Below are positions 1 through 64,000 of a DNA stretch of 64,000 nucleotides, in pieces. The notes below the pieces were generated by a model that saw only the letters and a program-made list of their open reading frames with translations, was not told the origin of the DNA and did not search any database. The stretch is from Gammaproteobacteria bacterium. Lineage in GTDB: Bacteria > Pseudomonadota > Gammaproteobacteria > Ga0077536. The translations under genes and the position numbers were made by a program. Each line of letters starts with the position of its first letter. Within the stretch, counting starts at the first letter, position 1. Location of the stretch: NCBI GenBank assembly GCA_016191285.1, contig JACPPA010000026.1:1-64000 (forward strand), given 5' to 3'.

Positions 1-116
1 GAACAGTAGCACTGACATCAGAATTGCGGGCGCATAGACCGGCCGTTGAGGAGAAGAAAATTGAAGGGGTGGAGACTCCGAGTCCCACTCGCCTACTTGA
101 CACGAGACGGCTAATG

Positions 117-175
117 GGTGACCCCTTGAACCCCTTGAACCCTTGAACCTGCCTCTGACCCCTTGAACCTGGCTC
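117..175. repeat. short tandem repeat, unit CCCCTTGAA(C)
   Basis: Three adjoining copies of the 8-10 base unit CCCCTTGAAC, then a fourth after a short interruption that includes CTGCCTCTGA. No open reading frame here is believable on either strand. The rest of 1-344 holds no recognisable gene; the only other structure is a small G/C-rich inverted repeat near 282-300. Confidence 0.6.
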
Positions 176-344
176 GGTCTTGCTGGTGAGCGCCGGTCTC
201 ATAGGGCTCATTGGCGCCAAGCGGAGCCAGCGGTGAGGGGCTTCGGTTATTTGAAGGATTGGGTGATTTCGAGGGGGAGCAGGGGCGCCTTCCCCCTGCA
301 CCGTTCCACGCGGCGCATTCATCCATCCCGCAGGGAGCCCGCGC

Positions 345-483
345 ATGGCGCGTTACGAACGAACATTTGCCCATTTGCAAGCAGGCCCTGGAGGTGGCGG
401 TGCACTTCGAGAAGGTGGTCGCCGGGTTCTCCCGCTACCACAAGTACACACTCGGCACCGAAATGCGTAAAACGAGGCGATAA
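345..483 (+). pseudogene. Avd-like four-helix-bundle protein, frameshifted 5' fragment
   Basis: The ATG at 345 sits about eight bases after AGGGAG and starts MARYE. A tandem GAAC duplication (357-360 and 361-364) then breaks the frame. Removing one copy gives MARYEHLPICKQALEVAV and, further on, GFSRYHKYTLGTEMR, the hallmark of the Avd-like four-helix-bundle family. That family includes accessory proteins of diversity-generating retroelements and proteins encoded by 23S rRNA intervening sequences. The repaired frame stops at 483 after about 45 codons, whereas the family usually exceeds 100 residues, so the 3' half is missing or unrecognisable. No reverse transcriptase or template/variable repeat pair was seen nearby. 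Family assignment rests on the C-terminal motif and is fairly secure; retroelement origin is inference. Confidence 0.6.
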
Positions 484-634
484 CCGCGCGAGTATTCACC
501 GCCCGATTTGAAAGTTCGATTACACGGACCCCCGGCGGTTATCCTTCTTGTATGCTCGAACATCCGCGCAAAGGCGCTGCACACTAACTCCCCGCCGGCG
601 TGCAAAACCGCAGTTGGGTGGGCATAGTGTCCGG

Positions 635-2389
635 ATGTTTGAAGCTACCAAGGGCCTCGGCAGCTATCGCCGCTTACTCGCGGCCGTTCAGCCGTATCGC
701 CCGATATTTCTCGGATCGTTGCTCGGCATGGTGGCCTTGGCCTCCACCGAATGGGTCTTGCCGGCGTTGTTGCGACACCTGGTCGACGATGAATTCGGCA
801 AGGATCTCGGCCGTTATTTCTTGTTACTGCCGGTGGTGCTGATCGTGCTGTTTTTCACGCGCGGGTTGATGAGTTATGTCGCCAACGTCGGATTGAATGC
901 GCTGGCGAATCGCGTGGTGATGGACCTGCGGGCCGCGATGTTCCGCACCTTGGTCGCGCTGCCGACGCGGTTCTTCGACCAACGCACGGCGGGCGAGGTG
1001 ATTTCCAAGTTCACCTTCGACGTAACCCAGATGACCCAGGCCGCGACGAATTGTCTGACGGTGCTCGTGAAAGATTCGTTCATCATCGTGGCTTTGATCG
1101 CGTACCTCGTCTATATCAACGGCCGCTTGGCGGTGTTTCTGCTCCTCGTCGCGCCGCCGACCGCCTGGATCATCAGTAAGGTTTCGCGGCGGATGCGCCA
1201 ATTGAGCCATCGCCTGCAAGGTTCAATGGGTGCGATCAACGCCGTGATCGAGGAAGCCATTGGCGGCCATCGCGATATCAAGATCTTCGGCGGTCAGGAC
1301 TATGAGATTGGCCGTTTTGAGCGCGCGATTAACGCCGCGCGTAAATTCACGATGAAAGTCGTCAGCACCAATGCGGCCACCGAGCCCCTGGTGCAAGCCT
1401 GTATCGCGTTGGGCGTCGGCTTGATGGTGATGCTGGCGCTGCGCGAAGCGGCGCGTGGCAGTATCACCCGCGGGGACTTCGTGTCGTTTGTCACGGCCAC
1501 TGCGATGTTGCTGCCGCCGATTAAACGCCTGACCAACATGAATGAGAACCTGCAACGCGGACTCGCGGCGGCCGACAGTGTGTTCGCGCTGATCGATGAA
1601 CCGATTGAGCGAACCGAAGGTAAGGCGCCGCTGGCTGCGATACGCGGCGCGCTCGAATTTCGCGGCGTGCACGCGGGCTATCGCGATTCGCCGGTGTTGT
1701 CCGAGATTAATCTCAGCATCAATGCCGGCGAAGCGATCGCGTTTGTCGGGCCCTCCGGCGGCGGCAAGACCAGTCTGGTGAATTTGATCCCACGGTTTTA
1801 TGAACCGACTGAAGGCGAGATCCTGCTCGATGGTCAACCTATCGCGGCATGCGATTTACGCGCGTTACGCGCGCAAATCGCCTATGTCGGACAACACGTG
1901 GTGCTGTTCAACGACACCATCTATCACAACATCGCATATGGCGCGCTCCGCGCTCTCCCGCATGCGCAAGTCCTGGCCGCGGCCGATGCCGCATTCGTCA
2001 CCGAATTTGTGGCACCCTTGCCGCAGGGTTTCGACACCGAAATTGGCGATAAGGGCCTGCGCTTGTCGGGTGGCCAGCGGCAGCGCCTGGCGCTGGCGCG
2101 CGCCATCTTGAAAGATGCGCCGATTCTGATCTTGGACGAAGCGACCTCCGCGCTCGACGCCGAATCCGAACGCCGCGTGCAAGACGCGCTGACCAAGCTC
2201 AGGCCAGGCCGCACCTGCCTCATCATCGCCCATCGCCTGGCGACGATTGAAGGCGTTGACCGGGTAGTCGTCATCGAGGATGGCCGCATCCTCGAACAAG
2301 GCACGCATGGCGCGTTGCTGAAACGCGGCGGCCTCTATGCCAAGCTGCACGCACTGCAGTACGAAAGCGCCGAGCGCGCGGATTTTTAA
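635..2389 (+). CDS. msbA: lipid A export ABC transporter, ATP-binding/permease protein MsbA
   Basis: A 584-residue half-transporter with an N-terminal six-helix membrane domain (about residues 20-310) and a C-terminal ATPase domain. Walker A is GPSGGGKT (372-379), the signature LSGGQ (477-481), Walker B ILILDE (497-502) and the switch histidine H533. MsbA homodimers flip core-lipid A across the inner membrane. The frame is open back to 548, but the stretch before 635 is arginine-rich and unlike the family, whereas starting at MFEATKGLGSYRRLL gives the usual length of about 580. It is convergent with hisH across a REP pair. Other type-I exporters of this fold are possible, but length and domain order fit MsbA. 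Confidence 0.88.
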   Translation: MFEATKGLGSYRRLLAAVQPYRPIFLGSLLGMVALASTEWVLPALLRHLVDDEFGKDLGRYFLLLPVVLIVLFFTRGLMSYVANVGLNALANRVVMDLRAAMFRTLVALPTRFFDQRTAGEVISKFTFDVTQMTQAATNCLTVLVKDSFIIVALIAYLVYINGRLAVFLLLVAPPTAWIISKVSRRMRQLSHRLQGSMGAINAVIEEAIGGHRDIKIFGGQDYEIGRFERAINAARKFTMKVVSTNAATEPLVQACIALGVGLMVMLALREAARGSITRGDFVSFVTATAMLLPPIKRLTNMNENLQRGLAAADSVFALIDEPIERTEGKAPLAAIRGALEFRGVHAGYRDSPVLSEINLSINAGEAIAFVGPSGGGKTSLVNLIPRFYEPTEGEILLDGQPIAACDLRALRAQIAYVGQHVVLFNDTIYHNIAYGALRALPHAQVLAAADAAFVTEFVAPLPQGFDTEIGDKGLRLSGGQRQRLALARAILKDAPILILDEATSALDAESERRVQDALTKLRPGRTCLIIAHRLATIEGVDRVVVIEDGRILEQGTHGALLKRGGLYAKLHALQYESAERADF

Positions 2390-2411
2390 AGTGGGTTGGT
2401 CCGGCGAAAAC

Positions 2412-2500
2412 GAAGATTCGCGAATAAATTCGCTCCCACAGAGAAGCTCCGACGCAAGAAACTTCACCCGTGGGAGCCGCTTTAGCGGCGAATCTTCATC
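2412..2500. repeat. REP palindrome pair between msbA and hisH
   Basis: Two inverted REP copies: one on the minus strand at 2412-2440 (arm with GCGAATTTATTCGC) and one on the plus strand at 2470-2500 beginning GTGGGAGCCGCTTTAGC. They face each other between two convergent stop codons. A bidirectional mRNA end or stabiliser is a plausible role (inference). Confidence 0.8.
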
Positions 2501-2524
2501 AGTCGACGCGAAGAGTAACGACGA

Positions 2525-3175
2525 CTATTCGCCGCCCTCCCACGCCAAAAAATTCCTGAGCAGCTGCAATCCCGCTGTCGCACTCTTCTCCGGATGGAAC
2601 TGCGTCGCGAACACGTTGCCGCTGGCCATCGCCGAGACAAAACGGTCGATATAGTCGGTATAACCCATCACCAGGTCGGCCGCTTGGGGCGCCACGTAAT
2701 AGCTATGGACGAAATAAAAGCGTGTGCCGCTCGGAATGCCGGCAGTGACCGGATGCGCTTTGGCCCACCGGACTTCATTCCACCCCATATGCGGAATCTT
2801 GCGTGGCGTGCCGTCCGGTGCGGGTCCGGCGTCGGCGCGAAAGCGTTGAACTTTCCCCGCATACACCCCGAGGCAGGGTGTACCGCCATCTTCGTCGCTC
2901 AACTCCATTAACGACTGCAGACCAAGACAGATGCCAAAAAACGGCCGCGTGCGCAGACACTCGCGCAAGGTGGCGATTAGATCGCGTTCGCGCAAGCGGG
3001 CCATGCAATCGCCAATGGCGCCTTGGCCCGGGAACACCACGCGATCCGCGTTTAATAAATCCGCCGCCTCGGCGGTAACTTGCACGGTATGGCGTCCCTC
3101 CGCCGCCACTTCCACCGCCTTCGCGACCGAGCGCAGATTGCTGCCGCCGTAGTCGACCACCGCGACCCGTTGCAT
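2525..3175 (-). CDS. hisH: imidazole glycerol phosphate synthase, glutaminase subunit HisH
   Basis: A 216-residue class-I glutamine amidotransferase that supplies ammonia to HisF in histidine biosynthesis. The nucleophile is C83 in GICLGLQ and the His/Glu pair is H194 and E196 in TQFHPEKS; the glycine-rich oxyanion segment is FPGQGAIGD (48-56). Length is normal. It starts 8 bases after hisB, so the two are surely co-transcribed. The partner genes hisA and hisF, which usually follow in gammaproteobacteria, are absent: msbA lies immediately beyond in the opposite direction. The histidine genes are therefore split in this genome. Confidence 0.93.
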   Translation of the reverse strand: MQRVAVVDYGGSNLRSVAKAVEVAAEGRHTVQVTAEAADLLNADRVVFPGQGAIGDCMARLRERDLIATLRECLRTRPFFGICLGLQSLMELSDEDGGTPCLGVYAGKVQRFRADAGPAPDGTPRKIPHMGWNEVRWAKAHPVTAGIPSGTRFYFVHSYYVAPQAADLVMGYTDYIDRFVSAMASGNVFATQFHPEKSATAGLQLLRNFLAWEGGE

Positions 3176-3183
3176 ACCCGCTC

Positions 3184-3777
3184 CTAGAGCGAACCCTTGG
3201 TCGATGGCACCGCGCCGCCGAGGCGCGTATCAACCTCGCAGGCCATGCGCAGCGCGCGGCCGAACGCCTTGAAAATCGTCTCGATGATATGGTGCGCATT
3301 GCGGCCGCGCAGGGCGTCGATATGCACGGTGATATGCGCGTGATTGATGAGTCCTTGAAAGAACTCATAGAACAGATCGACATCGAATTCGCCGATCCGC
3401 GCGCGCGGGAATTGCACGTGATAATCGAGTCCCGGCCGACCGGAGAGATCGATCACCACCCGCGACAAAGCTTCGTCGAGCGGGACATAGGCGTGGCCAT
3501 AGCGACGCAACCCCGTTTTATCACCCCAGGCCTGAGCCAAGGCTTGGCCGAGCGTGATACCGATATCCTCGACCGTGTGGTGGGCGTCGATCTGTAAATC
3601 GCCGGTGGCTTTGACGCCAATATCGATCAAGCCATGCCGACAGACCTGATCTAACATGTGCTCCAGGAACGGCAGTCCGGTGCTGAATTCACCGACACCG
3701 CTGCCATCGAGGTTAACCGCGACGGTGATCTGCGTCTCGTTGGTGTTCCGCTCAACGCGGGCGCGACGTTCGCTCAT
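3184..3777 (-). CDS. hisB: imidazoleglycerol-phosphate dehydratase HisB
   Basis: A 197-residue monofunctional dehydratase that converts imidazoleglycerol phosphate to imidazoleacetol phosphate. The manganese-binding repeats are visible: [21 protein letters not shown], and later [17 protein letters not shown]. The N-terminal phosphatase domain of the enterobacterial HisB fusion is absent. First gene of hisB-hisH, divergent from hemF across about 90 bases. No convincing Shine-Dalgarno sequence precedes the ATG; the AGGAG in this gap lies on the plus strand. Confidence 0.93.
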
Positions 3778-3810
3778 GATGATGTGAGGAGTTGAATTGA
3801 GTTACGTTAA

Positions 3811-4782
<972 letters not shown>

Positions 4783-4805
4783 TGTTGCAAGGAGGGATGC
4801 CTACC

Positions 4806-5465
4806 ATGGATTTCAACGAGATCGCGCGCCGCCTTGCCGTCGTGGAGACTACCCATCTAGCCGATGCCGACAAAGGTATTCGCGTCATGGACGCCGGGCT
4901 AAAGCCGCTGCGCCTAGGATTGAAACTCATCGGGCGCGCGTTCACCGTGCGCTGCCGCGAAGATTTCCTGACGGTGATGGTCGGCCTGGCGCGCGCCGCT
5001 CCCGGCGATGTGCTCGTGGTGGATACGTGCGGCAGCCGGCGCGCGATCCTTGGCGAACTTTTCACTTATGAAGCGAAGCGGCGAGGCCTGGCCGGCATCG
5101 TCGTCGATGGTCCGGTACGCGATACTGTCACCATTCGCACCATCGATTTGCCCGTGTATGCCCGCGGCGCGACCCCGCTCGCTGGCACCACGCAGCACCT
5201 TTTCGAGGTACAGGTGCCGGTGGGTTGCGGAGGCGTTACGGTCAATCCCGGCGATATTCTGTTTGGCGACGACGACGGCATCATCGTCGCGAGCAGCATC
5301 GAACTCGAAACCTTATTGCCGCTTGCCGAGCAGATCGAAGCCCGCGAACGCGTGGCCATCGCGCGGATGCAGCAGGGCGAAAGCTTGCTCTCGATGCTGA
5401 ACTTCGACGAACATCGAGCGAATTTGCAAGCGGGCCGGCCAAGCGCGCTGCGCTTTTTGCTCTGA
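4806..5465 (+). CDS. RraA/HMG-aldolase-like family protein
   Basis: A 219-residue protein of the RraA-like fold, which covers RNase E regulator RraA, 4-hydroxy-4-methyl-2-oxoglutarate aldolase and oxaloacetate decarboxylase. The active-site layout of the aldolases is present: GEL at 83-85 and GPVRD at 102-106, where R105 and D106 match the substrate-binding arginine and metal-binding aspartate. It is longer than RraA (about 160 residues), so a lyase is more likely than the RNase E inhibitor. The frame opens at a GTG at 4773 inside hemF, but AAGGAGG at 4789-4795 places the start at the ATG at 4806. The next gene encodes a methyltransferase; the substrate is unknown. Confidence 0.75.
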   Translation: MDFNEIARRLAVVETTHLADADKGIRVMDAGLKPLRLGLKLIGRAFTVRCREDFLTVMVGLARAAPGDVLVVDTCGSRRAILGELFTYEAKRRGLAGIVVDGPVRDTVTIRTIDLPVYARGATPLAGTTQHLFEVQVPVGCGGVTVNPGDILFGDDDGIIVASSIELETLLPLAEQIEARERVAIARMQQGESLLSMLNFDEHRANLQAGRPSALRFLL

Positions 5466-5512
5466 GAAGTCTTGGATGAGCTCGAATAATGTCCTGATCG
5501 ACGGAGGCTGCA

Positions 5513-6568
5513 ATGTCACTCGATATGGAAAAATTGAATGCGCTGGTCATGCGCATGATTGGCGATATCGGCGCGGCGGCGCAGGGCTCGCTGGTGTTGT
5601 TGGGCGATCGCCTCGGTCTATACCGCGCGCTAGCTACGCATGGTCCGCTGACGGCCACGGCCTTTGCGAGCCAACTCGGCATGCACGAGCGTTACATTCG
5701 TGAATGGCTGCACGCACAAACCGCTGCGCAATACATTGAATACGATGCTGCACACGAGACGTTTGCCATGAGCTCCGAGCAAGCGGCTGTATTCGCCGAT
5801 CCCGACAGTCCTGCGGCGCTCACTGGGGGCTATTGGGGGATCTCGTCGCTGTATCAAGACGAACCGAAAATCGCCGAGGCCTTCAAGACCGGCCAAGGCG
5901 TGCCGTGGAGCGCGCACAGTCCGTGTTTATTTTGTGGCACTGAAAAGTTTTTTGGTCCGGCTTACAAAGCGAATCTGATCGGCAGTTGGTTGCCCGCGTT
6001 GGACGGCATGGCCGCCAAGCTCGAACGTGGCGCCAAAGTGGCCGACGTCGGTTGCGGGCACGCGTTGTCCACACGCCTGATGGCGCAAGCCTTTCCGAAG
6101 TCACAATTTGTTGGTATCGACTATCACCAACCGTCGATCGATCACGCCCGCGACAATGCCCGCAAAGAGGGCCTGAAGAATATTTCGTTCGAGCAGGGAT
6201 CGGCGCAGGAATTCGCTGGCGATAATTACGACCTCATTACCTTTTTCGATTGTCTGCACGACATGGGCGATCCGAGCGGCGCCGCGCGTAATGTGCGCCA
6301 GCGATTAGCGCCGGATGGGATCTGGATGATCGTGGAGCCGATGGCGGGCGATACGTTGACGGAGAACCTTAACCCCATCGGCCGCGCATTTTTCGCGTTC
6401 TCGACCATGGTGTGTGTGCCGGCGTCGTTAAGCCAAACCGGTCGCGCGGGTCTAGGCGCCCAAGCGGGCGAGAAACGCCTGACGGAAGTGATCAAAGCGG
6501 GTGGATTTACGCGCGTGCGCCGCGCGACCGAGACGCCAACGAATATGATCTTGGAAGCGCGACCGTAA
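5513..6568 (+). CDS. class I SAM-dependent methyltransferase with winged-helix N-terminus
   Basis: A 351-residue protein. Residues 25-100 resemble the winged-helix dimerisation domain of O-methyltransferases. A Rossmann methyltransferase domain follows, with the SAM motif VADVGCGHA (176-184), the acidic strand end GID (201-203) and ITFFDCLHDMGDP as the later catalytic region. GGAGG lies 5 bases before the ATG. A REP pair follows the stop codon. It probably forms an operon with hemF and the RraA-like gene. The substrate cannot be told; small-molecule O- or C-methylation is the best guess. Confidence 0.75.
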   Translation: MSLDMEKLNALVMRMIGDIGAAAQGSLVLLGDRLGLYRALATHGPLTATAFASQLGMHERYIREWLHAQTAAQYIEYDAAHETFAMSSEQAAVFADPDSPAALTGGYWGISSLYQDEPKIAEAFKTGQGVPWSAHSPCLFCGTEKFFGPAYKANLIGSWLPALDGMAAKLERGAKVADVGCGHALSTRLMAQAFPKSQFVGIDYHQPSIDHARDNARKEGLKNISFEQGSAQEFAGDNYDLITFFDCLHDMGDPSGAARNVRQRLAPDGIWMIVEPMAGDTLTENLNPIGRAFFAFSTMVCVPASLSQTGRAGLGAQAGEKRLTEVIKAGGFTRVRRATETPTNMILEARP

Positions 6569-6611
6569 GTAACCACACCGAGAACTGAACTTGAAGCTAG
6601 TGTGCCGTCTT

Positions 6612-6682
6612 TTTGTGGGTGCGGCTTTAGCCGCAAATGGGGAAAGCCCCAAAGATTCGAAGCTCAAAGCGGCTCCCACAAA
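6612..6682. repeat. REP hairpin with one variant arm
   Basis: The left arm GTGGGTGCGGCTTTAGCCGC faces a right arm of variant type whose minus-strand reading is GTGGGAGCCGCTTTGAGCTT. Between them lies a small perfect hairpin, GGGGAAAGCCCC. It sits between two same-strand genes, so it may end or trim the upstream transcript. Confidence 0.75.
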
Positions 6683-6745
6683 GCGCTCAGCAGTCCGCGA
6701 ATTATGCACGGTTTATAGCTTCCAATAACGATCGTGGAGGGATAC

Positions 6746-7723
6746 ATGACTCACGCCATACGCATTCACGAGCCCGGTGGGCCAGAAGTACTGCGGTGGG
6801 AAGCCGTTGACGTGTCCGCCCCAGGTCCGGGTGAAGTCGCGCTCCGCCACACCGCCGTCGGCCTCAATTACATCGACGTCTACCATCGCACCGGGTTTTA
6901 CCCCACGCCAACGCCGTTCACGCCAGGTCTCGAAGCCGCTGGTGTAGTAATGGCCCTCGGCGCCAATATCACCAATCTGAAAGTGGGCGACCGCGTGGCC
7001 TATGCCACGGGTCCGGTCGGCGCGTATAGCGAAGCGCGGGTGATCGCCGCCGACCGCGTGGTGAAGATCCCGGAGGCGATCACCGACCACCAAGCCGCGG
7101 CGATGATGTTGCAAGGCATGACGGTCGAATATCTGGTTCGTCGCACGTATCAAATTAAACGCGGCGACACAGTGCTGGTGCACGCCGCCGCGGGCGGCGT
7201 CGGGCTCATCCTGTGTCAATGGGCAAAGCATTTGGGCGCGACGGTGATTGGCACCGTGAGTTCGGATGAAAAGGCGGCACTCGCGCGGGCTAACGGTTGC
7301 GATCAGCCCATCGTCTACACGCGCGAAGATTTTCAAGCGCGCGTGATGGAGATCACCAACGGCGCCAAGGTGCCGGTGGTTTACGATTCGGTGGGCCGCG
7401 ACACATTTAATAAATCGCTCGACTGTCTCGCCCCGATGGGCTTGCTCGCGCTGTTTGGTCAAGCCTCGGGCCCGGTTCCCCCGTTTGATCTCGGGCTGCT
7501 GGCGGCCAAGGGTTCGTTGTTTGTTACCCGCCCCACGCTCTTTTCCTACACCGCCAAACGCGCGGACTTGGAGGCGAGTGCCGCCGCACTATTCGACGTG
7601 GTGCAACGCGGCGTGGTGAAGATCTCGGTCAACCAAACGTATGCGCTCCACGACGCGGCCGAGGCGCACCGCGATCTCGAAGCACGACGCACGACAGGCT
7701 CGACCCTCTTCACCGTGAGTTGA
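6746..7723 (+). CDS. NADPH:quinone reductase, zeta-crystallin type
   Basis: A 325-residue medium-chain reductase. The N-terminal GroES-like half contains GLNYIDVYHRTGFYP, and the NADPH-binding Rossmann half contains VHAAAGGVGLILCQWAK. No structural or catalytic zinc cysteines are seen, as expected of the QOR group, which reduces quinones or enones. GTGGAGGG lies just before the ATG at 6746, which is preferred over the upstream GTG. The decarboxylase-like gene begins 9 bases after its stop, so they form a transcription unit. Confidence 0.88.
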   Translation: MTHAIRIHEPGGPEVLRWEAVDVSAPGPGEVALRHTAVGLNYIDVYHRTGFYPTPTPFTPGLEAAGVVMALGANITNLKVGDRVAYATGPVGAYSEARVIAADRVVKIPEAITDHQAAAMMLQGMTVEYLVRRTYQIKRGDTVLVHAAAGGVGLILCQWAKHLGATVIGTVSSDEKAALARANGCDQPIVYTREDFQARVMEITNGAKVPVVYDSVGRDTFNKSLDCLAPMGLLALFGQASGPVPPFDLGLLAAKGSLFVTRPTLFSYTAKRADLEASAAALFDVVQRGVVKISVNQTYALHDAAEAHRDLEARRTTGSTLFTVS

Positions 7724-7732
7724 GGCGGCATC

Positions 7733-8485
7733 GTGAGCGATCGAGGGTTTGACTATCCGGGCGGCGACATCGTGCTTGATGGACGGCCCCACGGCCAACC
7801 CTTTTTAAAGCCCCTGTACGGACCACCACCGTATCAATACACGAACGACACGGTGTTGATTGTGGTGTACGAGGCGCCTGAAGCCGCCATTCGTGAAGTG
7901 CTGCCGCGCGAACTCGAGCCCTTGCCAGGAAATTCGGTCGCGCTGTGTTTTTTTCTGTGCCCCGATGTCACCGGTATCGGGCCGCATAATTTCACGATGC
8001 CATGTATTCCCGTGCGCTATGGCGACTACGTCGCGCAATACGTGCCGTATCTCTATACCAGCACCGACGCGAGCCTTGCGTGTTATCGCGAAGGACAGGG
8101 CTGGCCGGCGGTGTTTGGGCAGACTGAACTGGTCCAGTCGAACGACAAGGTGAGCGCACGGGTCACGCGTAATGGACAGGAGGTGATCCGCGCCACGGCC
8201 GAGGTGGGCGGCGAACTCATCACCACCCTCGATTTTCTGCCGCTCATTCTGTATCGCGAATTTGCGAGCGTGGACGGGAAGGAAGCCGAGGCTGCATATT
8301 TGCTGACCTCAACGTCGCTGTTCACGGATCTCAAATTTCACGGCGGACGGGCGACGCTCGATTTTCCAAACCATGGTGATGATCCGATCGCACGTTTGTC
8401 ACCGCTCAAAATCACCGCCGCCGTCTACGGCACGATGGATGATCGCTATCCCGAAACCATACGGGTGTTAAAGCGCTTGAAGTAA
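7733..8485 (+). CDS. acetoacetate decarboxylase-fold protein lacking the Schiff-base lysine
   Basis: A 250-residue protein of the acetoacetate decarboxylase superfamily. Typical family segments are present, including an arginine/glutamate pair (REGQGWP, 119-125) before the catalytic position. Classical enzymes carry two lysines after that proline, one forming the Schiff base; here they are A126 and V127 (GWPAVFG). Simple acetoacetate decarboxylation by the known mechanism is therefore unlikely, and a hydratase, aldolase or other activity is possible. It starts at a GTG 9 bases after the quinone reductase. The alignment at the lysine site was made by eye. Confidence 0.72.
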   Translation: MSDRGFDYPGGDIVLDGRPHGQPFLKPLYGPPPYQYTNDTVLIVVYEAPEAAIREVLPRELEPLPGNSVALCFFLCPDVTGIGPHNFTMPCIPVRYGDYVAQYVPYLYTSTDASLACYREGQGWPAVFGQTELVQSNDKVSARVTRNGQEVIRATAEVGGELITTLDFLPLILYREFASVDGKEAEAAYLLTSTSLFTDLKFHGGRATLDFPNHGDDPIARLSPLKITAAVYGTMDDRYPETIRVLKRLK

Positions 8486-8539
8486 CCTTCAACGCCGGTG
8501 GATCATCGTGCAATCGATCCGATCGAAGAGGGGGTAGAC

Positions 8540-9391
8540 ATGGCGACAATTAAAGACTCGATTATTGTGGCGGCGGGTCTGCGCTCGCCCTGTCTTCAAG
8601 CCGGCGGCGAGGCTAGCGAAGCCGCTGTGTTCGTGCACGGGAATCCCGGCAGCAGTGAAGACTGGCGCGCGTTAGTGAGTCTGGTCGGCGATGTCGGCCG
8701 CGCGGTGGCGGCCGACATGCCGGGCTTCGGTCAAGCGGATAAACCCGCGACCTTCGATTACACGGTGCTGGGTTTTGCCCGGCATTTGGATGCGCTACTC
8801 GCCACTCTACACATTGAACGCGCGCATCTGGTGCTCCATGACTTTGGCGGACCCTGGGGCTTGGCGTGGGCCGCGCAGCATGCGGCGCGCGTAGCCAGCG
8901 TGACCTTGTTCAATATCGGCATTCTGCCGGGCTACACCTGGCACTATCTCGCGAAAATTTGGCGCACCCCCATCGTCGGCGAATTATTTCAACTCACCGC
9001 CACGCGCGGCGCCTTCCATCAGCTACTCAAACATGGTAATCCGCGCGGCCTGCCGCGCGCGTTTGTCGATCGCATGTTTGATAATTACGACGCTGGCACC
9101 AAACGCGCGATCTTGAAGCTCTATCGCGCAACCGATCCAAGTTCAATCGACGCCTTCACGGCCCAAGTAATCGCCGCGCTTAAACCGCGCGATATTCCCG
9201 CGCTGGTGATCTGGGGCGAGCGCGACCCCTATCTACCGAGCCGCTATGCCGAAATCCAGAAGCAAGCCTTCCCTCACGCCCGTATCATCAAACTCGCCGA
9301 CAGCGGCCATTTTCCGTTTGTTGATAATCCGGAAGCGGCGGCGGCCGAGGTGATTCCGTTTTTGCGGGAGCAGATGGGACGGGGGAAATAG
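8540..9391 (+). CDS. alpha/beta hydrolase, haloalkane dehalogenase/epoxide hydrolase type
   Basis: A 283-residue alpha/beta hydrolase. The oxyanion segment is HGNPGS (33-38). The nucleophile elbow reads LHDFGGPWG, so the nucleophile is D101 rather than serine, as in epoxide hydrolases and haloalkane dehalogenases. The acid is D229 (GERDPYL) and the base H257 (DSGHFPF). The frame opens at GTG 8498, but GAGGGGG before the ATG at 8540 decides the start. Third gene of the run with the quinone reductase and decarboxylase-like protein. The substrate is unknown. Confidence 0.82.
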   Translation: MATIKDSIIVAAGLRSPCLQAGGEASEAAVFVHGNPGSSEDWRALVSLVGDVGRAVAADMPGFGQADKPATFDYTVLGFARHLDALLATLHIERAHLVLHDFGGPWGLAWAAQHAARVASVTLFNIGILPGYTWHYLAKIWRTPIVGELFQLTATRGAFHQLLKHGNPRGLPRAFVDRMFDNYDAGTKRAILKLYRATDPSSIDAFTAQVIAALKPRDIPALVIWGERDPYLPSRYAEIQKQAFPHARIIKLADSGHFPFVDNPEAAAAEVIPFLREQMGRGK

Positions 9392-9499
9392 CGAGCGCTT
9401 ATTAAGATTCCTAGCAAGCATGCGACCGCGACGCCTCGCCTCCGCAGCTGAGGTAAGTTTTGTAATTCCGACATTTATGCGGTGATGACGACGATTCAT

Positions 9500-10072
9500 T
9501 CAGTCATCATCGATAACGAACCCAATCCGGCGACGCTTGGTCGTCGGCGCGGTCAATTGACGGATGGCGTTGATGAGCCCGGTGATGGTCTGGTCATGGG
9601 TCGACAGCTTTTTTTCCAGGGCATCGAGCTTCTTAGAAAGTTCCGCGTTGTACGCGAGCACTTCGCGCAAGCGGATGAAGGCGCGAATGACTTACACACT
9701 AGTGTCAACCGCGCGCGGTGAGTTCAGGATAGTGGCAACCATTAGAGCACCATGCTCGGTGAAAGCATGTGGTAGTACCGGCGAAAACTTGAGCTTGGCG
9801 AGGTGGTCGCAATTTGCGACCACCTCAGTCTTCTCTTTCGCGCTGAGCCGAAACATAAAATCCGCAGGGAACCGCGCGACATTGCGCTTAATCTGTTCAT
9901 TAAGCCGTTTGGTCGGTACCCCATAGAGTTCTGCCAAATCGGCATCGAGCATCACTTTCTGTCCGCGAAGCAGCGGGATGCGATCATCGATGGGCGTTCC
10001 TGGTGGGCTCGTTTTTACGCTCTTCTTGCCGACCACGCGCGAGTTCCTCCGTCGGTTTACGGCAGACCTCAA
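9500..10072 (-). pseudogene. ORF6N-domain protein with an in-frame stop codon
   Basis: The upstream part encodes an ORF6N domain (VMLDADLAELYGVPTKRLNE, then RFPADFMFRLS and AFTEHGALMVATILNSPRA), a DNA-binding module of phage antirepressor-like proteins. The frame stops at 9692-9694 (TAA). Reading through it gives VIRAFIRLREVLAYN, a coiled-coil heptad region and a second stop at 9500, the complete family layout of about 190 residues. The family often has tyrosine at the stop position, so one TAC/TAT to TAA change would explain it. The 5' end abuts the stop codon of osmC and its start codon is unclear. Nonsense mutation, readthrough or sequencing error cannot be separated here. Confidence 0.78.
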
Positions 10073-10578
10073 TCCAAGGCGAGTTCAAGCGTCACCGGCA
10101 CCGGGGTCGATAACATATCGAGCACCGGACAGTGACTGTCGACCAACTGTTTCAGGCGGGCTAATTCGGCGGGGCTCGCGCTGGATTCAAGTTGCACGCG
10201 GCCACGGATCGCCTGATAGCCGGCGCGCACCTTGGCGTCAACACCGAAGAAGCCGCGCAGATCAATCTCACCAGTGAGTTCAACGGACACGCGTTTTAGG
10301 TCGATGCCGAGCGCCGTGGCATAGGCTTTATAGGTAATTTCCTGGCAGGCGCCGAGTGCCGCGAGGATGAGTTCGACCGGGTTCGGTCCCGCGTCGCCGC
10401 CGCCGAGCTGCGGCGGTTCGTCGACGATGAGGTGATGCTGCCGCAGGGTAACGTCGGAGCGAAAACCGTCTCGCAGTTCCGATTGCGAGCGGAACTGCGC
10501 CTGCGCGGCGGCCGGCGTCAGGCGGAGGTGGTTCTGCATGCCCGTGATTGCCGTGCGTAAGGATTCGCTCATACCCAC
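10069..10578 (-). CDS. OsmC family peroxiredoxin-like protein
   Basis: A 169-residue OsmC/Ohr fold protein. The two redox cysteines expected of thiol-dependent organic hydroperoxide reductases are present: C78 in LGACQEITYKAY and C150 in DSHCPVLDML. GPNPVELILAALG is the conserved helix before the first cysteine. It could also start at the third residue (MSESL). The divergent region upstream contains the hairpin cluster at 10.75-10.86 kb. The physiological peroxide or persulfide is not indicated. Confidence 0.85.
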   Translation of the reverse strand: MGMSESLRTAITGMQNHLRLTPAAAQAQFRSQSELRDGFRSDVTLRQHHLIVDEPPQLGGGDAGPNPVELILAALGACQEITYKAYATALGIDLKRVSVELTGEIDLRGFFGVDAKVRAGYQAIRGRVQLESSASPAELARLKQLVDSHCPVLDMLSTPVPVTLELALD

Positions 10579-10744
10579 CCCGCGATACCGTGATTGAGAC
10601 TATCATCATAAGAGATTTCAGCCAGCGCGCGCAGCCGCCAGCGCCGAGGCAATAATCGCAAGGCTCTCGTTCCTTAACGTTATGCACCCTGTAGAAAATC
10701 CCCGGCCGCCGCTACCGCCTGATCAAAGATCTGAACTTGGTCTC

Positions 10745-10886
10745 TAAGGAAGCTCTGCAAAAGGCAGAGCTTCCCGCGGCACAGGGAGGTGCCGCCATTT
10801 TCGATGGTTGCAAACCATTGAAAATGAAGGGAAGCAAAAATCATACTTTTTGCTTCCCGTACTCTGAATAAGTCCAGGATGGACCC
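10745..10886. repeat. cluster of four adjacent hairpins, possible MITE
   Basis: Four hairpins follow one another. They are 10748-10774 (perfect 11-bp stem GGAAGCTCTGC), 10776-10795 (perfect 7-bp stem GCGGCAC), 10797-10825 (13-bp stem, one mismatch, arm ATTTTCGATGGTT) and 10829-10858 (perfect 12-bp stem GGGAAGCAAAAA). The first hairpin recurs, with the flanking TAAGGA, at 20060-20094. The remainder of the 343-base gap between osmC and the acyltransferase (10579-10744) shows nothing recognisable. A non-autonomous mobile element or a structured RNA are both possible. Confidence 0.6.
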
Positions 10887-10921
10887 GCTGGTACGATTTC
10901 AGAGACTCATGAGCAGGAACG

Positions 10922-12046
10922 ATGCAGAATTCACCCACAGCGTTGGTAATCGCGGCCGATGCGCGGCTCAGGTTTATCGACTTTCTGCGCGCGCTCGCCT
11001 CGCAGGCGATCGTTTGGCATCACCTCGCCTTTTACGGCCCGCTATCCGACATCGCCTATCCCCTCGCGCCGCTCGCGATCGATGTGCTCTACGACTATGC
11101 GCGGATGGCGGTGCAAGTGTTTCTGGTCATCGGCGGCTTTCTTACGGCACAGCAACTAGCGCACGGTGCGCCGGTCAGACTCGCGGCGCTGGGTAGCGCC
11201 GTCGCACGTCGCTATCGTCGTGTCGGACTACCGTATCTCGCGACTCTGATGGTCGCCATTTTCGCCAACGCGCTTGCCGATCGCTGGATGAACCATCCTT
11301 CAATTTCCGGCCCGCCGAGCGCGATTCAGCTCATCGCGCATGCGGTGTTTGCGCAAGACATTTTCAACTTTGAAGCCCTGAGCGCGGGTATTTGGTATCT
11401 CGCGATCGATTTTCAGTTGTTTATCTTGAGCTTCCTGCTGGTCGCGGCCGCGAACTTTGTCGCCGCAAAATTCGTGGTATTCGGTCGTCTAAGTCCATTC
11501 CGTGTGTTGCAGGGTTTAACGTGGCCGCTCGCCCTGCTCTCGTTGTACTGGATCAATCGCGATCCCGGATTTGATTGTTGGGCGCTGTATTTTTTTGGCA
11601 GCTATTTTTTTGGCATGGTGTTGTGTTGGACGATCGACGGCGCACTGCCACGGCAGGCGTTTTGGATCTACGCGCTCGCGGTCGCCTTGGCGATAGTCGT
11701 CGATTGGCGGCCACGATTGGTGGTGGCGAGCGCCACGGCGTGTTTGCTGATGATCGCGGCGCGGAAGCAATTTCTGCGGACGTGGCCGCGGAGTCCGGTC
11801 ATCGCATACTTCGGCAAAATCTCCTACAGCCTGTTTCTCATTCATTTTCCGATTTGCTTGCTGACCAACGCGTGGTTCTCGCGCTGGTCATTGTCGCCGC
11901 TGCAATCCTTCGGCGGGATGGTCGTCGCCTATATCAGCAGCCTGCTCGGGGCGATGGTGTTTTATACCTTCGTTGAAGTGCCCTGCCTCAAGTTCGCCTC
12001 GCGACGGGCACCGCGGCGAGCGGGATCAGCGCCCTCGCCGGGATAG
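10922..12046 (+). CDS. acyltransferase family 3 membrane protein (OafA/YrhL-like)
   Basis: A 374-residue inner-membrane protein with about ten hydrophobic helices. It opens with RLRFIDFLRALASQAIVWHH, the family's RxxxDxLRxxA block and catalytic-type histidine. It also has an IWYLAIDFQLF segment and KISYSLFLIHFPI near the end. Family members transfer O-acyl groups to lipopolysaccharide, peptidoglycan, exopolysaccharide or small glycans. No polysaccharide genes flank it, so the acceptor is unknown. Followed by a long REP-containing palindrome. Confidence 0.85.
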   Translation: MQNSPTALVIAADARLRFIDFLRALASQAIVWHHLAFYGPLSDIAYPLAPLAIDVLYDYARMAVQVFLVIGGFLTAQQLAHGAPVRLAALGSAVARRYRRVGLPYLATLMVAIFANALADRWMNHPSISGPPSAIQLIAHAVFAQDIFNFEALSAGIWYLAIDFQLFILSFLLVAAANFVAAKFVVFGRLSPFRVLQGLTWPLALLSLYWINRDPGFDCWALYFFGSYFFGMVLCWTIDGALPRQAFWIYALAVALAIVVDWRPRLVVASATACLLMIAARKQFLRTWPRSPVIAYFGKISYSLFLIHFPICLLTNAWFSRWSLSPLQSFGGMVVAYISSLLGAMVFYTFVEVPCLKFASRRAPRRAGSAPSPG

Positions 12047-12066
12047 GGGTGTACTGTTTCGTCATC

Positions 12067-12185
12067 AATTTGCGCGTCTTGGTGGGGCCGCCTGTGGGAG
12101 CCGCTTTAGCGGCGAATCTTCATTGAAAGGCCCATTCGCCGCTAAAGCGGCTCCCACAACCTACTCCCACCAAGACGCGCAAATT
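12067..12185. repeat. REP pair nested in a 20-bp outer inverted repeat
   Basis: The outer arms are 12067-12086 (AATTTGCGCGTCTTGGTGGG) and its perfect reverse complement at 12166-12185. Inside are two inverted REP copies, 12092-12121 and 12133-12158. The whole 119-base segment can fold into one long stem. The other REP loci lack such arms. Confidence 0.82.
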
Positions 12186-12320
12186 TCATTACCAGACAGC
12201 ACCGGAGAAATTGCTTTACCTTCCGTTGCAGTTGTTTGCGGTTGAGTGACGCCAGTTCACGGTGCGCTCCGCCGCCGAGGCAGACAATGCAGACTTATTG
12301 TTGTCTCCGAGGTCGCTTGC

Positions 12321-12812
12321 GTGCCGCGTGTGCTGTCACTATTCCTAATGCTCTTACTGCCGTTCACTGCCGCGACCGCGCATGAGTCGCATCTAACCTT
12401 TGTTGCCGATCGCGCGGCCGAACGTATGGCAGAGAAGCAGGCTCGCGACTTAGTGCAATTTGCACGCGTTGAATTGAATCTAAAACTCGATTGGAGTGAT
12501 GCCAGCATTGCGCGCATCGAAGACGTAGCGGCGGATCTGCATGCCGATTATCGACGCGACAAAACCGCCTTTACGGAGCTCGATCCCCTGCTGCAGCGAT
12601 TAGGCAGTTATGTGGGTGAGGTGTTTCGCCGCAACCATGGTGGGGTGTGGGGTTTCGTACATGCGAATGGAAAGAGAATTTTAGCCATGAAGGCCACGGA
12701 CAGCGGGACGGTGCTGTGGCCGGTCGAGCGCGTCCGCCAGCGCATTCGTGGCGGCGCGACGAATAATGTGTGGACGTATTATCAAACGCGCGTGGCGATT
12801 GCGTTGCGCTAA
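12321..12812 (+). CDS. hypothetical secreted protein
   Basis: A 163-residue protein starting at a GTG preceded by GAGG eight bases earlier. The first 22 residues form a signal peptide (VLSLFLMLLLPFTAATAHES) that would release a periplasmic protein of about 140 residues. The body has a charged helical part and a segment GSYVGEVFRRNHGGVWGF, which resembles a motif of the DUF3806-type domain (weak, by memory). The frame is open upstream to 12246 but that part does not look coding. No function can be given. Confidence 0.6.
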   Translation: MPRVLSLFLMLLLPFTAATAHESHLTFVADRAAERMAEKQARDLVQFARVELNLKLDWSDASIARIEDVAADLHADYRRDKTAFTELDPLLQRLGSYVGEVFRRNHGGVWGFVHANGKRILAMKATDSGTVLWPVERVRQRIRGGATNNVWTYYQTRVAIALR

Positions 12813-12833
12813 GCGCGACGTTCAAGTGGCGTC

Positions 12834-12899
12834 TTGTGGGAGCCGCTTTAGCGGCGAATCTTTACTAAGGTCTATTCGCGACTAAAGTCGCTCCCACAA
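12834..12899. repeat. REP hairpin between convergent genes
   Basis: TTGTGGGAGCCGCTTTAGC faces an inverted copy whose inner arm reads GCGACTAAAGTCGC. It lies between the stop codons of the secreted protein and the CoA-transferase, 22 bases after the first and 17 before the second. Confidence 0.82.
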
Positions 12900-12915
12900 C
12901 AATCAAGCGTCCAAA

Positions 12916-14136
12916 TCAGACGTCGGCCGCTTGCAACACTCCCGCAGCAGTCAGTGCCGCGATCTCAGCCACACTCTTGCCGAGCACCGTACGCAGCACT
13001 TCTGCATTGTGTTGGCCGAGCGTCGGCGCTTCAAAGGGCTGATTCGCTTCTTCGCCGACAAATTTGATCGGCATGCCCGGGATCTGGAATTCGCCGGCAA
13101 TTCGATCTTTGATGGTGCGCACGGTCCCGCGCGCGACCAAATGCGGATGCGTTACGGTTTCGGCCACGGACAGAATCGGCGCACACGGCACGCCATGAGC
13201 TTCCATCTGTGCGATGGCGCTCGCGACATCGGGGAAAGTCTGGAGCCAGCCCTCGATAATGCCGAGCAATTCCGGGAGATTGGCGCGCCGCGTGGCGTCG
13301 TCTTTAAAACGTTCGAGCGCAATGAGGTCGGTCCGCTCCATCGCGCGACAGAGATCGGGCCAATGGTGCAAAAAGGCCATGATCATGATGTCACCGCCAG
13401 ATCCACGATAAACCCCGGCCGGACACACATACGTCACATGGCGTCCGCCGCGCGTCGGGCGCATGGCGCCGTTCGAGCCGCTGAATTGATGCACGTTCAC
13501 TTCGTGGCAATGGTAGTAGGCGTCGACCAGGCCAATGTCGATATGCTTGCCGCGGCCGGTGCGCGCGCGGTACAGCAACGCGGCCGCGACCGCGAAGGCG
13601 GCATGCGCGCCGGTCATCACATCCCCCACGCCGACCAACGGAATCATTGGCGCTTCATCCGGCGGGCCGATCATCGACGTCACGCCCGAGTACGCCTGCG
13701 CGATGTAATCGTAACCCGGCTTGCCCGCCAATGGCCCGGACTGACCGAGCGCCGAGATCGAACACAGGATGATGTCGGGCTTTAGTTTTTGCAGCACGTC
13801 AAAACCCAACCCCATTTCAGCGATGACGCCGGGCTTGAAGTTTTCCACCACCACGTCGCATTGCTTGACCAGGTCTTTAAGCAGGGCGAGTCCCGCGGGT
13901 TGGCGAAAATCAACGCAAACGCTTTTCTTGTTCAAGCTTTGTTGAACGTAGTAGAGGCTGCGTTCGTTGCGGATTTTTGATACCCGGCGCGTCATATCGC
14001 CGCCCGGTGCGGATTCAACCTTGATCACTTCAGCCCCGAGTTCGGCGAATAATCGCGTGCAAGTGGGGCCGGCGAGCGCGCGGGTGAAATCGAGGATGCG
14101 AATACCCTCGAGGATTTGGTCGTGAGGGGTATTCAT
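12916..14136 (-). CDS. CaiB/BaiF family (class III) CoA-transferase
   Basis: A 406-residue class III CoA-transferase, a family that moves CoA between carboxylic acids through an aspartyl-CoA intermediate. The N-terminal block reads RILDFTRALAGPTCTRLFAELGAEVIKVE (two stretches, residues 13-41). GVGDVMTGAHAAFAVAAALL places the catalytic aspartate at D172. IDIGLVDAYYH follows. Length is typical. Neighbours (a DUF4399 protein and a luciferase-like monooxygenase) do not reveal the acid used. It might take part in carboxylic acid or bile-acid-like catabolism, but that is a guess. Confidence 0.88.
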   Translation of the reverse strand: MNTPHDQILEGIRILDFTRALAGPTCTRLFAELGAEVIKVESAPGGDMTRRVSKIRNERSLYYVQQSLNKKSVCVDFRQPAGLALLKDLVKQCDVVVENFKPGVIAEMGLGFDVLQKLKPDIILCSISALGQSGPLAGKPGYDYIAQAYSGVTSMIGPPDEAPMIPLVGVGDVMTGAHAAFAVAAALLYRARTGRGKHIDIGLVDAYYHCHEVNVHQFSGSNGAMRPTRGGRHVTYVCPAGVYRGSGGDIMIMAFLHHWPDLCRAMERTDLIALERFKDDATRRANLPELLGIIEGWLQTFPDVASAIAQMEAHGVPCAPILSVAETVTHPHLVARGTVRTIKDRIAGEFQIPGMPIKFVGEEANQPFEAPTLGQHNAEVLRTVLGKSVAEIAALTAAGVLQAADV

Positions 14137-14189
14137 GGCCGCGAGGATAGGGGACGAAGCGCGGCCTCGTCCACTAGTTCGGTGTCATG

Positions 14190-14597
14190 TTATTCGACCG
14201 TGATCGAGATCTTTTCCGAGTACTGCGGGGGGTTGTGCGGCACGTGTGCGAAGTCACCGAAGAGCAACTGCAAGGTATGCGGACCCGGCGTCAGCTTTAA
14301 CTCAGTCTCGGTCTGGCCGCCGCCGAAGTGCAGATGACTGGCGTCCTTCGCGATCGGCTTGCCGAGGTCGGGCAGTTCAACGTCGATCAACAGGTGATGA
14401 TGCCCCGTCTTATCGATTTTGGTACCCGCCGGCGCCACGCCCCATGGATTGTGCAATCCAAACACCACGGTGACCGGACTCTTTACCGTCGCGCCGTTTT
14501 GCGGCGCGAGGAGATAGACCGCCGATTGTGCCGCCGACGCTTGCGCGGTGTTGAACAGTGCAAACGCGAATCCCGCCATCTGTAGCACTTTTAACAT
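14190..14597 (-). CDS. DUF4399 family periplasmic protein
   Basis: A 135-residue protein with a signal peptide (MLKVLQMAGFAFALF, cut after QASA) and a DUF4399 domain recognisable by FGLHNPWGVAPAG, KTGHHHLLIDV, SHLHFGGGQTE and PGPHTLQLLFGD. Several histidines (HHH, HLH) suggest metal binding, which is untested. The frame begins at 14612, but that first ATG overlaps the Shine-Dalgarno GGAGG, so the ATG at 14597 is the likely start. Function is unknown for the family. Confidence 0.82.
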   Translation of the reverse strand: MLKVLQMAGFAFALFNTAQASAAQSAVYLLAPQNGATVKSPVTVVFGLHNPWGVAPAGTKIDKTGHHHLLIDVELPDLGKPIAKDASHLHFGGGQTETELKLTPGPHTLQLLFGDFAHVPHNPPQYSEKISITVE

Positions 14598-14653
14598 GGG
14601 TTTATCCTCCATTCGACTTTAAGTAAGGTTAAGACTGCTGGCGCGCGAGGTGT

Positions 14654-15760
14654 TCACGGGCTTTTCGCCAGCTTCACGGGCGTTAAGTGTCGCACTTTCG
14701 GCATGACTTCGTGGGCGATGAGACGCATCGACTCACGCCAGGCTTCGGGCTGGTCCACGTAATCCGTGCCGAGCATGACCATCGTCCCGAATCCACCGAG
14801 ATCGTCATACATGCGTTCGAGCTTGCCGGCCACGGTGTCCGGCGTGCCGATCAGCCAATTGTGTTTGGCGATGTATTCAACCGTGACATCACTGTCGGGC
14901 ACCGCCTGGTCGTGTTTTAGAAACGACAGATAGTTGAAATCGCGGAATAGCGGTAACAGATGTTCGCGCCATAAACGACCAAGCCCGCCCTCTACCGCCA
15001 GTTTCCACGCCGCGCCGTCAGTCTCGGCCACGCACACTTCCCGACTAACCCGCCACAAGTTGCGATCCGCCGTGCGCCCCACTTTGTTCGCGCCCTCTTC
15101 GACTGACGCCCAATGCCCGCGCACATAACCGGTGTTGAGGTTCAAGCTCATCGGCATGAAGCCGCGTTCACCGCATAGCTTTAGGGTGTCGGATTTCGCG
15201 CTCAAGCCAGACAGACTGATCGGCGGATGCGGTTTTTGGAACGGTTTAAGATGCGGGCGCAAGGTGCCAAGCGAATTCGACGCCGGTTTGCGTACCGTCC
15301 AGAATTTACCGACGTGTTCGAATTCCGCCTCGTCGCTCCACAAGCGCAGAATAATTTCGAGTGCTTCCTGCAGCATCGCGCGATGTTCGCCCTTCATCCC
15401 ATCGACATTGAACATTGCCCAATCGCTCGGCAAGCCGCTGGCCGCGATGCCGAAATTGAAACGGCCCTGGCTTAGGTGATCGAGCATCGCCGCGCGATTC
15501 GCGAGTTCGGCGGGATGGTGATAGGGCAGCAAGAAGCCGCCGGTGCCGATGCGCAATTGTGTGGTTTCGCGCAAGCTTTGCGCGACTAACAGATCCGGCG
15601 CCGGGTGCGGTTCCCACGGACAGGTGTGGTGCTCGCCGATCCACGCCTCCTTGTAGCCAAATTCATCCGCCCAGCGCAGTGCCTGCAGATCCCATTGGTG
15701 GCCGTCATAGAGTTTCCGCTCCGGCGGATGCGACGGCATGATGAAGAAACCTAGATCCAT
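14654..15760 (-). CDS. LLM-class flavin-dependent oxidoreductase
   Basis: A 368-residue bacterial luciferase-like monooxygenase (TIM barrel, FMN or F420 cofactor). Typical segments are FGYKEAWIGEHHTCPW, IGTGGFLLPYHHPAELANR and LDHLSQGRFNFGIAASGLPS. GAGG precedes the ATG by a few bases. A separate gene at 59.6 kb encodes a distinct member of the same superfamily. The substrate is unknown. Confidence 0.85.
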   Translation of the reverse strand: MDLGFFIMPSHPPERKLYDGHQWDLQALRWADEFGYKEAWIGEHHTCPWEPHPAPDLLVAQSLRETTQLRIGTGGFLLPYHHPAELANRAAMLDHLSQGRFNFGIAASGLPSDWAMFNVDGMKGEHRAMLQEALEIILRLWSDEAEFEHVGKFWTVRKPASNSLGTLRPHLKPFQKPHPPISLSGLSAKSDTLKLCGERGFMPMSLNLNTGYVRGHWASVEEGANKVGRTADRNLWRVSREVCVAETDGAAWKLAVEGGLGRLWREHLLPLFRDFNYLSFLKHDQAVPDSDVTVEYIAKHNWLIGTPDTVAGKLERMYDDLGGFGTMVMLGTDYVDQPEAWRESMRLIAHEVMPKVRHLTPVKLAKSP

Positions 15761-15816
15761 ATGTACCTCACTGCGTTAAGACCTCTGGAGTAACTACCCG
15801 CGCGTGCACCGTTATT

Positions 15817-15879
15817 GTGGGAGCCGCTTTAGCGGCGAAGGGACCTCAATAAAGATTCGCGGCTAAAGCCGCTCCCACA
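15817..15879. repeat. REP hairpin
   Basis: GTGGGAGCCGCTTTAGCGGC followed by an inverted copy ending GCTCCCAC. It separates the luciferase-like gene from the pyr operon, both on the minus strand; it lies downstream of the PyrK-like gene's stop codon. Confidence 0.8.
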
Positions 15880-15923
15880 TTAGCAACGCGTCCCGCGATG
15901 AAAGTTCATCGCGGGACGGCGCA

Positions 15924-16808
15924 CTAGTCAAACACGACACGGCTGGCTTCAAACACCGGGCCATCCACGCACACCCGTTTCATCGCCGGTCCCGTGGCGG
16001 TCTCGATCCGCACCGTGCAGCCGGCGCAGCCGCCGACCGCACAGGCCATGAATTCCTCAAGCGAAATCTCGGCGGGTAGTTGATACTGGGCCGCCACGCG
16101 CTGCACGGCTTTTAACATTGGCGTCGGGCCGCAGGCGAAGATCTCGATCTGGTCGCGCGGCACATTGCTGTGATCGAGCCAATGTTGCGCCAATTCGGTC
16201 ACCAAGCCCTCGAAGGCACCGGCGTAACCTTGCTGGCTCGCAAGCCGGCAGGCGATCCCCCAATCTTCCATCAGCGGCATGGTCCCGATTACTGACGCGG
16301 GTATGCCTGGCACCATAATCTGTGACGGTCGCGGACTGAAGGGAAACGGCACTTCCGAGCCCATCAGCACCAACGGCGTTACGCCAGAGATCCTGCGCAG
16401 ATGCTCAGCCAAATAGACCATCGGCGGGATCCCGACGCCGCCGCCAAGCAACAGAGGGCGGGGACGAAATCCCGTGAGTTTGAACGGCCGGCCGATCGGC
16501 CCGAGCAGACTGAGTCGATCGCCCACCTGGTGTTTAGCCAAGGCGGTGGTGCCGAGGCCATGCGCCTTGAATAGGATCTCGAGCGTGCCCGCGCCGCGCG
16601 CCGCGCGCATGATCGACATCGGCCGTCGCATCAGCAGAGTCGGTTCGCAGCGGACGTGAACGAACGCGCCCGGTTGGGCGCGCGCGGCGATACCGGGGGC
16701 GCTGAGCTTTAAAATCACTTGGTCACCCGGATACGCGCTCCGCGCAAGAATTTCCGCGCTTTCCATGCAAATGGTCCCGCGATGGGCATGATCGAACGAA
16801 GGTGTCAT
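15924..16808 (-). CDS. PyrK-like iron-sulfur flavoprotein (dihydroorotate dehydrogenase electron transfer subunit type)
   Basis: A 294-residue protein with an N-terminal FAD-binding domain (RRPMS after a beta-barrel start), an NAD-binding domain (LLLGGGVGIPPMVYLAEH) and a C-terminal 2Fe-2S domain with four cysteines: MACAVGGCAGC plus RVCVDGPVF. In PyrD-1B enzymes this subunit passes electrons from dihydroorotate to NAD. The ATG at 16808 overlaps the stop of pyrC' (ATGA), so the two are translationally coupled. The frame extends to 17018 inside pyrC', but that part is arginine-rich shadow. No catalytic PyrD is in the window. It could serve another oxidoreductase. Confidence 0.8.
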   Translation of the reverse strand: MTPSFDHAHRGTICMESAEILARSAYPGDQVILKLSAPGIAARAQPGAFVHVRCEPTLLMRRPMSIMRAARGAGTLEILFKAHGLGTTALAKHQVGDRLSLLGPIGRPFKLTGFRPRPLLLGGGVGIPPMVYLAEHLRRISGVTPLVLMGSEVPFPFSPRPSQIMVPGIPASVIGTMPLMEDWGIACRLASQQGYAGAFEGLVTELAQHWLDHSNVPRDQIEIFACGPTPMLKAVQRVAAQYQLPAEISLEEFMACAVGGCAGCTVRIETATGPAMKRVCVDGPVFEASRVVFD

Positions 16809-18091
16809 CGCGCTTTCAGGTCGTCGAACACCACACTCCCGCCGACCAAGGTCAATCGATTGCGCCCGCGCAGGCGACGTCCCAGAAACGGACTGTTTTT
16901 GCCGGCGCTGGCGAGTGCGTCCGGGGTGACGTCCCACTCGGCTGCGGGATCGAACACGCACACATCGGCTGGCGCGCCAGGCGCGAGCGTGCCGCCTGGC
17001 AGGCCGAGAATTCGGCACGGCGCGAGACTGGCGGCCTTGAGCGCAGTCAGGAGATCGAATGCGCCGCGCGCCACCAAATCGAGCAGCGCCGGCAGGAAAA
17101 TATCGAAGGTCGAAGCGCCAGGCTCGGTTAACGCGAACGGGGCCGCCTTGGCATCGGCGTCATGCGGCTCGTGATAGGCGCAGACGGCGTCCAACGATCC
17201 ACGCTTCACCGCCGCGCGAAGCGCGCTGCGATCGGCGGCATCCCGCAGCGGCGGGCGCAGGTGATAGTTCGCATCGAAATCGCCGATATCCGCCGCCGTG
17301 TAAGTTAAATTCAAAATGCTGGTGTCAGCCGTCACCGGTAAGCCGGCGCGGCGCGCGTCGTGGATGGGTTTCAGTCCTTCGGCGGTGGTGAGGCGCCCGA
17401 AATGCGCGCGCACGCCGGTGGCGGCGACCAGCGTGAGGTCGCGGTGGAGGGCGATGATCTCGGCGGCGCGCGGGATCCCGGGAATACCGAGGCGCGTGCT
17501 CGTGGCCCCTTCGTGCATATGGCCTTGCGACCCCAGCCAATAATCCTCGCTCTGCAAAAACACCGTGAGTCCGGCGCTCGCCGCATAGGCCATGGCGTGC
17601 TTCAGCACCGTGGTGTCCATGATCGCGCGATCGAGATTGGTGACTCCCACGCAGCCGGCGGATTTCAGCGCATGCATTTCCGCGAGCACCTGACCGTTGA
17701 GGCCGACAGTAAGCGCGCCAAGGCATTTAATCCGTGCGCCGCGCGCGGCGCCCGCGCGTTGGACCACGTGTTCGACCACGGCGGGGTTGTCCATTACCGG
17801 CGCGGTATCCGGCGTACAGCACACGGTGGTGAAGCCATTACGAACCGCGGCGCGCGCTTCACTCGCGATACTGGCCTTGTGTTCAAACCCGGGTTCGCGC
17901 AAGCGCGCGCCGAGATCGACCAGACCGGGCGCGACCACTAAGCCCGCGACATCGACGGTACGCTTAAGTTTGGCGCCACGCGGCGCACTGCCGGCGATGG
18001 CGCCACCTTCGACGTAGACGTCCGTGACTTCGTCCATCCCGGTGGCGGGGTCGATCACGCGACCGCCGCGGAGCCTAATCATGCTCGGCAT
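16805..18091 (-). CDS. pyrC': non-catalytic dihydroorotase homologue PyrC'
   Basis: A 428-residue protein of the dihydroorotase/amidohydrolase fold. Active enzymes have a metal-binding HxH after the first strand (VDLHVHLREPG); here the same place reads [11 protein letters not shown], so both histidines are lost (G61 and R63). The usual DHAPH-type site reads AYHEPHD. It should therefore be catalytically dead. In Pseudomonas an inactive dihydroorotase of this kind (PyrC') is needed to assemble the class A aspartate transcarbamoylase dodecamer (established for P. putida and P. aeruginosa). It overlaps the end of pyrB by 17 bases, matching that arrangement. A working dihydroorotase must be encoded elsewhere. 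Confidence 0.87.
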
Positions 18092-19082
18092 CCGCGCCGC
18101 CTAGCGCCTGCGTGCCCATGACCATCGACATCACCGCCATGCGCACCGCAATCCCAAAAGTCACTTGTTGCAAGATCACCGATTGCGCGCCATCGGCGAT
18201 GTCGCTCGCGATTTCAACGCCGCGATTGATCGGACCAGGATGCATGACGATGGCGTCCTTGGCGGCGAGCTTGAGACGCGCCGCGGTCAAGCCATATTCA
18301 CGAAAATATTCGTGGCCGCTCGGCAACAGCGCGCTTTGCATGCGTTCTTGCTGAAGCCTGAGCATGATTACCACATCGGCGCCTTTGATACCGGCTTCGA
18401 GATCATGAAACACGCGTACGCCAAGCGACTCGACTTCGGCTGGGATCAAGGTCTTGGGCCCGACCACGCGGATCTCGGGCACGCCCAAGATCCGGAGCGC
18501 GTGAATTTCCGAGCGCGCAACGCGTGAGTGCGCGACATCGCCGACGATCGCGACGGTAAGCGCATCGAAGCGCCGCTTCCAGCGCCGGATGGTGAAGACA
18601 TCGAGCATGGCCTGCGTCGGATGCTCATGTCGCCCGTCGCCGCCGTTGATCACACTGATGTGCGGTGCGATCTGGCGCGCGATGAAATTCGCAGCACCGC
18701 TCGACTGATGGCGGACCACGAACATATCGCATTGCATCGCTTCGAGATTGCGCAGGGTATCGCTGAGCGATTCGCCTTTTTTGGTTGAGCTGGCTTCGAT
18801 GTTGAGGTTCAACACATCCGCCGACAGGCGCTTGGCCGCCAAGTCAAAGGTGGTGCGCGTGCGGGTGCTCGGCTCAAAGAACAAATTCGCGACGGTTTTG
18901 CCGCGCAACAACGGAACTTTTTTGACTGCCCGGTCGCCGACCGGCGCGAAGCGTTCGGCGTTATCGAGGATTTGGGTCAGGAGCGCGCGGGGTAAACCTT
19001 CGATGGCAAGAAAATGTTTGAGGCGGCCATGAGCATCGAGTTGAAGGTTATCCGCGTGCATTCCCTTCATTCTACAAGCCAT
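18075..19082 (-). CDS. pyrB: aspartate carbamoyltransferase catalytic subunit PyrB
   Basis: About 335 residues, close to the 334 of the Pseudomonas enzyme and similar to it from [20 protein letters not shown] onward. Carbamoyl-phosphate site: [12 protein letters not shown]; also [14 protein letters not shown] and [15 protein letters not shown]. It condenses carbamoyl phosphate and aspartate in the first committed step of pyrimidine synthesis. The frame is open back to 19367, but upstream sequence is the shadow of the divergent dehydrogenase. The ATG at 19082 lies 7 bases after GGAG; ATGs at 19070 and 19061 are alternatives. First gene of pyrB-pyrC'-pyrK. Confidence 0.93.
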
Positions 19083-19185
19083 CGCCATACTCCGTAAGCG
19101 GGCAGGTTTCGCCGCTTGCGGACGCCCCTGTCCACTTACGCCCCTGGCCTTTATGCTTTGCGCTAACGCATCACGGAGAGAAGTC

Positions 19186-20094
19186 ATGCAAATTGGATTC
19201 ATCGGGATCGGCGCGATGGGCGCCGGCATGGTCCGCAACCTGTTGCAAGCAGGGCATGCGGTAACGGTGTGGAATCGGACTGAAGCGCGCGCCGCGGAAC
19301 TCGTGGCCGACGGGGCGATCTTGGCGAAGGCGCCCGCTGTCGCCGCAGCCCAGGAATTGGTCATCACGATGCTGGCGGACGATGGCGCGACCGAAGCAAT
19401 CGCCTTGGCGCCAAGCTTTTTGCAAGCGCTGCGTCCGGACGCGATTCACGTTTGCATGGCGACAATCAGCGTGGCCCTCGCCGAACGCCTGACGGCCGCG
19501 CATCAAGCCGCGGGCCGGGCCTATGTTTCGGCCCCAGTGTTTGGACGGCCGCCCGCGGCCGCGGCGGGGCAGTTGTTTATCCTCGCGGCCGGGCCCGCGT
19601 CAACGCTGACATGCCTCGAACCGGTATTTAAGGTACTCGGCCAACGCACCTTTGTCCTCGGCGCAGAGCCTTCCAGCGCCAATGTGGTCAAAGTCACCGG
19701 CAATTTCATGTTGGCGGCGATGATCGAAACCTTGGGCGAGGCCTTCGCGCTGGTGCGCAAGCATGGGATTGCGGCCGACCAGTTCCTCGAGGTCATCACC
19801 AATACCGTCTTTCCGGCGCCGGTCTATAAAATGTACGGCGGTCTCGTGGCCAGCGATACGTACGAGCCGGCCGGCTTCAAATTGAGACTCGGCCTTAAGG
19901 ATGTGCGGCTCGCGCAAAGCGCGGCCGATGCCGCGATGGTGCCGATGCCGCTCGCGGGGCTGCTCCATGACCAATACATGACGGCGATTGCCCGCGGTTA
20001 CGGCGATTTTGATTGGGCCGGGATTGCGCGCTTGAGCGCGGAAGCCGCGGGCTTGCCCGTTAAGGAGACTCTGCCGTTTGCAGAGCTTCCTTAA
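19186..20094 (+). CDS. NAD-dependent beta-hydroxyacid dehydrogenase (3-hydroxyisobutyrate dehydrogenase family)
   Basis: A 302-residue protein. N-terminal Rossmann motif [13 protein letters not shown] (4-16). The substrate segment is [10 protein letters not shown], and the catalytic lysine lies in [26 protein letters not shown] precedes the ATG at 19186. The family includes 3-hydroxyisobutyrate, tartronate semialdehyde and succinate semialdehyde reductases. The last residues, ETLPFAELP, and the stop codon lie inside a palindromic repeat that also occurs between genes at 10.75 kb, so the C-terminus may be repeat-derived. Confidence 0.85.
20060..20094. repeat. palindromic repeat overlapping a gene's 3' end
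   Basis: TTAAGGA at 20060-20066 pairs with TCCTTAA at 20088-20094, with a further imperfect stem inside. The minus-strand reading matches the first hairpin at 10744-10774 at about 24 of 25 aligned bases. The element supplies the last codons and TAA of the dehydrogenase gene. Confidence 0.7.
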
Positions 20095-20109
20095 GTCGTA
20101 GGCCACGCC

Positions 20110-20460
20110 ATGGGACATTACGCCCTCAAAGTCGTGCTGTCGGCGCTCGTTATCGTCGCGGTCACCGAGATCGCGAAACGTAGCGCCATGTTCGGTGCGC
20201 TCGTGGCGTCGCTACCGTTAACTTCGCTGCTCGCCATGGTGTGGCTGTACCACGATACCGGCCAAGTCATGCCGGTCGCGAATTTAGCGCGGAGCGTCTT
20301 CTGGCTGGTGCTCCCGTCCTTGGTTTTATTTTTGGTATTGCCAGTCTTGCTCAAACACGGCCTCGGGTTTTGGCTCGCCTTAGGCTTAAGTAGCGCGGCC
20401 ACCATCGCGGCCTACGGCCTGATGGTGCTGGGATTGGCGCGTTTTGGCGGCGCATGGTGA
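20110..20460 (+). CDS. DUF3147 family small membrane protein
   Basis: A 116-residue inner-membrane protein with four predicted helices. It contains ALVIVAVTEIAKRSAMFGAL and VWLYHDTGQVMPVANLARSVFW, which match my recollection of DUF3147. No function is known. It starts 15 bases after the dehydrogenase stop and overlaps the next gene by 7 bases, so all three are likely co-transcribed. Confidence 0.78.
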   Translation: MGHYALKVVLSALVIVAVTEIAKRSAMFGALVASLPLTSLLAMVWLYHDTGQVMPVANLARSVFWLVLPSLVLFLVLPVLLKHGLGFWLALGLSSAATIAAYGLMVLGLARFGGAW

Positions 20461-20795
20461 AACCCACTCCTAAGCCGCCTATTCCGCGCGCAGTCACGAT
20501 CTTGCTGCCGCCGGTGGTGGCGATCCTGGCCGCGTGGTTCTACACCAATTGGCAGGTGCAAAGCGCCGAGCGCGAAATGGCGCAGTTTTGCGCCGGGATC
20601 AATACCGGCACGTTAGTTCCGCAATTCGTGCAGGCGGCGCTCGCCAGGAATTTTACAGTTGCCAAGGCCGAGCCTGAAGCGAGTTTGACGGCGTCGGTCG
20701 CGGTTTACCGCTTGAAACGTGAAATCTTCACCTGCACCGCGCGCCATGAGGGCGAGCATGTGTTATCCGCCGCCCTCAGTCATACCAGCGAATAA
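20454..20795 (+). CDS. hypothetical membrane-anchored protein
   Basis: A 113-residue protein with one N-terminal helix (AVTILLPPVVAILAAWFYTN) and a domain of about 80 residues, probably outside the membrane. The domain has two cysteines (QFCAGIN and FTCTARHEG) that could pair. Overlaps the DUF3147 gene. I do not recognise the family. Its reading frame has the same GC-rich third positions as its neighbours, which supports coding. Confidence 0.6.
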   Translation: MVKPTPKPPIPRAVTILLPPVVAILAAWFYTNWQVQSAEREMAQFCAGINTGTLVPQFVQAALARNFTVAKAEPEASLTASVAVYRLKREIFTCTARHEGEHVLSAALSHTSE

Positions 20796-20923
20796 AGTTG
20801 TGCAATTCGTCCGGCGATCGCTCCCCGCTCAAGCCGCTCCTCCTTAAGGTCGCTAACGCGTCATGAGTTGGTGGGCGCGCGATGTCGCGCGTCCGCGGAC
20901 AAGTTTTAAAAGGAGTCCGATCG

Positions 20924-21847
20924 ATGGTCACCACCCTAACGTCCCCAACACTGCGTCTGCAATCCGCGCCGCCGATCATCAGTGTCGAAGCCATGATTAG
21001 CGAAGTCACGGCGCTCGCGTCGTTGCCCGGCGCCTGTCAGCGCGTGATGGAAATCGCCGACGATCAACGCGCCTCGGCGCGTGACATGGCGGAGATCATC
21101 AGCCTCGATCCGGGATTGGCGGCGCGCCTGTTGCGGCTGGTCAATTCGGCCTATTACGGTTTGCCGCAACCAATCGACAACGTCGCGCAAGCAGTCCATG
21201 TCATTGGCACGAATGCGCTCCGCAACCTCGCCCTGGCGACCGGCGCGGTCTCCGCGTTCAGAGGGATCTCGAATCAGCTGGTGGATATGGCTAGTTTCTG
21301 GAATGCGAGCGTGCATTGCGGCTTGATGGCGCGTGCGTTGGCGCGCATCGCACGCCATCAACAGCCCGAGCGCTTGTTTGCCACCGGACTGCTGCACGCG
21401 GTCGGTCAGTTGGTGATGTATCACCGCGCCCCCGAACGCGCCACCTTGGTGCTCGACCAGATCCGCACCGCGCCGCAGGCCCGCCCGCACATCGAACAAC
21501 AGGTGTTTGGCTTTACGTATTGTGAAGTCGGTGCGGCGCTACTCGAGGCGTGGCGCTTGCCGGCTAGTATGTGGTTACCGATTTTGCATCACCGCACGCC
21601 GCAGCGCGCCAGCGATTTTCGTTCGGACACGGCGCTGTTAACCATTGCGCAAGCGGTCGCCGCGGCAGTTGAACCCGGTGTTAAGGCGCCCGGCGTTCCG
21701 ACTTCAACCACGCCCGACATCGATCCGGTGGCCTGGATGCAATGCGGGCTGGCCGCGGATGTTTTGGCCCCCGCCTTCGAAGAAGTCGATGCCCAATGGT
21801 TCGACGTGATCGAAATCATCGTGCCGGGGGGCACGCTCGTTTATTAA
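20924..21847 (+). CDS. HDOD domain-containing signalling protein
   Basis: A 307-residue protein dominated by an HDOD domain (about residues 20-220): LPGACQRVMEIADDQRASAR, IISLDPGLAARLLRLVNSAYYG and FATGLLHAVGQLVMYH. This HD-related fold lacks phosphodiesterase residues and is often found in bacterial signalling proteins. No attached GGDEF, EAL or receiver domain is present. AAAAGGAG precedes the ATG at 20924; the upstream ATG at 20882 is less likely. Role unknown. Confidence 0.85.
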   Translation: MVTTLTSPTLRLQSAPPIISVEAMISEVTALASLPGACQRVMEIADDQRASARDMAEIISLDPGLAARLLRLVNSAYYGLPQPIDNVAQAVHVIGTNALRNLALATGAVSAFRGISNQLVDMASFWNASVHCGLMARALARIARHQQPERLFATGLLHAVGQLVMYHRAPERATLVLDQIRTAPQARPHIEQQVFGFTYCEVGAALLEAWRLPASMWLPILHHRTPQRASDFRSDTALLTIAQAVAAAVEPGVKAPGVPTSTTPDIDPVAWMQCGLAADVLAPAFEEVDAQWFDVIEIIVPGGTLVY

Positions 21848-21915
21848 CGCGGCGCCGCTCCCGTTCCCTAAACGATCTATGCTGGAGGCTAGATTGAATC
21901 GGGGACACAGCGATC

Positions 21916-22974
21916 ATGAGCGCACCACAGACTGACGACGTTCGAGTTATCGGGGCCACCGACGTCATTGCCCCGGCGATTTTAACCCACGATTTACCGC
22001 TGACGCCGCGCGCCGCGGATACGGTCCTCGGCGCGCGGCGGACCTTACGCGAAATTCTCGCCGGTCGCGATCGGCGACTTATCGTAATCGTTGGCCCCTG
22101 TTCAATCCACGATCCCATTGCCGCCCGCGATTACGCGTCGCGCCTGGCGGACGTCGCGAAACGCCTGGCGCGCGATCTTTTCGTGGTCATGCGCAGTTAC
22201 TTCGAAAAGCCGCGCACCACGGTAGGCTGGAAAGGGCTGGTCAACGATCCGGGTCTCGATAACAGTTATCGCATCAACGATGGATTACACATCGCGCGTG
22301 GGCTGTTGCTTGGGATCAATGAAGTGGGGTTGCCGGTCGGCACCGAATTTCTAGATCCGATCAGCCCGCAGTACATTGCCGATTTGGTGGCGTGGGGCGC
22401 GATTGGGGCCCGCACCACCGAAAGTCAGGTGCATCGCGAACTCGCGTCGGGGCTGTCGTGCCCGATTGGATTTAAAAATGGCACCGAAGGCAGTGTGCAA
22501 ATAGCCGTCGATGCCGTTCAAGCCGCTTCTCATCCGCATCATTTTCTCGGCGTGACTAAAGCGGGCACCGTGGCCGTGATTGCAACCGCCGGCAACCCCG
22601 ATTGCCACGTGATCCTGCGCGGCGGCACGAAAGGGCCGAACTTTAACGCGGTTGCGATCAACGCGGCAGCGGAACGCATGCAAGCGGCTGGCGTTCGACC
22701 GAACTTGATCGTGGATGTGAGCCACGCCAATTCGCGCAAGGATCATCAGCGTCAACTCACCGTAACTGATGACGTCGCGGCACAAATCGCGGGCGGTGAG
22801 ACGCGTATTGTCGGCATCATGATCGAAAGCTTTCTAGTCGCGGGCCGCCAGGAGCCACGTCCGGGCCAAGCCCTCACCTATGGTCAAAGCATTACCGATG
22901 CGTGTCTTAATTGGACCGACACGGTCGTGTTATTGGAGCGACTTGCCGCCGCGTCGGCGGCGCGGGCCGGCTAG
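21916..22974 (+). CDS. 3-deoxy-7-phosphoheptulonate synthase (class I-alpha DAHP synthase)
   Basis: A 352-residue enzyme that condenses phosphoenolpyruvate and erythrose 4-phosphate, the entry to the shikimate pathway. Signature segments are VIVGPCSIHDPIAARDYA, MRSYFEKPRTTVGWKGL, GIGARTTESQVHRELASGL-type, GFKNGTEG and DVSHANSRKDHQRQ with the metal histidine. Length equals that of AroF, AroG and AroH in Escherichia coli. Which aromatic amino acid inhibits it cannot be told. Followed by a REP-rich 318-base gap. Confidence 0.93.
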   Translation: MSAPQTDDVRVIGATDVIAPAILTHDLPLTPRAADTVLGARRTLREILAGRDRRLIVIVGPCSIHDPIAARDYASRLADVAKRLARDLFVVMRSYFEKPRTTVGWKGLVNDPGLDNSYRINDGLHIARGLLLGINEVGLPVGTEFLDPISPQYIADLVAWGAIGARTTESQVHRELASGLSCPIGFKNGTEGSVQIAVDAVQAASHPHHFLGVTKAGTVAVIATAGNPDCHVILRGGTKGPNFNAVAINAAAERMQAAGVRPNLIVDVSHANSRKDHQRQLTVTDDVAAQIAGGETRIVGIMIESFLVAGRQEPRPGQALTYGQSITDACLNWTDTVVLLERLAAASAARAG

Positions 22975-23017
22975 CTCGCGTCTCACCAAGGACGTCGATA
23001 AATCGACGCTTGAGCTA

Positions 23018-23085
23018 TTGTGGGAGCGGATTTATTCGTGCGTGGGCCTCCCCGCCAAGATTCGCCGCTAAAGCGGCTCCCACAA
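23018..23085. repeat. REP pair after the DAHP synthase gene
   Basis: GTGGGAGCGGATTTATTCG faces a minus-strand copy ending GCCGCTAAAGCGGCTCCCAC. Part of a repeat-rich gap between convergent genes (22975-23292), which otherwise holds the items listed next and no gene. Confidence 0.78.
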
Positions 23086-23182
23086 GAGGAGCACCCGGCA
23101 CTGAGTATTGTGCTTTGGAGCAGGGCACATTCATATAGGATCCCCGCTCCCACAAGAGGAGCACCCGGCACTGAGTATTGTG
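23076..23182. repeat. 37-base direct repeat, period 70
   Basis: A 37-base segment beginning GCTCCCACAAGAGGAGCACC occurs identically at 23076-23112 and 23146-23182. Each copy runs from the end of one REP arm into the start of the next, so the pattern looks like a local duplication of REP units with partial loss of the middle unit. Confidence 0.78.
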
Positions 23183-23208
23183 GGAGCGGATTTATCCGCG
23201 AATGGGCC
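23179..23208. repeat. single REP unit
   Basis: GTGGGAGCGGATTTATCCGC on the plus strand, at the right end of the duplicated block. Its inverted partner is the truncated arm at 23146-23154. Confidence 0.65.
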
Positions 23209-23211
23209 TTC

Positions 23212-23239
23212 GCGAAGCGCATACCTGTATGCGCTTCGC
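23212..23239. repeat. perfect 12-bp hairpin
   Basis: GCGAAGCGCATA, loop CCTG, TATGCGCTTCGC. No run of T follows on the plus strand and none precedes it in a way that suits a minus-strand terminator, so a rho-independent terminator is not supported. It lies 54 bases before the thiolase stop codon. Confidence 0.65.
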
Positions 23240-23292
23240 CATATCCTTCTGTTCCATCCGATGCCGGTGGCATGGCTTCAATTCATTTTGTC

Positions 23293-24471
23293 TTAACTAA
23301 CTTCAAACAGACCCGCAGCGCCCATGCCGGTGCCCACGCACATCGTCACCACCACATATCTAACGCCGCGGCGCTTGCCTTCGATCAGTGCGTGACCGAT
23401 AAGGCGGCTGCCCGTCATGCCGTAGGGATGGCCGACGGCGATAGCGCCGCCATTGACGTTCAGGCGATCGGGCGGGATCCCAAGTTTGTCGCGGCAATAC
23501 AGGACTTGCACCGCAAACGCTTCGTTCAATTCCCACAGCCCGATGTCTTGGATCCGGACTCCCGTCAGCTTTAGCAACTTCGGCACCGCGAACACCGGGC
23601 CGATGCCCATTTCATCCGGTTCGCAGCCCGCGACGGCGAAGCCGCGAAAAATGCCCAAGGGTTTCAGCCCTTTCTTATTCGCCAAGCGATCGCTCATTAG
23701 CACTTGTACCGACGCGCCATCCGAAAATTGACTGGCGTTGCCGGCGGCGATGCTGCCCCCTTCAACCGCGGGCTTGATCACCGACACGCCTTCATAGGTG
23801 GTGTCGGGGCGGATGCCCTCGTCTTCGCTGGCGGTCACGTCGCGGAAGGTTTCCTGGCCGGTATGCTTGTCGACGATTTTCATCTTGGTCGTGATCGGCA
23901 CGATCTCGTCTTTGAATTTGCCCTCGGCCCGTGCCTTACCCGCTTTGACTTGGCTCTCCACGCCAAAACGATCCTGCACTTCGCGACCAATCTTGTAGCG
24001 CGAGGCGACGGTCTCGGCGGTCTGCAGCATCGGCCAATACACCGCTGGTTTATTGGTTTTTAACCACTCGTCCTCGAACATATGTTTGTTCATTTCGTTC
24101 TGCACGCACGAGATCGATTCCACGCCGCCAGCGACATAGCATTCGGCTTCGCCGGTCATGATGCGTTGCGCGGCGAGCGCCACGGTTTGGAGTCCCGACG
24201 AGCAGAATCGATTGACGGTCATGCCGGACACCGACACCGGCATGCCGGCACGCAGCGCGGCCTGCCGCGCGATGTCCCAACCGGTCGCGCCTTCGGGATT
24301 CGCGCAGCCCAGAATCACATCATCGACTTCGCCGGCATCGATTCCGGCGCGTTCGACCGCGGCCCTCACCACGTGGCCGGCCATCGTCGCGCCGTGAGTC
24401 ATGTTAAGCGCGCCGCGCCAACTCTTGCACAGCGGCGTGCGGGCAGTTGAGACGATTACGGCTTCAGTCAT
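23293..24471 (-). CDS. acetyl-CoA C-acyltransferase (thiolase)
   Basis: A 392-residue thiolase. Acyl-binding cysteine C90 is in [11 protein letters not shown]348 is in [16 protein letters not shown]; the second cysteine C378 is in [12 protein letters not shown]. These suit both degradative (FadA) and biosynthetic (AtoB/PhaA) enzymes. No beta-oxidation partner adjoins it, so direction cannot be decided. Convergent with the DAHP synthase gene and divergent from the POT transporter. Confidence 0.92.
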
Positions 24472-24572
24472 CGGGAACTCCTTGAGTCAGGTTTGGAATA
24501 CTGACCCCGCACTGTAGCTGAGTGCCTATGACGCGTCACGCGCAGGCGCGAGCGAGTGTCAGAGGTCCCGCG

Positions 24573-24596
24573 CGCATGGCAACCCACTGCCATGCG
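24573..24596. promoter_or_regulatory. 9-bp perfect inverted repeat in a divergent intergenic region
   Basis: CGCATGGCA, loop ACCCAC, TGCCATGCG, between the divergent thiolase and POT transporter genes, about 90 bases before the latter. An operator or a small hairpin are both possible. Nothing else was recognised in this 211-base gap. Confidence 0.35.
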
Positions 24597-24682
24597 GGTC
24601 TCGGCCGGTTTGTAACCGCCAGGCGGATGGGATCCGATCGCGCTGTGGGATACTGAGCCGTTGCCTGCAACATGGATCCGTC

Positions 24683-26191
<1,509 letters not shown>

Positions 26192-26194
26192 TCG

Positions 26195-26827
26195 ATGGAA
26201 ACTCTTAAAGCCCGTTGGTATTTCGATGTGATCTCGCCGTTTGCTTATCTGCATTTGAAGCAATTCAAACGCCTCGACGCGGCGCTCGAAATCGACTATG
26301 TGCCAGTGTTATTTGCCGGCTTGCTTAAGGCCTGGGGCACGAAAGGCCCGGCCGAATTACCCGCCAAGCGCATCCATACGTACCGGCAATGCGTATGGCT
26401 GGCCGGCAGGCTCGGTATTCCCTTTCGGATGCCGCCGCGCCATCCCTTTAATCCACTGTCTCCGTTGCGTTTGTTGGTGGCCCTTAAGGCCGACCGCCAC
26501 GCGGTAGCGCGCACGTTCGATTTCATCTGGGGCGAAGGCCGCGATCCGGAGAGCGAATTTCCCGCGCTGTGCGAGGTGCTCAAAATCGATCACGCGGCGG
26601 ACTTGATCAGCGCACCCGCGGTCAAGGCCGAACTCGCCGCCAATACCGAAGCAGCGCTTGCGCAAGGCGTGTGGGGCGTGCCGACGTTTGCGTTACGCAA
26701 CGAACTTTTCTGGGGTGCGGATACCATCGAGTGGATGAACGCTTATGTCGATGATCCACTGCTCTTCCAGCAAGCGGCGATGCGTCGCGCCGACACCACC
26801 GGCGAAGGGGTGGTGCGACGGCAGTGA
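26195..26827 (+). CDS. 2-hydroxychromene-2-carboxylate isomerase family protein (DsbA fold)
   Basis: A 210-residue member of the kappa-class GST/DsbA group. WYFDVISPFAYLHLKQF carries the active-site serine S13 (SPFAY), and GVWGVPTFALRNELFWGADT is the cis-proline region. Family members isomerise hydroxychromene carboxylate in naphthalene catabolism using glutathione, but many homologues act on unknown substrates. No naphthalene genes adjoin it. Confidence 0.85.
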   Translation: METLKARWYFDVISPFAYLHLKQFKRLDAALEIDYVPVLFAGLLKAWGTKGPAELPAKRIHTYRQCVWLAGRLGIPFRMPPRHPFNPLSPLRLLVALKADRHAVARTFDFIWGEGRDPESEFPALCEVLKIDHAADLISAPAVKAELAANTEAALAQGVWGVPTFALRNELFWGADTIEWMNAYVDDPLLFQQAAMRRADTTGEGVVRRQ

Positions 26828-26835
26828 TGAGCATT

Positions 26836-26899
26836 TTGTGGGAGCCGCTTTGAGCTTCGAATCTATATTACGCCCGGTTCGCGGCTAAAGCCGCTCCCA
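26836..26899. repeat. REP hairpin with one variant arm
   Basis: The variant arm GTGGGAGCCGCTTTGAGCTT comes first here, facing a standard copy that ends GGCTAAAGCCGCTCCCA. Located between the convergent isomerase and Rieske genes. Confidence 0.8.
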
Positions 26900-26913
26900 G
26901 CGAGACGGCTCGC

Positions 26914-27993
26914 TTAGAGCGCTACGCCGTTGTCCACCAGCACACGTCGGAGACCACGGATCGCCGGAAAAATCTCCTGATTGCAATCCTCGCCCTGGGC
27001 GTCGAAGGCGGCTTGTTCGAGTTCGCAGATCCGGCGGTCTTCGGCAAAGATCCCGTTCGTAAACCAAATAATTGCCGGCCACAACAATTCCATCAACGCG
27101 GGAATTTTCGGCCGCCTGATCATCATCAATCCGTAGGTGTGATTCGTGCGCTGCGCGCGATCAAGCGGAATGTATGAGTTCCACAAATCGAGCGCGGGAT
27201 GCGCACTGCCCGCGGTCCAAAACTTCAGCGTTTGGTACGGATAGCCGGTGCGGATGGTCATCAAATCGCGCAGACCCGTTTCTGGACCCGCCGGCCGTTC
27301 CCCGATCATGAATTTTTCGCCCCACGGTTGTTTGCCCGAGCTGCGCTTGAAGGTGTAGTCCGCTTCGACCCAATCGGGTCCACTGCGCATGCCGACAAAA
27401 ATCGTTTTAATGCCGCCCATCAACCGCCGATGGAGAAATTGATGGTTCATATCCATCAGGTTTTCATGCATGAACGTGTAATGGCAATTCACGCGGCGGC
27501 TTAAATAGCGCGTTTTATAGGCCGGATCGCGCGCCGACGGAATTTCCGGAAACGTCACGGTGGCCGATCTTTCCGCATCGCCCGGGAAAATAAAAATCAG
27601 GCCGTAGGTTTCGCGACACGGATACGCGCGGACTTTATTGGGCCGATCGGCGGCGTGATCGAGGTACGGCACACTGATGCAATTGCCAGCCGCATCATAA
27701 GTCCAGCCGTGATAACTACATTTAATCCCGTCCGCGCCTACTTCGCCCAAGTGCAACGGAACCTGCCGATGCGCGCACCGATCTTCAAGCGCAAATACGC
27801 GTTTGGCCTTGCCGCGCACCAGCACAATCGGCAGGCCCGCGAAACTAACCGCGTGGGTCTTGCCCGCTTTTACTTCGTGACTGCGCGCGACCGGATACCA
27901 GAAATTGGGGTTGAGATCGGTCTTTCGAATATCGCGGCGCATGGCCCCGCTCGCGACGTTTGTGGCAGGATTATGGATCATATTGAAGGTCAT
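26914..27993 (-). CDS. Rieske non-heme iron oxygenase
   Basis: A 359-residue oxygenase subunit. Rieske 2Fe-2S ligands are C73/H75 (CAHRQVPL) and C92/H95 (CSYHGWTYD). The catalytic domain has ENLMDMNHQFLHR, giving bridging D181 and iron ligands H184 and H188. Single-component length fits vanillate demethylase-like or related oxygenases, which need a separate reductase. The adjacent flavodoxin-like protein (stop 14 bases upstream) may be in the same operon. The frame is open to 28062, but the ATG at 27993 avoids overlap with that gene. Substrate unknown. Confidence 0.88.
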   Translation of the reverse strand: MTFNMIHNPATNVASGAMRRDIRKTDLNPNFWYPVARSHEVKAGKTHAVSFAGLPIVLVRGKAKRVFALEDRCAHRQVPLHLGEVGADGIKCSYHGWTYDAAGNCISVPYLDHAADRPNKVRAYPCRETYGLIFIFPGDAERSATVTFPEIPSARDPAYKTRYLSRRVNCHYTFMHENLMDMNHQFLHRRLMGGIKTIFVGMRSGPDWVEADYTFKRSSGKQPWGEKFMIGERPAGPETGLRDLMTIRTGYPYQTLKFWTAGSAHPALDLWNSYIPLDRAQRTNHTYGLMMIRRPKIPALMELLWPAIIWFTNGIFAEDRRICELEQAAFDAQGEDCNQEIFPAIRGLRRVLVDNGVAL

Positions 27994-28007
27994 GGTGGAG
28001 CAGCACG

Positions 28008-28472
28008 CTAGAAAATTCCAGCCTCGAGACCCGCTGCCAAGGTCGCGCCAAGCACCGTGCATTCCGCCAAGCGCGACGCATCGAGTTCGCCGTTGATAAT
28101 GACCGGCGGAAGGACCGCACGCCAGCGCAAGCCCGTCACAATTCGCGTGATTGCTTGCTCCGCACCCCGCCCGTCATTGCCCGCCCTAATAAATAGCCCA
28201 TACGGCAGGCCGGGCGTGTGTTCGAGGCAGGGATAGTAAATTCGATCGAAAAAATCCTTGAGCGCGCCTGACATATAGCCGAAATTTTCTGGCGTGCCGA
28301 GAATGATCCCCGCTGCGCCACGTACTTCGTCGGCACTGGTCGCCAAGGCCGTTCGAACACACACCTCGATACCACTAATATCAGGGTTACGCGCGCCGTC
28401 GAGCACGGCGTCGAGCATGCGCGCGGCGCCGCCCGTGGCCGAGTGGTAGACGATCAGTAAACGCTTCGCCAT
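28008..28472 (-). CDS. flavodoxin-like NAD(P)H-dependent FMN protein
   Basis: A 154-residue flavodoxin fold protein. LLIVYHSATGGAARMLDAVL is the FMN phosphate-binding loop, and GIILGTPENFGYMSGALKDF is the second flavin segment. Family members are flavodoxins or NAD(P)H:FMN/quinone reductases. The ATG at 28472 gives a normal N-terminus; 28496 is the frame's first ATG. Its position just before the Rieske oxygenase suggests electron supply, but that is inference. Confidence 0.82.
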   Translation of the reverse strand: MAKRLLIVYHSATGGAARMLDAVLDGARNPDISGIEVCVRTALATSADEVRGAAGIILGTPENFGYMSGALKDFFDRIYYPCLEHTPGLPYGLFIRAGNDGRGAEQAITRIVTGLRWRAVLPPVIINGELDASRLAECTVLGATLAAGLEAGIF

Positions 28473-28526
28473 AGTGCGGGCATTATGCGGCATCACATCG
28501 CCGCGTTTCCCTAGCGGAGGTTATCC

Positions 28527-29012
28527 ATGCTGCTCGAAGGTTCATGTCATTGCGGTAAGGTCCGGTTTCGCCTGGAATCGAAACATCCGTACCCGTTTAA
28601 CCTGTGTTACTGCTCGATCTGTCGCAAGACCGCGGGGGCTGGCGGTTATGCCATCAACTTGGGCGGCGACGCGGAATCGATCAAGATTTGGGGCAAGAAA
28701 ACTCTCGCGACCTATCAAGCAAAGGTCGAAAATGCCACGGGGAAGTTAAAGAAAAGTCCGGCACGGCGCCATTTCTGTCAATCCTGTGGTAGTCCGCTCT
28801 GGATCTGGGATCCACGCTGGCCGGAGTTGATCCATCCCTTCGCCTCCGCCATCGACACGCCACTGCCGGCGCCGCCGGAACGCGTCCATTTAATGCTGGG
28901 ATCGAAGGCGTCGTGGGTGGTGCCGGCGGTTAAAAAACCGGATCAGACTTACGACGAATATCCGCGTGAATCGCTAGCTGAATGGCATCAGCGACTAGGG
29001 CTCGAGAGCTGA
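28527..29012 (+). CDS. GFA family zinc protein (glutathione-dependent formaldehyde-activating enzyme-like)
   Basis: A 161-residue GFA-domain protein. Zinc cysteines are GSCHCGKVRF, LCYCSICRKTAGAGG and HFCQSCGSPLW. AGCGGAGG precedes the ATG. The family is named after an enzyme proposed to join formaldehyde and glutathione, though most members have no proven activity. Divergent from the flavodoxin-like gene. Confidence 0.9.
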   Translation: MLLEGSCHCGKVRFRLESKHPYPFNLCYCSICRKTAGAGGYAINLGGDAESIKIWGKKTLATYQAKVENATGKLKKSPARRHFCQSCGSPLWIWDPRWPELIHPFASAIDTPLPAPPERVHLMLGSKASWVVPAVKKPDQTYDEYPRESLAEWHQRLGLES

Positions 29013-29085
29013 AGTAAATCCAAAAGCGCGACCGGTTCCAAGGCGCTGCCCCTTAATAAACATCGATTATTCGTTGCGTACGACC

Positions 29086-29150
29086 GTGGGAGCGGCTTTA
29101 GCCGCGAATGGGCGCTGGAAAAAGATTCGAAGCTCAAAGCGGCTCCCACA
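29086..29150. repeat. REP hairpin with one variant arm
   Basis: GTGGGAGCGGCTTTAGCCGC, then a variant inverted arm (AAGCTCAAAGCGGCTCCCAC on the plus strand). Located between the convergent GFA and dtd genes. Confidence 0.82.
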
Positions 29151-29198
29151 AATAGGCGCAAGTAGCGTTAGTTATGAAAGTTTATTACGGACAGGACG

Positions 29199-29636
29199 CT
29201 AGGCTTCCAACCAGAACGTAACGGGTCCGTCGTTAACCAACGCGACCTGCATGTCGGCGCCGAAGTGGCCGGTCGCGACTGGTGAATACTGCCGCGTGGC
29301 GTAAGCAACCAGATGTTCAAACCGGGCGCGGGCCAAACCGGGTGGCGCGGCGTGCGTGAAACTGGCGCGCGTGCCGTTGGTGGTATCCGCCGCCAAAGTG
29401 AATTGCGAGATCAGCAGGAGCCCGCCGTGGACGTCGCGGACACTGCGATTCATTCGTCCGTCAGCGTCAGCGAATACGCGATACCCGAGCATGCGATCGA
29501 CCAGCCGTTCGGCGTTCACAGTTGAATCAGCAGGCTGTACGCCGATAAACACCAACACCCCACGCTCGATCGCGCCGACACACGCGCCGCCAACCGTCAC
29601 CGACGCCTGCGTGACTCGCTGCAGCAAGCCGATCAA
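29199..29636 (-). CDS. dtd: D-aminoacyl-tRNA deacylase
   Basis: A 145-residue homodimeric enzyme that hydrolyses D-aminoacyl-tRNAs. It starts MIGLLQRVTQASVTV; SQFTLAADT (about 77-85) and NDGPVTFWLEA at the C-terminus form the active site. The latter has the GP motif of the family. It starts 10 bases after typA on the same strand, so the two are co-transcribed. Confidence 0.95.
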   Translation of the reverse strand: MIGLLQRVTQASVTVGGACVGAIERGVLVFIGVQPADSTVNAERLVDRMLGYRVFADADGRMNRSVRDVHGGLLLISQFTLAADTTNGTRASFTHAAPPGLARARFEHLVAYATRQYSPVATGHFGADMQVALVNDGPVTFWLEA

Positions 29637-29646
29637 GCACGTTCTC

Positions 29647-31467
29647 TCAAGCCGTTTTTTGGCGCTGCTCGCGTTTCCGTTCGTGTTCTTTCAGCATCCG
29701 TTTGCGAACTCGTATCGCGCCTGGCGTGACTTCAACCAATTCATCGTCGCCGATGAACTCCAGCGCCTGTTCGAGATCAAATTTGATCGGCGGTGTCAGC
29801 AGAATATTTTCATCACTTCCCGCGGCGCGAATATTGGTCAGTTGTTTACCCTTGAGCGGATTTACCACGAGATCGTTATCGCGTGAGTGCAAACCGATAA
29901 TCATGCCTTCATAGACTTCTTCACCGTGGCCGATGAATAAGCGCCCGCGCTCCTGCAGATTGAACAACGCATAACCCAGGGCTTTGCCCGCGCCATTCGC
30001 GATTAAAACCCCATTGATGCGGGCGCCAATACCACCCGGTTTAACGGGACCGTACTTGTCGAAGGTGTGGTAGAGCAATCCTTCGCCCGAGGTCGCGGTC
30101 ATGAATTCGGTACGGAATCCAATGAGGCCACGCGCCGGAATCGTGTAATCGAGGCGCACACGACCTTTACCATCCGGCACCATTTCAGAAATCGCGCCCT
30201 TGCGCGCGCCCAGCCGTTCCATGACCGCGCCCTGCGAGGTTAACGGCACGTCCACCGTCAGTTGTTCATACGGCTCGCAGACTACGCCATCGATCTCTTT
30301 CAAGATTACTTGGGGTCGACCGACAGCCAGCTCATAGCCTTCGCGGCGCATGTTTTCGATCAAAATCGCGAGATGTAATTCACCCCGTCCCGACACGTTA
30401 AAGATCTTGGGATCGGACGTAATCTCCACGCGCAGCGCAACGTTATGGATCAGTTCGCGCTGCAGCCGTTCGCCGATCTGGCGGCTCGTGACGAACTGCC
30501 CTTCGCGGCCGACAAACGGTGAATCCGACACCTCGAAACTCATACTCACGGTGGGCTCATCCACCGTCAGCGGCGGCAACGCTTCAACCACGCCCGGCGC
30601 GCAAATGGTGTCCGAAATGCGCGGGGCCTCGATCCCGGTCAAGGCCACGATATCGCCGGCGGTTGCTTGTTCACGGGGTTCACGCGTCAGGCCGTGGAAG
30701 CCCAGGACTTCCAGCACGCGGCCATTACGCGTGGCGCCTTCGCGGTCGATGATCGTGACGTTCGCCATCGGCTTCAATGTGCCGCGCGAGATGCGGCCGA
30801 TACAGATCGCGCCGACATAGCTCGAATAATCAAGTGAGCTGACCTGCAATTGCAGCGGGCCATCAATGTCGACATCCGGCGGCGGCACGTGATCGATGAT
30901 GGTTTGAAATAGCGCGGTCATGTCGGTTTCGTCGCCGTCAGCCGCGCGCCGCGCATAGCCCACGGTCGCCGAGCTATAGATGACCGGGAAATCGAGTTGT
31001 TCCTCGGTCGCGCCCAGTCGATCAAAGAGATCGAACGTTTGATCGAGCACCCAGCCCGGTCGCGCGCCTGGTCGATCAATCTTGTTGATGACCACGATCG
31101 GGCGCAACCCTCGGGCGAATGCTTTATGCGTCACAAAACGCGTTTGCGGCATGGGTCCGTCAACGGCATCGACCAGTAAAAGCACGGAGTCCACCATCGA
31201 TAGGATGCGTTCAACTTCGCCGCCAAAATCGGCGTGACCCGGGGTGTCGACGATATTGATCCGATAGTCGCGCCACAAAATCGAGGTGTTTTTGGCCAGA
31301 ATCGTAATCCCGCGCTCGCGCTCTAGATCGTTACTGTCCATCAAGCGTTCGCCAGTGTCCTTGCGCACGCTCAAGGTGCCGGACTGGCGCAACAACTGAT
31401 CGACCAGCGTGGTTTTGCCGTGATCGACGTGCGCGATGATGGCAATATTGCGGAGATTTTGAAGCAC
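29647..31467 (-). CDS. typA: translational GTPase TypA/BipA
   Basis: A 606-residue ribosome-associated GTPase. G1 AHVDHGKTT (12-20), G3 [15 protein letters not shown]4 [10 protein letters not shown], followed by EF-G-like domains and the BipA C-terminal domain ([20 protein letters not shown]). BipA helps 50S assembly and stress or cold growth. Length is typical. First gene of typA-dtd. Confidence 0.96.
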
Positions 31468-31701
31468 GGGGGTTCCGGTAGGCGGCGAAGGGGCGGCATT
31501 ATACGCACGGATGGCGTAATTCGTGCGAATCTTCCGCTACCCTCAGGTAATGGGCTTCGCGCTGGCATTTTCGACCGATGCCGGCGATCCATGCCAAAGT
31601 GGAGGCGAACCCGGACGCTATCGGCCATTCACGGGTTAAGTATAATGCGCCGCGATCTCAACGAGCGCTGAGCGCGATTCCGACCCCGGGCGCTTTAAGT
31701 C

Positions 31702-33198
31702 ATGCCGAATTCCGTCCCCGCCTCCATTGCTGCCATCGATCTGGGTTCGAATAGCTTTCATTTAATCGTCGCCGAGCCCAGTCACGGGCATATCAAAGTC
31801 GTCGATCGGATGCGCGAGGTCATTCGCCTGGGCGCCGGTTTGGATTCCGACAATCAACTAAAACCGGCGGCGATGGCGCAGGCGCTCGCTTGTTTGCAGC
31901 GTTTTGGCGACCGCGTGCGCCATCTAACGCATGGTTCGGTGCGCGTCGTCGGCACCAATGCCCTGCGCAAGGCGCGCAATAGCGTCGCGTTTTTGCGTCA
32001 AGCCGAATCAGCACTGGGACATCCCATCGACGTGGTGTCTGGCATCGAAGAAGCGCGTTTGGTTTACTTGGGCGTGTCACACGGGCTAGCCGACGACACG
32101 GGTCGACGCCTGGTAATGGATATCGGTGGCGGAAGCACCGAACTCATTATCGGTCAGCGCTTCGAACCGCTCGCGATGGAAAGCCTGCACATGGGCTGTG
32201 TGAGCATGAGCGAGCGATGTTTCGACGACGGAAAAATCGACGCCAAACGGCTGCGCGCCGCCGAAATTATCGCGCGTCAGGAACTCGAACCCATCGCAGA
32301 AAGTTTTCGCGCGCACGGCTGGCAAACCGTAGTGGGTGCGTCCGGCACGCTGCTCGCGATCGCCGAAATCCTGTCCAGCAGCGGCTGGAGCAGCGATGGC
32401 ATCACGCGCGCCGGCTTACGCGAGTTGCGCGCGGCGATCATCGAACTCGGATCAGCCGAGGCGCTCGCCAAACTCAATGTGGCCGTGGATCGCCGGCCAG
32501 TCTTCGCCGGTGGCTTAGCGATCGCCCTTGGCGCCTTCGAAGAACTGGGCTTCGAACGCATGCAAGTCTCCGATAGCGCCCTACGCGAGGGCGTGCTCTA
32601 TGACCTGATGGGTCGCATCCATCATGAAGACGTCCGCGAGCGCACGGTCGAGCACCTGATGCAGCGCTTCGCCGTTGACCGTACACAGGTTGAACGGGTC
32701 GTTGGCACGGCGCAGCGCCTATTCGATCAAACGGCCGACGAATGGCATTTGCATGACGAAGAATCCTCGCAGCTGCTGCGCTGGGCGGCGCGCCTGCATG
32801 AAATCGGCACCACGGTATCGCATTCGCAATATCAGAAGCACGGTGCATATCTTTTACAATATCTGGATATGCCCGGCTTCTCGCGCGGGGAACAGCGCCG
32901 CCTCGCCGCGCTCGTCCGCGGTCATCGGCGCAAACTCCCGGAACCAGACGTCTTCGCCACCGGTACCAACGATCCGCAGCCGCTGATCAAGCTCTGTCTG
33001 TTGTTGCGCTTGGCCGTGGTGTTACACCGCGCGCGCAGCGTAACGCCGGTGCCACCGCTGTCGTTAGTCGTCGAGGGGACGACGCTTAAATTGAATTTCC
33101 CGAAGGGCTGGTTGGATTCTCACGCGTTAGTCTCGGCCGACCTCGAGCAGGAAGCCAATTACGTAAAAAGTATCGGCTATAAATTGAAAAGCAAATAG
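31702..33198 (+). CDS. ppx: exopolyphosphatase, Ppx/GppA family
   Basis: A 498-residue enzyme of the ASKHA fold that removes terminal phosphates from polyphosphate (Ppx) or acts on pppGpp (GppA). Phosphate-binding strands are IAAIDLGSNSFHLIVAE (8-24) and VMDIGGGSTELIIG; VVGASGTLLAIAEIL follows. The C-terminal HD-like domain has WAARLHEIGTTVSHSQYQKH. Convergent with ppk1 with only 19 bases between stops, which favours Ppx. A TATAAT lies at 31641-31646 without a clear -35 box. Confidence 0.88.
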   Translation: MPNSVPASIAAIDLGSNSFHLIVAEPSHGHIKVVDRMREVIRLGAGLDSDNQLKPAAMAQALACLQRFGDRVRHLTHGSVRVVGTNALRKARNSVAFLRQAESALGHPIDVVSGIEEARLVYLGVSHGLADDTGRRLVMDIGGGSTELIIGQRFEPLAMESLHMGCVSMSERCFDDGKIDAKRLRAAEIIARQELEPIAESFRAHGWQTVVGASGTLLAIAEILSSSGWSSDGITRAGLRELRAAIIELGSAEALAKLNVAVDRRPVFAGGLAIALGAFEELGFERMQVSDSALREGVLYDLMGRIHHEDVRERTVEHLMQRFAVDRTQVERVVGTAQRLFDQTADEWHLHDEESSQLLRWAARLHEIGTTVSHSQYQKHGAYLLQYLDMPGFSRGEQRRLAALVRGHRRKLPEPDVFATGTNDPQPLIKLCLLLRLAVVLHRARSVTPVPPLSLVVEGTTLKLNFPKGWLDSHALVSADLEQEANYVKSIGYKLKSK

Positions 33199-33217
33199 GC
33201 GCCAGTATTAGTACCCT

Positions 33218-35290
33218 TTAGTCACATAGCAGTTCGAGTAATTGCGCCTGCGCATCGCGCAATTTGGCGCCCGCCTTCACGCGCTGATAAACGCCATCGC
33301 TGTGTAGTGCCCAAGCCCGCGTGTTGTCACTGAGATAAGCCTCCAGGCCTTCCTTGATGATGCGATCGCGCAAGCGTTTGTCTTCGATCGGAAAGCAGGT
33401 CTCGATCCGATTAAAGAAATTTCGACCCATCCAATCCGCGCTCGACAAAAATACTTCATTCGCCCCCGCATTCTGGAAATAAAACACTCGCGAATGTTCC
33501 AAAAAACGCCCGACTACCGAGCGCACACGAATATTCGTGGAAACCCCGTCGATGCCCGGCCGCAGGGCGCAAATGCCGCGAACAATGAGGTCGATTTTGA
33601 CCCCGGCGCGGGCCGCGCTGTACAGGGCCATGATCACATTGACTTCGAGCAGGGCGTTCATCTTGGCAATGATCCGTGCGGGTTTTCCCGCACGGGCATG
33701 CGCCGCTTCACGTTCGATCAATTCGAGAACAGTCGTGTGCAGCGTAAACGGCGATTGGAGTAGTTTCTTCAGCTTGCCCGCCCGACCCGGAGCGGTTAGC
33801 TGATGGAAGATTTTTTGCACATCCACGCCGACGGCATTGTGGCAGGTAAACAGGCCAAAATCGGTGTACTGACGCGCCGTCCGCGGATGGTAGTTGCCGG
33901 TCGCAAGGTGTACGTAACGACGCAGCTGCTTGCCTTCACGGCGCACCACCAAAATCATTTTGGCGTGGGTTTTAAACCCGACCACCCCATACACCACATG
34001 GGCCCCAGCCTCTTGCAGGCGGGTCGCGAGTTCTATGTTCGCTTCTTCGTCGAAGCGTGCTTTTAATTCGACGACCACCGTCACTTCCTTGCCGGCGCGG
34101 GCCGCATCGACCAGCGTCTTTGCGATCGGAGAATCCGGCCCCGTGCGATACAGCGTTTGTTTGATGACCATGACGTCGGGGTCGGCCGCTGCTTGCCGAA
34201 TAAACTCGACGACCGGCGCGAAGGATTCGAACGGATGATGCAGCAACACATCGCCGCGGCGGATTGCCGCAAACAGATCCGTGTTGGGTGGTAGACGACG
34301 TGGCCGACTGGACGTGAAGCCCGGAAATTTAAGATCTGCGCGTTCGATGATGTCGGGCACCGCCATCAGACGCGTCAAGTTGACCGGCCCGTTGCAGGCA
34401 TAAATATCCGCTGGTTCAAGGCTAAACTCGTGCTGCAACAAGCCGACCAGATCGGGCGGACACTCGGCTGCGATCTCGAGCCGCACCGCGTCGCCAAAAC
34501 GCCGCTGATGTAATTCACCTTCGAGCGCCTGCAATAGATTTTTCACATCCTCATCTTCAACGAATAGTTCGCTATTGCGCGTCACGCGGAATTGATAACA
34601 CCCGGTGACCCGCATGCCGGGGAAAATGTCCTCGACATGGGCGTGGATGATCGACGACAAGAACACAAACTCGTGTGGACCGACAGCGTATTCCGCTGGA
34701 ATGTTGATGACGCGCGGCAACGCTCGGGGCGCCTGGACAATGGCGATCGCGCTGTTGCGCCCGAACGCGTCGGTGCCTTCGAGCGACACCAGAAAATTAA
34801 GACTTTTGTTCAAGATCCGCGGGAACGGATGCGAGGGATCGAGCCCAATCGGGCTCAACACCGGTAACAGTTCGCGATAGAAATAGCGCCGGACCCACTG
34901 CGCTTGGCGCGCGTTCCATTCGGCGCGCTTTAGGAAATGAATGCCTTCCTCGGCCAACCGCGGTGTGAGGACTTCGTTGAGCACGCGATATTGTTCGAGC
35001 ACGATCTCGTGGGCGACGTCGCTGATGCGTTTCAGCTGCTCCGCGGGGGTGAGGCGATCGGGGCCCAAGGGCGTCGCTTCAAACACGGCTTGTTGCTTCA
35101 GGCCCGCGACTCGGATCTCGAAAAATTCGTCGAGGTTACTGCTCGCGATACACAGAAAACGCAGGCGTTCGAGCAAGGGGTTGCTATCATCCTTAGCCTG
35201 TTCGAGCACCCGCCGATTGAACTCCAACAACGACAACTCGCGGTTGATATAGAGCGAGGGATCGGCGATATCGAGGGTTTTGGCGTCCAT
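33218..35290 (-). CDS. ppk1: polyphosphate kinase 1
   Basis: A 690-residue enzyme that makes polyphosphate from ATP. Domains run N, head, C1 and C2. The phosphorylated histidine corresponds to H442 in GFKTHAKMILVV and the second active-site histidine to H461 in YVHLATGNYHPRT. The start YINRELSLLEFNRRVLEQA is standard. Pairs with the convergent ppx. Confidence 0.96.
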   Translation of the reverse strand: MDAKTLDIADPSLYINRELSLLEFNRRVLEQAKDDSNPLLERLRFLCIASSNLDEFFEIRVAGLKQQAVFEATPLGPDRLTPAEQLKRISDVAHEIVLEQYRVLNEVLTPRLAEEGIHFLKRAEWNARQAQWVRRYFYRELLPVLSPIGLDPSHPFPRILNKSLNFLVSLEGTDAFGRNSAIAIVQAPRALPRVINIPAEYAVGPHEFVFLSSIIHAHVEDIFPGMRVTGCYQFRVTRNSELFVEDEDVKNLLQALEGELHQRRFGDAVRLEIAAECPPDLVGLLQHEFSLEPADIYACNGPVNLTRLMAVPDIIERADLKFPGFTSSRPRRLPPNTDLFAAIRRGDVLLHHPFESFAPVVEFIRQAAADPDVMVIKQTLYRTGPDSPIAKTLVDAARAGKEVTVVVELKARFDEEANIELATRLQEAGAHVVYGVVGFKTHAKMILVVRREGKQLRRYVHLATGNYHPRTARQYTDFGLFTCHNAVGVDVQKIFHQLTAPGRAGKLKKLLQSPFTLHTTVLELIEREAAHARAGKPARIIAKMNALLEVNVIMALYSAARAGVKIDLIVRGICALRPGIDGVSTNIRVRSVVGRFLEHSRVFYFQNAGANEVFLSSADWMGRNFFNRIETCFPIEDKRLRDRIIKEGLEAYLSDNTRAWALHSDGVYQRVKAGAKLRDAQAQLLELLCD

Positions 35291-35489
35291 GATGGGGCTA
35301 GCCTCGGCGGCGCGCGGTGCATAAGATGCGCGCCTCCAAATGGGTGCGATCGATAAACATTGGCGAACGACTGAGCATTTTTATCGACGACATGCACCGA
35401 AAATGTAGCGTTCATGGGCGGTCATCTGACGCGCCACCGCGCACCCATTGCCGCAACGCTTAAGAATTATAGAGGGGAATATCACACCG

Positions 35490-36344
35490 ATGCCTGCTTC
35501 GCGTAATTGGCTGCGGACGAACCGGCGTCCCGCCACCGTGCTCAAGTTGAAGACCCGGGCGGCCAAGGCGGATCGCCATCGTCTGTATGAGCGATCTGTC
35601 CAAGACGCGGGCGCGGAATTGGATTTTATCGATGACACGTTCCGCACACTGCGGGGTCGCCCGGCGGTGAGGCTGCGCGAAGACTTTTGTGGCACGGCGA
35701 GCGTCGCGACGGCCTGGGTGCAGCGGCGGCCGCGCAATATCGCGCTTGGCGTCGACTTGGATCCGGAGGTATTGGCCTGGAGTATGGTCCATCGGGTGTC
35801 CGGGTTAAGCCCCGCCGAAAAGCGCCGCCTGACCTTGCTCGAGAGCGACGTTCTGCACGTCGAAACAGCACCGCAAGACGTCGTGTTGGCGATGAATTTT
35901 AGTTATTGGATCTTCAAGCAACGCGCCGCGCTACGCACGTATTTTGCCGCGGTTCATGCTGCGTTGAAGCCCGATGGGGTGTTTTTCCTCGATTGTTACG
36001 GTGGTTCCGATGCCTTTCGGGTGTTGAAAGAGCGGCGCGAGCTGACAGGTTTTACGTATATTTGGGACCAGGCGAGTTACAACCCGATTACGGGGGATCT
36101 GCTATGCCATATCCATTTTCGATTCGCCGATGGCTCGCGGCTCGCGCGCGCCTTTACCTACGACTGGCGGCTGTGGACACTGCCCGAGATCCGCGAGGTC
36201 CTGGCTGAAGCGGGATTCACGCAGTCGATTGCGTACTGGCAGGGGTGGGATGAGGCTGGACAGGACGGCGATGGCAATTTCGAACCGGTCAGCACGGCCG
36301 ATGCCGACGCCGGATGGGTGTCCTATATCGCGGCCCTTAAGTAG
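35490..36344 (+). CDS. class I SAM-dependent methyltransferase
   Basis: A 284-residue protein with LREDFCGTASVATAWVQRRP as SAM motif I, GVDLDPEVLAWSM as motif II, and MNFSYWIFKQRAALRTYFAA after. A glycine/aspartate strand FFLDCYGGSDAFRVLKERRE follows. It belongs to an uncharacterised methyltransferase family. GAGGGG lies 12 bases before the ATG at 35490; an upstream ATG at 35448 lacks a site. It precedes pstS on the same strand, but a likely Pho box between them suggests separate control. Confidence 0.75.
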   Translation: MPASRNWLRTNRRPATVLKLKTRAAKADRHRLYERSVQDAGAELDFIDDTFRTLRGRPAVRLREDFCGTASVATAWVQRRPRNIALGVDLDPEVLAWSMVHRVSGLSPAEKRRLTLLESDVLHVETAPQDVVLAMNFSYWIFKQRAALRTYFAAVHAALKPDGVFFLDCYGGSDAFRVLKERRELTGFTYIWDQASYNPITGDLLCHIHFRFADGSRLARAFTYDWRLWTLPEIREVLAEAGFTQSIAYWQGWDEAGQDGDGNFEPVSTADADAGWVSYIAALK

Positions 36345-36349
36345 CCAGT

Positions 36350-36367
36350 CCGTCATCTACTTGTAAC
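36350..36367 (+). promoter_or_regulatory. candidate Pho box upstream of pstS
   Basis: CCGTCATCTACTTGTAAC resembles the PhoB-binding pattern of two CTGTCAT-like half-sites 11 bases apart: CCGTCAT matches 6 of 7, TTGTAAC 4 of 7. It lies 65 bases before the pstS start. Assigned by eye, with phoB in the same window giving context. Confidence 0.42.
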
Positions 36368-36431
36368 ATTTGCGCGGTCAAATGGGCGTCGACCGAATGC
36401 AGCCTCAATCTAGATCGTAAGGAGAGACTCT

Positions 36432-37424
36432 GTGCAACGAACGAACCGATGGTTGGCGTGGAGTTGTGGCATCGCGCTAGCGCATGCCGCATGGGCGCAA
36501 GCGCCGAGCGACGCGGTAGACGCTGATGTCCCAGACTACACCAAGGCCAGTGGAGTGTCGGGCAATCTTTCGAGTATCGGCTCGGATACCCTCGCTAACC
36601 TGATGACCCTGTGGGGCGAGGACTTCAAACGTCTCTATCCCAATGTCCATATTCAGATTCAAGCCGCGGGATCGAGTACCGCGCCGCCGGCCTTGACCGA
36701 AGGCACCGCGAACCTCGGGCCAATGAGCCGCCAGATGAAGAGCGAAGAAGTCGCGGCTTTCGAGGGCAAATATGGCTACAAACCAACTGCCGTGCCCGTG
36801 GCCGTCGATGCGCTCGCGATCTTCGTGCACAAAGACAACCCAATTAAAGGGCTGACCATTCCGCAGCTCGACGCCATTTTTTCGGCGACTCGGCTATGCG
36901 GTTATAGCGGCGACATCACAACCTGGGGCGAGCTTAAGATCGGTGGGGAACTCGCGAGTCAGACCATCCAGTTGTTCGGCCGCAATTCGGTGTCCGGCAC
37001 CTATGGGTACTTCAAGGAATTCGCGTTGTGCAAAGGCGATTACAAGAACAACGTCAATGAACAACCGGGTTCAGCCTCCGTGGTACAAGGCGTCACCAAG
37101 TCGCTGAACGGGATCGGTTATTCCGGCGAGGGTTACCGGACGTCGGGGGTCAGAATGGTCGCGCTGGCTAAAAAGGACGGCGGAGAATACATCGAACCCA
37201 CTAAGGAAAACACCTTATCCGGTAAGTACCCACTCTCGCGCTTTTTGTTTGTCTACGTGAACAAAGCACCGAATCAGCCGCTTCCGCCGCTCGAAGCCGA
37301 ATTCATTCGGATGGTGCTCTCGAAGCAAGGTCAAACGACGGTAGTAAAAGACGGGTATGTTCCGCTCCCGGGCAAGGTCGTGAAGAAGTACTTGGCGTCA
37401 ATAGTCGGCGTGGCGCCGAAGTAG
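36432..37424 (+). CDS. pstS: phosphate ABC transporter substrate-binding protein PstS
   Basis: A 330-residue periplasmic binding protein. The signal peptide ends near HAAWAQA. Phosphate-contact segments are [29 protein letters not shown] and [16 protein letters not shown]. The start is a GTG with AAGGAGAG six bases upstream. First gene of pstSCAB-phoU; the hairpin after its stop fits stronger expression of the binding protein than of the permeases. The internal TTG-rich gap separates it from pstC. Confidence 0.94.
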
Positions 37425-37477
37425 TCCGTTCGAAGGTCGAGCTATCAACCGGCTGCGACCGCGAACCGCGAAGTAAT

Positions 37478-37511
37478 GTCGCCAGCCGATTTAGGTTGGC
37501 GACTGTCTTTT
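37478..37511 (+). terminator. intrinsic-terminator-like hairpin between pstS and pstC
   Basis: GTCGCCAGCC, loop GATTTA, GGTTGGCGAC (one G-T pair), followed by TGTCTTTT. It is placed as a partial terminator inside the operon, which would lower permease transcription relative to pstS. The T tract ends at 37511. Confidence 0.55.
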
Positions 37512-37569
37512 GGCCTACCTGACGGTAACATGCGCGACCGATGCCGAACTAACGAAAAATCTGCCGCCC

Positions 37570-39819
37570 GTGACTGACGCTAACCTGTCCGATCTCGCCA
37601 AAGCCGAATTGAGTCACCGCGGCTGGCGCATGCTGAAAGACCGGTTGTTTGGGCTGGTCACGGCCATCGGCGGGGTGACCGTCATCCTCGCCATCCTGAC
37701 CATCTTTTTCTATCTCCTGTACGTGGTGTTTCCGCTGCTGCGCGGCGCCGCCTTAACGACCGAATGGCGGAGTACCGCTCCTTTGGGTGCGGTGCGCTAT
37801 CTCGCGTTGAATGAATACGCTGACGTGGCGTTTGCCGTGAACGACGACGGTAGCTATCGTTTTGAGCCGGTCAAAACGGGCGACGCGCTGGTAAGCGGTA
37901 ACTTGGTGCCACGCGGCGAGAGGCTTACGGCAGCGCATGGCGGCCAGCACGCACAGGCCACGTTCGCCCTCGGTTTCGCGAGCGGCAAGGTGTTGTTGGT
38001 GCGTCCGTCGTACGTAGTGAATTTTACCGGCAATGTGCGCCATACCGCCCCGCAGTTAACCTATCCGGCGGGCGTTGCGCCAATCAACGCCGCCCCGGCT
38101 GGAAGCGTCATCAAACTGGTGACCGCCGAAGCCTCCGGCGAAGCGATAACGATCATTGCGTTGACCGCGGCCAATGAACTGTATCTGACGCATTTATCGC
38201 GGCAACCATCATTGCTGGAGGATGATTCCACCTTCGAACAACACCAGGTGCAAATACCGCTCGCCGAGCCGCTACCGGCGTTTTTAATGATGGATGTCGA
38301 TCAATCAGAACTGTACGTGATTTCCGCCACGGGACACGTTACCTACTACGATATTCGGAATAAGGAGGCGCCGAAACTCGTTCAAGACCTGCAGGTCACG
38401 GCCGCGGATACCAAAATCACCGCCGCCGCTTTCTTGAGTGGGGGAACGTCGTTGTTGCTCGGCGATAATCGCGGCACGGTCACGCAGTGGATTCCGGTCC
38501 GCGACGAACAAAATAACTATCGACTCACCCGTATTCGGCGCTTCACGGCGTTGTCGGGCTCGATCCTCGCGATTACGCCAGAATATTATCGCAAGGGCTT
38601 CGCGGCGCTCGATGCGAGCGGCACCCTGGGACTCTTTCATACGACGTCTGAAGCTACGTTACTCATCGTTCCTCATCTCGTTAACGCGCCGCGCGCGCTG
38701 GCCTATTCGGCGCACGCCGATGTGCTCGCCATGGTCGATGGCACTGAACACTTGACGCTGCGCGGCGTCTCCAACGCGCACCCGGAAGTCTCCTGGCGTG
38801 CGCTGTGGGGCAAGGTTTGGTACGAAGGACGCAGTCAACCGGAATTCATTTGGCAGTCGTCGTCGGCGTCCAGCGATTTCGAACCGAAATTTAGTCTGAC
38901 GCCGTTGGCTTTTGGGACGTTGAAAGCCGCGGTATACGCGATGGCATTTGCCATTCCGGTGGCGATCTTGGGCGCGCTCTATACCGCCTATTTCATGCAT
39001 GCCCGGTTACGAATTTATGTGAAGCCATCGATTGAAATCATGGCCGCTTTGCCCACGGTCATCTTAGGTTTTCTCGCCGGGTTGTGGTTGGCGCCATTGA
39101 TAGAAACCCATCTCATCGGCGTGCTCGGTGCGACGCTGTTGCTGCCCTTGACCTTTTTCACCGCGGCATTGGTGTGGAGTCGCGTACCGGGGCTGCTCCG
39201 TCATCGCGTGCCAGACGGCTGTGAGGTACTACTACTGATCCCGGTGGTGTGCGTGGTGCTGTGGCTGGCGATGGATTTGAGTCAACCGCTCGAGCAATTG
39301 TGGTTCGGCGGCAATCTGCCGCGCTGGCTGACCCGCGAACTCGGTCTCACTTATGACCAACGCAATTCGCTGGTGGTCGGGATCGCGATGGGCTTCGCGG
39401 TGATCCCGAATATTTTTTCGATCAGCGAGGACGCAATATTTGGCGTCCCCCGCCAACTCACGACGGGTTCGCTCGCGCTCGGCGCGACGCCGTGGCAGAC
39501 GGTGACGCGCGTGGTGTTGTTGACGGCAAGCCCCGGTATCTTCTCCGCGATCATGATCGGTCTTGGGCGCGCAGTGGGCGAAACCATGATCGTGCTGATG
39601 TCGACCGGTAACACGCCGATCATCGACGCCAGCATCTTCACGGGATTTCGCGCGCTATCGGCCAATATCGCGGTCGAAATGCCCGAATCGGAAATCAACA
39701 GCACACACTACCGGATCCTGTTCCTGGCCGCGTTGGTGCTGTTCGCCGTGACCTTTATATTTAATACGGTGGCCGAAGTCGTCCGCCAGCGCTTACGCGC
39801 GAAATACGGCAACTTATGA
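37570..39819 (+). CDS. pstC: phosphate ABC transporter permease PstC with periplasmic beta-propeller-like insertion
   Basis: About 749 residues, more than twice the Escherichia coli PstC. TM1 is at about 28-57 (TVILAILTIFFYLLYVVFPL). About 375 residues follow with repeated short strands such as ATFALGFASGKVLLVRPSY, ELYVISATGHVTYYDIRNK and FLSGGTSLLLGDNRGTVTQW, spaced like blades of a WD40-type propeller. The permease core runs from about 437 to the end, with the EAA-type loop [20 protein letters not shown]. The frame is open from a TTG at 37510, but that codon lies in the T tract of the preceding hairpin, so the GTG at 37570 is preferred. Neither has a good ribosome site. Overlaps pstA by ATGA. 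Confidence 0.88.
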   Translation: MTDANLSDLAKAELSHRGWRMLKDRLFGLVTAIGGVTVILAILTIFFYLLYVVFPLLRGAALTTEWRSTAPLGAVRYLALNEYADVAFAVNDDGSYRFEPVKTGDALVSGNLVPRGERLTAAHGGQHAQATFALGFASGKVLLVRPSYVVNFTGNVRHTAPQLTYPAGVAPINAAPAGSVIKLVTAEASGEAITIIALTAANELYLTHLSRQPSLLEDDSTFEQHQVQIPLAEPLPAFLMMDVDQSELYVISATGHVTYYDIRNKEAPKLVQDLQVTAADTKITAAAFLSGGTSLLLGDNRGTVTQWIPVRDEQNNYRLTRIRRFTALSGSILAITPEYYRKGFAALDASGTLGLFHTTSEATLLIVPHLVNAPRALAYSAHADVLAMVDGTEHLTLRGVSNAHPEVSWRALWGKVWYEGRSQPEFIWQSSSASSDFEPKFSLTPLAFGTLKAAVYAMAFAIPVAILGALYTAYFMHARLRIYVKPSIEIMAALPTVILGFLAGLWLAPLIETHLIGVLGATLLLPLTFFTAALVWSRVPGLLRHRVPDGCEVLLLIPVVCVVLWLAMDLSQPLEQLWFGGNLPRWLTRELGLTYDQRNSLVVGIAMGFAVIPNIFSISEDAIFGVPRQLTTGSLALGATPWQTVTRVVLLTASPGIFSAIMIGLGRAVGETMIVLMSTGNTPIIDASIFTGFRALSANIAVEMPESEINSTHYRILFLAALVLFAVTFIFNTVAEVVRQRLRAKYGNL

Positions 39820-41483
39820 CCCCGAACCCGCGACCAAGCTTCACGCATTGGCTAAAGAGCGGTAACCCGTGGGTCTGGATGACCGCCGGCGCCGTCAGTT
39901 TAAGCCTGGTCATGGTGTTCGGCCTGCTGCTCATCATCGCGATCAACGGCCTGGCGCATTTCTGGCCGGCGCGCGTGGCTAAGGTTGTGCAAGAACGCGC
40001 GGATGGTACACACGAAACCTTGCTTGGTGAATTCGTCGACGCGGAAACCGTGACCGCGGCGCGGGTCCGCGACTCGGGAGGACGGGTCCCGCCCGACGCC
40101 ACCGTGGTAAAACGCCTGTTGCTTAAAGTCGGCAACCGCGATCTCGGCGACAGCGATTTCCGGTGGGTTCCCGAGCCTGAAATCACCACCCCTGATTATC
40201 CGGCGGAGGCCGTCGTCATCGAGCGTAGCGAATGGGGAAATTTCTACGGCTTTATCACCGGCTTGAGCGAACACGGGAAAGCGCTCGATGGCGCCAATGT
40301 GTGGGCCGAACTCGCCCCGCGTCTACAGCGCGGACATGATTTACGCGAGCAAATCGCGCACATCGAGAAGCGCGAAATTGGCAGTGTTAATTATCAGCTC
40401 GAACAACTGCGTCTGCGCGAGCGGGTGTTAGGTAAGGCCGGTGATACCGCCGGGCAGCAAGCGTTGCTTGCGCCGCGCGCGGTACTCGAAGCGCGCTTCG
40501 CCGCCTTGAGCGACACCCTTGCCGGCCTGAATTCGGAAATCAAGCGCGATGGCCTGTTGGTCACGACGGTCACCGGCGTCGAGCGCACCATCCCGATTGA
40601 AAAAATCGTGCGGCTTTATCGTCCGAACCAGATGCGTTGGCGCGAGAAGATCGCGCATTACTGCGTCAAGCTCGGCGAATTTGTCAGCGATGAACCGCGC
40701 GAAGCGAATACCGAGGGTGGGGTGTTCCCGGCTATCTTTGGCACGGTACTGATGGTCATGGTGATGTCCGTACTGGTGACGCCGTTTGGTGTCATCGCCG
40801 CCGTCTATTTACGTGAATACGCCAAACCCGGTCCGATCACGTCGGCAATCCGCATCGCGGTGAACAACTTGGCAGGAGTCCCGTCAGTGGTTTACGGGGT
40901 GTTTGGCTTTGGCTTCTTTGTGTATTTTCTAGGCGGCAACATCGATCGACTATTCTTCGCCGACAAATTGCCCGCGCCAACATTTGGCACGCCGGGACTT
41001 CTTTGGTCGGCGCTGACGTTGGCGTTGTTGACCGTGCCGGTAGTGATTGTCGCGACCGAAGAGGGCCTCGCGCGCATCCCGCGCGCGATCCGCGAAGGCA
41101 GCCTCGCGCTCGGCGCCACCAAGGCGGAAACGTTATGGCGCACGGTGTTGCCGATGGCGACGCCCGCGATGATGACGGGGTTAATTCTAGCGGTGGCGCG
41201 CGCCGCCGGCGAAGTGGCGCCGCTGATGATGGTGGGAGTAGTGAAACTCGCACCGTCCTTGCCGCTCGACGGCGATTTTCCCTATCTCCACCTCGATCGC
41301 AAATTCATGCATCTTGGATTTCATATCTTTGATGTCGGATTCCAGAGCCCCAATGTCGAAGCGGCGCGTCCGCTGGTTTATGCCACGGCGTTGTTGTTGG
41401 TGGTGATCATCATGTCGCTCAATCTAGCAGCGATTCAGATCCGCAATCGCTTGCGTGAGAAGTACAATGCAGCCGACCACTAA
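39816..41483 (+). CDS. pstA: phosphate ABC transporter permease PstA with long periplasmic coiled-coil insertion
   Basis: A 555-residue permease. TM1 (about 20-45) is followed by some 250 residues predicted to be periplasmic, with a charged helical stretch around [20 protein letters not shown] that should form a coiled coil. The permease core begins near residue 300 ([20 protein letters not shown]) and holds the ATPase-coupling loop [20 protein letters not shown]. Insertions of this kind are known in several gammaproteobacterial PstCA pairs. ATGA overlap with pstC, 17-base overlap with pstB. Confidence 0.9.
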
Positions 41484-42342
41484 ACACGAGCCTGGCGCTG
41501 CGCGCGACCCAGCATCGAATACCAACACCATGACACTTGGCGTCGACCTCCGCGCAATCCATTCGCCCGACGCGATTTCCAGCGGGCCGGCCGAATGCCT
41601 GCGAGTCGAAAACCTATCGCTGTATTACGGTGAGACGCGCGCGTTGCACGATATTCAATTGGTGATCCCGGAACGCTGCGTGACGGCGTTCATCGGTCCG
41701 AGCGGCTGTGGCAAATCCACCTTGCTCCGCTGCTTCAATCGCATGAATGAATTGATCCAGGGCGTGCGGATCGAAGGATCGATCAAGCTGCGCGGCGAGA
41801 ACATTTACGATCCGACGGTTAATGTCGCCAATTTGCGTCGGCGCGTCGGCATGGTGTTTCAAAAGCCGAATCCCTTTCCGAAATCGATCTATGAAAACGT
41901 CGCCTACGGACTCCGTATCCAAGGGATCAAGAACCGCCGCGTTCTCGATCGCGCAGTCGAACGGGCGCTCCGCGATGCCGCGTTATGGGACGAAGTTCGC
42001 GATCGCATCCATGAGAGTGCGTTAGGCCTGTCGGGGGGCCAACAGCAGCGCCTGGTCATTGCGCGCGCCATCGCCATCGAACCCGAGGTGTTACTGCTCG
42101 ACGAACCGGCGTCGGCCCTGGATCCCCTCTCGACGCTCAAAATCGAGGAATTGGTCTACGAACTGAAGCAAAATTACACGATTGTGATCGTCACCCATAA
42201 CATGCAGCAAGCGGCGCGCGTGTCGGACTACACTGCCTTCATGTACCTGGGTGATCTGATCGAATTTGGTGAAACCAAACATTTATTCACCAAACCCAAG
42301 CAGAAACGGACTGAAGACTACATTACCGGCCGCTACGGCTAG
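41467..42342 (+). CDS. pstB: phosphate ABC transporter ATP-binding protein PstB
   Basis: A 291-residue ATPase. Walker [10 protein letters not shown], PstB-specific FNRMNELI, Q-loop [20 protein letters not shown], signature LSGGQQQRL and Walker [17 protein letters not shown] at 41467 preceded by GTGAGAAG. The N-terminus carries about 45 extra residues before the ATPase fold. Powers PstCA uptake. Confidence 0.95.
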
Positions 42343-42359
42343 CGGAAAAGGCATTCAAC

Positions 42360-43076
42360 ATGGTTTTATCGCGCACCCATCATATTTCGCATCAGTTCGA
42401 CAAAGAGCTCGAAGACATTCGCTCCAAGGTCCTCGCCATGGGTGGCTTGGTGGAAGAATTATTAAGTCAATTGCTCGAAGCCTTATCGAAGACCGACATT
42501 GAACTCGCCGAGCAAGTCGCCGCCAGCGACTACAAAGTAAATGACATGGAAGTCGATATCGATGGCGAATGCACGGCCATCCTGCTGCGCCGCCAGCCGG
42601 CCGCGAGCGATCTGCGCTTGGTGTTGGCGGTCAGTAAAATCATCACCGATCTGGAACGCGTGGGCGATGAAGTGAAGAAGGTCGCCCGAGTTGTCACCAA
42701 CATCGTGACCACCGGCAGCCCGCGCTCGTACTACGTCGGCGTTTTAGGGATGGGCTACCACGTGCGCCGCATGCTGCGTGCAGCGCTCGATGCTTTCGCG
42801 CGCATGGATACCCAGGCGGCAATCGAGGTCTCACAAGAAGATCAGGAAGTCGACAAAGAACTCGAAGCCGTCATGCGTCAACTCATCACGTATATGATGG
42901 AAGATCCACGCAGTATCCGCGGCGTGCTCGACGCCGTGCTCGCGGCACGGGCGTTCGAGCGCATAGGCGATCACGCCGACAACATTTGCGAAAACGCGAT
43001 CTTCCTGGTCGAAGGCAAGGATGTGCGACATGTCGCCCTGGAAGATCTGAAGCAGCAGTTGCAACAAGGCCACTAA
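42360..43076 (+). CDS. phoU: phosphate signalling protein PhoU
   Basis: A 238-residue protein of two three-helix bundles. SHQFDKELEDIRSKVLAMGG opens the first, and DLERVGDEVKKVARV and AFERIGDHADNICENAIFLV are the two conserved metal-binding repeats ([E/D]R[I/V]GD). PhoU links the Pst transporter to PhoR to shut off the regulon when phosphate is ample. Last gene of the operon. Confidence 0.95.
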   Translation: MVLSRTHHISHQFDKELEDIRSKVLAMGGLVEELLSQLLEALSKTDIELAEQVAASDYKVNDMEVDIDGECTAILLRRQPAASDLRLVLAVSKIITDLERVGDEVKKVARVVTNIVTTGSPRSYYVGVLGMGYHVRRMLRAALDAFARMDTQAAIEVSQEDQEVDKELEAVMRQLITYMMEDPRSIRGVLDAVLAARAFERIGDHADNICENAIFLVEGKDVRHVALEDLKQQLQQGH

Positions 43077-43366
43077 ATACCCTGCATTGCCATGGGCTCA
43101 AGACGAGGCGCCCGACCTGAATTGTGAGGTCCGTCATCAGGCGCAGCGGCGTCACCCGCGCCGACCCGGGATCCAGGGGCGGAACTACCGGCGCGATCCC
43201 GCCCCGGATAGTCGCTGCGCGAATTCCGGGGTGACGTCTATAAGGGCTGCGCACGTTCCGGGCTGGCGGGGTTCTCAGCATCCGGTGTCGACGCCGCCTC
43301 GAAGCCTGCGTTGGTCTTAAATTACAAGGCGGACTATTTAGTGTTGTCCCACAATAGGCGTTTCGA

Positions 43367-43434
43367 TTGTGGGAGCGGCTTTAGCCGCGAATTGGACCGC
43401 AATAAAGATTCGAAGCTCAAAGCGGCTCCCACCA
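43367..43434. repeat. REP hairpin with one variant arm, between phoU and phoR
   Basis: GTGGGAGCGGCTTTAGCCGC faces a variant arm (AAGCTCAAAGCGGCTCCCAC). A further short inverted repeat TCCCACAAT / ATTGTGGGA overlaps its left edge at 43347-43374. The rest of the 440-base gap (43077-43346 and 43435-43516) has no recognisable gene or RNA. This is the rightmost REP in the window. Confidence 0.8.
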
Positions 43435-43516
43435 AGCGCCGCCGGTGGCCGGCGAATTATGAAAGTACATTGCGGAACAGCACAAGAAGCTATCTCAAAA
43501 CTCCGCAGGCGTCGTT

Positions 43517-44830
43517 TTATGCGGGTCGCGACAGCGGCAGCGCGGCCTGCGCGACGATCGTCGACGGTGGAAAATCGCAGCGAAATGTGCTGCCTTCACC
43601 GAGTTTGGTTCTGATATCCAAGGTCGCGCCGTGACGCAATAACACATGCTTGACGATGGCGAGTCCCAACCCCGTGCCGCCGGGTCCGCGCGCGCGCGAC
43701 GAATCGACCCGGTAAAAACGTTCGGTAATCCGTTCGAGGTGTTCTTCGCCAATTCCGATGCCGTTGTCTTGCACTTCGAAATGCGCGCCCCGTGCGTCGG
43801 CATACCAACGGATCTGAATCAGACCCTTGGCCGGCGTGTAGTTCACGGCATTGAAAATGAGGTTCGAGAACGCACTCACGAGTTCGCTCTCGGAGCCGGT
43901 GACTTGAAGCACGGGATCTGCTTCGAGCGCAAACAAATGATCGCGAGGGCCACTCAGCGCGCGGGCTTGTTTTACGAGGTTGCTTAATAATTCACTGACC
44001 AAGACCGGCGCCGGATTCGGTACTTGGTCATCTTGTTCAAGCCGCGATAACAACAGCAATTCTTCAACGAGGGTCTGCATGCGATTGGCATGTGCGTGCA
44101 GTTGATCGAGCACCGGTAGCCAAGCTGGCGGCGCCAAGTTGCGTTGGTCTTGCAAGGTCTCCAAATAGCCGCGAAACACGGTAATGGGAGTGCGCAATTC
44201 ATGCGAAACATTGGCGACGAAGTCGCTACGGATCTGATTGGCACGATGCAGTTGGGTTACATCGCGCGCGACAAATAGCCATTGTGCCGCCCCGTATGGC
44301 GCTAGCAACACACTTAGAAATCGATTGGGAATGGTCGGCGACGGAATTTCAAGCGCGGTCGATGCCGTGTGATCGCGCACGAAATCACGCAGTTTCGGCA
44401 GACGAATGAGATTGGTGATTCGCTGGCCTAAGTCATCCGGCCAGCGGATCCCCAAGTAACGCGCGGCGGCTTCGTTCGCCCACTGCACGGCGCCGTGTTC
44501 GTCGAGGACCACGGTCGCGTCCGGCAACGCGCGCGTGGCCTGTTGAAACTGTTTGAGATAAGCGGCGAGCTTTTTCTTGCGCTTTTTGTGGCGCTCGCGC
44601 AGATAGTCGATTTCAATCGTGATCTCTTCGAACACCCCGGGCGGTTCATGGGGTTCGTGGGTTTTGCCGTCGCGGACCCAATTGAGCAAGCCGGCCAACG
44701 TGCGGTGTAGCCACAGGATATAAACCAACGCGCCCGCGCAAAAACTGAGGGCATAGGCGCTACTCGCAACTCCGATCATCAGTGCCGCAAAACTCACACT
44801 TACTAAACGCCAGAAGTCTTTGCTTAACAT
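43517..44830 (-). CDS. phoR: phosphate regulon sensor histidine kinase PhoR
   Basis: A 437-residue kinase with two N-terminal membrane helices (about 5-40), a charged linker, a PAS domain ([20 protein letters not shown]) and the kinase core. The phosphoacceptor histidine is in [21 protein letters not shown] box FNAVNYTP, G1 DNGIGIG and G2 [15 protein letters not shown] are intact. It has no large periplasmic sensor, as usual for PhoR, which senses phosphate through Pst and PhoU. Downstream of phoB. Confidence 0.93.
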
Positions 44831-44901
44831 CGCGTTCCGTCACTGGCCTAAGTTTAAGAACGGCTGGCACGCGCCGACGCGCGTGAGACATCTCTAATAG
44901 T

Positions 44902-45594
44902 TTAGGGGGTTTGGATGGAAAAGCGGTAGCCGACACTGCGCACGGTTTGGATCAGATGGTCGCAATCAAACGGCTCCAAGAGCTTGCGCAATCGCCGAAT
45001 ATGCACATCGACCGTGCGTTCTTCGATATAGGCTTGATTACCCCAGACCTCGTCCAACAATTGGCTGCGACTGTAAACGCGTTCGGGATGAGTGATAAAG
45101 AACTGGAGCAGACGGAATTCGGTCGGGCTAACTTCGACGAATTGTTCCCCGATGGTGACGCGATGGGTCTGTGTGTCGATCTTGAGGCGACCGGCGAGTA
45201 ATACGTCAGCCAAATCTCCCGTTCGCGTCCGCCGCAACACGGCGCGCACGCGAGCCAATAATTCCCGAGTCGAGAACGGTTTGGTGATGTAATCATCCGC
45301 GCCGCTGTCAAAGCCCTTGATCTTGTCGGCTTCGTCGCCCTTCGCGGTCAACATGATGACCGGGATCTCGGTTAATTTGGGATCGCGCTTCAGGCGCCGT
45401 GCGAAATCGATCCCACTGATGCCGGGCAACATCCAATCGAGCAAAATCAAATCCGGGCGTAATTCACTCAACGACGATTGGGCTTCGTCGACGGTCCCGG
45501 CTTCCCGGCAGTGATAACCGTCGCCGGCCAGCGCGAAACCGAGCATTTGCCGGATTGCGGGTTCGTCGTCGACGATGAGTATGCTGTGAGTCAT
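44902..45594 (-). CDS. phoB: phosphate regulon response regulator PhoB
   Basis: A 230-residue OmpR-type regulator. Receiver domain with ILIVDDEPAIRQML, phospho-aspartate in LILLDWMLPGISG, and ITKPFSTRELLARVRAVLRR. The winged-helix C-terminus has SPTEFRLLQFFITHPERVYS and RTVDVHIRRLRKLLEP. The ATG at 45594 gives the usual length; the frame's first ATG is at 45630. Binds Pho boxes such as the one proposed before pstS. Confidence 0.95.
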   Translation of the reverse strand: MTHSILIVDDEPAIRQMLGFALAGDGYHCREAGTVDEAQSSLSELRPDLILLDWMLPGISGIDFARRLKRDPKLTEIPVIMLTAKGDEADKIKGFDSGADDYITKPFSTRELLARVRAVLRRTRTGDLADVLLAGRLKIDTQTHRVTIGEQFVEVSPTEFRLLQFFITHPERVYSRSQLLDEVWGNQAYIEERTVDVHIRRLRKLLEPFDCDHLIQTVRSVGYRFSIQTP

Positions 45595-45758
45595 GCAGTG
45601 ATTAACACAGTCCGAGTCGGACAGCCTCACATTAAATGTCGTGATTATTACATGGATGTGAAAACCACCCAGGCGCGAGTCGTCGTGCCTTAGGGCAAGG
45701 ACTGACCACGAACGGGAAGTCGTCCTGCGACGGGATCAGACCGCGACTGAATTCCAAT

Positions 45759-45788
45759 TTGATGAGTCAACCATGCCTCGCCTATGCT
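45759..45788 (+). promoter_or_regulatory. possible sigma-70 promoter for the ComEA-like gene
   Basis: TTGATG (45759-45764) and TATGCT (45783-45788) with an 18-base spacer, about 70 bases before the gene. Matches 4 of 6 at each box, so this is only suggestive. Confidence 0.3.
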
Positions 45789-45860
45789 GCCGACGCAGTG
45801 CCGCTTTAAGCGCGCTGGGTTCAAGGACTGAACTGTTCAATCAACATGGAGAGTACGGAT

Positions 45861-46139
45861 ATGCCCAAACTACGCACTTACTTCGGGGCTTTGTTGCTCG
45901 GCTGCGCCCTGCATGCGGCCGCCGCGGAGCGCACGGTCGACATCAATTCGGCGGATGCCACGACCTTGGCCGAAGTCATGGTCGGGATCGGACCGTCCAA
46001 GGCGCAGGCCATCGTGAGCTATCGCAAGGAAAACGGGCCGTTCAAATCGGTCGATGACCTCGGCCTAATCAAAGGCATCGGCAGCGCCACCATCGATAAG
46101 AATCGCGAGCGTTTGACTGTCGCGAAGCCCGCTCAATAG
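45861..46139 (+). CDS. ComEA-like helix-hairpin-helix protein
   Basis: A 92-residue exported protein. The signal peptide ([19 protein letters not shown]) is followed by [20 protein letters not shown] and [18 protein letters not shown], the two helix-hairpin-helix motifs of ComEA, which binds incoming DNA in natural transformation. GGAGAG precedes the ATG at 45861. No other competence gene is in the window. Proteins this short occur widely and may have other roles. Confidence 0.87.
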
Positions 46140-46254
46140 CCTGCCCCCCTTGCGCCTTCGCGCCCACCGGCGCGTCCCAACTTTCGCGCCGGTGTCTTTT
46201 GCGCCCAGTCCCCGCCGTGGGTTATCCTCGCCGCCCGCTTCAAGCAGCATTTCT

Positions 46255-48852
46255 ATGGACGAACGATATAACCCGGCCGACCTCGAGCCGCGCGTGCAAG
46301 CGCGGTGGGCGGCGGCCAATGCGTTTGCGGTGGTGGAAGACCCGGCGCGCGCGAAATTCTATTGCCTGTGCATGTTTCCGTACCCGAGCGGACGGTTGCA
46401 CATGGGCCACGTGCGGAACTACACCATTGGTGACGTGATTGCCCGCTATCAGCGGATGCTCGGAAAGAACGTTTTACAGCCCATGGGTTGGGATGCCTTC
46501 GGTCTTCCGGCTGAAAATGCGGCCATCGAAAACAATGTCCCGCCAGCCCATTGGACTCGCTCCAACATCGACTACATGCGCGGCCAACTCCAACGCTTAG
46601 GCTTTGGTTACGACTGGACTCGTGAACTTGCCACCTGCGATCCCAGCTATTACCGCTGGGAGCAATGGTTTTTTACCCAGCTCTATGCGCGCGATCTGGT
46701 GTATCGCAAGACGGCAGTGGTCAATTGGGATCCAGTCGATCAAACCGTCTTGGCCAACGAGCAGGTCATCGACGGCCGCGGCTGGCGTTCGGGCGCACTG
46801 GTTGAGCGGCGCGAGATCCCACAATGGTTCCTGCGAATTACGGCCTATGCCGAAGAACTGCTCGCCGATCTTGATCGCCTTGAAGGCTGGCCGGAGGCGG
46901 TAAAGACCATGCAGCGCAACTGGATCGGCCGCTCGGAAGGATTGCGGATCCGGTTTGAATTAATGGACGGCAGCGGCGATCTTGAAGTGTTTACGACCCG
47001 GCCGGACACCCTTTTTGGCGTGACTTATATGGCAGTTGCGCCTGAGCACCCCGTGGCGCGACGGGCCGCCCTGCACAACCCCGAGATCGCGGCATTTCTC
47101 GCGAGCTGCGCGCAGACGTCGACCTCCGAAGCCGTGCTTGAAAAACTCGAGAAGCGCGGTCTCCCGCTCAACGTTGCGGTGCGCCATCCACTGACCGGCG
47201 ATGTACTCCCGGTGTGGGTTGCGAATTTTGTCCTGATGACCTACGGCACTGGCGCGGTGATGTCGGTGCCCGGCCACGACCAACGCGACTACGAGTTTGC
47301 CAAGGTCTACGGTCTCCCCATTCGCCAAGTCATTTTTCCAAGCGCGGGGGCTAACGTTGGCATCGAAGAAACGGCGTGCACGGAAAAAGGCCTGACCGGC
47401 AATAGCGGCGACTACGACGGTCTGGAGTTTCAGCAGGCCTTCGACGCGATTGCAGGTGCGCTCGCCACTGCCGGTCGTGCCGAGCATCAAGTGCAATTTC
47501 GCCTTCGCGATTGGCTGGTTTCGCGTCAACGCTACTGGGGCTGTCCAATTCCGGTGGTGTATACCGCGGACAACACCTTAGTTCCCGAGTCCGCGGAGCG
47601 CCTACCCGTGACGCTACCGGAAGACGTCGAATGGAAAGGCGTTGCCTCGCCGCTGCTTGGCATGCCGAGCTTTATCAATACGACTGTCCCGAACACCAAT
47701 CAGCCGGCGCGACGCGAGACCGATACCTTCGACACCTTTTTCGAATCGTCGTGGTATTACGCGCGTTTCTGCTGTCCGGATAGTGATAACGCGATGGTCG
47801 ACGCGCGCGCGCGCTATTGGATGCCTGTCGATATCTACATTGGCGGTATCGAGCACGCCGTGCTGCATCTGTTGTACGCGCGCTTCTTCCATAAGTTAAT
47901 GCGCGATGCCGGGCTTGCGGTGGCGGATGAACCGTTCACGCGCCTGCTCACGCAGGGCATGGTGTGCAAGGAAACTTACTTTCGCGAAGCGGCCAACGGT
48001 AAGAAAACCTATTTCAATCCCGCCGCCGTCGAGGTCACGACGGACGAAAAAGGCCGCGCGGTAGCCGCGGTCTTGACCACCGACGGTCAGCCCGTCGCGA
48101 TCGGCGCCGTGGAGAAAATGTCGAAATCGAAGAATAACGGCATCGACCCGCAGACGTTGATCGATCGTTACGGCGCCGATACGGTGCGGCTCTACACGAT
48201 GTTTGCAGCGCCGCCCGAGCAGACTCTGGAATGGTCGGATACCGCCGTTGAAGGTGCATTTCGATTTCTGCGGGGCTTGTGGCGCCTAGTTCATGCGCAC
48301 GTCGCGCGTGGCGTGGTCGCGCCGGCTACCGCCGCCACCGTGAGTGGCAAACCGACCCTGCAAGCGTTACGCCGCCGGATCCATGAGACCATCGCCAAAG
48401 TCACCGATGACATTAGCCGCCGGTATAAATTCAATACGGCGATTGCCGCGGTCATGGAATTGGTGAATACCTTACAACGCGTTACCGAGCGCGATGACGC
48501 GGCGCGGGCCGTGTTACAGGAAGGACTCGAAAGTTGCGTGTTGCTCCTTGCGCCGATCGTGCCACACTGCGCGGATGGCTTATGGGCCGCGCTTAAGCGT
48601 CCGGCGGATTCGTTGCTCGATCACCCATGGCCACGCGTCGACGAAACGGCATTGGTGCGTAGCGAGGTGGAACTCGTGGTCCAGATCAACGGCAAGAAAC
48701 GCAGTGTGGTGGCGCTTGCCGCGGACGCTGATCACGCCGAAATCGAAGCCGCGGCGCTCGCCGACTCCCATGTCGCGCGCCACCTTGAAGGTCAGACCGT
48801 GCGTAAGGTGGTCGTTGTTCCCGGCCGGTTGGTGAACATCGTCGCGAATTGA
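46255..48852 (+). CDS. leuS: leucyl-tRNA synthetase
   Basis: An 865-residue class I synthetase. HIGH-type motif is HMGH in [20 protein letters not shown] is in [15 protein letters not shown]. The editing domain (about 220-420) has [20 protein letters not shown]. The start at 46255 ([18 protein letters not shown]) fits the family; the frame is open to 46150 but that stretch is not conserved-looking. First gene of a run to maf. Confidence 0.96.
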
Positions 48853-48856
48853 AACG

Positions 48857-49387
48857 ATGCGCAGGTTTGAACAGCTTCTCCGCAGTAGCCTCGTCCTTGG
48901 GTTCGTCGTGATCTTGAGCGGGTGTGGCGGCTGGTATCTACGCGGCACGGAAAATCCGCTACCGATCAAGCGCGTGTTTGTCACGCTGCCCGCGGCCAAC
49001 AGTTACCTCTATTCGTGGTTCGTGACCCAACTCAGCTATAACAACGTACAAGTCGTCGCGCGCGCGCAGGCTGAAGCCGTGATCGAATTGCGCAACGAGC
49101 AATACGACCGTCGTGTGTTATCGGTGGATCCCGATACCGGCAAGGTGCGCGAAGTTGAATTGGGTCTACAAGTGGAAATGACGGTGCGGGGACCGACGGG
49201 CGATCTCATTTCACCGCCGGAAACCGTGAGCTGGGTTAAGGATTTCGTGTTCGACGAGGCGTCCCTGCTCGGCACTGAAGAAGTCGAGATCACATTGCGC
49301 AGTAAATTAGCCGAAGACGCCGCCCGCGCGCTGATCATTCGGCTTGAAACGATCGATTTCAAACATCCTGGGGCCGATGCAAGTTAA
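48857..49387 (+). CDS. lptE: LPS-assembly lipoprotein LptE
   Basis: A 176-residue outer-membrane lipoprotein. Lipobox ILSGCGG with the acylated cysteine at 23, then the family's GWYLRGTENPLPIKRVFV. LptE plugs and helps assemble LptD, the LPS translocon. Sits between leuS and holA as in most gammaproteobacteria, with 11 bases overlapping holA. Confidence 0.92.
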   Translation: MRRFEQLLRSSLVLGFVVILSGCGGWYLRGTENPLPIKRVFVTLPAANSYLYSWFVTQLSYNNVQVVARAQAEAVIELRNEQYDRRVLSVDPDTGKVREVELGLQVEMTVRGPTGDLISPPETVSWVKDFVFDEASLLGTEEVEITLRSKLAEDAARALIIRLETIDFKHPGADAS

Positions 49388-50441
49388 GCCCGACCGCGTG
49401 GGCGAACAGCTGGGGCGCAAAGGGCTGCAGCGTTGTTATCTCGTCTATGGCCCCGAACCCCTACAGGCCATGGAATGCGCCGATGCCATCCGGGTCGCGG
49501 CCCGTGCCGCGGGGGTTGCCGAGCGCCTGGTGTTCGATGCCAGTACGAGCCCGGATTGGGCCGCGATAAAAGGCGCGGCGGGCAATCTTTCACTCTTCGC
49601 CGAGCAGCGACTACTCGAGATCCGGTTGGGCGGTAAGAAACTCGACAAAGCCGGTAGTGAATGCGTACAGGCCTTGGTTTGTGACCCGCACAGCACAGAC
49701 TTCGTGTTAGTCACCGCCGAAGCCCTCGACCGCACCCAACAAGCGAGCGCGTGGTTCAAGGCGATCGATAAGATCGGAGTAGTGATCGCCTGCCGCGATC
49801 TTGAATTCGGTCTGTATAAGACTTGGTTGTCCGCCCGGGCTGCGGTGCGTGGGCTCAAGTTGAGCACGGAAGCCGTGGATTATTTGGCCTTGCGCGCCGA
49901 AGGAAATCTGCTCGCGGCCGCGCAGGAACTCGATAAATTAACCCTGCTCGCGGCAACCGGCGAGCTCGACCTCACGCAAACCATGGTCGCGGTGGCCGAT
50001 AGCGCGCGCTACGATGTGTTCCAATGTCTGGATACCGCGGTCGCCGGTGGTGCGGCGCGCGTGGTGCGCATGGTGCGTGGATTGCACGAAGAGGGCACGG
50101 AACCGATCGTCCTCGGTTGGAGCATCACGCGCGAGTTGCGCACCTTGGTCCGCCTCGCGGCGGCGCAGGCGAGCGGCGCATCTTTGGAGACTGCCTTGGC
50201 CGAAATGAACGTGTGGTCGACCCGGCAGCCCATGGTGCGTCGCGCCTTGCAACGGTTGTCATTGGGGCATCTCGCGGGGTTGCTTGACGCGAGCATTCGA
50301 CTCGACCAACTTATCAAGGGCTATGGAATTGGCAATGTGTGGGATGAAATCGAATCGCTGTACCTCGCGCTGGCCGGTGGTCCATGGTTGGGACACGGCA
50401 TGGCCCCCGGCGCGGCCCGCTTAGGAGTGCTTGAACGATGA
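49377..50441 (+). CDS. holA: DNA polymerase III delta subunit HolA
   Basis: A 354-residue clamp-loader subunit. [20 protein letters not shown] starts the AAA-like domain and [20 protein letters not shown] follows; the degenerate nucleotide site is normal for delta. [20 protein letters not shown] is the conserved helix region. The ATG at 49377 overlaps the end of lptE; ATGA overlap with proA. Confidence 0.93.
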
Positions 50442-51727
50442 GCAGTGTCGCGCCGGTGAGTGAGGGCGCCAACATTTCCGATACCACCGCCTACATCACG
50501 CGGCTTGGGCTGGCCGCGCGCGCGGCCGCGATCACGTTAGCGCGCGCGTCGACGCAGATGAAAAATACCGCGCTGCTCGCCATCGCCACGGAAATCGAAG
50601 CTCAGGCGCCGGTGATTTTGCAGGCCAATGAACGCGATCTGGCCGCAGCTCATGGATTAGATGCGGCAATGCGCGATCGGTTGAGCTTAAACGCCAGCCG
50701 CGTGGCCGCGATGGCGGCCGGCGTGCGCGAAATCGCGAGTCTTAACGACCCCATCGGCGAGATCCAAGACCTCGCGTTTCGACCCTCGGGAATTCAAGTA
50801 GGCCGCATGCGAGTGCCACTCGGCGTGGTGGGGATTATCTACGAAGCGCGACCGAACGTTACCGCCGACGCAGCTGCGTTATGTCTCAAAGCCGGTAACG
50901 CCGTGATCTTACGCGGCGGCTCCGAAGCGCTTCATTCAAACCAAGCGATCGCGCGCTGCATTAGCTTAGGACTTGGCGCGGCCGGGTTACCGATTACCGC
51001 CATTCAAGTGGTGGAAACCGCCGATCGCAGCGCGGTGGGCGCGCTGATTTCGAATCCTGCGGTGGTGGATGTGATCGTGCCGCGCGGCGGTAAAGGGTTG
51101 ATCGAGCGCGTGAGTCGCGAAGCGAAAGTCCCGGTGATCAAACATCTGGACGGCGTGTGCCATGTGTACATCGACGCCGATGCCGACATCGACAAAGCGC
51201 TCCGCGTCGCCTTCAATGCGAAATGCCAGCGCTACGGCACCTGCAATACGCTCGAGACCTTGTTGATCGCCCAGTCGTGCGCCGCCCGCATCTTGCCGCC
51301 GCTGTTTGCCCAATATCGCGCGGCGGGTGTGGAACTCCGCGGCTGCGCGGCGACGCGCGCCATCGACACGACGGTGAAGATGGCGACCGAAGACGATTGG
51401 TATGCTGAATATCTGGCGCCGATTCTCGCGGTGCGCGTGGTGCGCGATCTCGATGAAGCCATGGCGCATATCCGCCAATATGGCTCGCAACACACGGACG
51501 CGATCGTGACCGAGAATCACACCCACGCGCAGCGCTTCCTGCGCGAAGTCGACTCGAGTTCGGTGATGGTGAATGCCTCGACTCGGTTTGCCGATGGGTT
51601 TGAGTATGGGCTCGGCGCCGAAATCGGCATCAGTACCGATAAGTTTCACGCGCGGGGTCCAGTGGGCCTCGAGGGATTGACCTCGCAAAAATGGATCGTG
51701 CTCGGCGATGGTCATGTGCGAAGCTAA
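50438..51727 (+). CDS. proA: gamma-glutamyl phosphate reductase ProA
   Basis: A 429-residue aldehyde dehydrogenase-like enzyme that reduces gamma-glutamyl phosphate in proline synthesis. Motifs: [20 protein letters not shown], catalytic cysteine in [15 protein letters not shown], and [20 protein letters not shown]. Translationally coupled to holA through ATGA. proB is not in the window. Confidence 0.96.
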
Positions 51728-51789
51728 GGTCGCACGCGATGCGAGGTTCTTCCGCGTTTGAGGCCGAGTAACACGCCAGAGACGATCGA

Positions 51790-52452
51790 GTGGCGTACCG
51801 CGCCGGCAGCACGCTGTTGAGTACGGCGATTGGGATCCTCGGCGGTACTTTCGATCCAGTCCATAACGGTCACTTACGCCTCGCCATCGAAGTTCGCGAA
51901 GCGTTAAACCTCGCGGAAATCCGTTTGGTTCCCGCGCATCTTCCCAATTTACGCGGCGCGCCGCGGGCAAGCGCCGCGCAACGTTTGGCGCTTCTCGAAG
52001 TGGCGTGTACCGAACCCGGCCTCGTGGTGGATGACCGCGAGCTACGGCGGACGGGGGTGTCGTATAGCGTGGATACCTTATGCGACATACGCACCGAACT
52101 CGGCGCGACGCCGCTGTGTTTTATTTTAGGGCAGGACGCGTTTAATAACCTCCCACGCTGGCATCGCTGGCGCGAATTATTGACGTTCGCCCACCTGGTG
52201 GTCGCGACTCGACCGGGTTACGCGGCGCCGGACGATCCGGAATTGGCCGCGCTCGTCGCGCGCACCGCGGTGACCGAGGTCGCCACCGTGTTGAATCGCG
52301 CAGCCGGACATCTATTTTTTCAAACGATCCCACGCTTACCCATTTCGGCGACCGATCTTAGACGGCGAGTGGCGCAGGGTCGGAGCATCGCGCACCTGAC
52401 GCCGCCCGCGGTCGTCGAGTACATTGCGTCGCATCACCTTTATCACAATTGA
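51790..52452 (+). CDS. nadD: nicotinate-nucleotide adenylyltransferase NadD
   Basis: A 220-residue enzyme of NAD synthesis. Nucleotidyltransferase motif GILGGTFDPVHNGHL and C-terminal PISATDLRRRV. Starts at a GTG; a downstream TTG would also leave the fold intact. Between proA and rsfS. Confidence 0.94.
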   Translation: MAYRAGSTLLSTAIGILGGTFDPVHNGHLRLAIEVREALNLAEIRLVPAHLPNLRGAPRASAAQRLALLEVACTEPGLVVDDRELRRTGVSYSVDTLCDIRTELGATPLCFILGQDAFNNLPRWHRWRELLTFAHLVVATRPGYAAPDDPELAALVARTAVTEVATVLNRAAGHLFFQTIPRLPISATDLRRRVAQGRSIAHLTPPAVVEYIASHHLYHN

Positions 52453-52465
52453 GGAAATCCATCCG

Positions 52466-52843
52466 ATGGCAGTCAGCCCTAAGCAATTACTCACCGCCAC
52501 CACCACGGCGCTCGACGACGGTAAAGCCGTCGATATCAAAGTGCTGGATGTACGCAAATTGACCAGCATGGCCGATTACATGGTGGTCGCCACTGGTCGC
52601 TCATCCCGCCAAGTGCGAGCGTTGGCCGAGCACGTTGCGGAAGCGGCACGCGAACTCAAAAATCGGCCGCTCGGCATGGAAGGTGAAGAGGCTTCGGAAT
52701 GGATCTTGGTTGATCTCGGCGATGTGATCGTCCATGTGATGCAAGCCGAGACCCGCGAATTTTATCAGCTTGAAAAACTATGGGGCGCGCCGAAGCCGCG
52801 CGCGCGTGCCGATAAAGTCGCTGCCAAGGCCGCTGCCGAGTGA
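52466..52843 (+). CDS. rsfS: ribosomal silencing factor RsfS
   Basis: A 125-residue RsfS/DUF143 protein that binds uL14 and blocks subunit joining in starvation. Segments TSMADYMVVATGRSSRQVRA and MEGEEASEWILVDLGDVIVH are diagnostic. GAGGAA lies 10 bases before the ATG at 52466; the frame's upstream start overlaps nadD. Confidence 0.95.
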   Translation: MAVSPKQLLTATTTALDDGKAVDIKVLDVRKLTSMADYMVVATGRSSRQVRALAEHVAEAARELKNRPLGMEGEEASEWILVDLGDVIVHVMQAETREFYQLEKLWGAPKPRARADKVAAKAAAE

Positions 52844-52850
52844 CTACGGT

Positions 52851-53312
52851 ATGCGCTTGCATCTGCTCTGTGTCAGCAAGCGCCCAGCGGTCTGGGTAAG
52901 CGATGCGACGCAAGAATATTTAAAACGCTTGAATGGCAAGCTGGATATTCAATGCCGTGAATTGACGCCAGCGCGCGCCGCCACGCCCGAACAACAACGG
53001 ACGCGTGAGGCCGAGACGATCGCGAAAGCCATTCCCAGCGGCGCGCAGGTCATCGCACTCGATGAACGCGGTGAGCAATGGACTACCGCGGCCTTGGCGG
53101 TCGAACTCGGTATCTGGCGGCACACGCAGAAGGATGTCGCCCTGATCATCGGGGGCGCTGAAGGGTTGGCGGCATCGACGCGGACCAGTGCGGCGCGCGT
53201 GTGGTCGTTATCGCCGCTGACCCTGCCGCATCAATTGGCGCGGGTCATCGTGGTGGAACAGATCTATCGGGCGTGGACGGTGATTGATGGTCATCCCTAT
53301 CATCGCGCGTAA
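52851..53312 (+). CDS. rlmH: 23S rRNA pseudouridine-1915 N3-methyltransferase RlmH
   Basis: A 153-residue SPOUT methyltransferase. MRLHLLCVSKRPAVWV is the N-terminus, IALDERGEQWTTAALA and VALIIGGAEGLAAS form the knot, and LPHQLARVIVVEQIYRAWTV ends it. All conserved. Begins 7 bases after rsfS, a pairing usual in bacteria. Confidence 0.95.
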   Translation: MRLHLLCVSKRPAVWVSDATQEYLKRLNGKLDIQCRELTPARAATPEQQRTREAETIAKAIPSGAQVIALDERGEQWTTAALAVELGIWRHTQKDVALIIGGAEGLAASTRTSAARVWSLSPLTLPHQLARVIVVEQIYRAWTVIDGHPYHRA

Positions 53313-53900
53313 GTGAAATCCGGACCACACCTTTATCTCGCTTCGCGCTCGCCACGGCGCGCCGAATTATTACGCGCGCTGGGTGTTGAATTCGCCGTCG
53401 TCGATGTCGAAGTCGACGAGATGCCGACAGCTGGTGAAGCGGCGGCGACGTATGTCGCGCGGCTGGCCGGCGCCAAGGCGAGAGCGGGCCGCGGTGCACT
53501 CATGACACCCTCTTCGGTGCTCGCCGCCGATACCACGGTGGTCATCGACGATGCGATCTTGGGCAAGCCGCGCGATGAGCTCGACGCCGCCGGCATGTTG
53601 CAACGGCTTTCGAATCGCTGGCATTCGGTTTACACCGCGGTCGCGCTGGAAAGCAGGGTGCAATCCCTGCGCGTGGTCCACACGCGCGTTAAATTCCGCA
53701 CCCTGACGCGCGCCGAAATCGCGGCGTACTGGGTCAGCGGCGAGCCTGCGGACAAAGCGGGCGCCTACGGCATTCAAGGCTTGGGCGGGGCCTTGGTCGA
53801 GCGCATCGACGGCAGCTATTCCAATGTCGTTGGACTGCCGCTGGTCGAGACTGTTGAGCTACTGAACGAGCACGGCGTGGCGCATCGACTCAATCTTTAA
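53313..53900 (+). CDS. maf: Maf family nucleoside triphosphate pyrophosphatase
   Basis: A 195-residue Maf protein. LYLASRSPRRAELLRALG is the N-terminal phosphate-binding loop and VLAADTTVVIDDAILGKPRD the active-site region; GAYGIQGLGGALVERIDGSY follows. YhdE-type enzymes hydrolyse dTTP and UTP. Starts with GTG directly after the rlmH stop. Last gene of the leuS operon. Confidence 0.93.
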   Translation: MKSGPHLYLASRSPRRAELLRALGVEFAVVDVEVDEMPTAGEAAATYVARLAGAKARAGRGALMTPSSVLAADTTVVIDDAILGKPRDELDAAGMLQRLSNRWHSVYTAVALESRVQSLRVVHTRVKFRTLTRAEIAAYWVSGEPADKAGAYGIQGLGGALVERIDGSYSNVVGLPLVETVELLNEHGVAHRLNL

Positions 53901-53936
53901 GCGCCAATTTGGAGCCCCAGCTCGTCGAACTTTCGG

Positions 53937-54066
53937 AGCAGTTGTCGGGTGTGTGCGTAGCGTCATTGTGGAGTGTGCGGCGCAGGGACGCGCCGCACGC
54001 GGAACAGCGACGAGCCGGCCAAGGATGGCCGGCGAGGAAGAGCGGAGCGCATACCCGACAACTGCT
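53937..54066. repeat. three-arm palindromic element
   Basis: Outer arms AGCAGTTGTCGGGT (53937-53950) and its perfect reverse complement (54053-54066) enclose two perfect hairpins. These are GTGCGGCGC-loop-GCGCCGCAC (53975-53998) and GCCGGCC-loop-GGCCGGC (54014-54033). The folded form is a cruciform or three-way junction. It lies between the convergent maf and hppA genes, the place where REPs occur elsewhere in the window. No coding sequence is believable here. Confidence 0.72.
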
Positions 54067-54114
54067 TTGGCCTCGATGTTATGGGTGCGAATCTCTTAGA
54101 ACCCGCCAGTTCGC

Positions 54115-54142
54115 AAAAAAAAGCCCCGCATTGCGGGGCTTC
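54115..54142 (-). terminator. rho-independent terminator of hppA
   Basis: On the minus strand GAAGCCCCGC-AAT-GCGGGGC is followed by TTTTTTTT, starting 24 bases after the hppA stop codon. A strong G/C stem with an eight-base T tract, the clearest terminator in the window. Confidence 0.92.
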
Positions 54143-54165
54143 AAGCGAATGATCAGAGCTCGTGA

Positions 54166-56169
54166 TTACAGCAACGGCACGATCAGGAGCGCGACCAAGT
54201 TGATGATCTTGATCAACGGATTGACCGCCGGGCCGGCGGTGTCTTTGTACGGATCGCCCACCGTGTCGCCAGTGACTGCGGCTTTGTGCGCATCCGAACC
54301 CTTGCCGCCGAAATGCCCATCTTCGATGTATTTTTTCGCGTTATCCCACGCCCCACCGCCGGTGGTCATCGAGATCGCGACGAAAAGACCGGTTACGATC
54401 GTCCCCATCAACACCCCGCCCAAGGCCTGCGGGCCGAGGACGAGGCCAACCACCACCGGCACGAGGATCGGGAGCAAGGACGGCACAATCATTTCCCGGA
54501 TCGCGGAGCGAGTCAGCATGTCGACCGCACGCGAATAGTCGGGTTTCGCCTTGCCTTCCATGATGCCTTTGATTTCGCGGAACTGGCGCCGCACTTCATT
54601 CACCACCGCGCCGGCCGCGCGACCGACCGCCTCCATCGCCATCGCGCCGAACAGATAAGGCACCATGCCACCGATGAACAGCCCAATGATCACCATCGGC
54701 TCGGAGAGATCGAAGGTCACGGATTTGCCGGCTTCGGCTAGCTTATGCGTGTAGTCGGCGAACAAGACCAATGACGCCAAACCGGCGGAACCGATGGCGT
54801 AGCCCTTGGTGACCGCCTTGGTGGTATTGCCCACCGCGTCTAGCGGGTCCGTGATGTTGCGGATCTCCTTCGGCAGTTCGGCCATCTCGGCGATCCCGCC
54901 CGCGTTGTCGGTGATCGGGCCGTAGGCATCGAGTGCGACGATCATGCCGGTCATCGACAACATCGAAGTGGCCGCAATCGCGATCCCATAGAGGCCCGCA
55001 AAGTGATGCGCGCCATATATCGCCGCGCACACCGCGAGCACCGGCAACGCGCACGATTTCATCGAGACCCCAAGGCCGGCGATGATATTCGTGGCATGTC
55101 CAGTCTGTGACGCCGCGGCGACGTGTTGCACCGGACCGTACTCCGTGCCCGTGTAGTACTCGGTGATCCACACGATGATCCCGGTTAACGCCAATCCAAT
55201 CAGCGCGCAGTAGTAGAGCGCCATGGCGTGCTCGCCCATTAAATTGGTGGTGATGAAGTAGAACGCGCCAGCCGCCGATAGGCCCGACACGAACACGCCC
55301 TTGTACAACGCCTTCATGATTTTCTGATCGGGTGCTTTGACAAAGAAGGTCCCGATGATCGAAGCGATGATCGAAGCGCCGCCCAGCACCAGCGGGAATT
55401 GCACCGCGTTCACCCCGAACTCTTTGACCAATAAGCTGCCGAGGACCATCGTCGCGACCACGGTCACCGCGTAGGTCTCGAAGAGATCGGCGGCCATGCC
55501 GGCGCAATCGCCGACGTTGTCACCGACGTTGTCGGCGATCACCGCCGGGTTTCGCGGGTCATCTTCCGGAATTCCAGCTTCGACTTTGCCGACGAGATCC
55601 GCGCCGACGTCCGCACCCTTGGTGAAAATGCCGCCGCCCAGGCGCGCGAAGATCGAGATGAGCGAGCCACCGAACGCGAGTCCGACCAGGCCATGCAACG
55701 TTTGTTCTGGGTCCGCCCCCAGCCACTGCGGCGCCAGCAGGTAATAGCCCGTGCAGCCCAACAGCCCCAAGCCAACGACCAACATGCCGGTGACCGCGCC
55801 GCCCCGAAACGCCACGGCGAGCGCGGCGGCCATGCCGTTATGCGCGGCTTGCGCGGTGCGCACATTGGCGCGCACCGAGACATTCATCCCGATATAGCCC
55901 GTGGCCCCGGACAACAATGCCCCGATTCCAAAGCCGATGGCCGTGAATTTGCCGAGCGAGAACCACAGCGCGACGAACAAGACTGCGCCAACGATTCCGA
56001 TGGCGGTGTATTGGCGATTCAAATACGCCGACGCGCCTTGTTGGATGGCGGCGGCAATTTCCCGCATGCGGGGATTGCCTTCGGGTTGCGCCAAGATCCA
56101 GCGCACCGACCACACGCCGTAGGCGATGGCCAGAAAGCCGCACAGTACCGTAAATCCTAAAGCGGACAT
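54166..56169 (-). CDS. hppA: proton-translocating pyrophosphatase (H+-PPase)
   Basis: A 667-residue membrane pump with about 16 helices that couples pyrophosphate hydrolysis to proton export. PPi site: [20 protein letters not shown] and [10 protein letters not shown]; second acidic cluster near [10 protein letters not shown]. The segment [16 protein letters not shown] has lysine where potassium-dependent pumps have alanine, so the potassium-independent proton-pumping type is expected. Lies just downstream of pfp on the same strand, the arrangement reported for Methylococcus capsulatus. Confidence 0.95.
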
Positions 56170-56209
56170 GGAATAAACCCTCAGATTGATAATGGTCTAG
56201 AGAAGGATT

Positions 56210-56225
56210 CGAGGCTTAAGCCTCG
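56210..56225. promoter_or_regulatory. 16-bp perfect palindrome between pfp and hppA
   Basis: CGAGGCTTAAGCCTCG in the 115-base gap, about 40 bases upstream of the hppA start. It could be a binding site or a weak hairpin. Confidence 0.3.
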
Positions 56226-56284
56226 TGCTTGTTATGGACTTGACCCTCCCCCTTCAGATCAAGCCCGGCGATTTTACTTGGGTT

Positions 56285-57550
56285 TTAGCCGACTTTGAAA
56301 GCCGCGGCGAGCTTTTTCGGGACGGCGACGTTGCGTAGTTTCACATAGTCCGGCAAGCCATCGCGGTACGGTGGATAGTCTTCGCCCGCGATCAAGGGTT
56401 TTAGGTAGCGGCGACAGGCCGTGGTAATGCCGTAGCCATCGGGGGTGATGTAGTCGCGCGGCATCTTGCGCTCTACATTCGCGACTTTGGCGAGGTCCAC
56501 TTCGCCGACCGCCCATCGGTAGGGATCGTCCGCCAGCCGCACGATGGTCGCCATCACCGCACTTTTACCGGCGAGCGCCAATTCAACGGCGGCGCGGCCG
56601 ACGGCATAGGCCTGTTCGACATCGGTTTTCGATGCGATATGCCGCGCCGCGCGTTGCAGATAATCGGCCACCGCCCAATGGTATTTGTATTTTAACCGGT
56701 CTTTGACGAGTGCTGCGATGACGGGCGCCACACCGCCCAATTGCGCATGACCGAACGCATCGCGGGTGCCGGCTTCGGCGACAAATTGACCGGTGGCATT
56801 CTTGATACCCTCGGACACCACGATTGCGCAATAGCCGTGGGCTTTCACATCGGTATCGACGCGGGCGACGAAGTCCTCTGCGTTGAGGGGCAATTCCGGA
56901 AACAGAATTAAATGGGGAGCATCGGCGTCGGTTTCGTGGGCTAACCCGCCGGCGGCGGCGATCCATCCCGCATGGCGGCCCATGACCTCCATGACAAAGA
57001 CTTTGGTGGAGGTCATCGCCATGGAGGCGACGTCGAAGCCCGCTTCGCGGATTGAAACCGCCACATATTTCGCGACCGAACCAAAGCCGGGACAGGTGTC
57101 AGTCACCGGCAAATCGTTATCGACGGTCTTCGGCACATGAATCGCTTGCAAGGGATAGCCGAGCTCAGCGCTCAAGTGCGACACCTTGAGGCAGGTATCC
57201 GCCGAATCGCCGCCGCCGTTGTAGAAAAAATACCCAATATCGTGGGCCCGAAAGACTTCGATCAGCCGTTCGTATTCGGCGCGATTCTCGGCCAGGCCCT
57301 TGAGCTTGTAGCGACAGGATCCGAAAGCGCCAGCGGGCGTGTAGCGGAGCGCGGCAATCGCCGCCGCGGACTCCTGGCTAGTGTCGATCAGCTCCTCGGT
57401 TAACGCGCCGATAATGCCATGCCGGCCGGCATAGACCTTACCGATCCGGCCTGGATATGCCTGCGCGGTCTCGAGTAGCCCGCAAGCGCTGGCATTGATG
57501 ACGGCGGTAACGCCTCCGGATTGGGCATAAAAAGCGTTGCGTGCGGCCAT
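56285..57550 (-). CDS. pfp: pyrophosphate-dependent 6-phosphofructokinase
   Basis: A 421-residue phosphofructokinase. Two positions tell the phosphoryl donor. D115 in NGGGDSADT takes the place of the glycine found in ATP enzymes, and K141 in VPKTVDNDL replaces the glycine of PGTIDND. Both point to pyrophosphate. MEVMGRHAGWIAAAGGL is the fructose-phosphate site. The reaction is reversible and spends PPi instead of ATP. Probably co-transcribed with hppA. Confidence 0.92.
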   Translation of the reverse strand: MAARNAFYAQSGGVTAVINASACGLLETAQAYPGRIGKVYAGRHGIIGALTEELIDTSQESAAAIAALRYTPAGAFGSCRYKLKGLAENRAEYERLIEVFRAHDIGYFFYNGGGDSADTCLKVSHLSAELGYPLQAIHVPKTVDNDLPVTDTCPGFGSVAKYVAVSIREAGFDVASMAMTSTKVFVMEVMGRHAGWIAAAGGLAHETDADAPHLILFPELPLNAEDFVARVDTDVKAHGYCAIVVSEGIKNATGQFVAEAGTRDAFGHAQLGGVAPVIAALVKDRLKYKYHWAVADYLQRAARHIASKTDVEQAYAVGRAAVELALAGKSAVMATIVRLADDPYRWAVGEVDLAKVANVERKMPRDYITPDGYGITTACRRYLKPLIAGEDYPPYRDGLPDYVKLRNVAVPKKLAAAFKVG

Positions 57551-57678
57551 GGTCAGCGTCCTGTGGTGAGATCACGTAGCGTCGAATGGTAGCGGCGCGC
57601 TGAGGTTCAATAAAGACGGGACACATCCCGATGGGGGAACCTACATTTTCAACTACGGAAGCCACGAAGTCTTAAGTA

Positions 57679-57850
57679 TGTTGACGCTGACTGAAAATTG
57701 ACCAACATGGCCGATCCGAATGTGCTCGGCCATTGTTGCTGCCATAGATATGATCGCATGGGTAAAACGCGCTGGAAGGAGTGGTCATTCCAATTTCGGC
57801 AGAATCGGTAAACGCTGGTCAATCGGAGGTCGGCAGCAACAGACGGGTTT
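57679..57850. mobile_element. possible degenerate IS21-type terminal region
   Basis: TGTTGACGCTGACTGAAAAT followed by TGACCA resembles, from memory, the ends of IS21-family elements. Similar TTGACCAG-like stretches recur in inverted form near 57772 and 57818. No transposase or helper ATPase gene remains. The 351-base gap 57551-57901 has nothing else. Identification is tentative. Confidence 0.3.
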
Positions 57851-57901
57851 AGCCGGCACCATGGCTCAATTTGAGGCCGGCGCCAACACATAAGGCGCTC
57901 A

Positions 57902-58516
57902 TTAACGGCGCGTAGTACTTTTTGCCCGCACCGTCGGCGTCGGGGCGCGATACATTTCCAGATACTGCGATGCCGGCTGCAATCCGGTCGCCTGCGCGAT
58001 GCGGTTAGCGCTGGCATAGAACGCGGCGGTCGAAATGATCATCCAGATCGCTTCGTCATCGAAACCGACTTGGCGCAGCACTTGCCGATCCTCATCCGTG
58101 ATGTGCTCGGCTTGAGTCAGCACCTTGACAGCGAAATCGAGCATCGCACGATGGCGCGTCGATAGCGCTGCCATTTTATAATTGCGCGACAGGTATTCAG
58201 CAAATAGCGCGTCGCCGGTCTCGCCACGCATGAGCGCACCGTGATGCGCAGTGCAGTAGACGCAGCCGTTGGTAGCCGCTGAGACCAACGCGATCATCTC
58301 ATGTTCGAGATGCGTTAAACCGGAATCCTCGCGCAGCAACTCCATGTATTGCCCCATGAATGCGCGCAGACGCCGATTGTCGGTCGCGAATAGGCGGATG
58401 AAATGCGGCATGAAGCCGTATTTCTTTTCGATGCCCTTAACCAGCGCAGTCATTTCCGCGTCGAGATTGTTACGCTCCTTGAGATCAAGCGCGTAGATGT
58501 GTTCGCTTCTTTTCAT
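57902..58516 (-). CDS. AhpD-like/carboxymuconolactone decarboxylase family peroxidase-related protein
   Basis: A 204-residue all-helical protein. The redox motif NGCVYCTAHHG (83-93) gives C85, C88 and H92, as in AhpD-like alkyl hydroperoxidases. Length fits the peroxidase-related subgroup. No ahpC adjoins it. Transcribed toward pfp, but a repeat-like gap of 351 bases separates them. Confidence 0.85.
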   Translation of the reverse strand: MKRSEHIYALDLKERNNLDAEMTALVKGIEKKYGFMPHFIRLFATDNRRLRAFMGQYMELLREDSGLTHLEHEMIALVSAATNGCVYCTAHHGALMRGETGDALFAEYLSRNYKMAALSTRHRAMLDFAVKVLTQAEHITDEDRQVLRQVGFDDEAIWMIISTAAFYASANRIAQATGLQPASQYLEMYRAPTPTVRAKSTTRR

Positions 58517-58561
58517 GACTAACTCTCGACTGATTCTGCGCCGACTACAACCCGAAATTTA

Positions 58562-58789
58562 TCACATTACGATCTGATGGTAGTCGCGGACCACCGCGCG
58601 CGCCAGGGGAAGGGAAGTTTGTGATTGCTGGGGTCGGATCTGGCCTTCCTGCTCCGGCCGATTATTTCCCCGATCCACTGATTTAATTCCCTCGAGGCCT
58701 AGGGTTTTGGCAAGCGCTGCGCCACGCCATGCCAAATCCTCCGGCAGCACCACGTACAGGGTGATTTGGCGCGCCAAGTCGCTGCTCAT
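58562..58789 (-). CDS. short open reading frame of unknown status
   Basis: A 75-codon frame beginning MSSDLARQITLYVVLPEDLA in the gap between vapC and the AhpD-like gene, 12 bases after the vapC stop on the same strand. No Shine-Dalgarno sequence and no recognised family. Could be chance. If it is not a gene, 58517-58800 is empty. Confidence 0.2.
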   Translation of the reverse strand: MSSDLARQITLYVVLPEDLAWRGAALAKTLGLEGIKSVDRGNNRPEQEGQIRPQQSQTSLPLARAVVRDYHQIVM

Positions 58790-58800
58790 TACGCGTTAGG

Positions 58801-59240
58801 TTACTTCAGCAAGATGACGCGGTGCTTGAAAAGCTTCGTCGCCTTCGCGAGCTCTCGGTCAGCTGTCATCAGCGTGATGGACTCCGCGATCGCGATCGCG
58901 GTCGCGAGATGCAGCGCATCCAAGGTACGCAGAGCGCTACCGATGGTAACGACGAGTTGGCGCGCCTTAAGGAAATGCTCGCTGGTCAACGAGATTCGGC
59001 GGTAAAAGCCTTCGCCGACATGGGTCTCAAACAGCGCGATTGTTCCCGCGCTTGACGCTCGCTTAGTTCCCGGAGTCGCCGCTTTCTTGCAATCAGAGAG
59101 CAGAACTCAACTTCGCTTAAGACGCTTATCACCGGGGCGTTGACTTGGCGCAGCGCATTTTCCGCAATCGGACTCAGTGGCTCAGGACAGTAGTAGGCGC
59201 CGAGGATGCCAGTATCGATATAGGCACTTTCATCAAGCAT
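58801..59240 (-). pseudogene. vapC: VapC-type PIN-domain toxin, frameshifted
   Basis: The 5' part encodes YIDTGILGAYYCPEPLS and VISVLSEVEFCSLIARK; the 3' part encodes TLDALHLATAIAIAE and LMTADRELA. Together they hold the conserved acidic residues of a PIN ribonuclease. The frames join near 59039-59043: AREQ is followed out of frame by ALFETHVGEGFYRRISLTSE. Adding one base (GAACAAATCG in place of GAACAATCG) restores a continuous gene of about 147 codons. As written, translation ends early, so the toxin should be inactive unless this is a sequencing error. Confidence 0.82.
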
Positions 59241-59430
59241 CGCGTTCCTCACGCACCAATGGCGCGGCATGGGTTCCGAGTCTGCCAATTCCCCCTCGGA
59301 ACTCGGCCAACGACGGCAAAGGTTTACGAGTTTTGGGTGCGGCGACGAGTTTCGCCACCGGCTTTCCCAGGCGAGTGATGATTATCTCCTCTTCGTCGAA
59401 CAGGACGGTTATGTTTTCTATACGCGGCAT
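59233..59430 (-). CDS. vapB: VapB-like antitoxin, Phd/YefM family, short N-terminus
   Basis: A 65-residue protein. EEEIIITRLGKPVAKLVAAP is the typical end of the Phd/YefM DNA-binding domain, followed by a toxin-binding tail (LPSLAEFRGGIGRLGTHAAP). Relatives have about 20 more N-terminal residues, which I cannot find in any frame upstream, so this end may be damaged. Overlaps vapC by 8 bases. Confidence 0.7.
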   Translation of the reverse strand: MPRIENITVLFDEEEIIITRLGKPVAKLVAAPKTRKPLPSLAEFRGGIGRLGTHAAPLVREERDA

Positions 59431-59638
59431 TCACGCCGACGTTGACCTACATCAAGCTCACGCCGAAATTTCCTCTGGATAATCACCTTCGAGTGCAGTG
59501 TCGTGAACTGCTGTGCGAAGCACGGCAGCACCGGCACGGAGCCGGGCAGAATTAACATCGACAGCCTCGGGACCGCCGGCACGGCGGAGTTCCTGGCATA
59601 CCGCCGGCGCGCCCCGCCCGGCGCCAGTGGAGGTCCTC

Positions 59639-60724
59639 ATGAAACTTGGAATGCTGCATCTATTTGAGAATCCCGTCGGCTTCACCGAACACCAGATCGT
59701 CAAGAATCAGTTGGAATTAATGATCGAATCGGAACGGCTGGGCTACGACTCGGTATGGCCGGCGGAACATCACTTCTCGGAATACGGCTATTGCGCCTCG
59801 CCACAGGTCTCGCTCGCGGCGGTCGCTACCCGCACCTCGAAAATCCGGCTCGGGACCGGCGTCGTCGTGCTGCCGTTCCACAACCCGGTGCGCGTCGCGG
59901 AAGACTTCGCCTTCATCGATCTGATGAGCGACGGCCGTGTCGAGCTCGGGGTCGGTCGCGGCTATCAGCCGATGGAATACCGGGGTTTCGGACTCGACCA
60001 GACCCAATCCCGCGAAATCTTTCACGAAGGCATGCAGGTGCTGCACAAGTGCTGGACGGAAGAGCGCTTCAGCTTTCACGGCAAGCATTATCACTTCGAT
60101 AACATCTGCGTGCGGCCGAAACCGCTGCAGCAGCCGCATCCGCCGGTCTACATGGCCTGCCTCTCGCCCGATACCTTCGAGATCGCCGGGCGCTACGGCT
60201 ACAACATCCTGATGTCGACCGTCTTCGGTCTCAGCACGGAAATGGCCAAGGAAGGGCTGAAACAGTATCGCAAGGGACGCCGCGAAGGGGGGCACGCCCC
60301 GAACGGCGGCAAGGTCGCCTGTCTCATCATGGTCTATCCGGGCAGGACAAGGGAGGAAGCGCGCAACACCTTCGGTCCCCGCGTGACCTGGTACTACCGT
60401 ACCATCGCCAAGTATGTGGCGCCGCCGCAGGGTCAGGGGGACGTCAAGGGCTACGAGGGTTACGGCAAATCGCGGGACCTGGCGTCCCATGTCGAATTCG
60501 AGAACCTGGTGGAAGGCACCTCGATCGTCTGCGGCGAGCCCGAGTACTGCACGGAGAAACTGCTCAATCTGGCCGCCGAATTCGCTTTCGATGAGCTGCT
60601 GTGCTGGACCCGCATCGGCGGTCTGGAAAACGCCAAGGTTTTGAGCGCCATGGAACTGCTGGGGACCGACATCATTCCGGCCGTGCGGGCGCGGGCCGCC
60701 AGCGCGGCGAAAGCGGCGGCCTGA
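59639..60724 (+). CDS. LLM-class flavin-dependent oxidoreductase, different base composition
   Basis: A 361-residue luciferase-like monooxygenase. Segments YDSVWPAEHHFSEYGYCASP, IRLGTGVVVLPFHNPVRVAE and LMSDGRVELGVGRGYQPMEY are diagnostic. GGAGG lies before the ATG at 59639; the frame is open to 59513 but that part is not conserved-looking. Codons favour CTG, GAC, GGC and AAG more than the neighbours, which suggests horizontal transfer. Substrate unknown. Confidence 0.86.
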   Translation: MKLGMLHLFENPVGFTEHQIVKNQLELMIESERLGYDSVWPAEHHFSEYGYCASPQVSLAAVATRTSKIRLGTGVVVLPFHNPVRVAEDFAFIDLMSDGRVELGVGRGYQPMEYRGFGLDQTQSREIFHEGMQVLHKCWTEERFSFHGKHYHFDNICVRPKPLQQPHPPVYMACLSPDTFEIAGRYGYNILMSTVFGLSTEMAKEGLKQYRKGRREGGHAPNGGKVACLIMVYPGRTREEARNTFGPRVTWYYRTIAKYVAPPQGQGDVKGYEGYGKSRDLASHVEFENLVEGTSIVCGEPEYCTEKLLNLAAEFAFDELLCWTRIGGLENAKVLSAMELLGTDIIPAVRARAASAAKAAA

Positions 60725-60912
60725 GGGCGGCTCCCCCGGTCGCGCGCCGAACTTCCAAGCCTTTGCTGCGCCGTTCGGCGCGCGTCTCCCGCGGCAGCGA
60801 CCGGCCGTGGTTACGCCCGGATTCGTGCGCTGCGCCGCACCGAGGGTTGCGAAACGGCAAGTCTTTGTCCACCGCGGCCCTGACTTCGAACACGTCGGTT
60901 ATATCCCTGAGT

Positions 60913-61394
60913 TCAGGCCGCGGCAAACCTGGTCAGCGCCTTGATATCGATGATTTCAACCAGAGGCCCGTTGACTTCGACAATCCCGGCGTGGGCCAGT
61001 TCGTGAAGGATCCGTGACAGGGTCTCGGGCTTGCTCGACAAGCGAGAGGCAATCACCTGCTTCGGCACCGGCAATGCGATTGCGGTCGGACTCACCGCGC
61101 CTTCGGGGATCGGCGCCAGCAGGAAATTCACGACTCGTACCGCTGCGTGAGCGCTTCGACTTCGCCCAGCAAACGTTGCAGTCGCACGCTCATGTTGGCC
61201 ATCAGCCGGAAGCACAGGTCGGTGGAGGCGCGCAGGCTCTCGATAAAGGACCTGCAGTTAAGCGCGATGATGATACCTAAGGCCCGCGCGCTCACCGGGT
61301 AGCGCGTGGCACCCATGAACATCAAAGCCTCGGCAAAGGTTTGGCCGGGTCCGATGATCTCGACGATTTTTTCGTCGCCATTGACGGCGCCACG
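60913..61394 (-). pseudogene. Crp/Fnr family regulator, truncated and frameshifted
   Basis: The first part, NGDEKIVEIIGPGQTFAEAL through LLGEVEALTQRY, is the second half of a cyclic nucleotide-binding-type sensor domain and its dimer helix. The second part, RVVNFLLAPIPEG through LPVPKQVIASRLSSKPETLS, is the helix-turn-helix of a Dnr/Fnr-like regulator. They are in different frames, joined near 61128-61135. The N-terminal half of the sensor domain is missing and the remaining edge abuts an IS91 fragment, which suggests insertion followed by decay. 60725-60912 upstream of the stop shows nothing recognised. Confidence 0.8.
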
Positions 61395-61404
61395 ACTCGC
61401 GACG

Positions 61405-61551
61405 CGGGCCATTACCGGTCATCTGATTAAAGCCGCCGGCTATGACCATGAGACGGCGCAGACCGGCGCGGTGACTTTGATTCAGCGCTTCGGCAGTGCG
61501 CTCAACCTGAACATCCACTTCCATATGCTGTTCCTCGACGGCGCGTATGTC
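61405..61551 (+). mobile_element. IS91-family transposase fragment
   Basis: About 49 codons in one frame match the IS91-type (Y2) transposase region: RAITGHLIKAAGYD, then TGAVTLIQRFGSALNLNIHF and HMLFLDGAYV. Neither the zinc-binding N-terminus nor the catalytic tyrosines are present. The match stops at about 61551. The fragment starts about 10 bases from the truncated regulator. Confidence 0.75.
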
Positions 61552-61636
61552 GGCGCGGGCGATGGCTTGCGCGCAATTAAGTCACGCGGATTTATTCTTT
61601 GTTCGTATAGCGATTCTTTTACGCGTTGATCATCGC

Positions 61637-62248
61637 TCAGAGTCGCTCGGACTGAAGATTCATACGCACCAAGTCAGCCACATTACCAACTCCCAATTTG
61701 TCCATCATCCGGGCTTTATGGACTTCGACTGTCCGCGGGCTAATGCCGAGTTCGTTCGCGATTTCTCGGTTGTGGTGCCCGGCCACTACTCGTTCCATGA
61801 CCTCCAACTCTCTCGGCGTCAGGCTGGAAATTAATCGCTTAATCTCGCCTTGGTTCATCTCTGTGGTCAATTTTGCTTGTTGCCTTGAAAACGCTTCGGA
61901 GATCCCGGCAAGTAGCTTTTTATGGTCAAGAGGTTTCTCTAGAAAATCGATAGCGAACGCCCTAAAGGCTGCCCGCGCTGACGCGACATCACCGTGTCCG
62001 GTCATGACGATAATCGGTAATTCGCCGCCGAGATCTGCTAAGTGCTTTTGCAAGGAAAGCCCGTCCATTCCGGGCATCCGAATATCGAGCAAAACACAGC
62101 CCCGCCATTCTTTCTTGTAGGCCCTCAGGAAGCTCTCAGCGTTACCAAAGACAGTAATTCGATAGTTATGAATCCCAAGTAGCAAACTCAGCGAATCGCG
62201 GACTGAGGCATCGTCGTCGACGATAAATAAAGTCAAGTTGTCACTCAT
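61637..62248 (-). CDS. FixJ/NarL-type response regulator
   Basis: A 203-residue two-domain regulator. Receiver domain: IVDDDASVRDS, phospho-aspartate D55 in VLLDIRMPGMDG, IIVMTGHGD and FLEKPLDHK. LuxR-type helix-turn-helix: LTPRELEVMERVVAGHHNRE and ISPRTVEVHKARMMDKLGVG. The ATG at 62248 overlaps the kinase stop codon, so the pair is translationally coupled. Target genes unknown. Confidence 0.92.
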   Translation of the reverse strand: MSDNLTLFIVDDDASVRDSLSLLLGIHNYRITVFGNAESFLRAYKKEWRGCVLLDIRMPGMDGLSLQKHLADLGGELPIIVMTGHGDVASARAAFRAFAIDFLEKPLDHKKLLAGISEAFSRQQAKLTTEMNQGEIKRLISSLTPRELEVMERVVAGHHNREIANELGISPRTVEVHKARMMDKLGVGNVADLVRMNLQSERL

Positions 62249-63803
62249 AGTGGGATGACCCTTGAATCGGCAGAATGATCTTAAACACCCCGTGATCGGC
62301 GACTTCGCCCCATAGCGTTCCGCCGTGGGTGTCAATAATGGCGCGACTAATCACTAGTCCTAGCCCTAGGCCGCTCGTTTTCGAGGATTGAAATGGTTCA
62401 AACAGCAATGCCACCTCCTTACCCGACAGGCCCGAGCCTGAATCCTCGACGACGATGCTGATTCTTGCGCCAGGCAGAATTTCTGCGCGGATACTGACTG
62501 CGCGATGCGTCCGGTCGGCGTTTGCAACAGCATCAAATGCGTTGGCCAGTAGATTGCGAAGTACGACCTCGAGTTGGAGACCGTCTGCCAGCAACATTAC
62601 TGTTGGGATCGCTCCCACATCGAACTTAATGTCCTGCTTTGACGCCTGCTCGCGATGGTACTGGACAGACTTTTCAAGAACTGAGGGGAGACTGACCGAT
62701 TTCAGTTCCGTAGCGCCGGTACGGAAAAAGTCGCGCAACCGCCGGACAATCTCCCCAGCGCGCCCAGATTCGGCAAGCATGCCCCGGATGGCTACATTGA
62801 GACGATCGCCAGACTCTCCCCGCTCCAACAGGATTTCGCAGGCAGAAGCGTAAGCGACAAGCGCCGTGAGCGGTTGATTGAGTTCATGAGCCAAGGCGCC
62901 AGCCATTTCTCCTGCCGCCGCCAGGCGAAGCGATTGTTTAAGCTCGTCGCCGGTGCGCCGCTGCTCATCCACCACGCTGCCAATAAAAAAGCCAATAAGG
63001 GCCATTGCCAACGAGAGTATTTGTAGCTCAGCTAATGGAACCGCGCCGTAATTCAACGCCTGGACCGTAACGACCACTTCGACCTGCAACAGCGACGCTG
63101 AGATGATGGCACCAGCCATCCCATGTCGGGCTGAGGCCCAGACAATTGGCAAGAACAACAGATAGAACAGTTTGAAGCCACTGTCGCCTCCGACATCGAA
63201 CGTAATCCAAAGAGCAGCTAAGCTGAGCAAGGTGTAGCCCAGCGTTTCCCATCGCGCTATCGCCGATATGAGCAAAATCCTGCCGCGGTCACTGCTCAGC
63301 CACCAGAATAGAGGCATGGCAACCGCGATACCGACGCTATCGCCAACCCAGAACCGAAGCACCGCCGCCTGCCATCCATCCGCCGGTAACAAACCTACAA
63401 CGTGGAGACTACTCAAGTAGACAATGCTAATAAGTAGCGCCCCTACGGCAACCAGCACGATCCAGTTCAATAAGGATGTACGATCATCTAGCAAGGTCGA
63501 AGGTGATAAGCGACGTCTCAATAATTCGCCGAGCGTAATGTAGCCGCCAGCGAGGACAAGCGCAGAAACAAGACTTGCCCACCACGATTGCGAGATGCCT
63601 CGCACAATCCCCTCACTGAGCACCACAGTCCCAACCAGCGGCAGCCATGCGGCTGAACCTCGTCGCAGGAGCAAAACTAGCCCCAGCCCAGGTGCCGGAT
63701 TCCAGGGTGTGATGTTTAATCCATGCAGCGGGTGAATGAAGCTTGCCGCATCCAGTGCGACATAAAGGCCGACGAAACCGAGATAGAGGAGGAGCGGATT
63801 CAA
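62241..63803 (-). CDS. MASE1-domain membrane histidine kinase
   Basis: A 520-residue kinase. Residues 1-275 hold about eight membrane helices of MASE1 type (ITPWNPAPGLGLVLLL is the recognisable loop). The kinase core has phosphoacceptor H306 in GALAHELNQPLTALVAYAS, N box NLLANAFDAVANAD, G1 VEDSGSGLSGKE and SGLGLGLVISRAI. The H-box with LNQPL is typical of FixL-like kinases paired with FixJ-like regulators. The start is a TTG, the only option after an in-frame TAG. MASE1 ligands are unknown. 63804-64000 upstream shows no gene. Confidence 0.9.
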   Translation of the reverse strand: MNPLLLYLGFVGLYVALDAASFIHPLHGLNITPWNPAPGLGLVLLLRRGSAAWLPLVGTVVLSEGIVRGISQSWWASLVSALVLAGGYITLGELLRRRLSPSTLLDDRTSLLNWIVLVAVGALLISIVYLSSLHVVGLLPADGWQAAVLRFWVGDSVGIAVAMPLFWWLSSDRGRILLISAIARWETLGYTLLSLAALWITFDVGGDSGFKLFYLLFLPIVWASARHGMAGAIISASLLQVEVVVTVQALNYGAVPLAELQILSLAMALIGFFIGSVVDEQRRTGDELKQSLRLAAAGEMAGALAHELNQPLTALVAYASACEILLERGESGDRLNVAIRGMLAESGRAGEIVRRLRDFFRTGATELKSVSLPSVLEKSVQYHREQASKQDIKFDVGAIPTVMLLADGLQLEVVLRNLLANAFDAVANADRTHRAVSIRAEILPGARISIVVEDSGSGLSGKEVALLFEPFQSSKTSGLGLGLVISRAIIDTHGGTLWGEVADHGVFKIILPIQGSSHYE

Positions 63804-64000
63804 ATGTTGTTTTGGTGTTGACTAAGCGGGAATAGACGCACGACTAACGATCCCACGGCGATCAGCAATACGGGAAATCCTTACGGCTTTCACCTACGAG
63901 ACTCCCGAATTATCTCATGGGCGGGGGATGGTTACGCTCAGCTTCATTATGCAGACCTCCGAAATTCTATTGAATTTACGCGCCTCAACCCCGGAAGTTA

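Follow-up and report, generated by a model that had tools for sequence, protein, structure and literature searches.

A dispersed palindromic element downstream of maf is probably a TwoAYGGAY-like, CsrA/RsmA-binding RNA

Here we describe a palindromic element that lies between two convergent genes in the window, by which we mean the whole 64,000-nt stretch of DNA that was analysed. The gene maf runs in the same direction as the element and ends 36 nt before it, while hppA is read towards it from the opposite strand, with its end 99 nt away. The proteins around the element were named via NCBIfam, and the features of the locus are as follows.

53313..53900, plus strand: maf (nucleotide pyrophosphatase), sense to the element
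53933..53956, plus strand: 5' arm of the outer stem, perfect at 53937-53950
53937..54066, plus strand: the whole core element of 130 nt, downstream of maf, its strand taken from the asymmetry of G-U and A-C pairs
53962-53969 with 54004-54011, plus strand: small inner helix below hairpin 1
53973..54000, plus strand: hairpin 1, with the apical loop AGGGAC at 53984-53989
54014..54033, plus strand: hairpin 2, with CAAGGAUG at 54020-54027
54047..54070, plus strand: 3' arm of the outer stem, perfect at 54053-54066, predicted to pair as RNA with 53933-53956
54120..54142, minus strand: intrinsic terminator of hppA from a terminator scan, outside the element
54166..56169, minus strand: hppA (ion-translocating pyrophosphatase), convergent with the element

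The arm AGCAGTTGTCGGGT (53937-53950) is the exact reverse complement of ACCCGACAACTGCT (54053-54066), and across 20 nt the arms are 90% complementary. Hairpin 1 has 11 pairs, nine of them perfect and one a wobble, and hairpin 2 has 7-8 pairs closed by the loop AAGGAU. The sequence-only reading of this DNA had described perfect 14-bp outer arms enclosing two hairpins at 53937-54066, and sequence and fold bear it out; what it had missed is the GGA in both apical loops, the small inner helix, and the 20 further copies in the genome. Folded as RNA, the element reaches -95.3 kcal/mol (z -10.6), which none of 200 shuffles equalled, and with DNA parameters its z is -6.6. The separate terminator that had been noticed nearby is real but serves hppA on the minus strand (54142-54120), and two more terminator-like matches on the plus strand both fall within hppA. 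We rejected an ordinary terminator as an account of the element, since a U-tract is absent and the adjoining terminator is that of hppA, as well as an integron attC site, which the arm sequence had suggested but whose core motifs would by eye stand in the wrong order. A scan for sigma-70-type consensus promoters gave no promoter-like site at the window element, and it has no terminator of its own; its expression is therefore assumed. No Rfam family reached its threshold within the window. The element does sit away from the REPs, as had been remarked: the REP-type repeats listed, of the form TTGTGGGAGC...GCGAAT, single and paired, lie between 2412 and 23214 (2412-2497, 12093-12158, 12834-12899, 15813-15882 and 23015-23214), and a 130-nt core with several helices misfits the size of the REP/RAYT system, a hairpin of about 20-40 nt with a cognate RAYT gene.

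The idea of a single-copy palindrome is refuted by further copies in the home genome, that is, the genome to which the window belongs (5.1 Mb, 60 contigs). A DNA search of this genome gave 19 places at E <= 0.001, and R1, a covariance model made from the 14 full-length home copies, with E-values that the tool itself describes as rough, added two more, L140 (E 2.9e-5) and the weaker L151 (E 0.03). Together the 21 places hold 14 full copies, four short ones, two three-prime halves (L138 and L151, both just after stop codons) and one five-prime part (L105). The short copies, of 61-63 nt, are missing both hairpins and by eye resemble deletions between GGAGCG-type repeats. No copy was found by DNA search in five other genomes of the genus, nor by DNA search and model R1 in 35 other genomes of the family; at the order level the genomes searched were again these 36. 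The refuting condition named earlier, a single copy poorly conserved in relatives, has had a mixed outcome, given 21 copies at home, none among those 35 genomes, and structural relatives in three other families. Gene context was taken from a gene finder based simply on codon usage: in 19 of the 21 home places the upstream gene runs sense to the copy, and the co-directional places divide into six sense and none antisense. Some copies on contigs C11, C18, C31 and C49 are 7-16 kb apart and mostly co-oriented, the C49 pair being the exception. In L163, around 9771, a lone remnant of an arm, some 160 nt away from copy L125, suggests a decayed neighbour copy, and no tRNA was found near L125.

Beyond the family, R1 was run with strict filters over 369 genomes of the class and, besides the home genome, gave matches at E <= 0.05 in three others, G375, G120 and G220. 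A closer model search (E up to 1) yielded 15 matches in G375, 2 in G120, 10 in G220 and none in a further genome, G075; all 25 matches of G375 and G220 have E <= 0.009, and the second match of G120 is weak, at 0.81. The stems in these three genomes are unrelated in sequence to those of the window element, and what is shared is the plan, which in G375 and G220 is a long stem followed by two hairpins with loop GGA. The good match in G120 has a GGA loop in hairpin 2 only (CAAGGAUG), and its hairpin-1 loop is GATTAAA. At L178 of G120, on the minus strand, a lookalike of the 5' half of hairpin 1 stands about 40-50 nt on, just downstream of the element, as if it were part of a tandem copy. When searched by DNA, five more of the 369 genomes had matches, with E per genome between 6.8e-6 and 6.6e-4, and the whole fold is absent from all six stretches examined from these matches; the best of them, in G075, is a near-identical 19-base stretch without a match to R1. 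Compared with plasmids and phages by blastn, the window element drew short pieces only (E 0.03-0.1), and no viral contig matched patterns made from window-type or G220-type cores. Copies in G375 and G220 with co-directional context are sense in nine cases and antisense in four, the G375 context being partial because 7 of its 15 loci end at a contig edge; four copies outside the home genome are antisense to both neighbours, and some lie between divergent genes. Pooled over the home genome, G375 and G220 (G120 left out), orientation is sense in 15 cases against 4 (p 0.019).

The evidence favours a structured RNA in which one strand folds. Compensatory changes occur in 20 of 48 pairs among the 14 full home copies, including 14 of the 21 helix pairs of the outer stem and one of the six consensus pairs of the small inner helix. 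In these copies 94.5% of the cells are paired, compared with 88.7% when shuffled, a value as high being found in none of 500 shuffles, and sliding the pairing partners abolished the covariation values. The G220 family has compensatory changes in 10 of 47 pairs, with 98.9% of cells paired. Counted over cells, G-U stands to A-C as 46:11 in the home family and as 25:0 and 56:4 in the other two. Since the structure had originally been predicted on this strand, a recount was made with pairs predicted from both strands, and across the three families 26 pair columns contain G-U and 9 contain A-C (p 0.006; family by family 14:6, 7:0 and 5:3). This asymmetry points to a single folding strand and weakens the cruciform that had been proposed. 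Of the pair of identities offered with it, MITE or stable RNA, the structured RNA finds backing in the multiple copies, the covariation and the strand-specific wobbles, and there are signs of MITE-like spread. Stem changes private to one copy comprise 22 to G-U, 11 to A-C and 22 others that break the pair, a weak G-U excess (p 0.08), and of the home family's 34 private changes 17 come from the degraded copy L102. Given this weak signal, much of the constraint may have been exerted on source elements rather than on every copy.

GGA is present in the hairpin-1 loop of 14 of 14 home copies, 10 of 10 in G220 and 13 of 13 in G375, and in the hairpin-2 loop of 12 of 14, 10 of 10 and 13 of 13, respectively, the G375 counts covering the 13 of 15 matches that were aligned (L202 and L203 were left out). 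The hairpin-1 loop otherwise varies among home copies in both length and sequence (AGGGAC, TTAGGAC, ACGGACA, AGGATA and others), and the two home exceptions in hairpin 2 read AGAGA and TGGC. In G220, where GGA is invariant, one loop admits C, G or T as the preceding base and the other admits A, C or G. Home copies contain 4-7 GGA in total, compared with 2.7-3.9 in shuffles, and because these totals reach P<0.05 in only 4 of the 14 copies, the argument rests on the placement and conservation of the motif. Paired apical-loop A(N)GGA, the property looked for in a CsrA/RsmA-binding RNA, is present in the element. Passages of PMC4066749 give A(N)GGA as the recognition motif of CsrA/RsmA and AGAGA as a secondary CsrA motif, and place AAGGAU, the loop-2 hexamer of the window element, in the RsmZ-2 hairpin that binds RsmA.

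An outer stem around two GGA-loop hairpins is also the design of TwoAYGGAY (RF01731, clan CL00106), which passages of PMC2864571 listed in 2010 as a probable RNA of gut metagenomes, Gammaproteobacteria and Clostridiales, and for which CsrA binding was proposed in 2014 in passages of PMC4333381. The Rfam cut-off for this family, 43 bits, was passed by five of nine scanned G220 copies (43.6-55 bits; the tenth copy, L198, was left out), was reached by none of 10 scanned G375 loci and not by the G120 locus, and was missed by the window element and the 20 of 21 home places scanned. The plan of two hairpins within an outer stem is seen in the window element, G220 and G375; AYGGAY in both loops is not, the window loops being AGGGAC and AAGGAU and those of other copies having GGA with variable neighbours. 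Searching with a pattern derived from the TwoAYGGAY consensus brought up 23 viral stretches, of which 15 were scanned and seven pass the Rfam cut-off. R1, searched over 19 of the 23, finds six of these seven Rfam-called copies at E <= 1.1e-4 and the seventh, L223, only at 0.64. As the home copies are below the Rfam cut-off and R1 and TwoAYGGAY cross-match, we say that the element works in the manner of TwoAYGGAY, without assigning it to that family. The parts of the literature searched hold no multi-copy or inverted-end form of TwoAYGGAY. Within the clan the window element matches RsmY best; the score is 10.9 bits, where the threshold is 57, and the alignment spans both GGA hairpins. The RsmY, RsmZ and CsrB sRNAs resemble the element in having several A(N)GGA sites, some of them in hairpin loops, and RsmY and RsmZ are similar to it in length; however, they are free-standing genes with promoter and terminator, whereas the element is dispersed, has one closed outer stem, and shows neither at the window copy. 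By description only, it can also be likened to RsmU of Xanthomonas, an RsmA-sequestering RNA from an mRNA 3' UTR that PMC7694677 reports from one locus.

The home genome has one csrA match, an intact frame of 65 residues above the NCBIfam equivalog cut-off. About 54-69 nt before its start codon, the csrA leader contains a 16-mer, GGCGCAGGGACAGCGC; copies L092 and L101 carry the identical 16 bases at the top of their hairpin 1. Any 16-mer in common with the family was found in 2 of 3,699 control windows, and the isolated short family matches in this control survey lie at or near known copies. The leader (L154, minus strand) has a GGA hairpin and more GGAs by the start codon, which would be fitting for autoregulation. 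There are two csrA-type genes in G220, of which one is a weak match (36 bits against a cut-off of 27), and a single one in G120; by eye their leaders show no such identity with hairpin 1. In G375, which has 15 element matches, csrA was not found in a genome that is 85% complete, and this weakens the CsrA reading.

The ends of the copies bear on how they came to be dispersed. Judged by eye, all 7 copies of G375 subfamily B with usable 5' flank start near CTAGATAGCTG, and all 8 with 3' flank finish near its complement, with divergence in L195 and L201. Several G220 copies have ends close to CTGTCCCGTTAAC and its complement, also by eye. Among the 14 home copies, a similar end, CTAAATAAGCGCTCG, scores above shuffles at P<0.05 on one or both sides in nine and on both in five, where chance would give about 1.4 of 28 sides; five of the seven 3'-side matches are 13-17 nt beyond the core and the others at 0 and 9. 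The window copy has an end of this type on neither side, and the end consensus TAAATAAGCGCTCG, with one mismatch, occurs 6 times in the home genome compared with 12 for the reversed control. Home cores are 82% identical, with flanks of 45-50 nt at 51-52% compared with 49-50% when shuffled; the G220 core stands at 87% against 58-61% in its flanks, and six G375-B copies at 88% against 73-82%. If taken as a gradient of ages, this would lead from young copies with good ends to old ones that have lost their ends and kept their core. Copies at home of which the ends were never a part would also look so, and the partial home ends argue against that alternative. The sequence-only reading had also thought of target duplications; ends of the form C-TA...TA-G in several copies fit a TA duplication by eye and would be in keeping with IS630-type insertion. 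The spread of the element seems to have been that of a small mobile element with inverted repeats, of which it formed the interior and whose ends later decayed.

The activity of the global regulator CsrA/RsmA is normally restrained by a dedicated sponge RNA, or by a few of them. We read the element as a dispersed CsrA/RsmA-binding RNA, similar to TwoAYGGAY and spread in the fashion of a MITE, and put the probability of this reading at roughly two in three. The module would be transcribed within neighbouring mRNAs, here downstream of maf; its long stem would present the two A(N)GGA loops, and, judging from the motif and the family, one homodimeric CsrA could clamp the pair. About twenty scattered copies might then titrate CsrA as a distributed sponge, make their host mRNAs responsive to CsrA, or both. 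The reading is favoured by the conservation of GGA, the link with TwoAYGGAY and the hairpin identity in the csrA leader; against it we count the home copies that fall below the TwoAYGGAY cut-off, the four short copies without hairpins, and an orientation that is not strict.

The readings that must be set against it differ in what they make of the stem and the loops. A selfish palindrome of MITE type that plays no part as RNA, whose transposase recognises DNA hairpins and whose structure reflects constraint in active sources, would account for the terminal inverted repeats of G375 subfamily B, the matching ends on at least one side in nine home copies, the multi-copy and lineage-restricted distribution, and the want of a csrA match in G375; the folded top strand of single-stranded DNA would, moreover, tolerate G-T too. 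ERIC, Correia, RUP and other bacterial MITEs are intergenic palindromes of about 100-200 nt with many copies, inverted ends and no transposase, but they are not known for paired CsrA-type hairpins, and here the interior outlasts the ends. A core better kept than the ends is the opposite of what a mobile element needs, the GGA of the loops persists while the base before it varies, and neither the likeness to a predicted CsrA-binding RNA family nor the hairpin in common with the csrA leader is to be expected of such a palindrome, which we therefore consider unlikely though worth keeping in mind.

The very stable stem could instead act as a 3'-UTR stabiliser or attenuator in the manner of ERIC or BIME, blocking exonucleases or ribosomes while the loops are incidental, and the predominantly sense position of the home copies behind their upstream genes would suit that role. 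It leaves unexplained why GGA should occupy two loops across three families with unrelated stems, and elsewhere copies are antisense or between divergent genes as well, which makes this explanation improbable. Least credible of all is that the copies are sRNA genes in their own right, of the RsmY/RsmZ type: RsmY is indeed the best clan match and aligns over both GGA hairpins, but its score is far below threshold, the window copy lacks both a promoter-like site and its own terminator, and 21 copies far exceed any known RsmX/Y/Z set.

The preferred reading of a dispersed CsrA/RsmA-binding RNA admits a bolder form, which we put forward tentatively and think somewhat doubtful: a mobile CsrA sponge, that is, a MITE with a paired CsrA-binding interior, each insertion of which would add a titrating site to another mRNA, so that the interior would be selected after the ends decay. 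Such a sponge would have originated in, or made its way into, several bacterial families as well as viral contigs. If true, repeats that scatter paired CsrA sites through mRNAs would amount to a distributed setting of CsrA activity, and mobile DNA would have a route by which to rewire a post-transcriptional network. The family of elements also gives the TwoAYGGAY-CsrA prediction of 2014 a large, covarying set of natural variants. Judged from titles and abstracts, the literature searched holds no recognisable report of repeat- or MITE-borne CsrA sites; PMC4679880 considers CsrA unlikely to recognise the TAACTGA repeats that it describes.

Five of the viral TwoAYGGAY RNAs above the cut-off (L207 452-571, L208 2832-2951, L212 9253-9372, L219 2821-2940 and L229 4591-4710) have a C4 antisense RNA about 0.6-0.8 kb away, and are possibly CsrA sponges borne by phages or satellites. 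A TwoAYGGAY-like stretch with 81% identity to the viral-contig form over 97 of its 120 bases is found on the Pseudomonas antarctica plasmid pP27494_1 (L230 3001-3096), where no feature is listed and the surrounding region has type III secretion genes. A partial match, 84% over 64 bases, occurs in Pseudomonas phage SC_10_H1H2H8_2017 (L231 2501-2564), flanked by a gene for a tail protein and a convergent one for a transposase.
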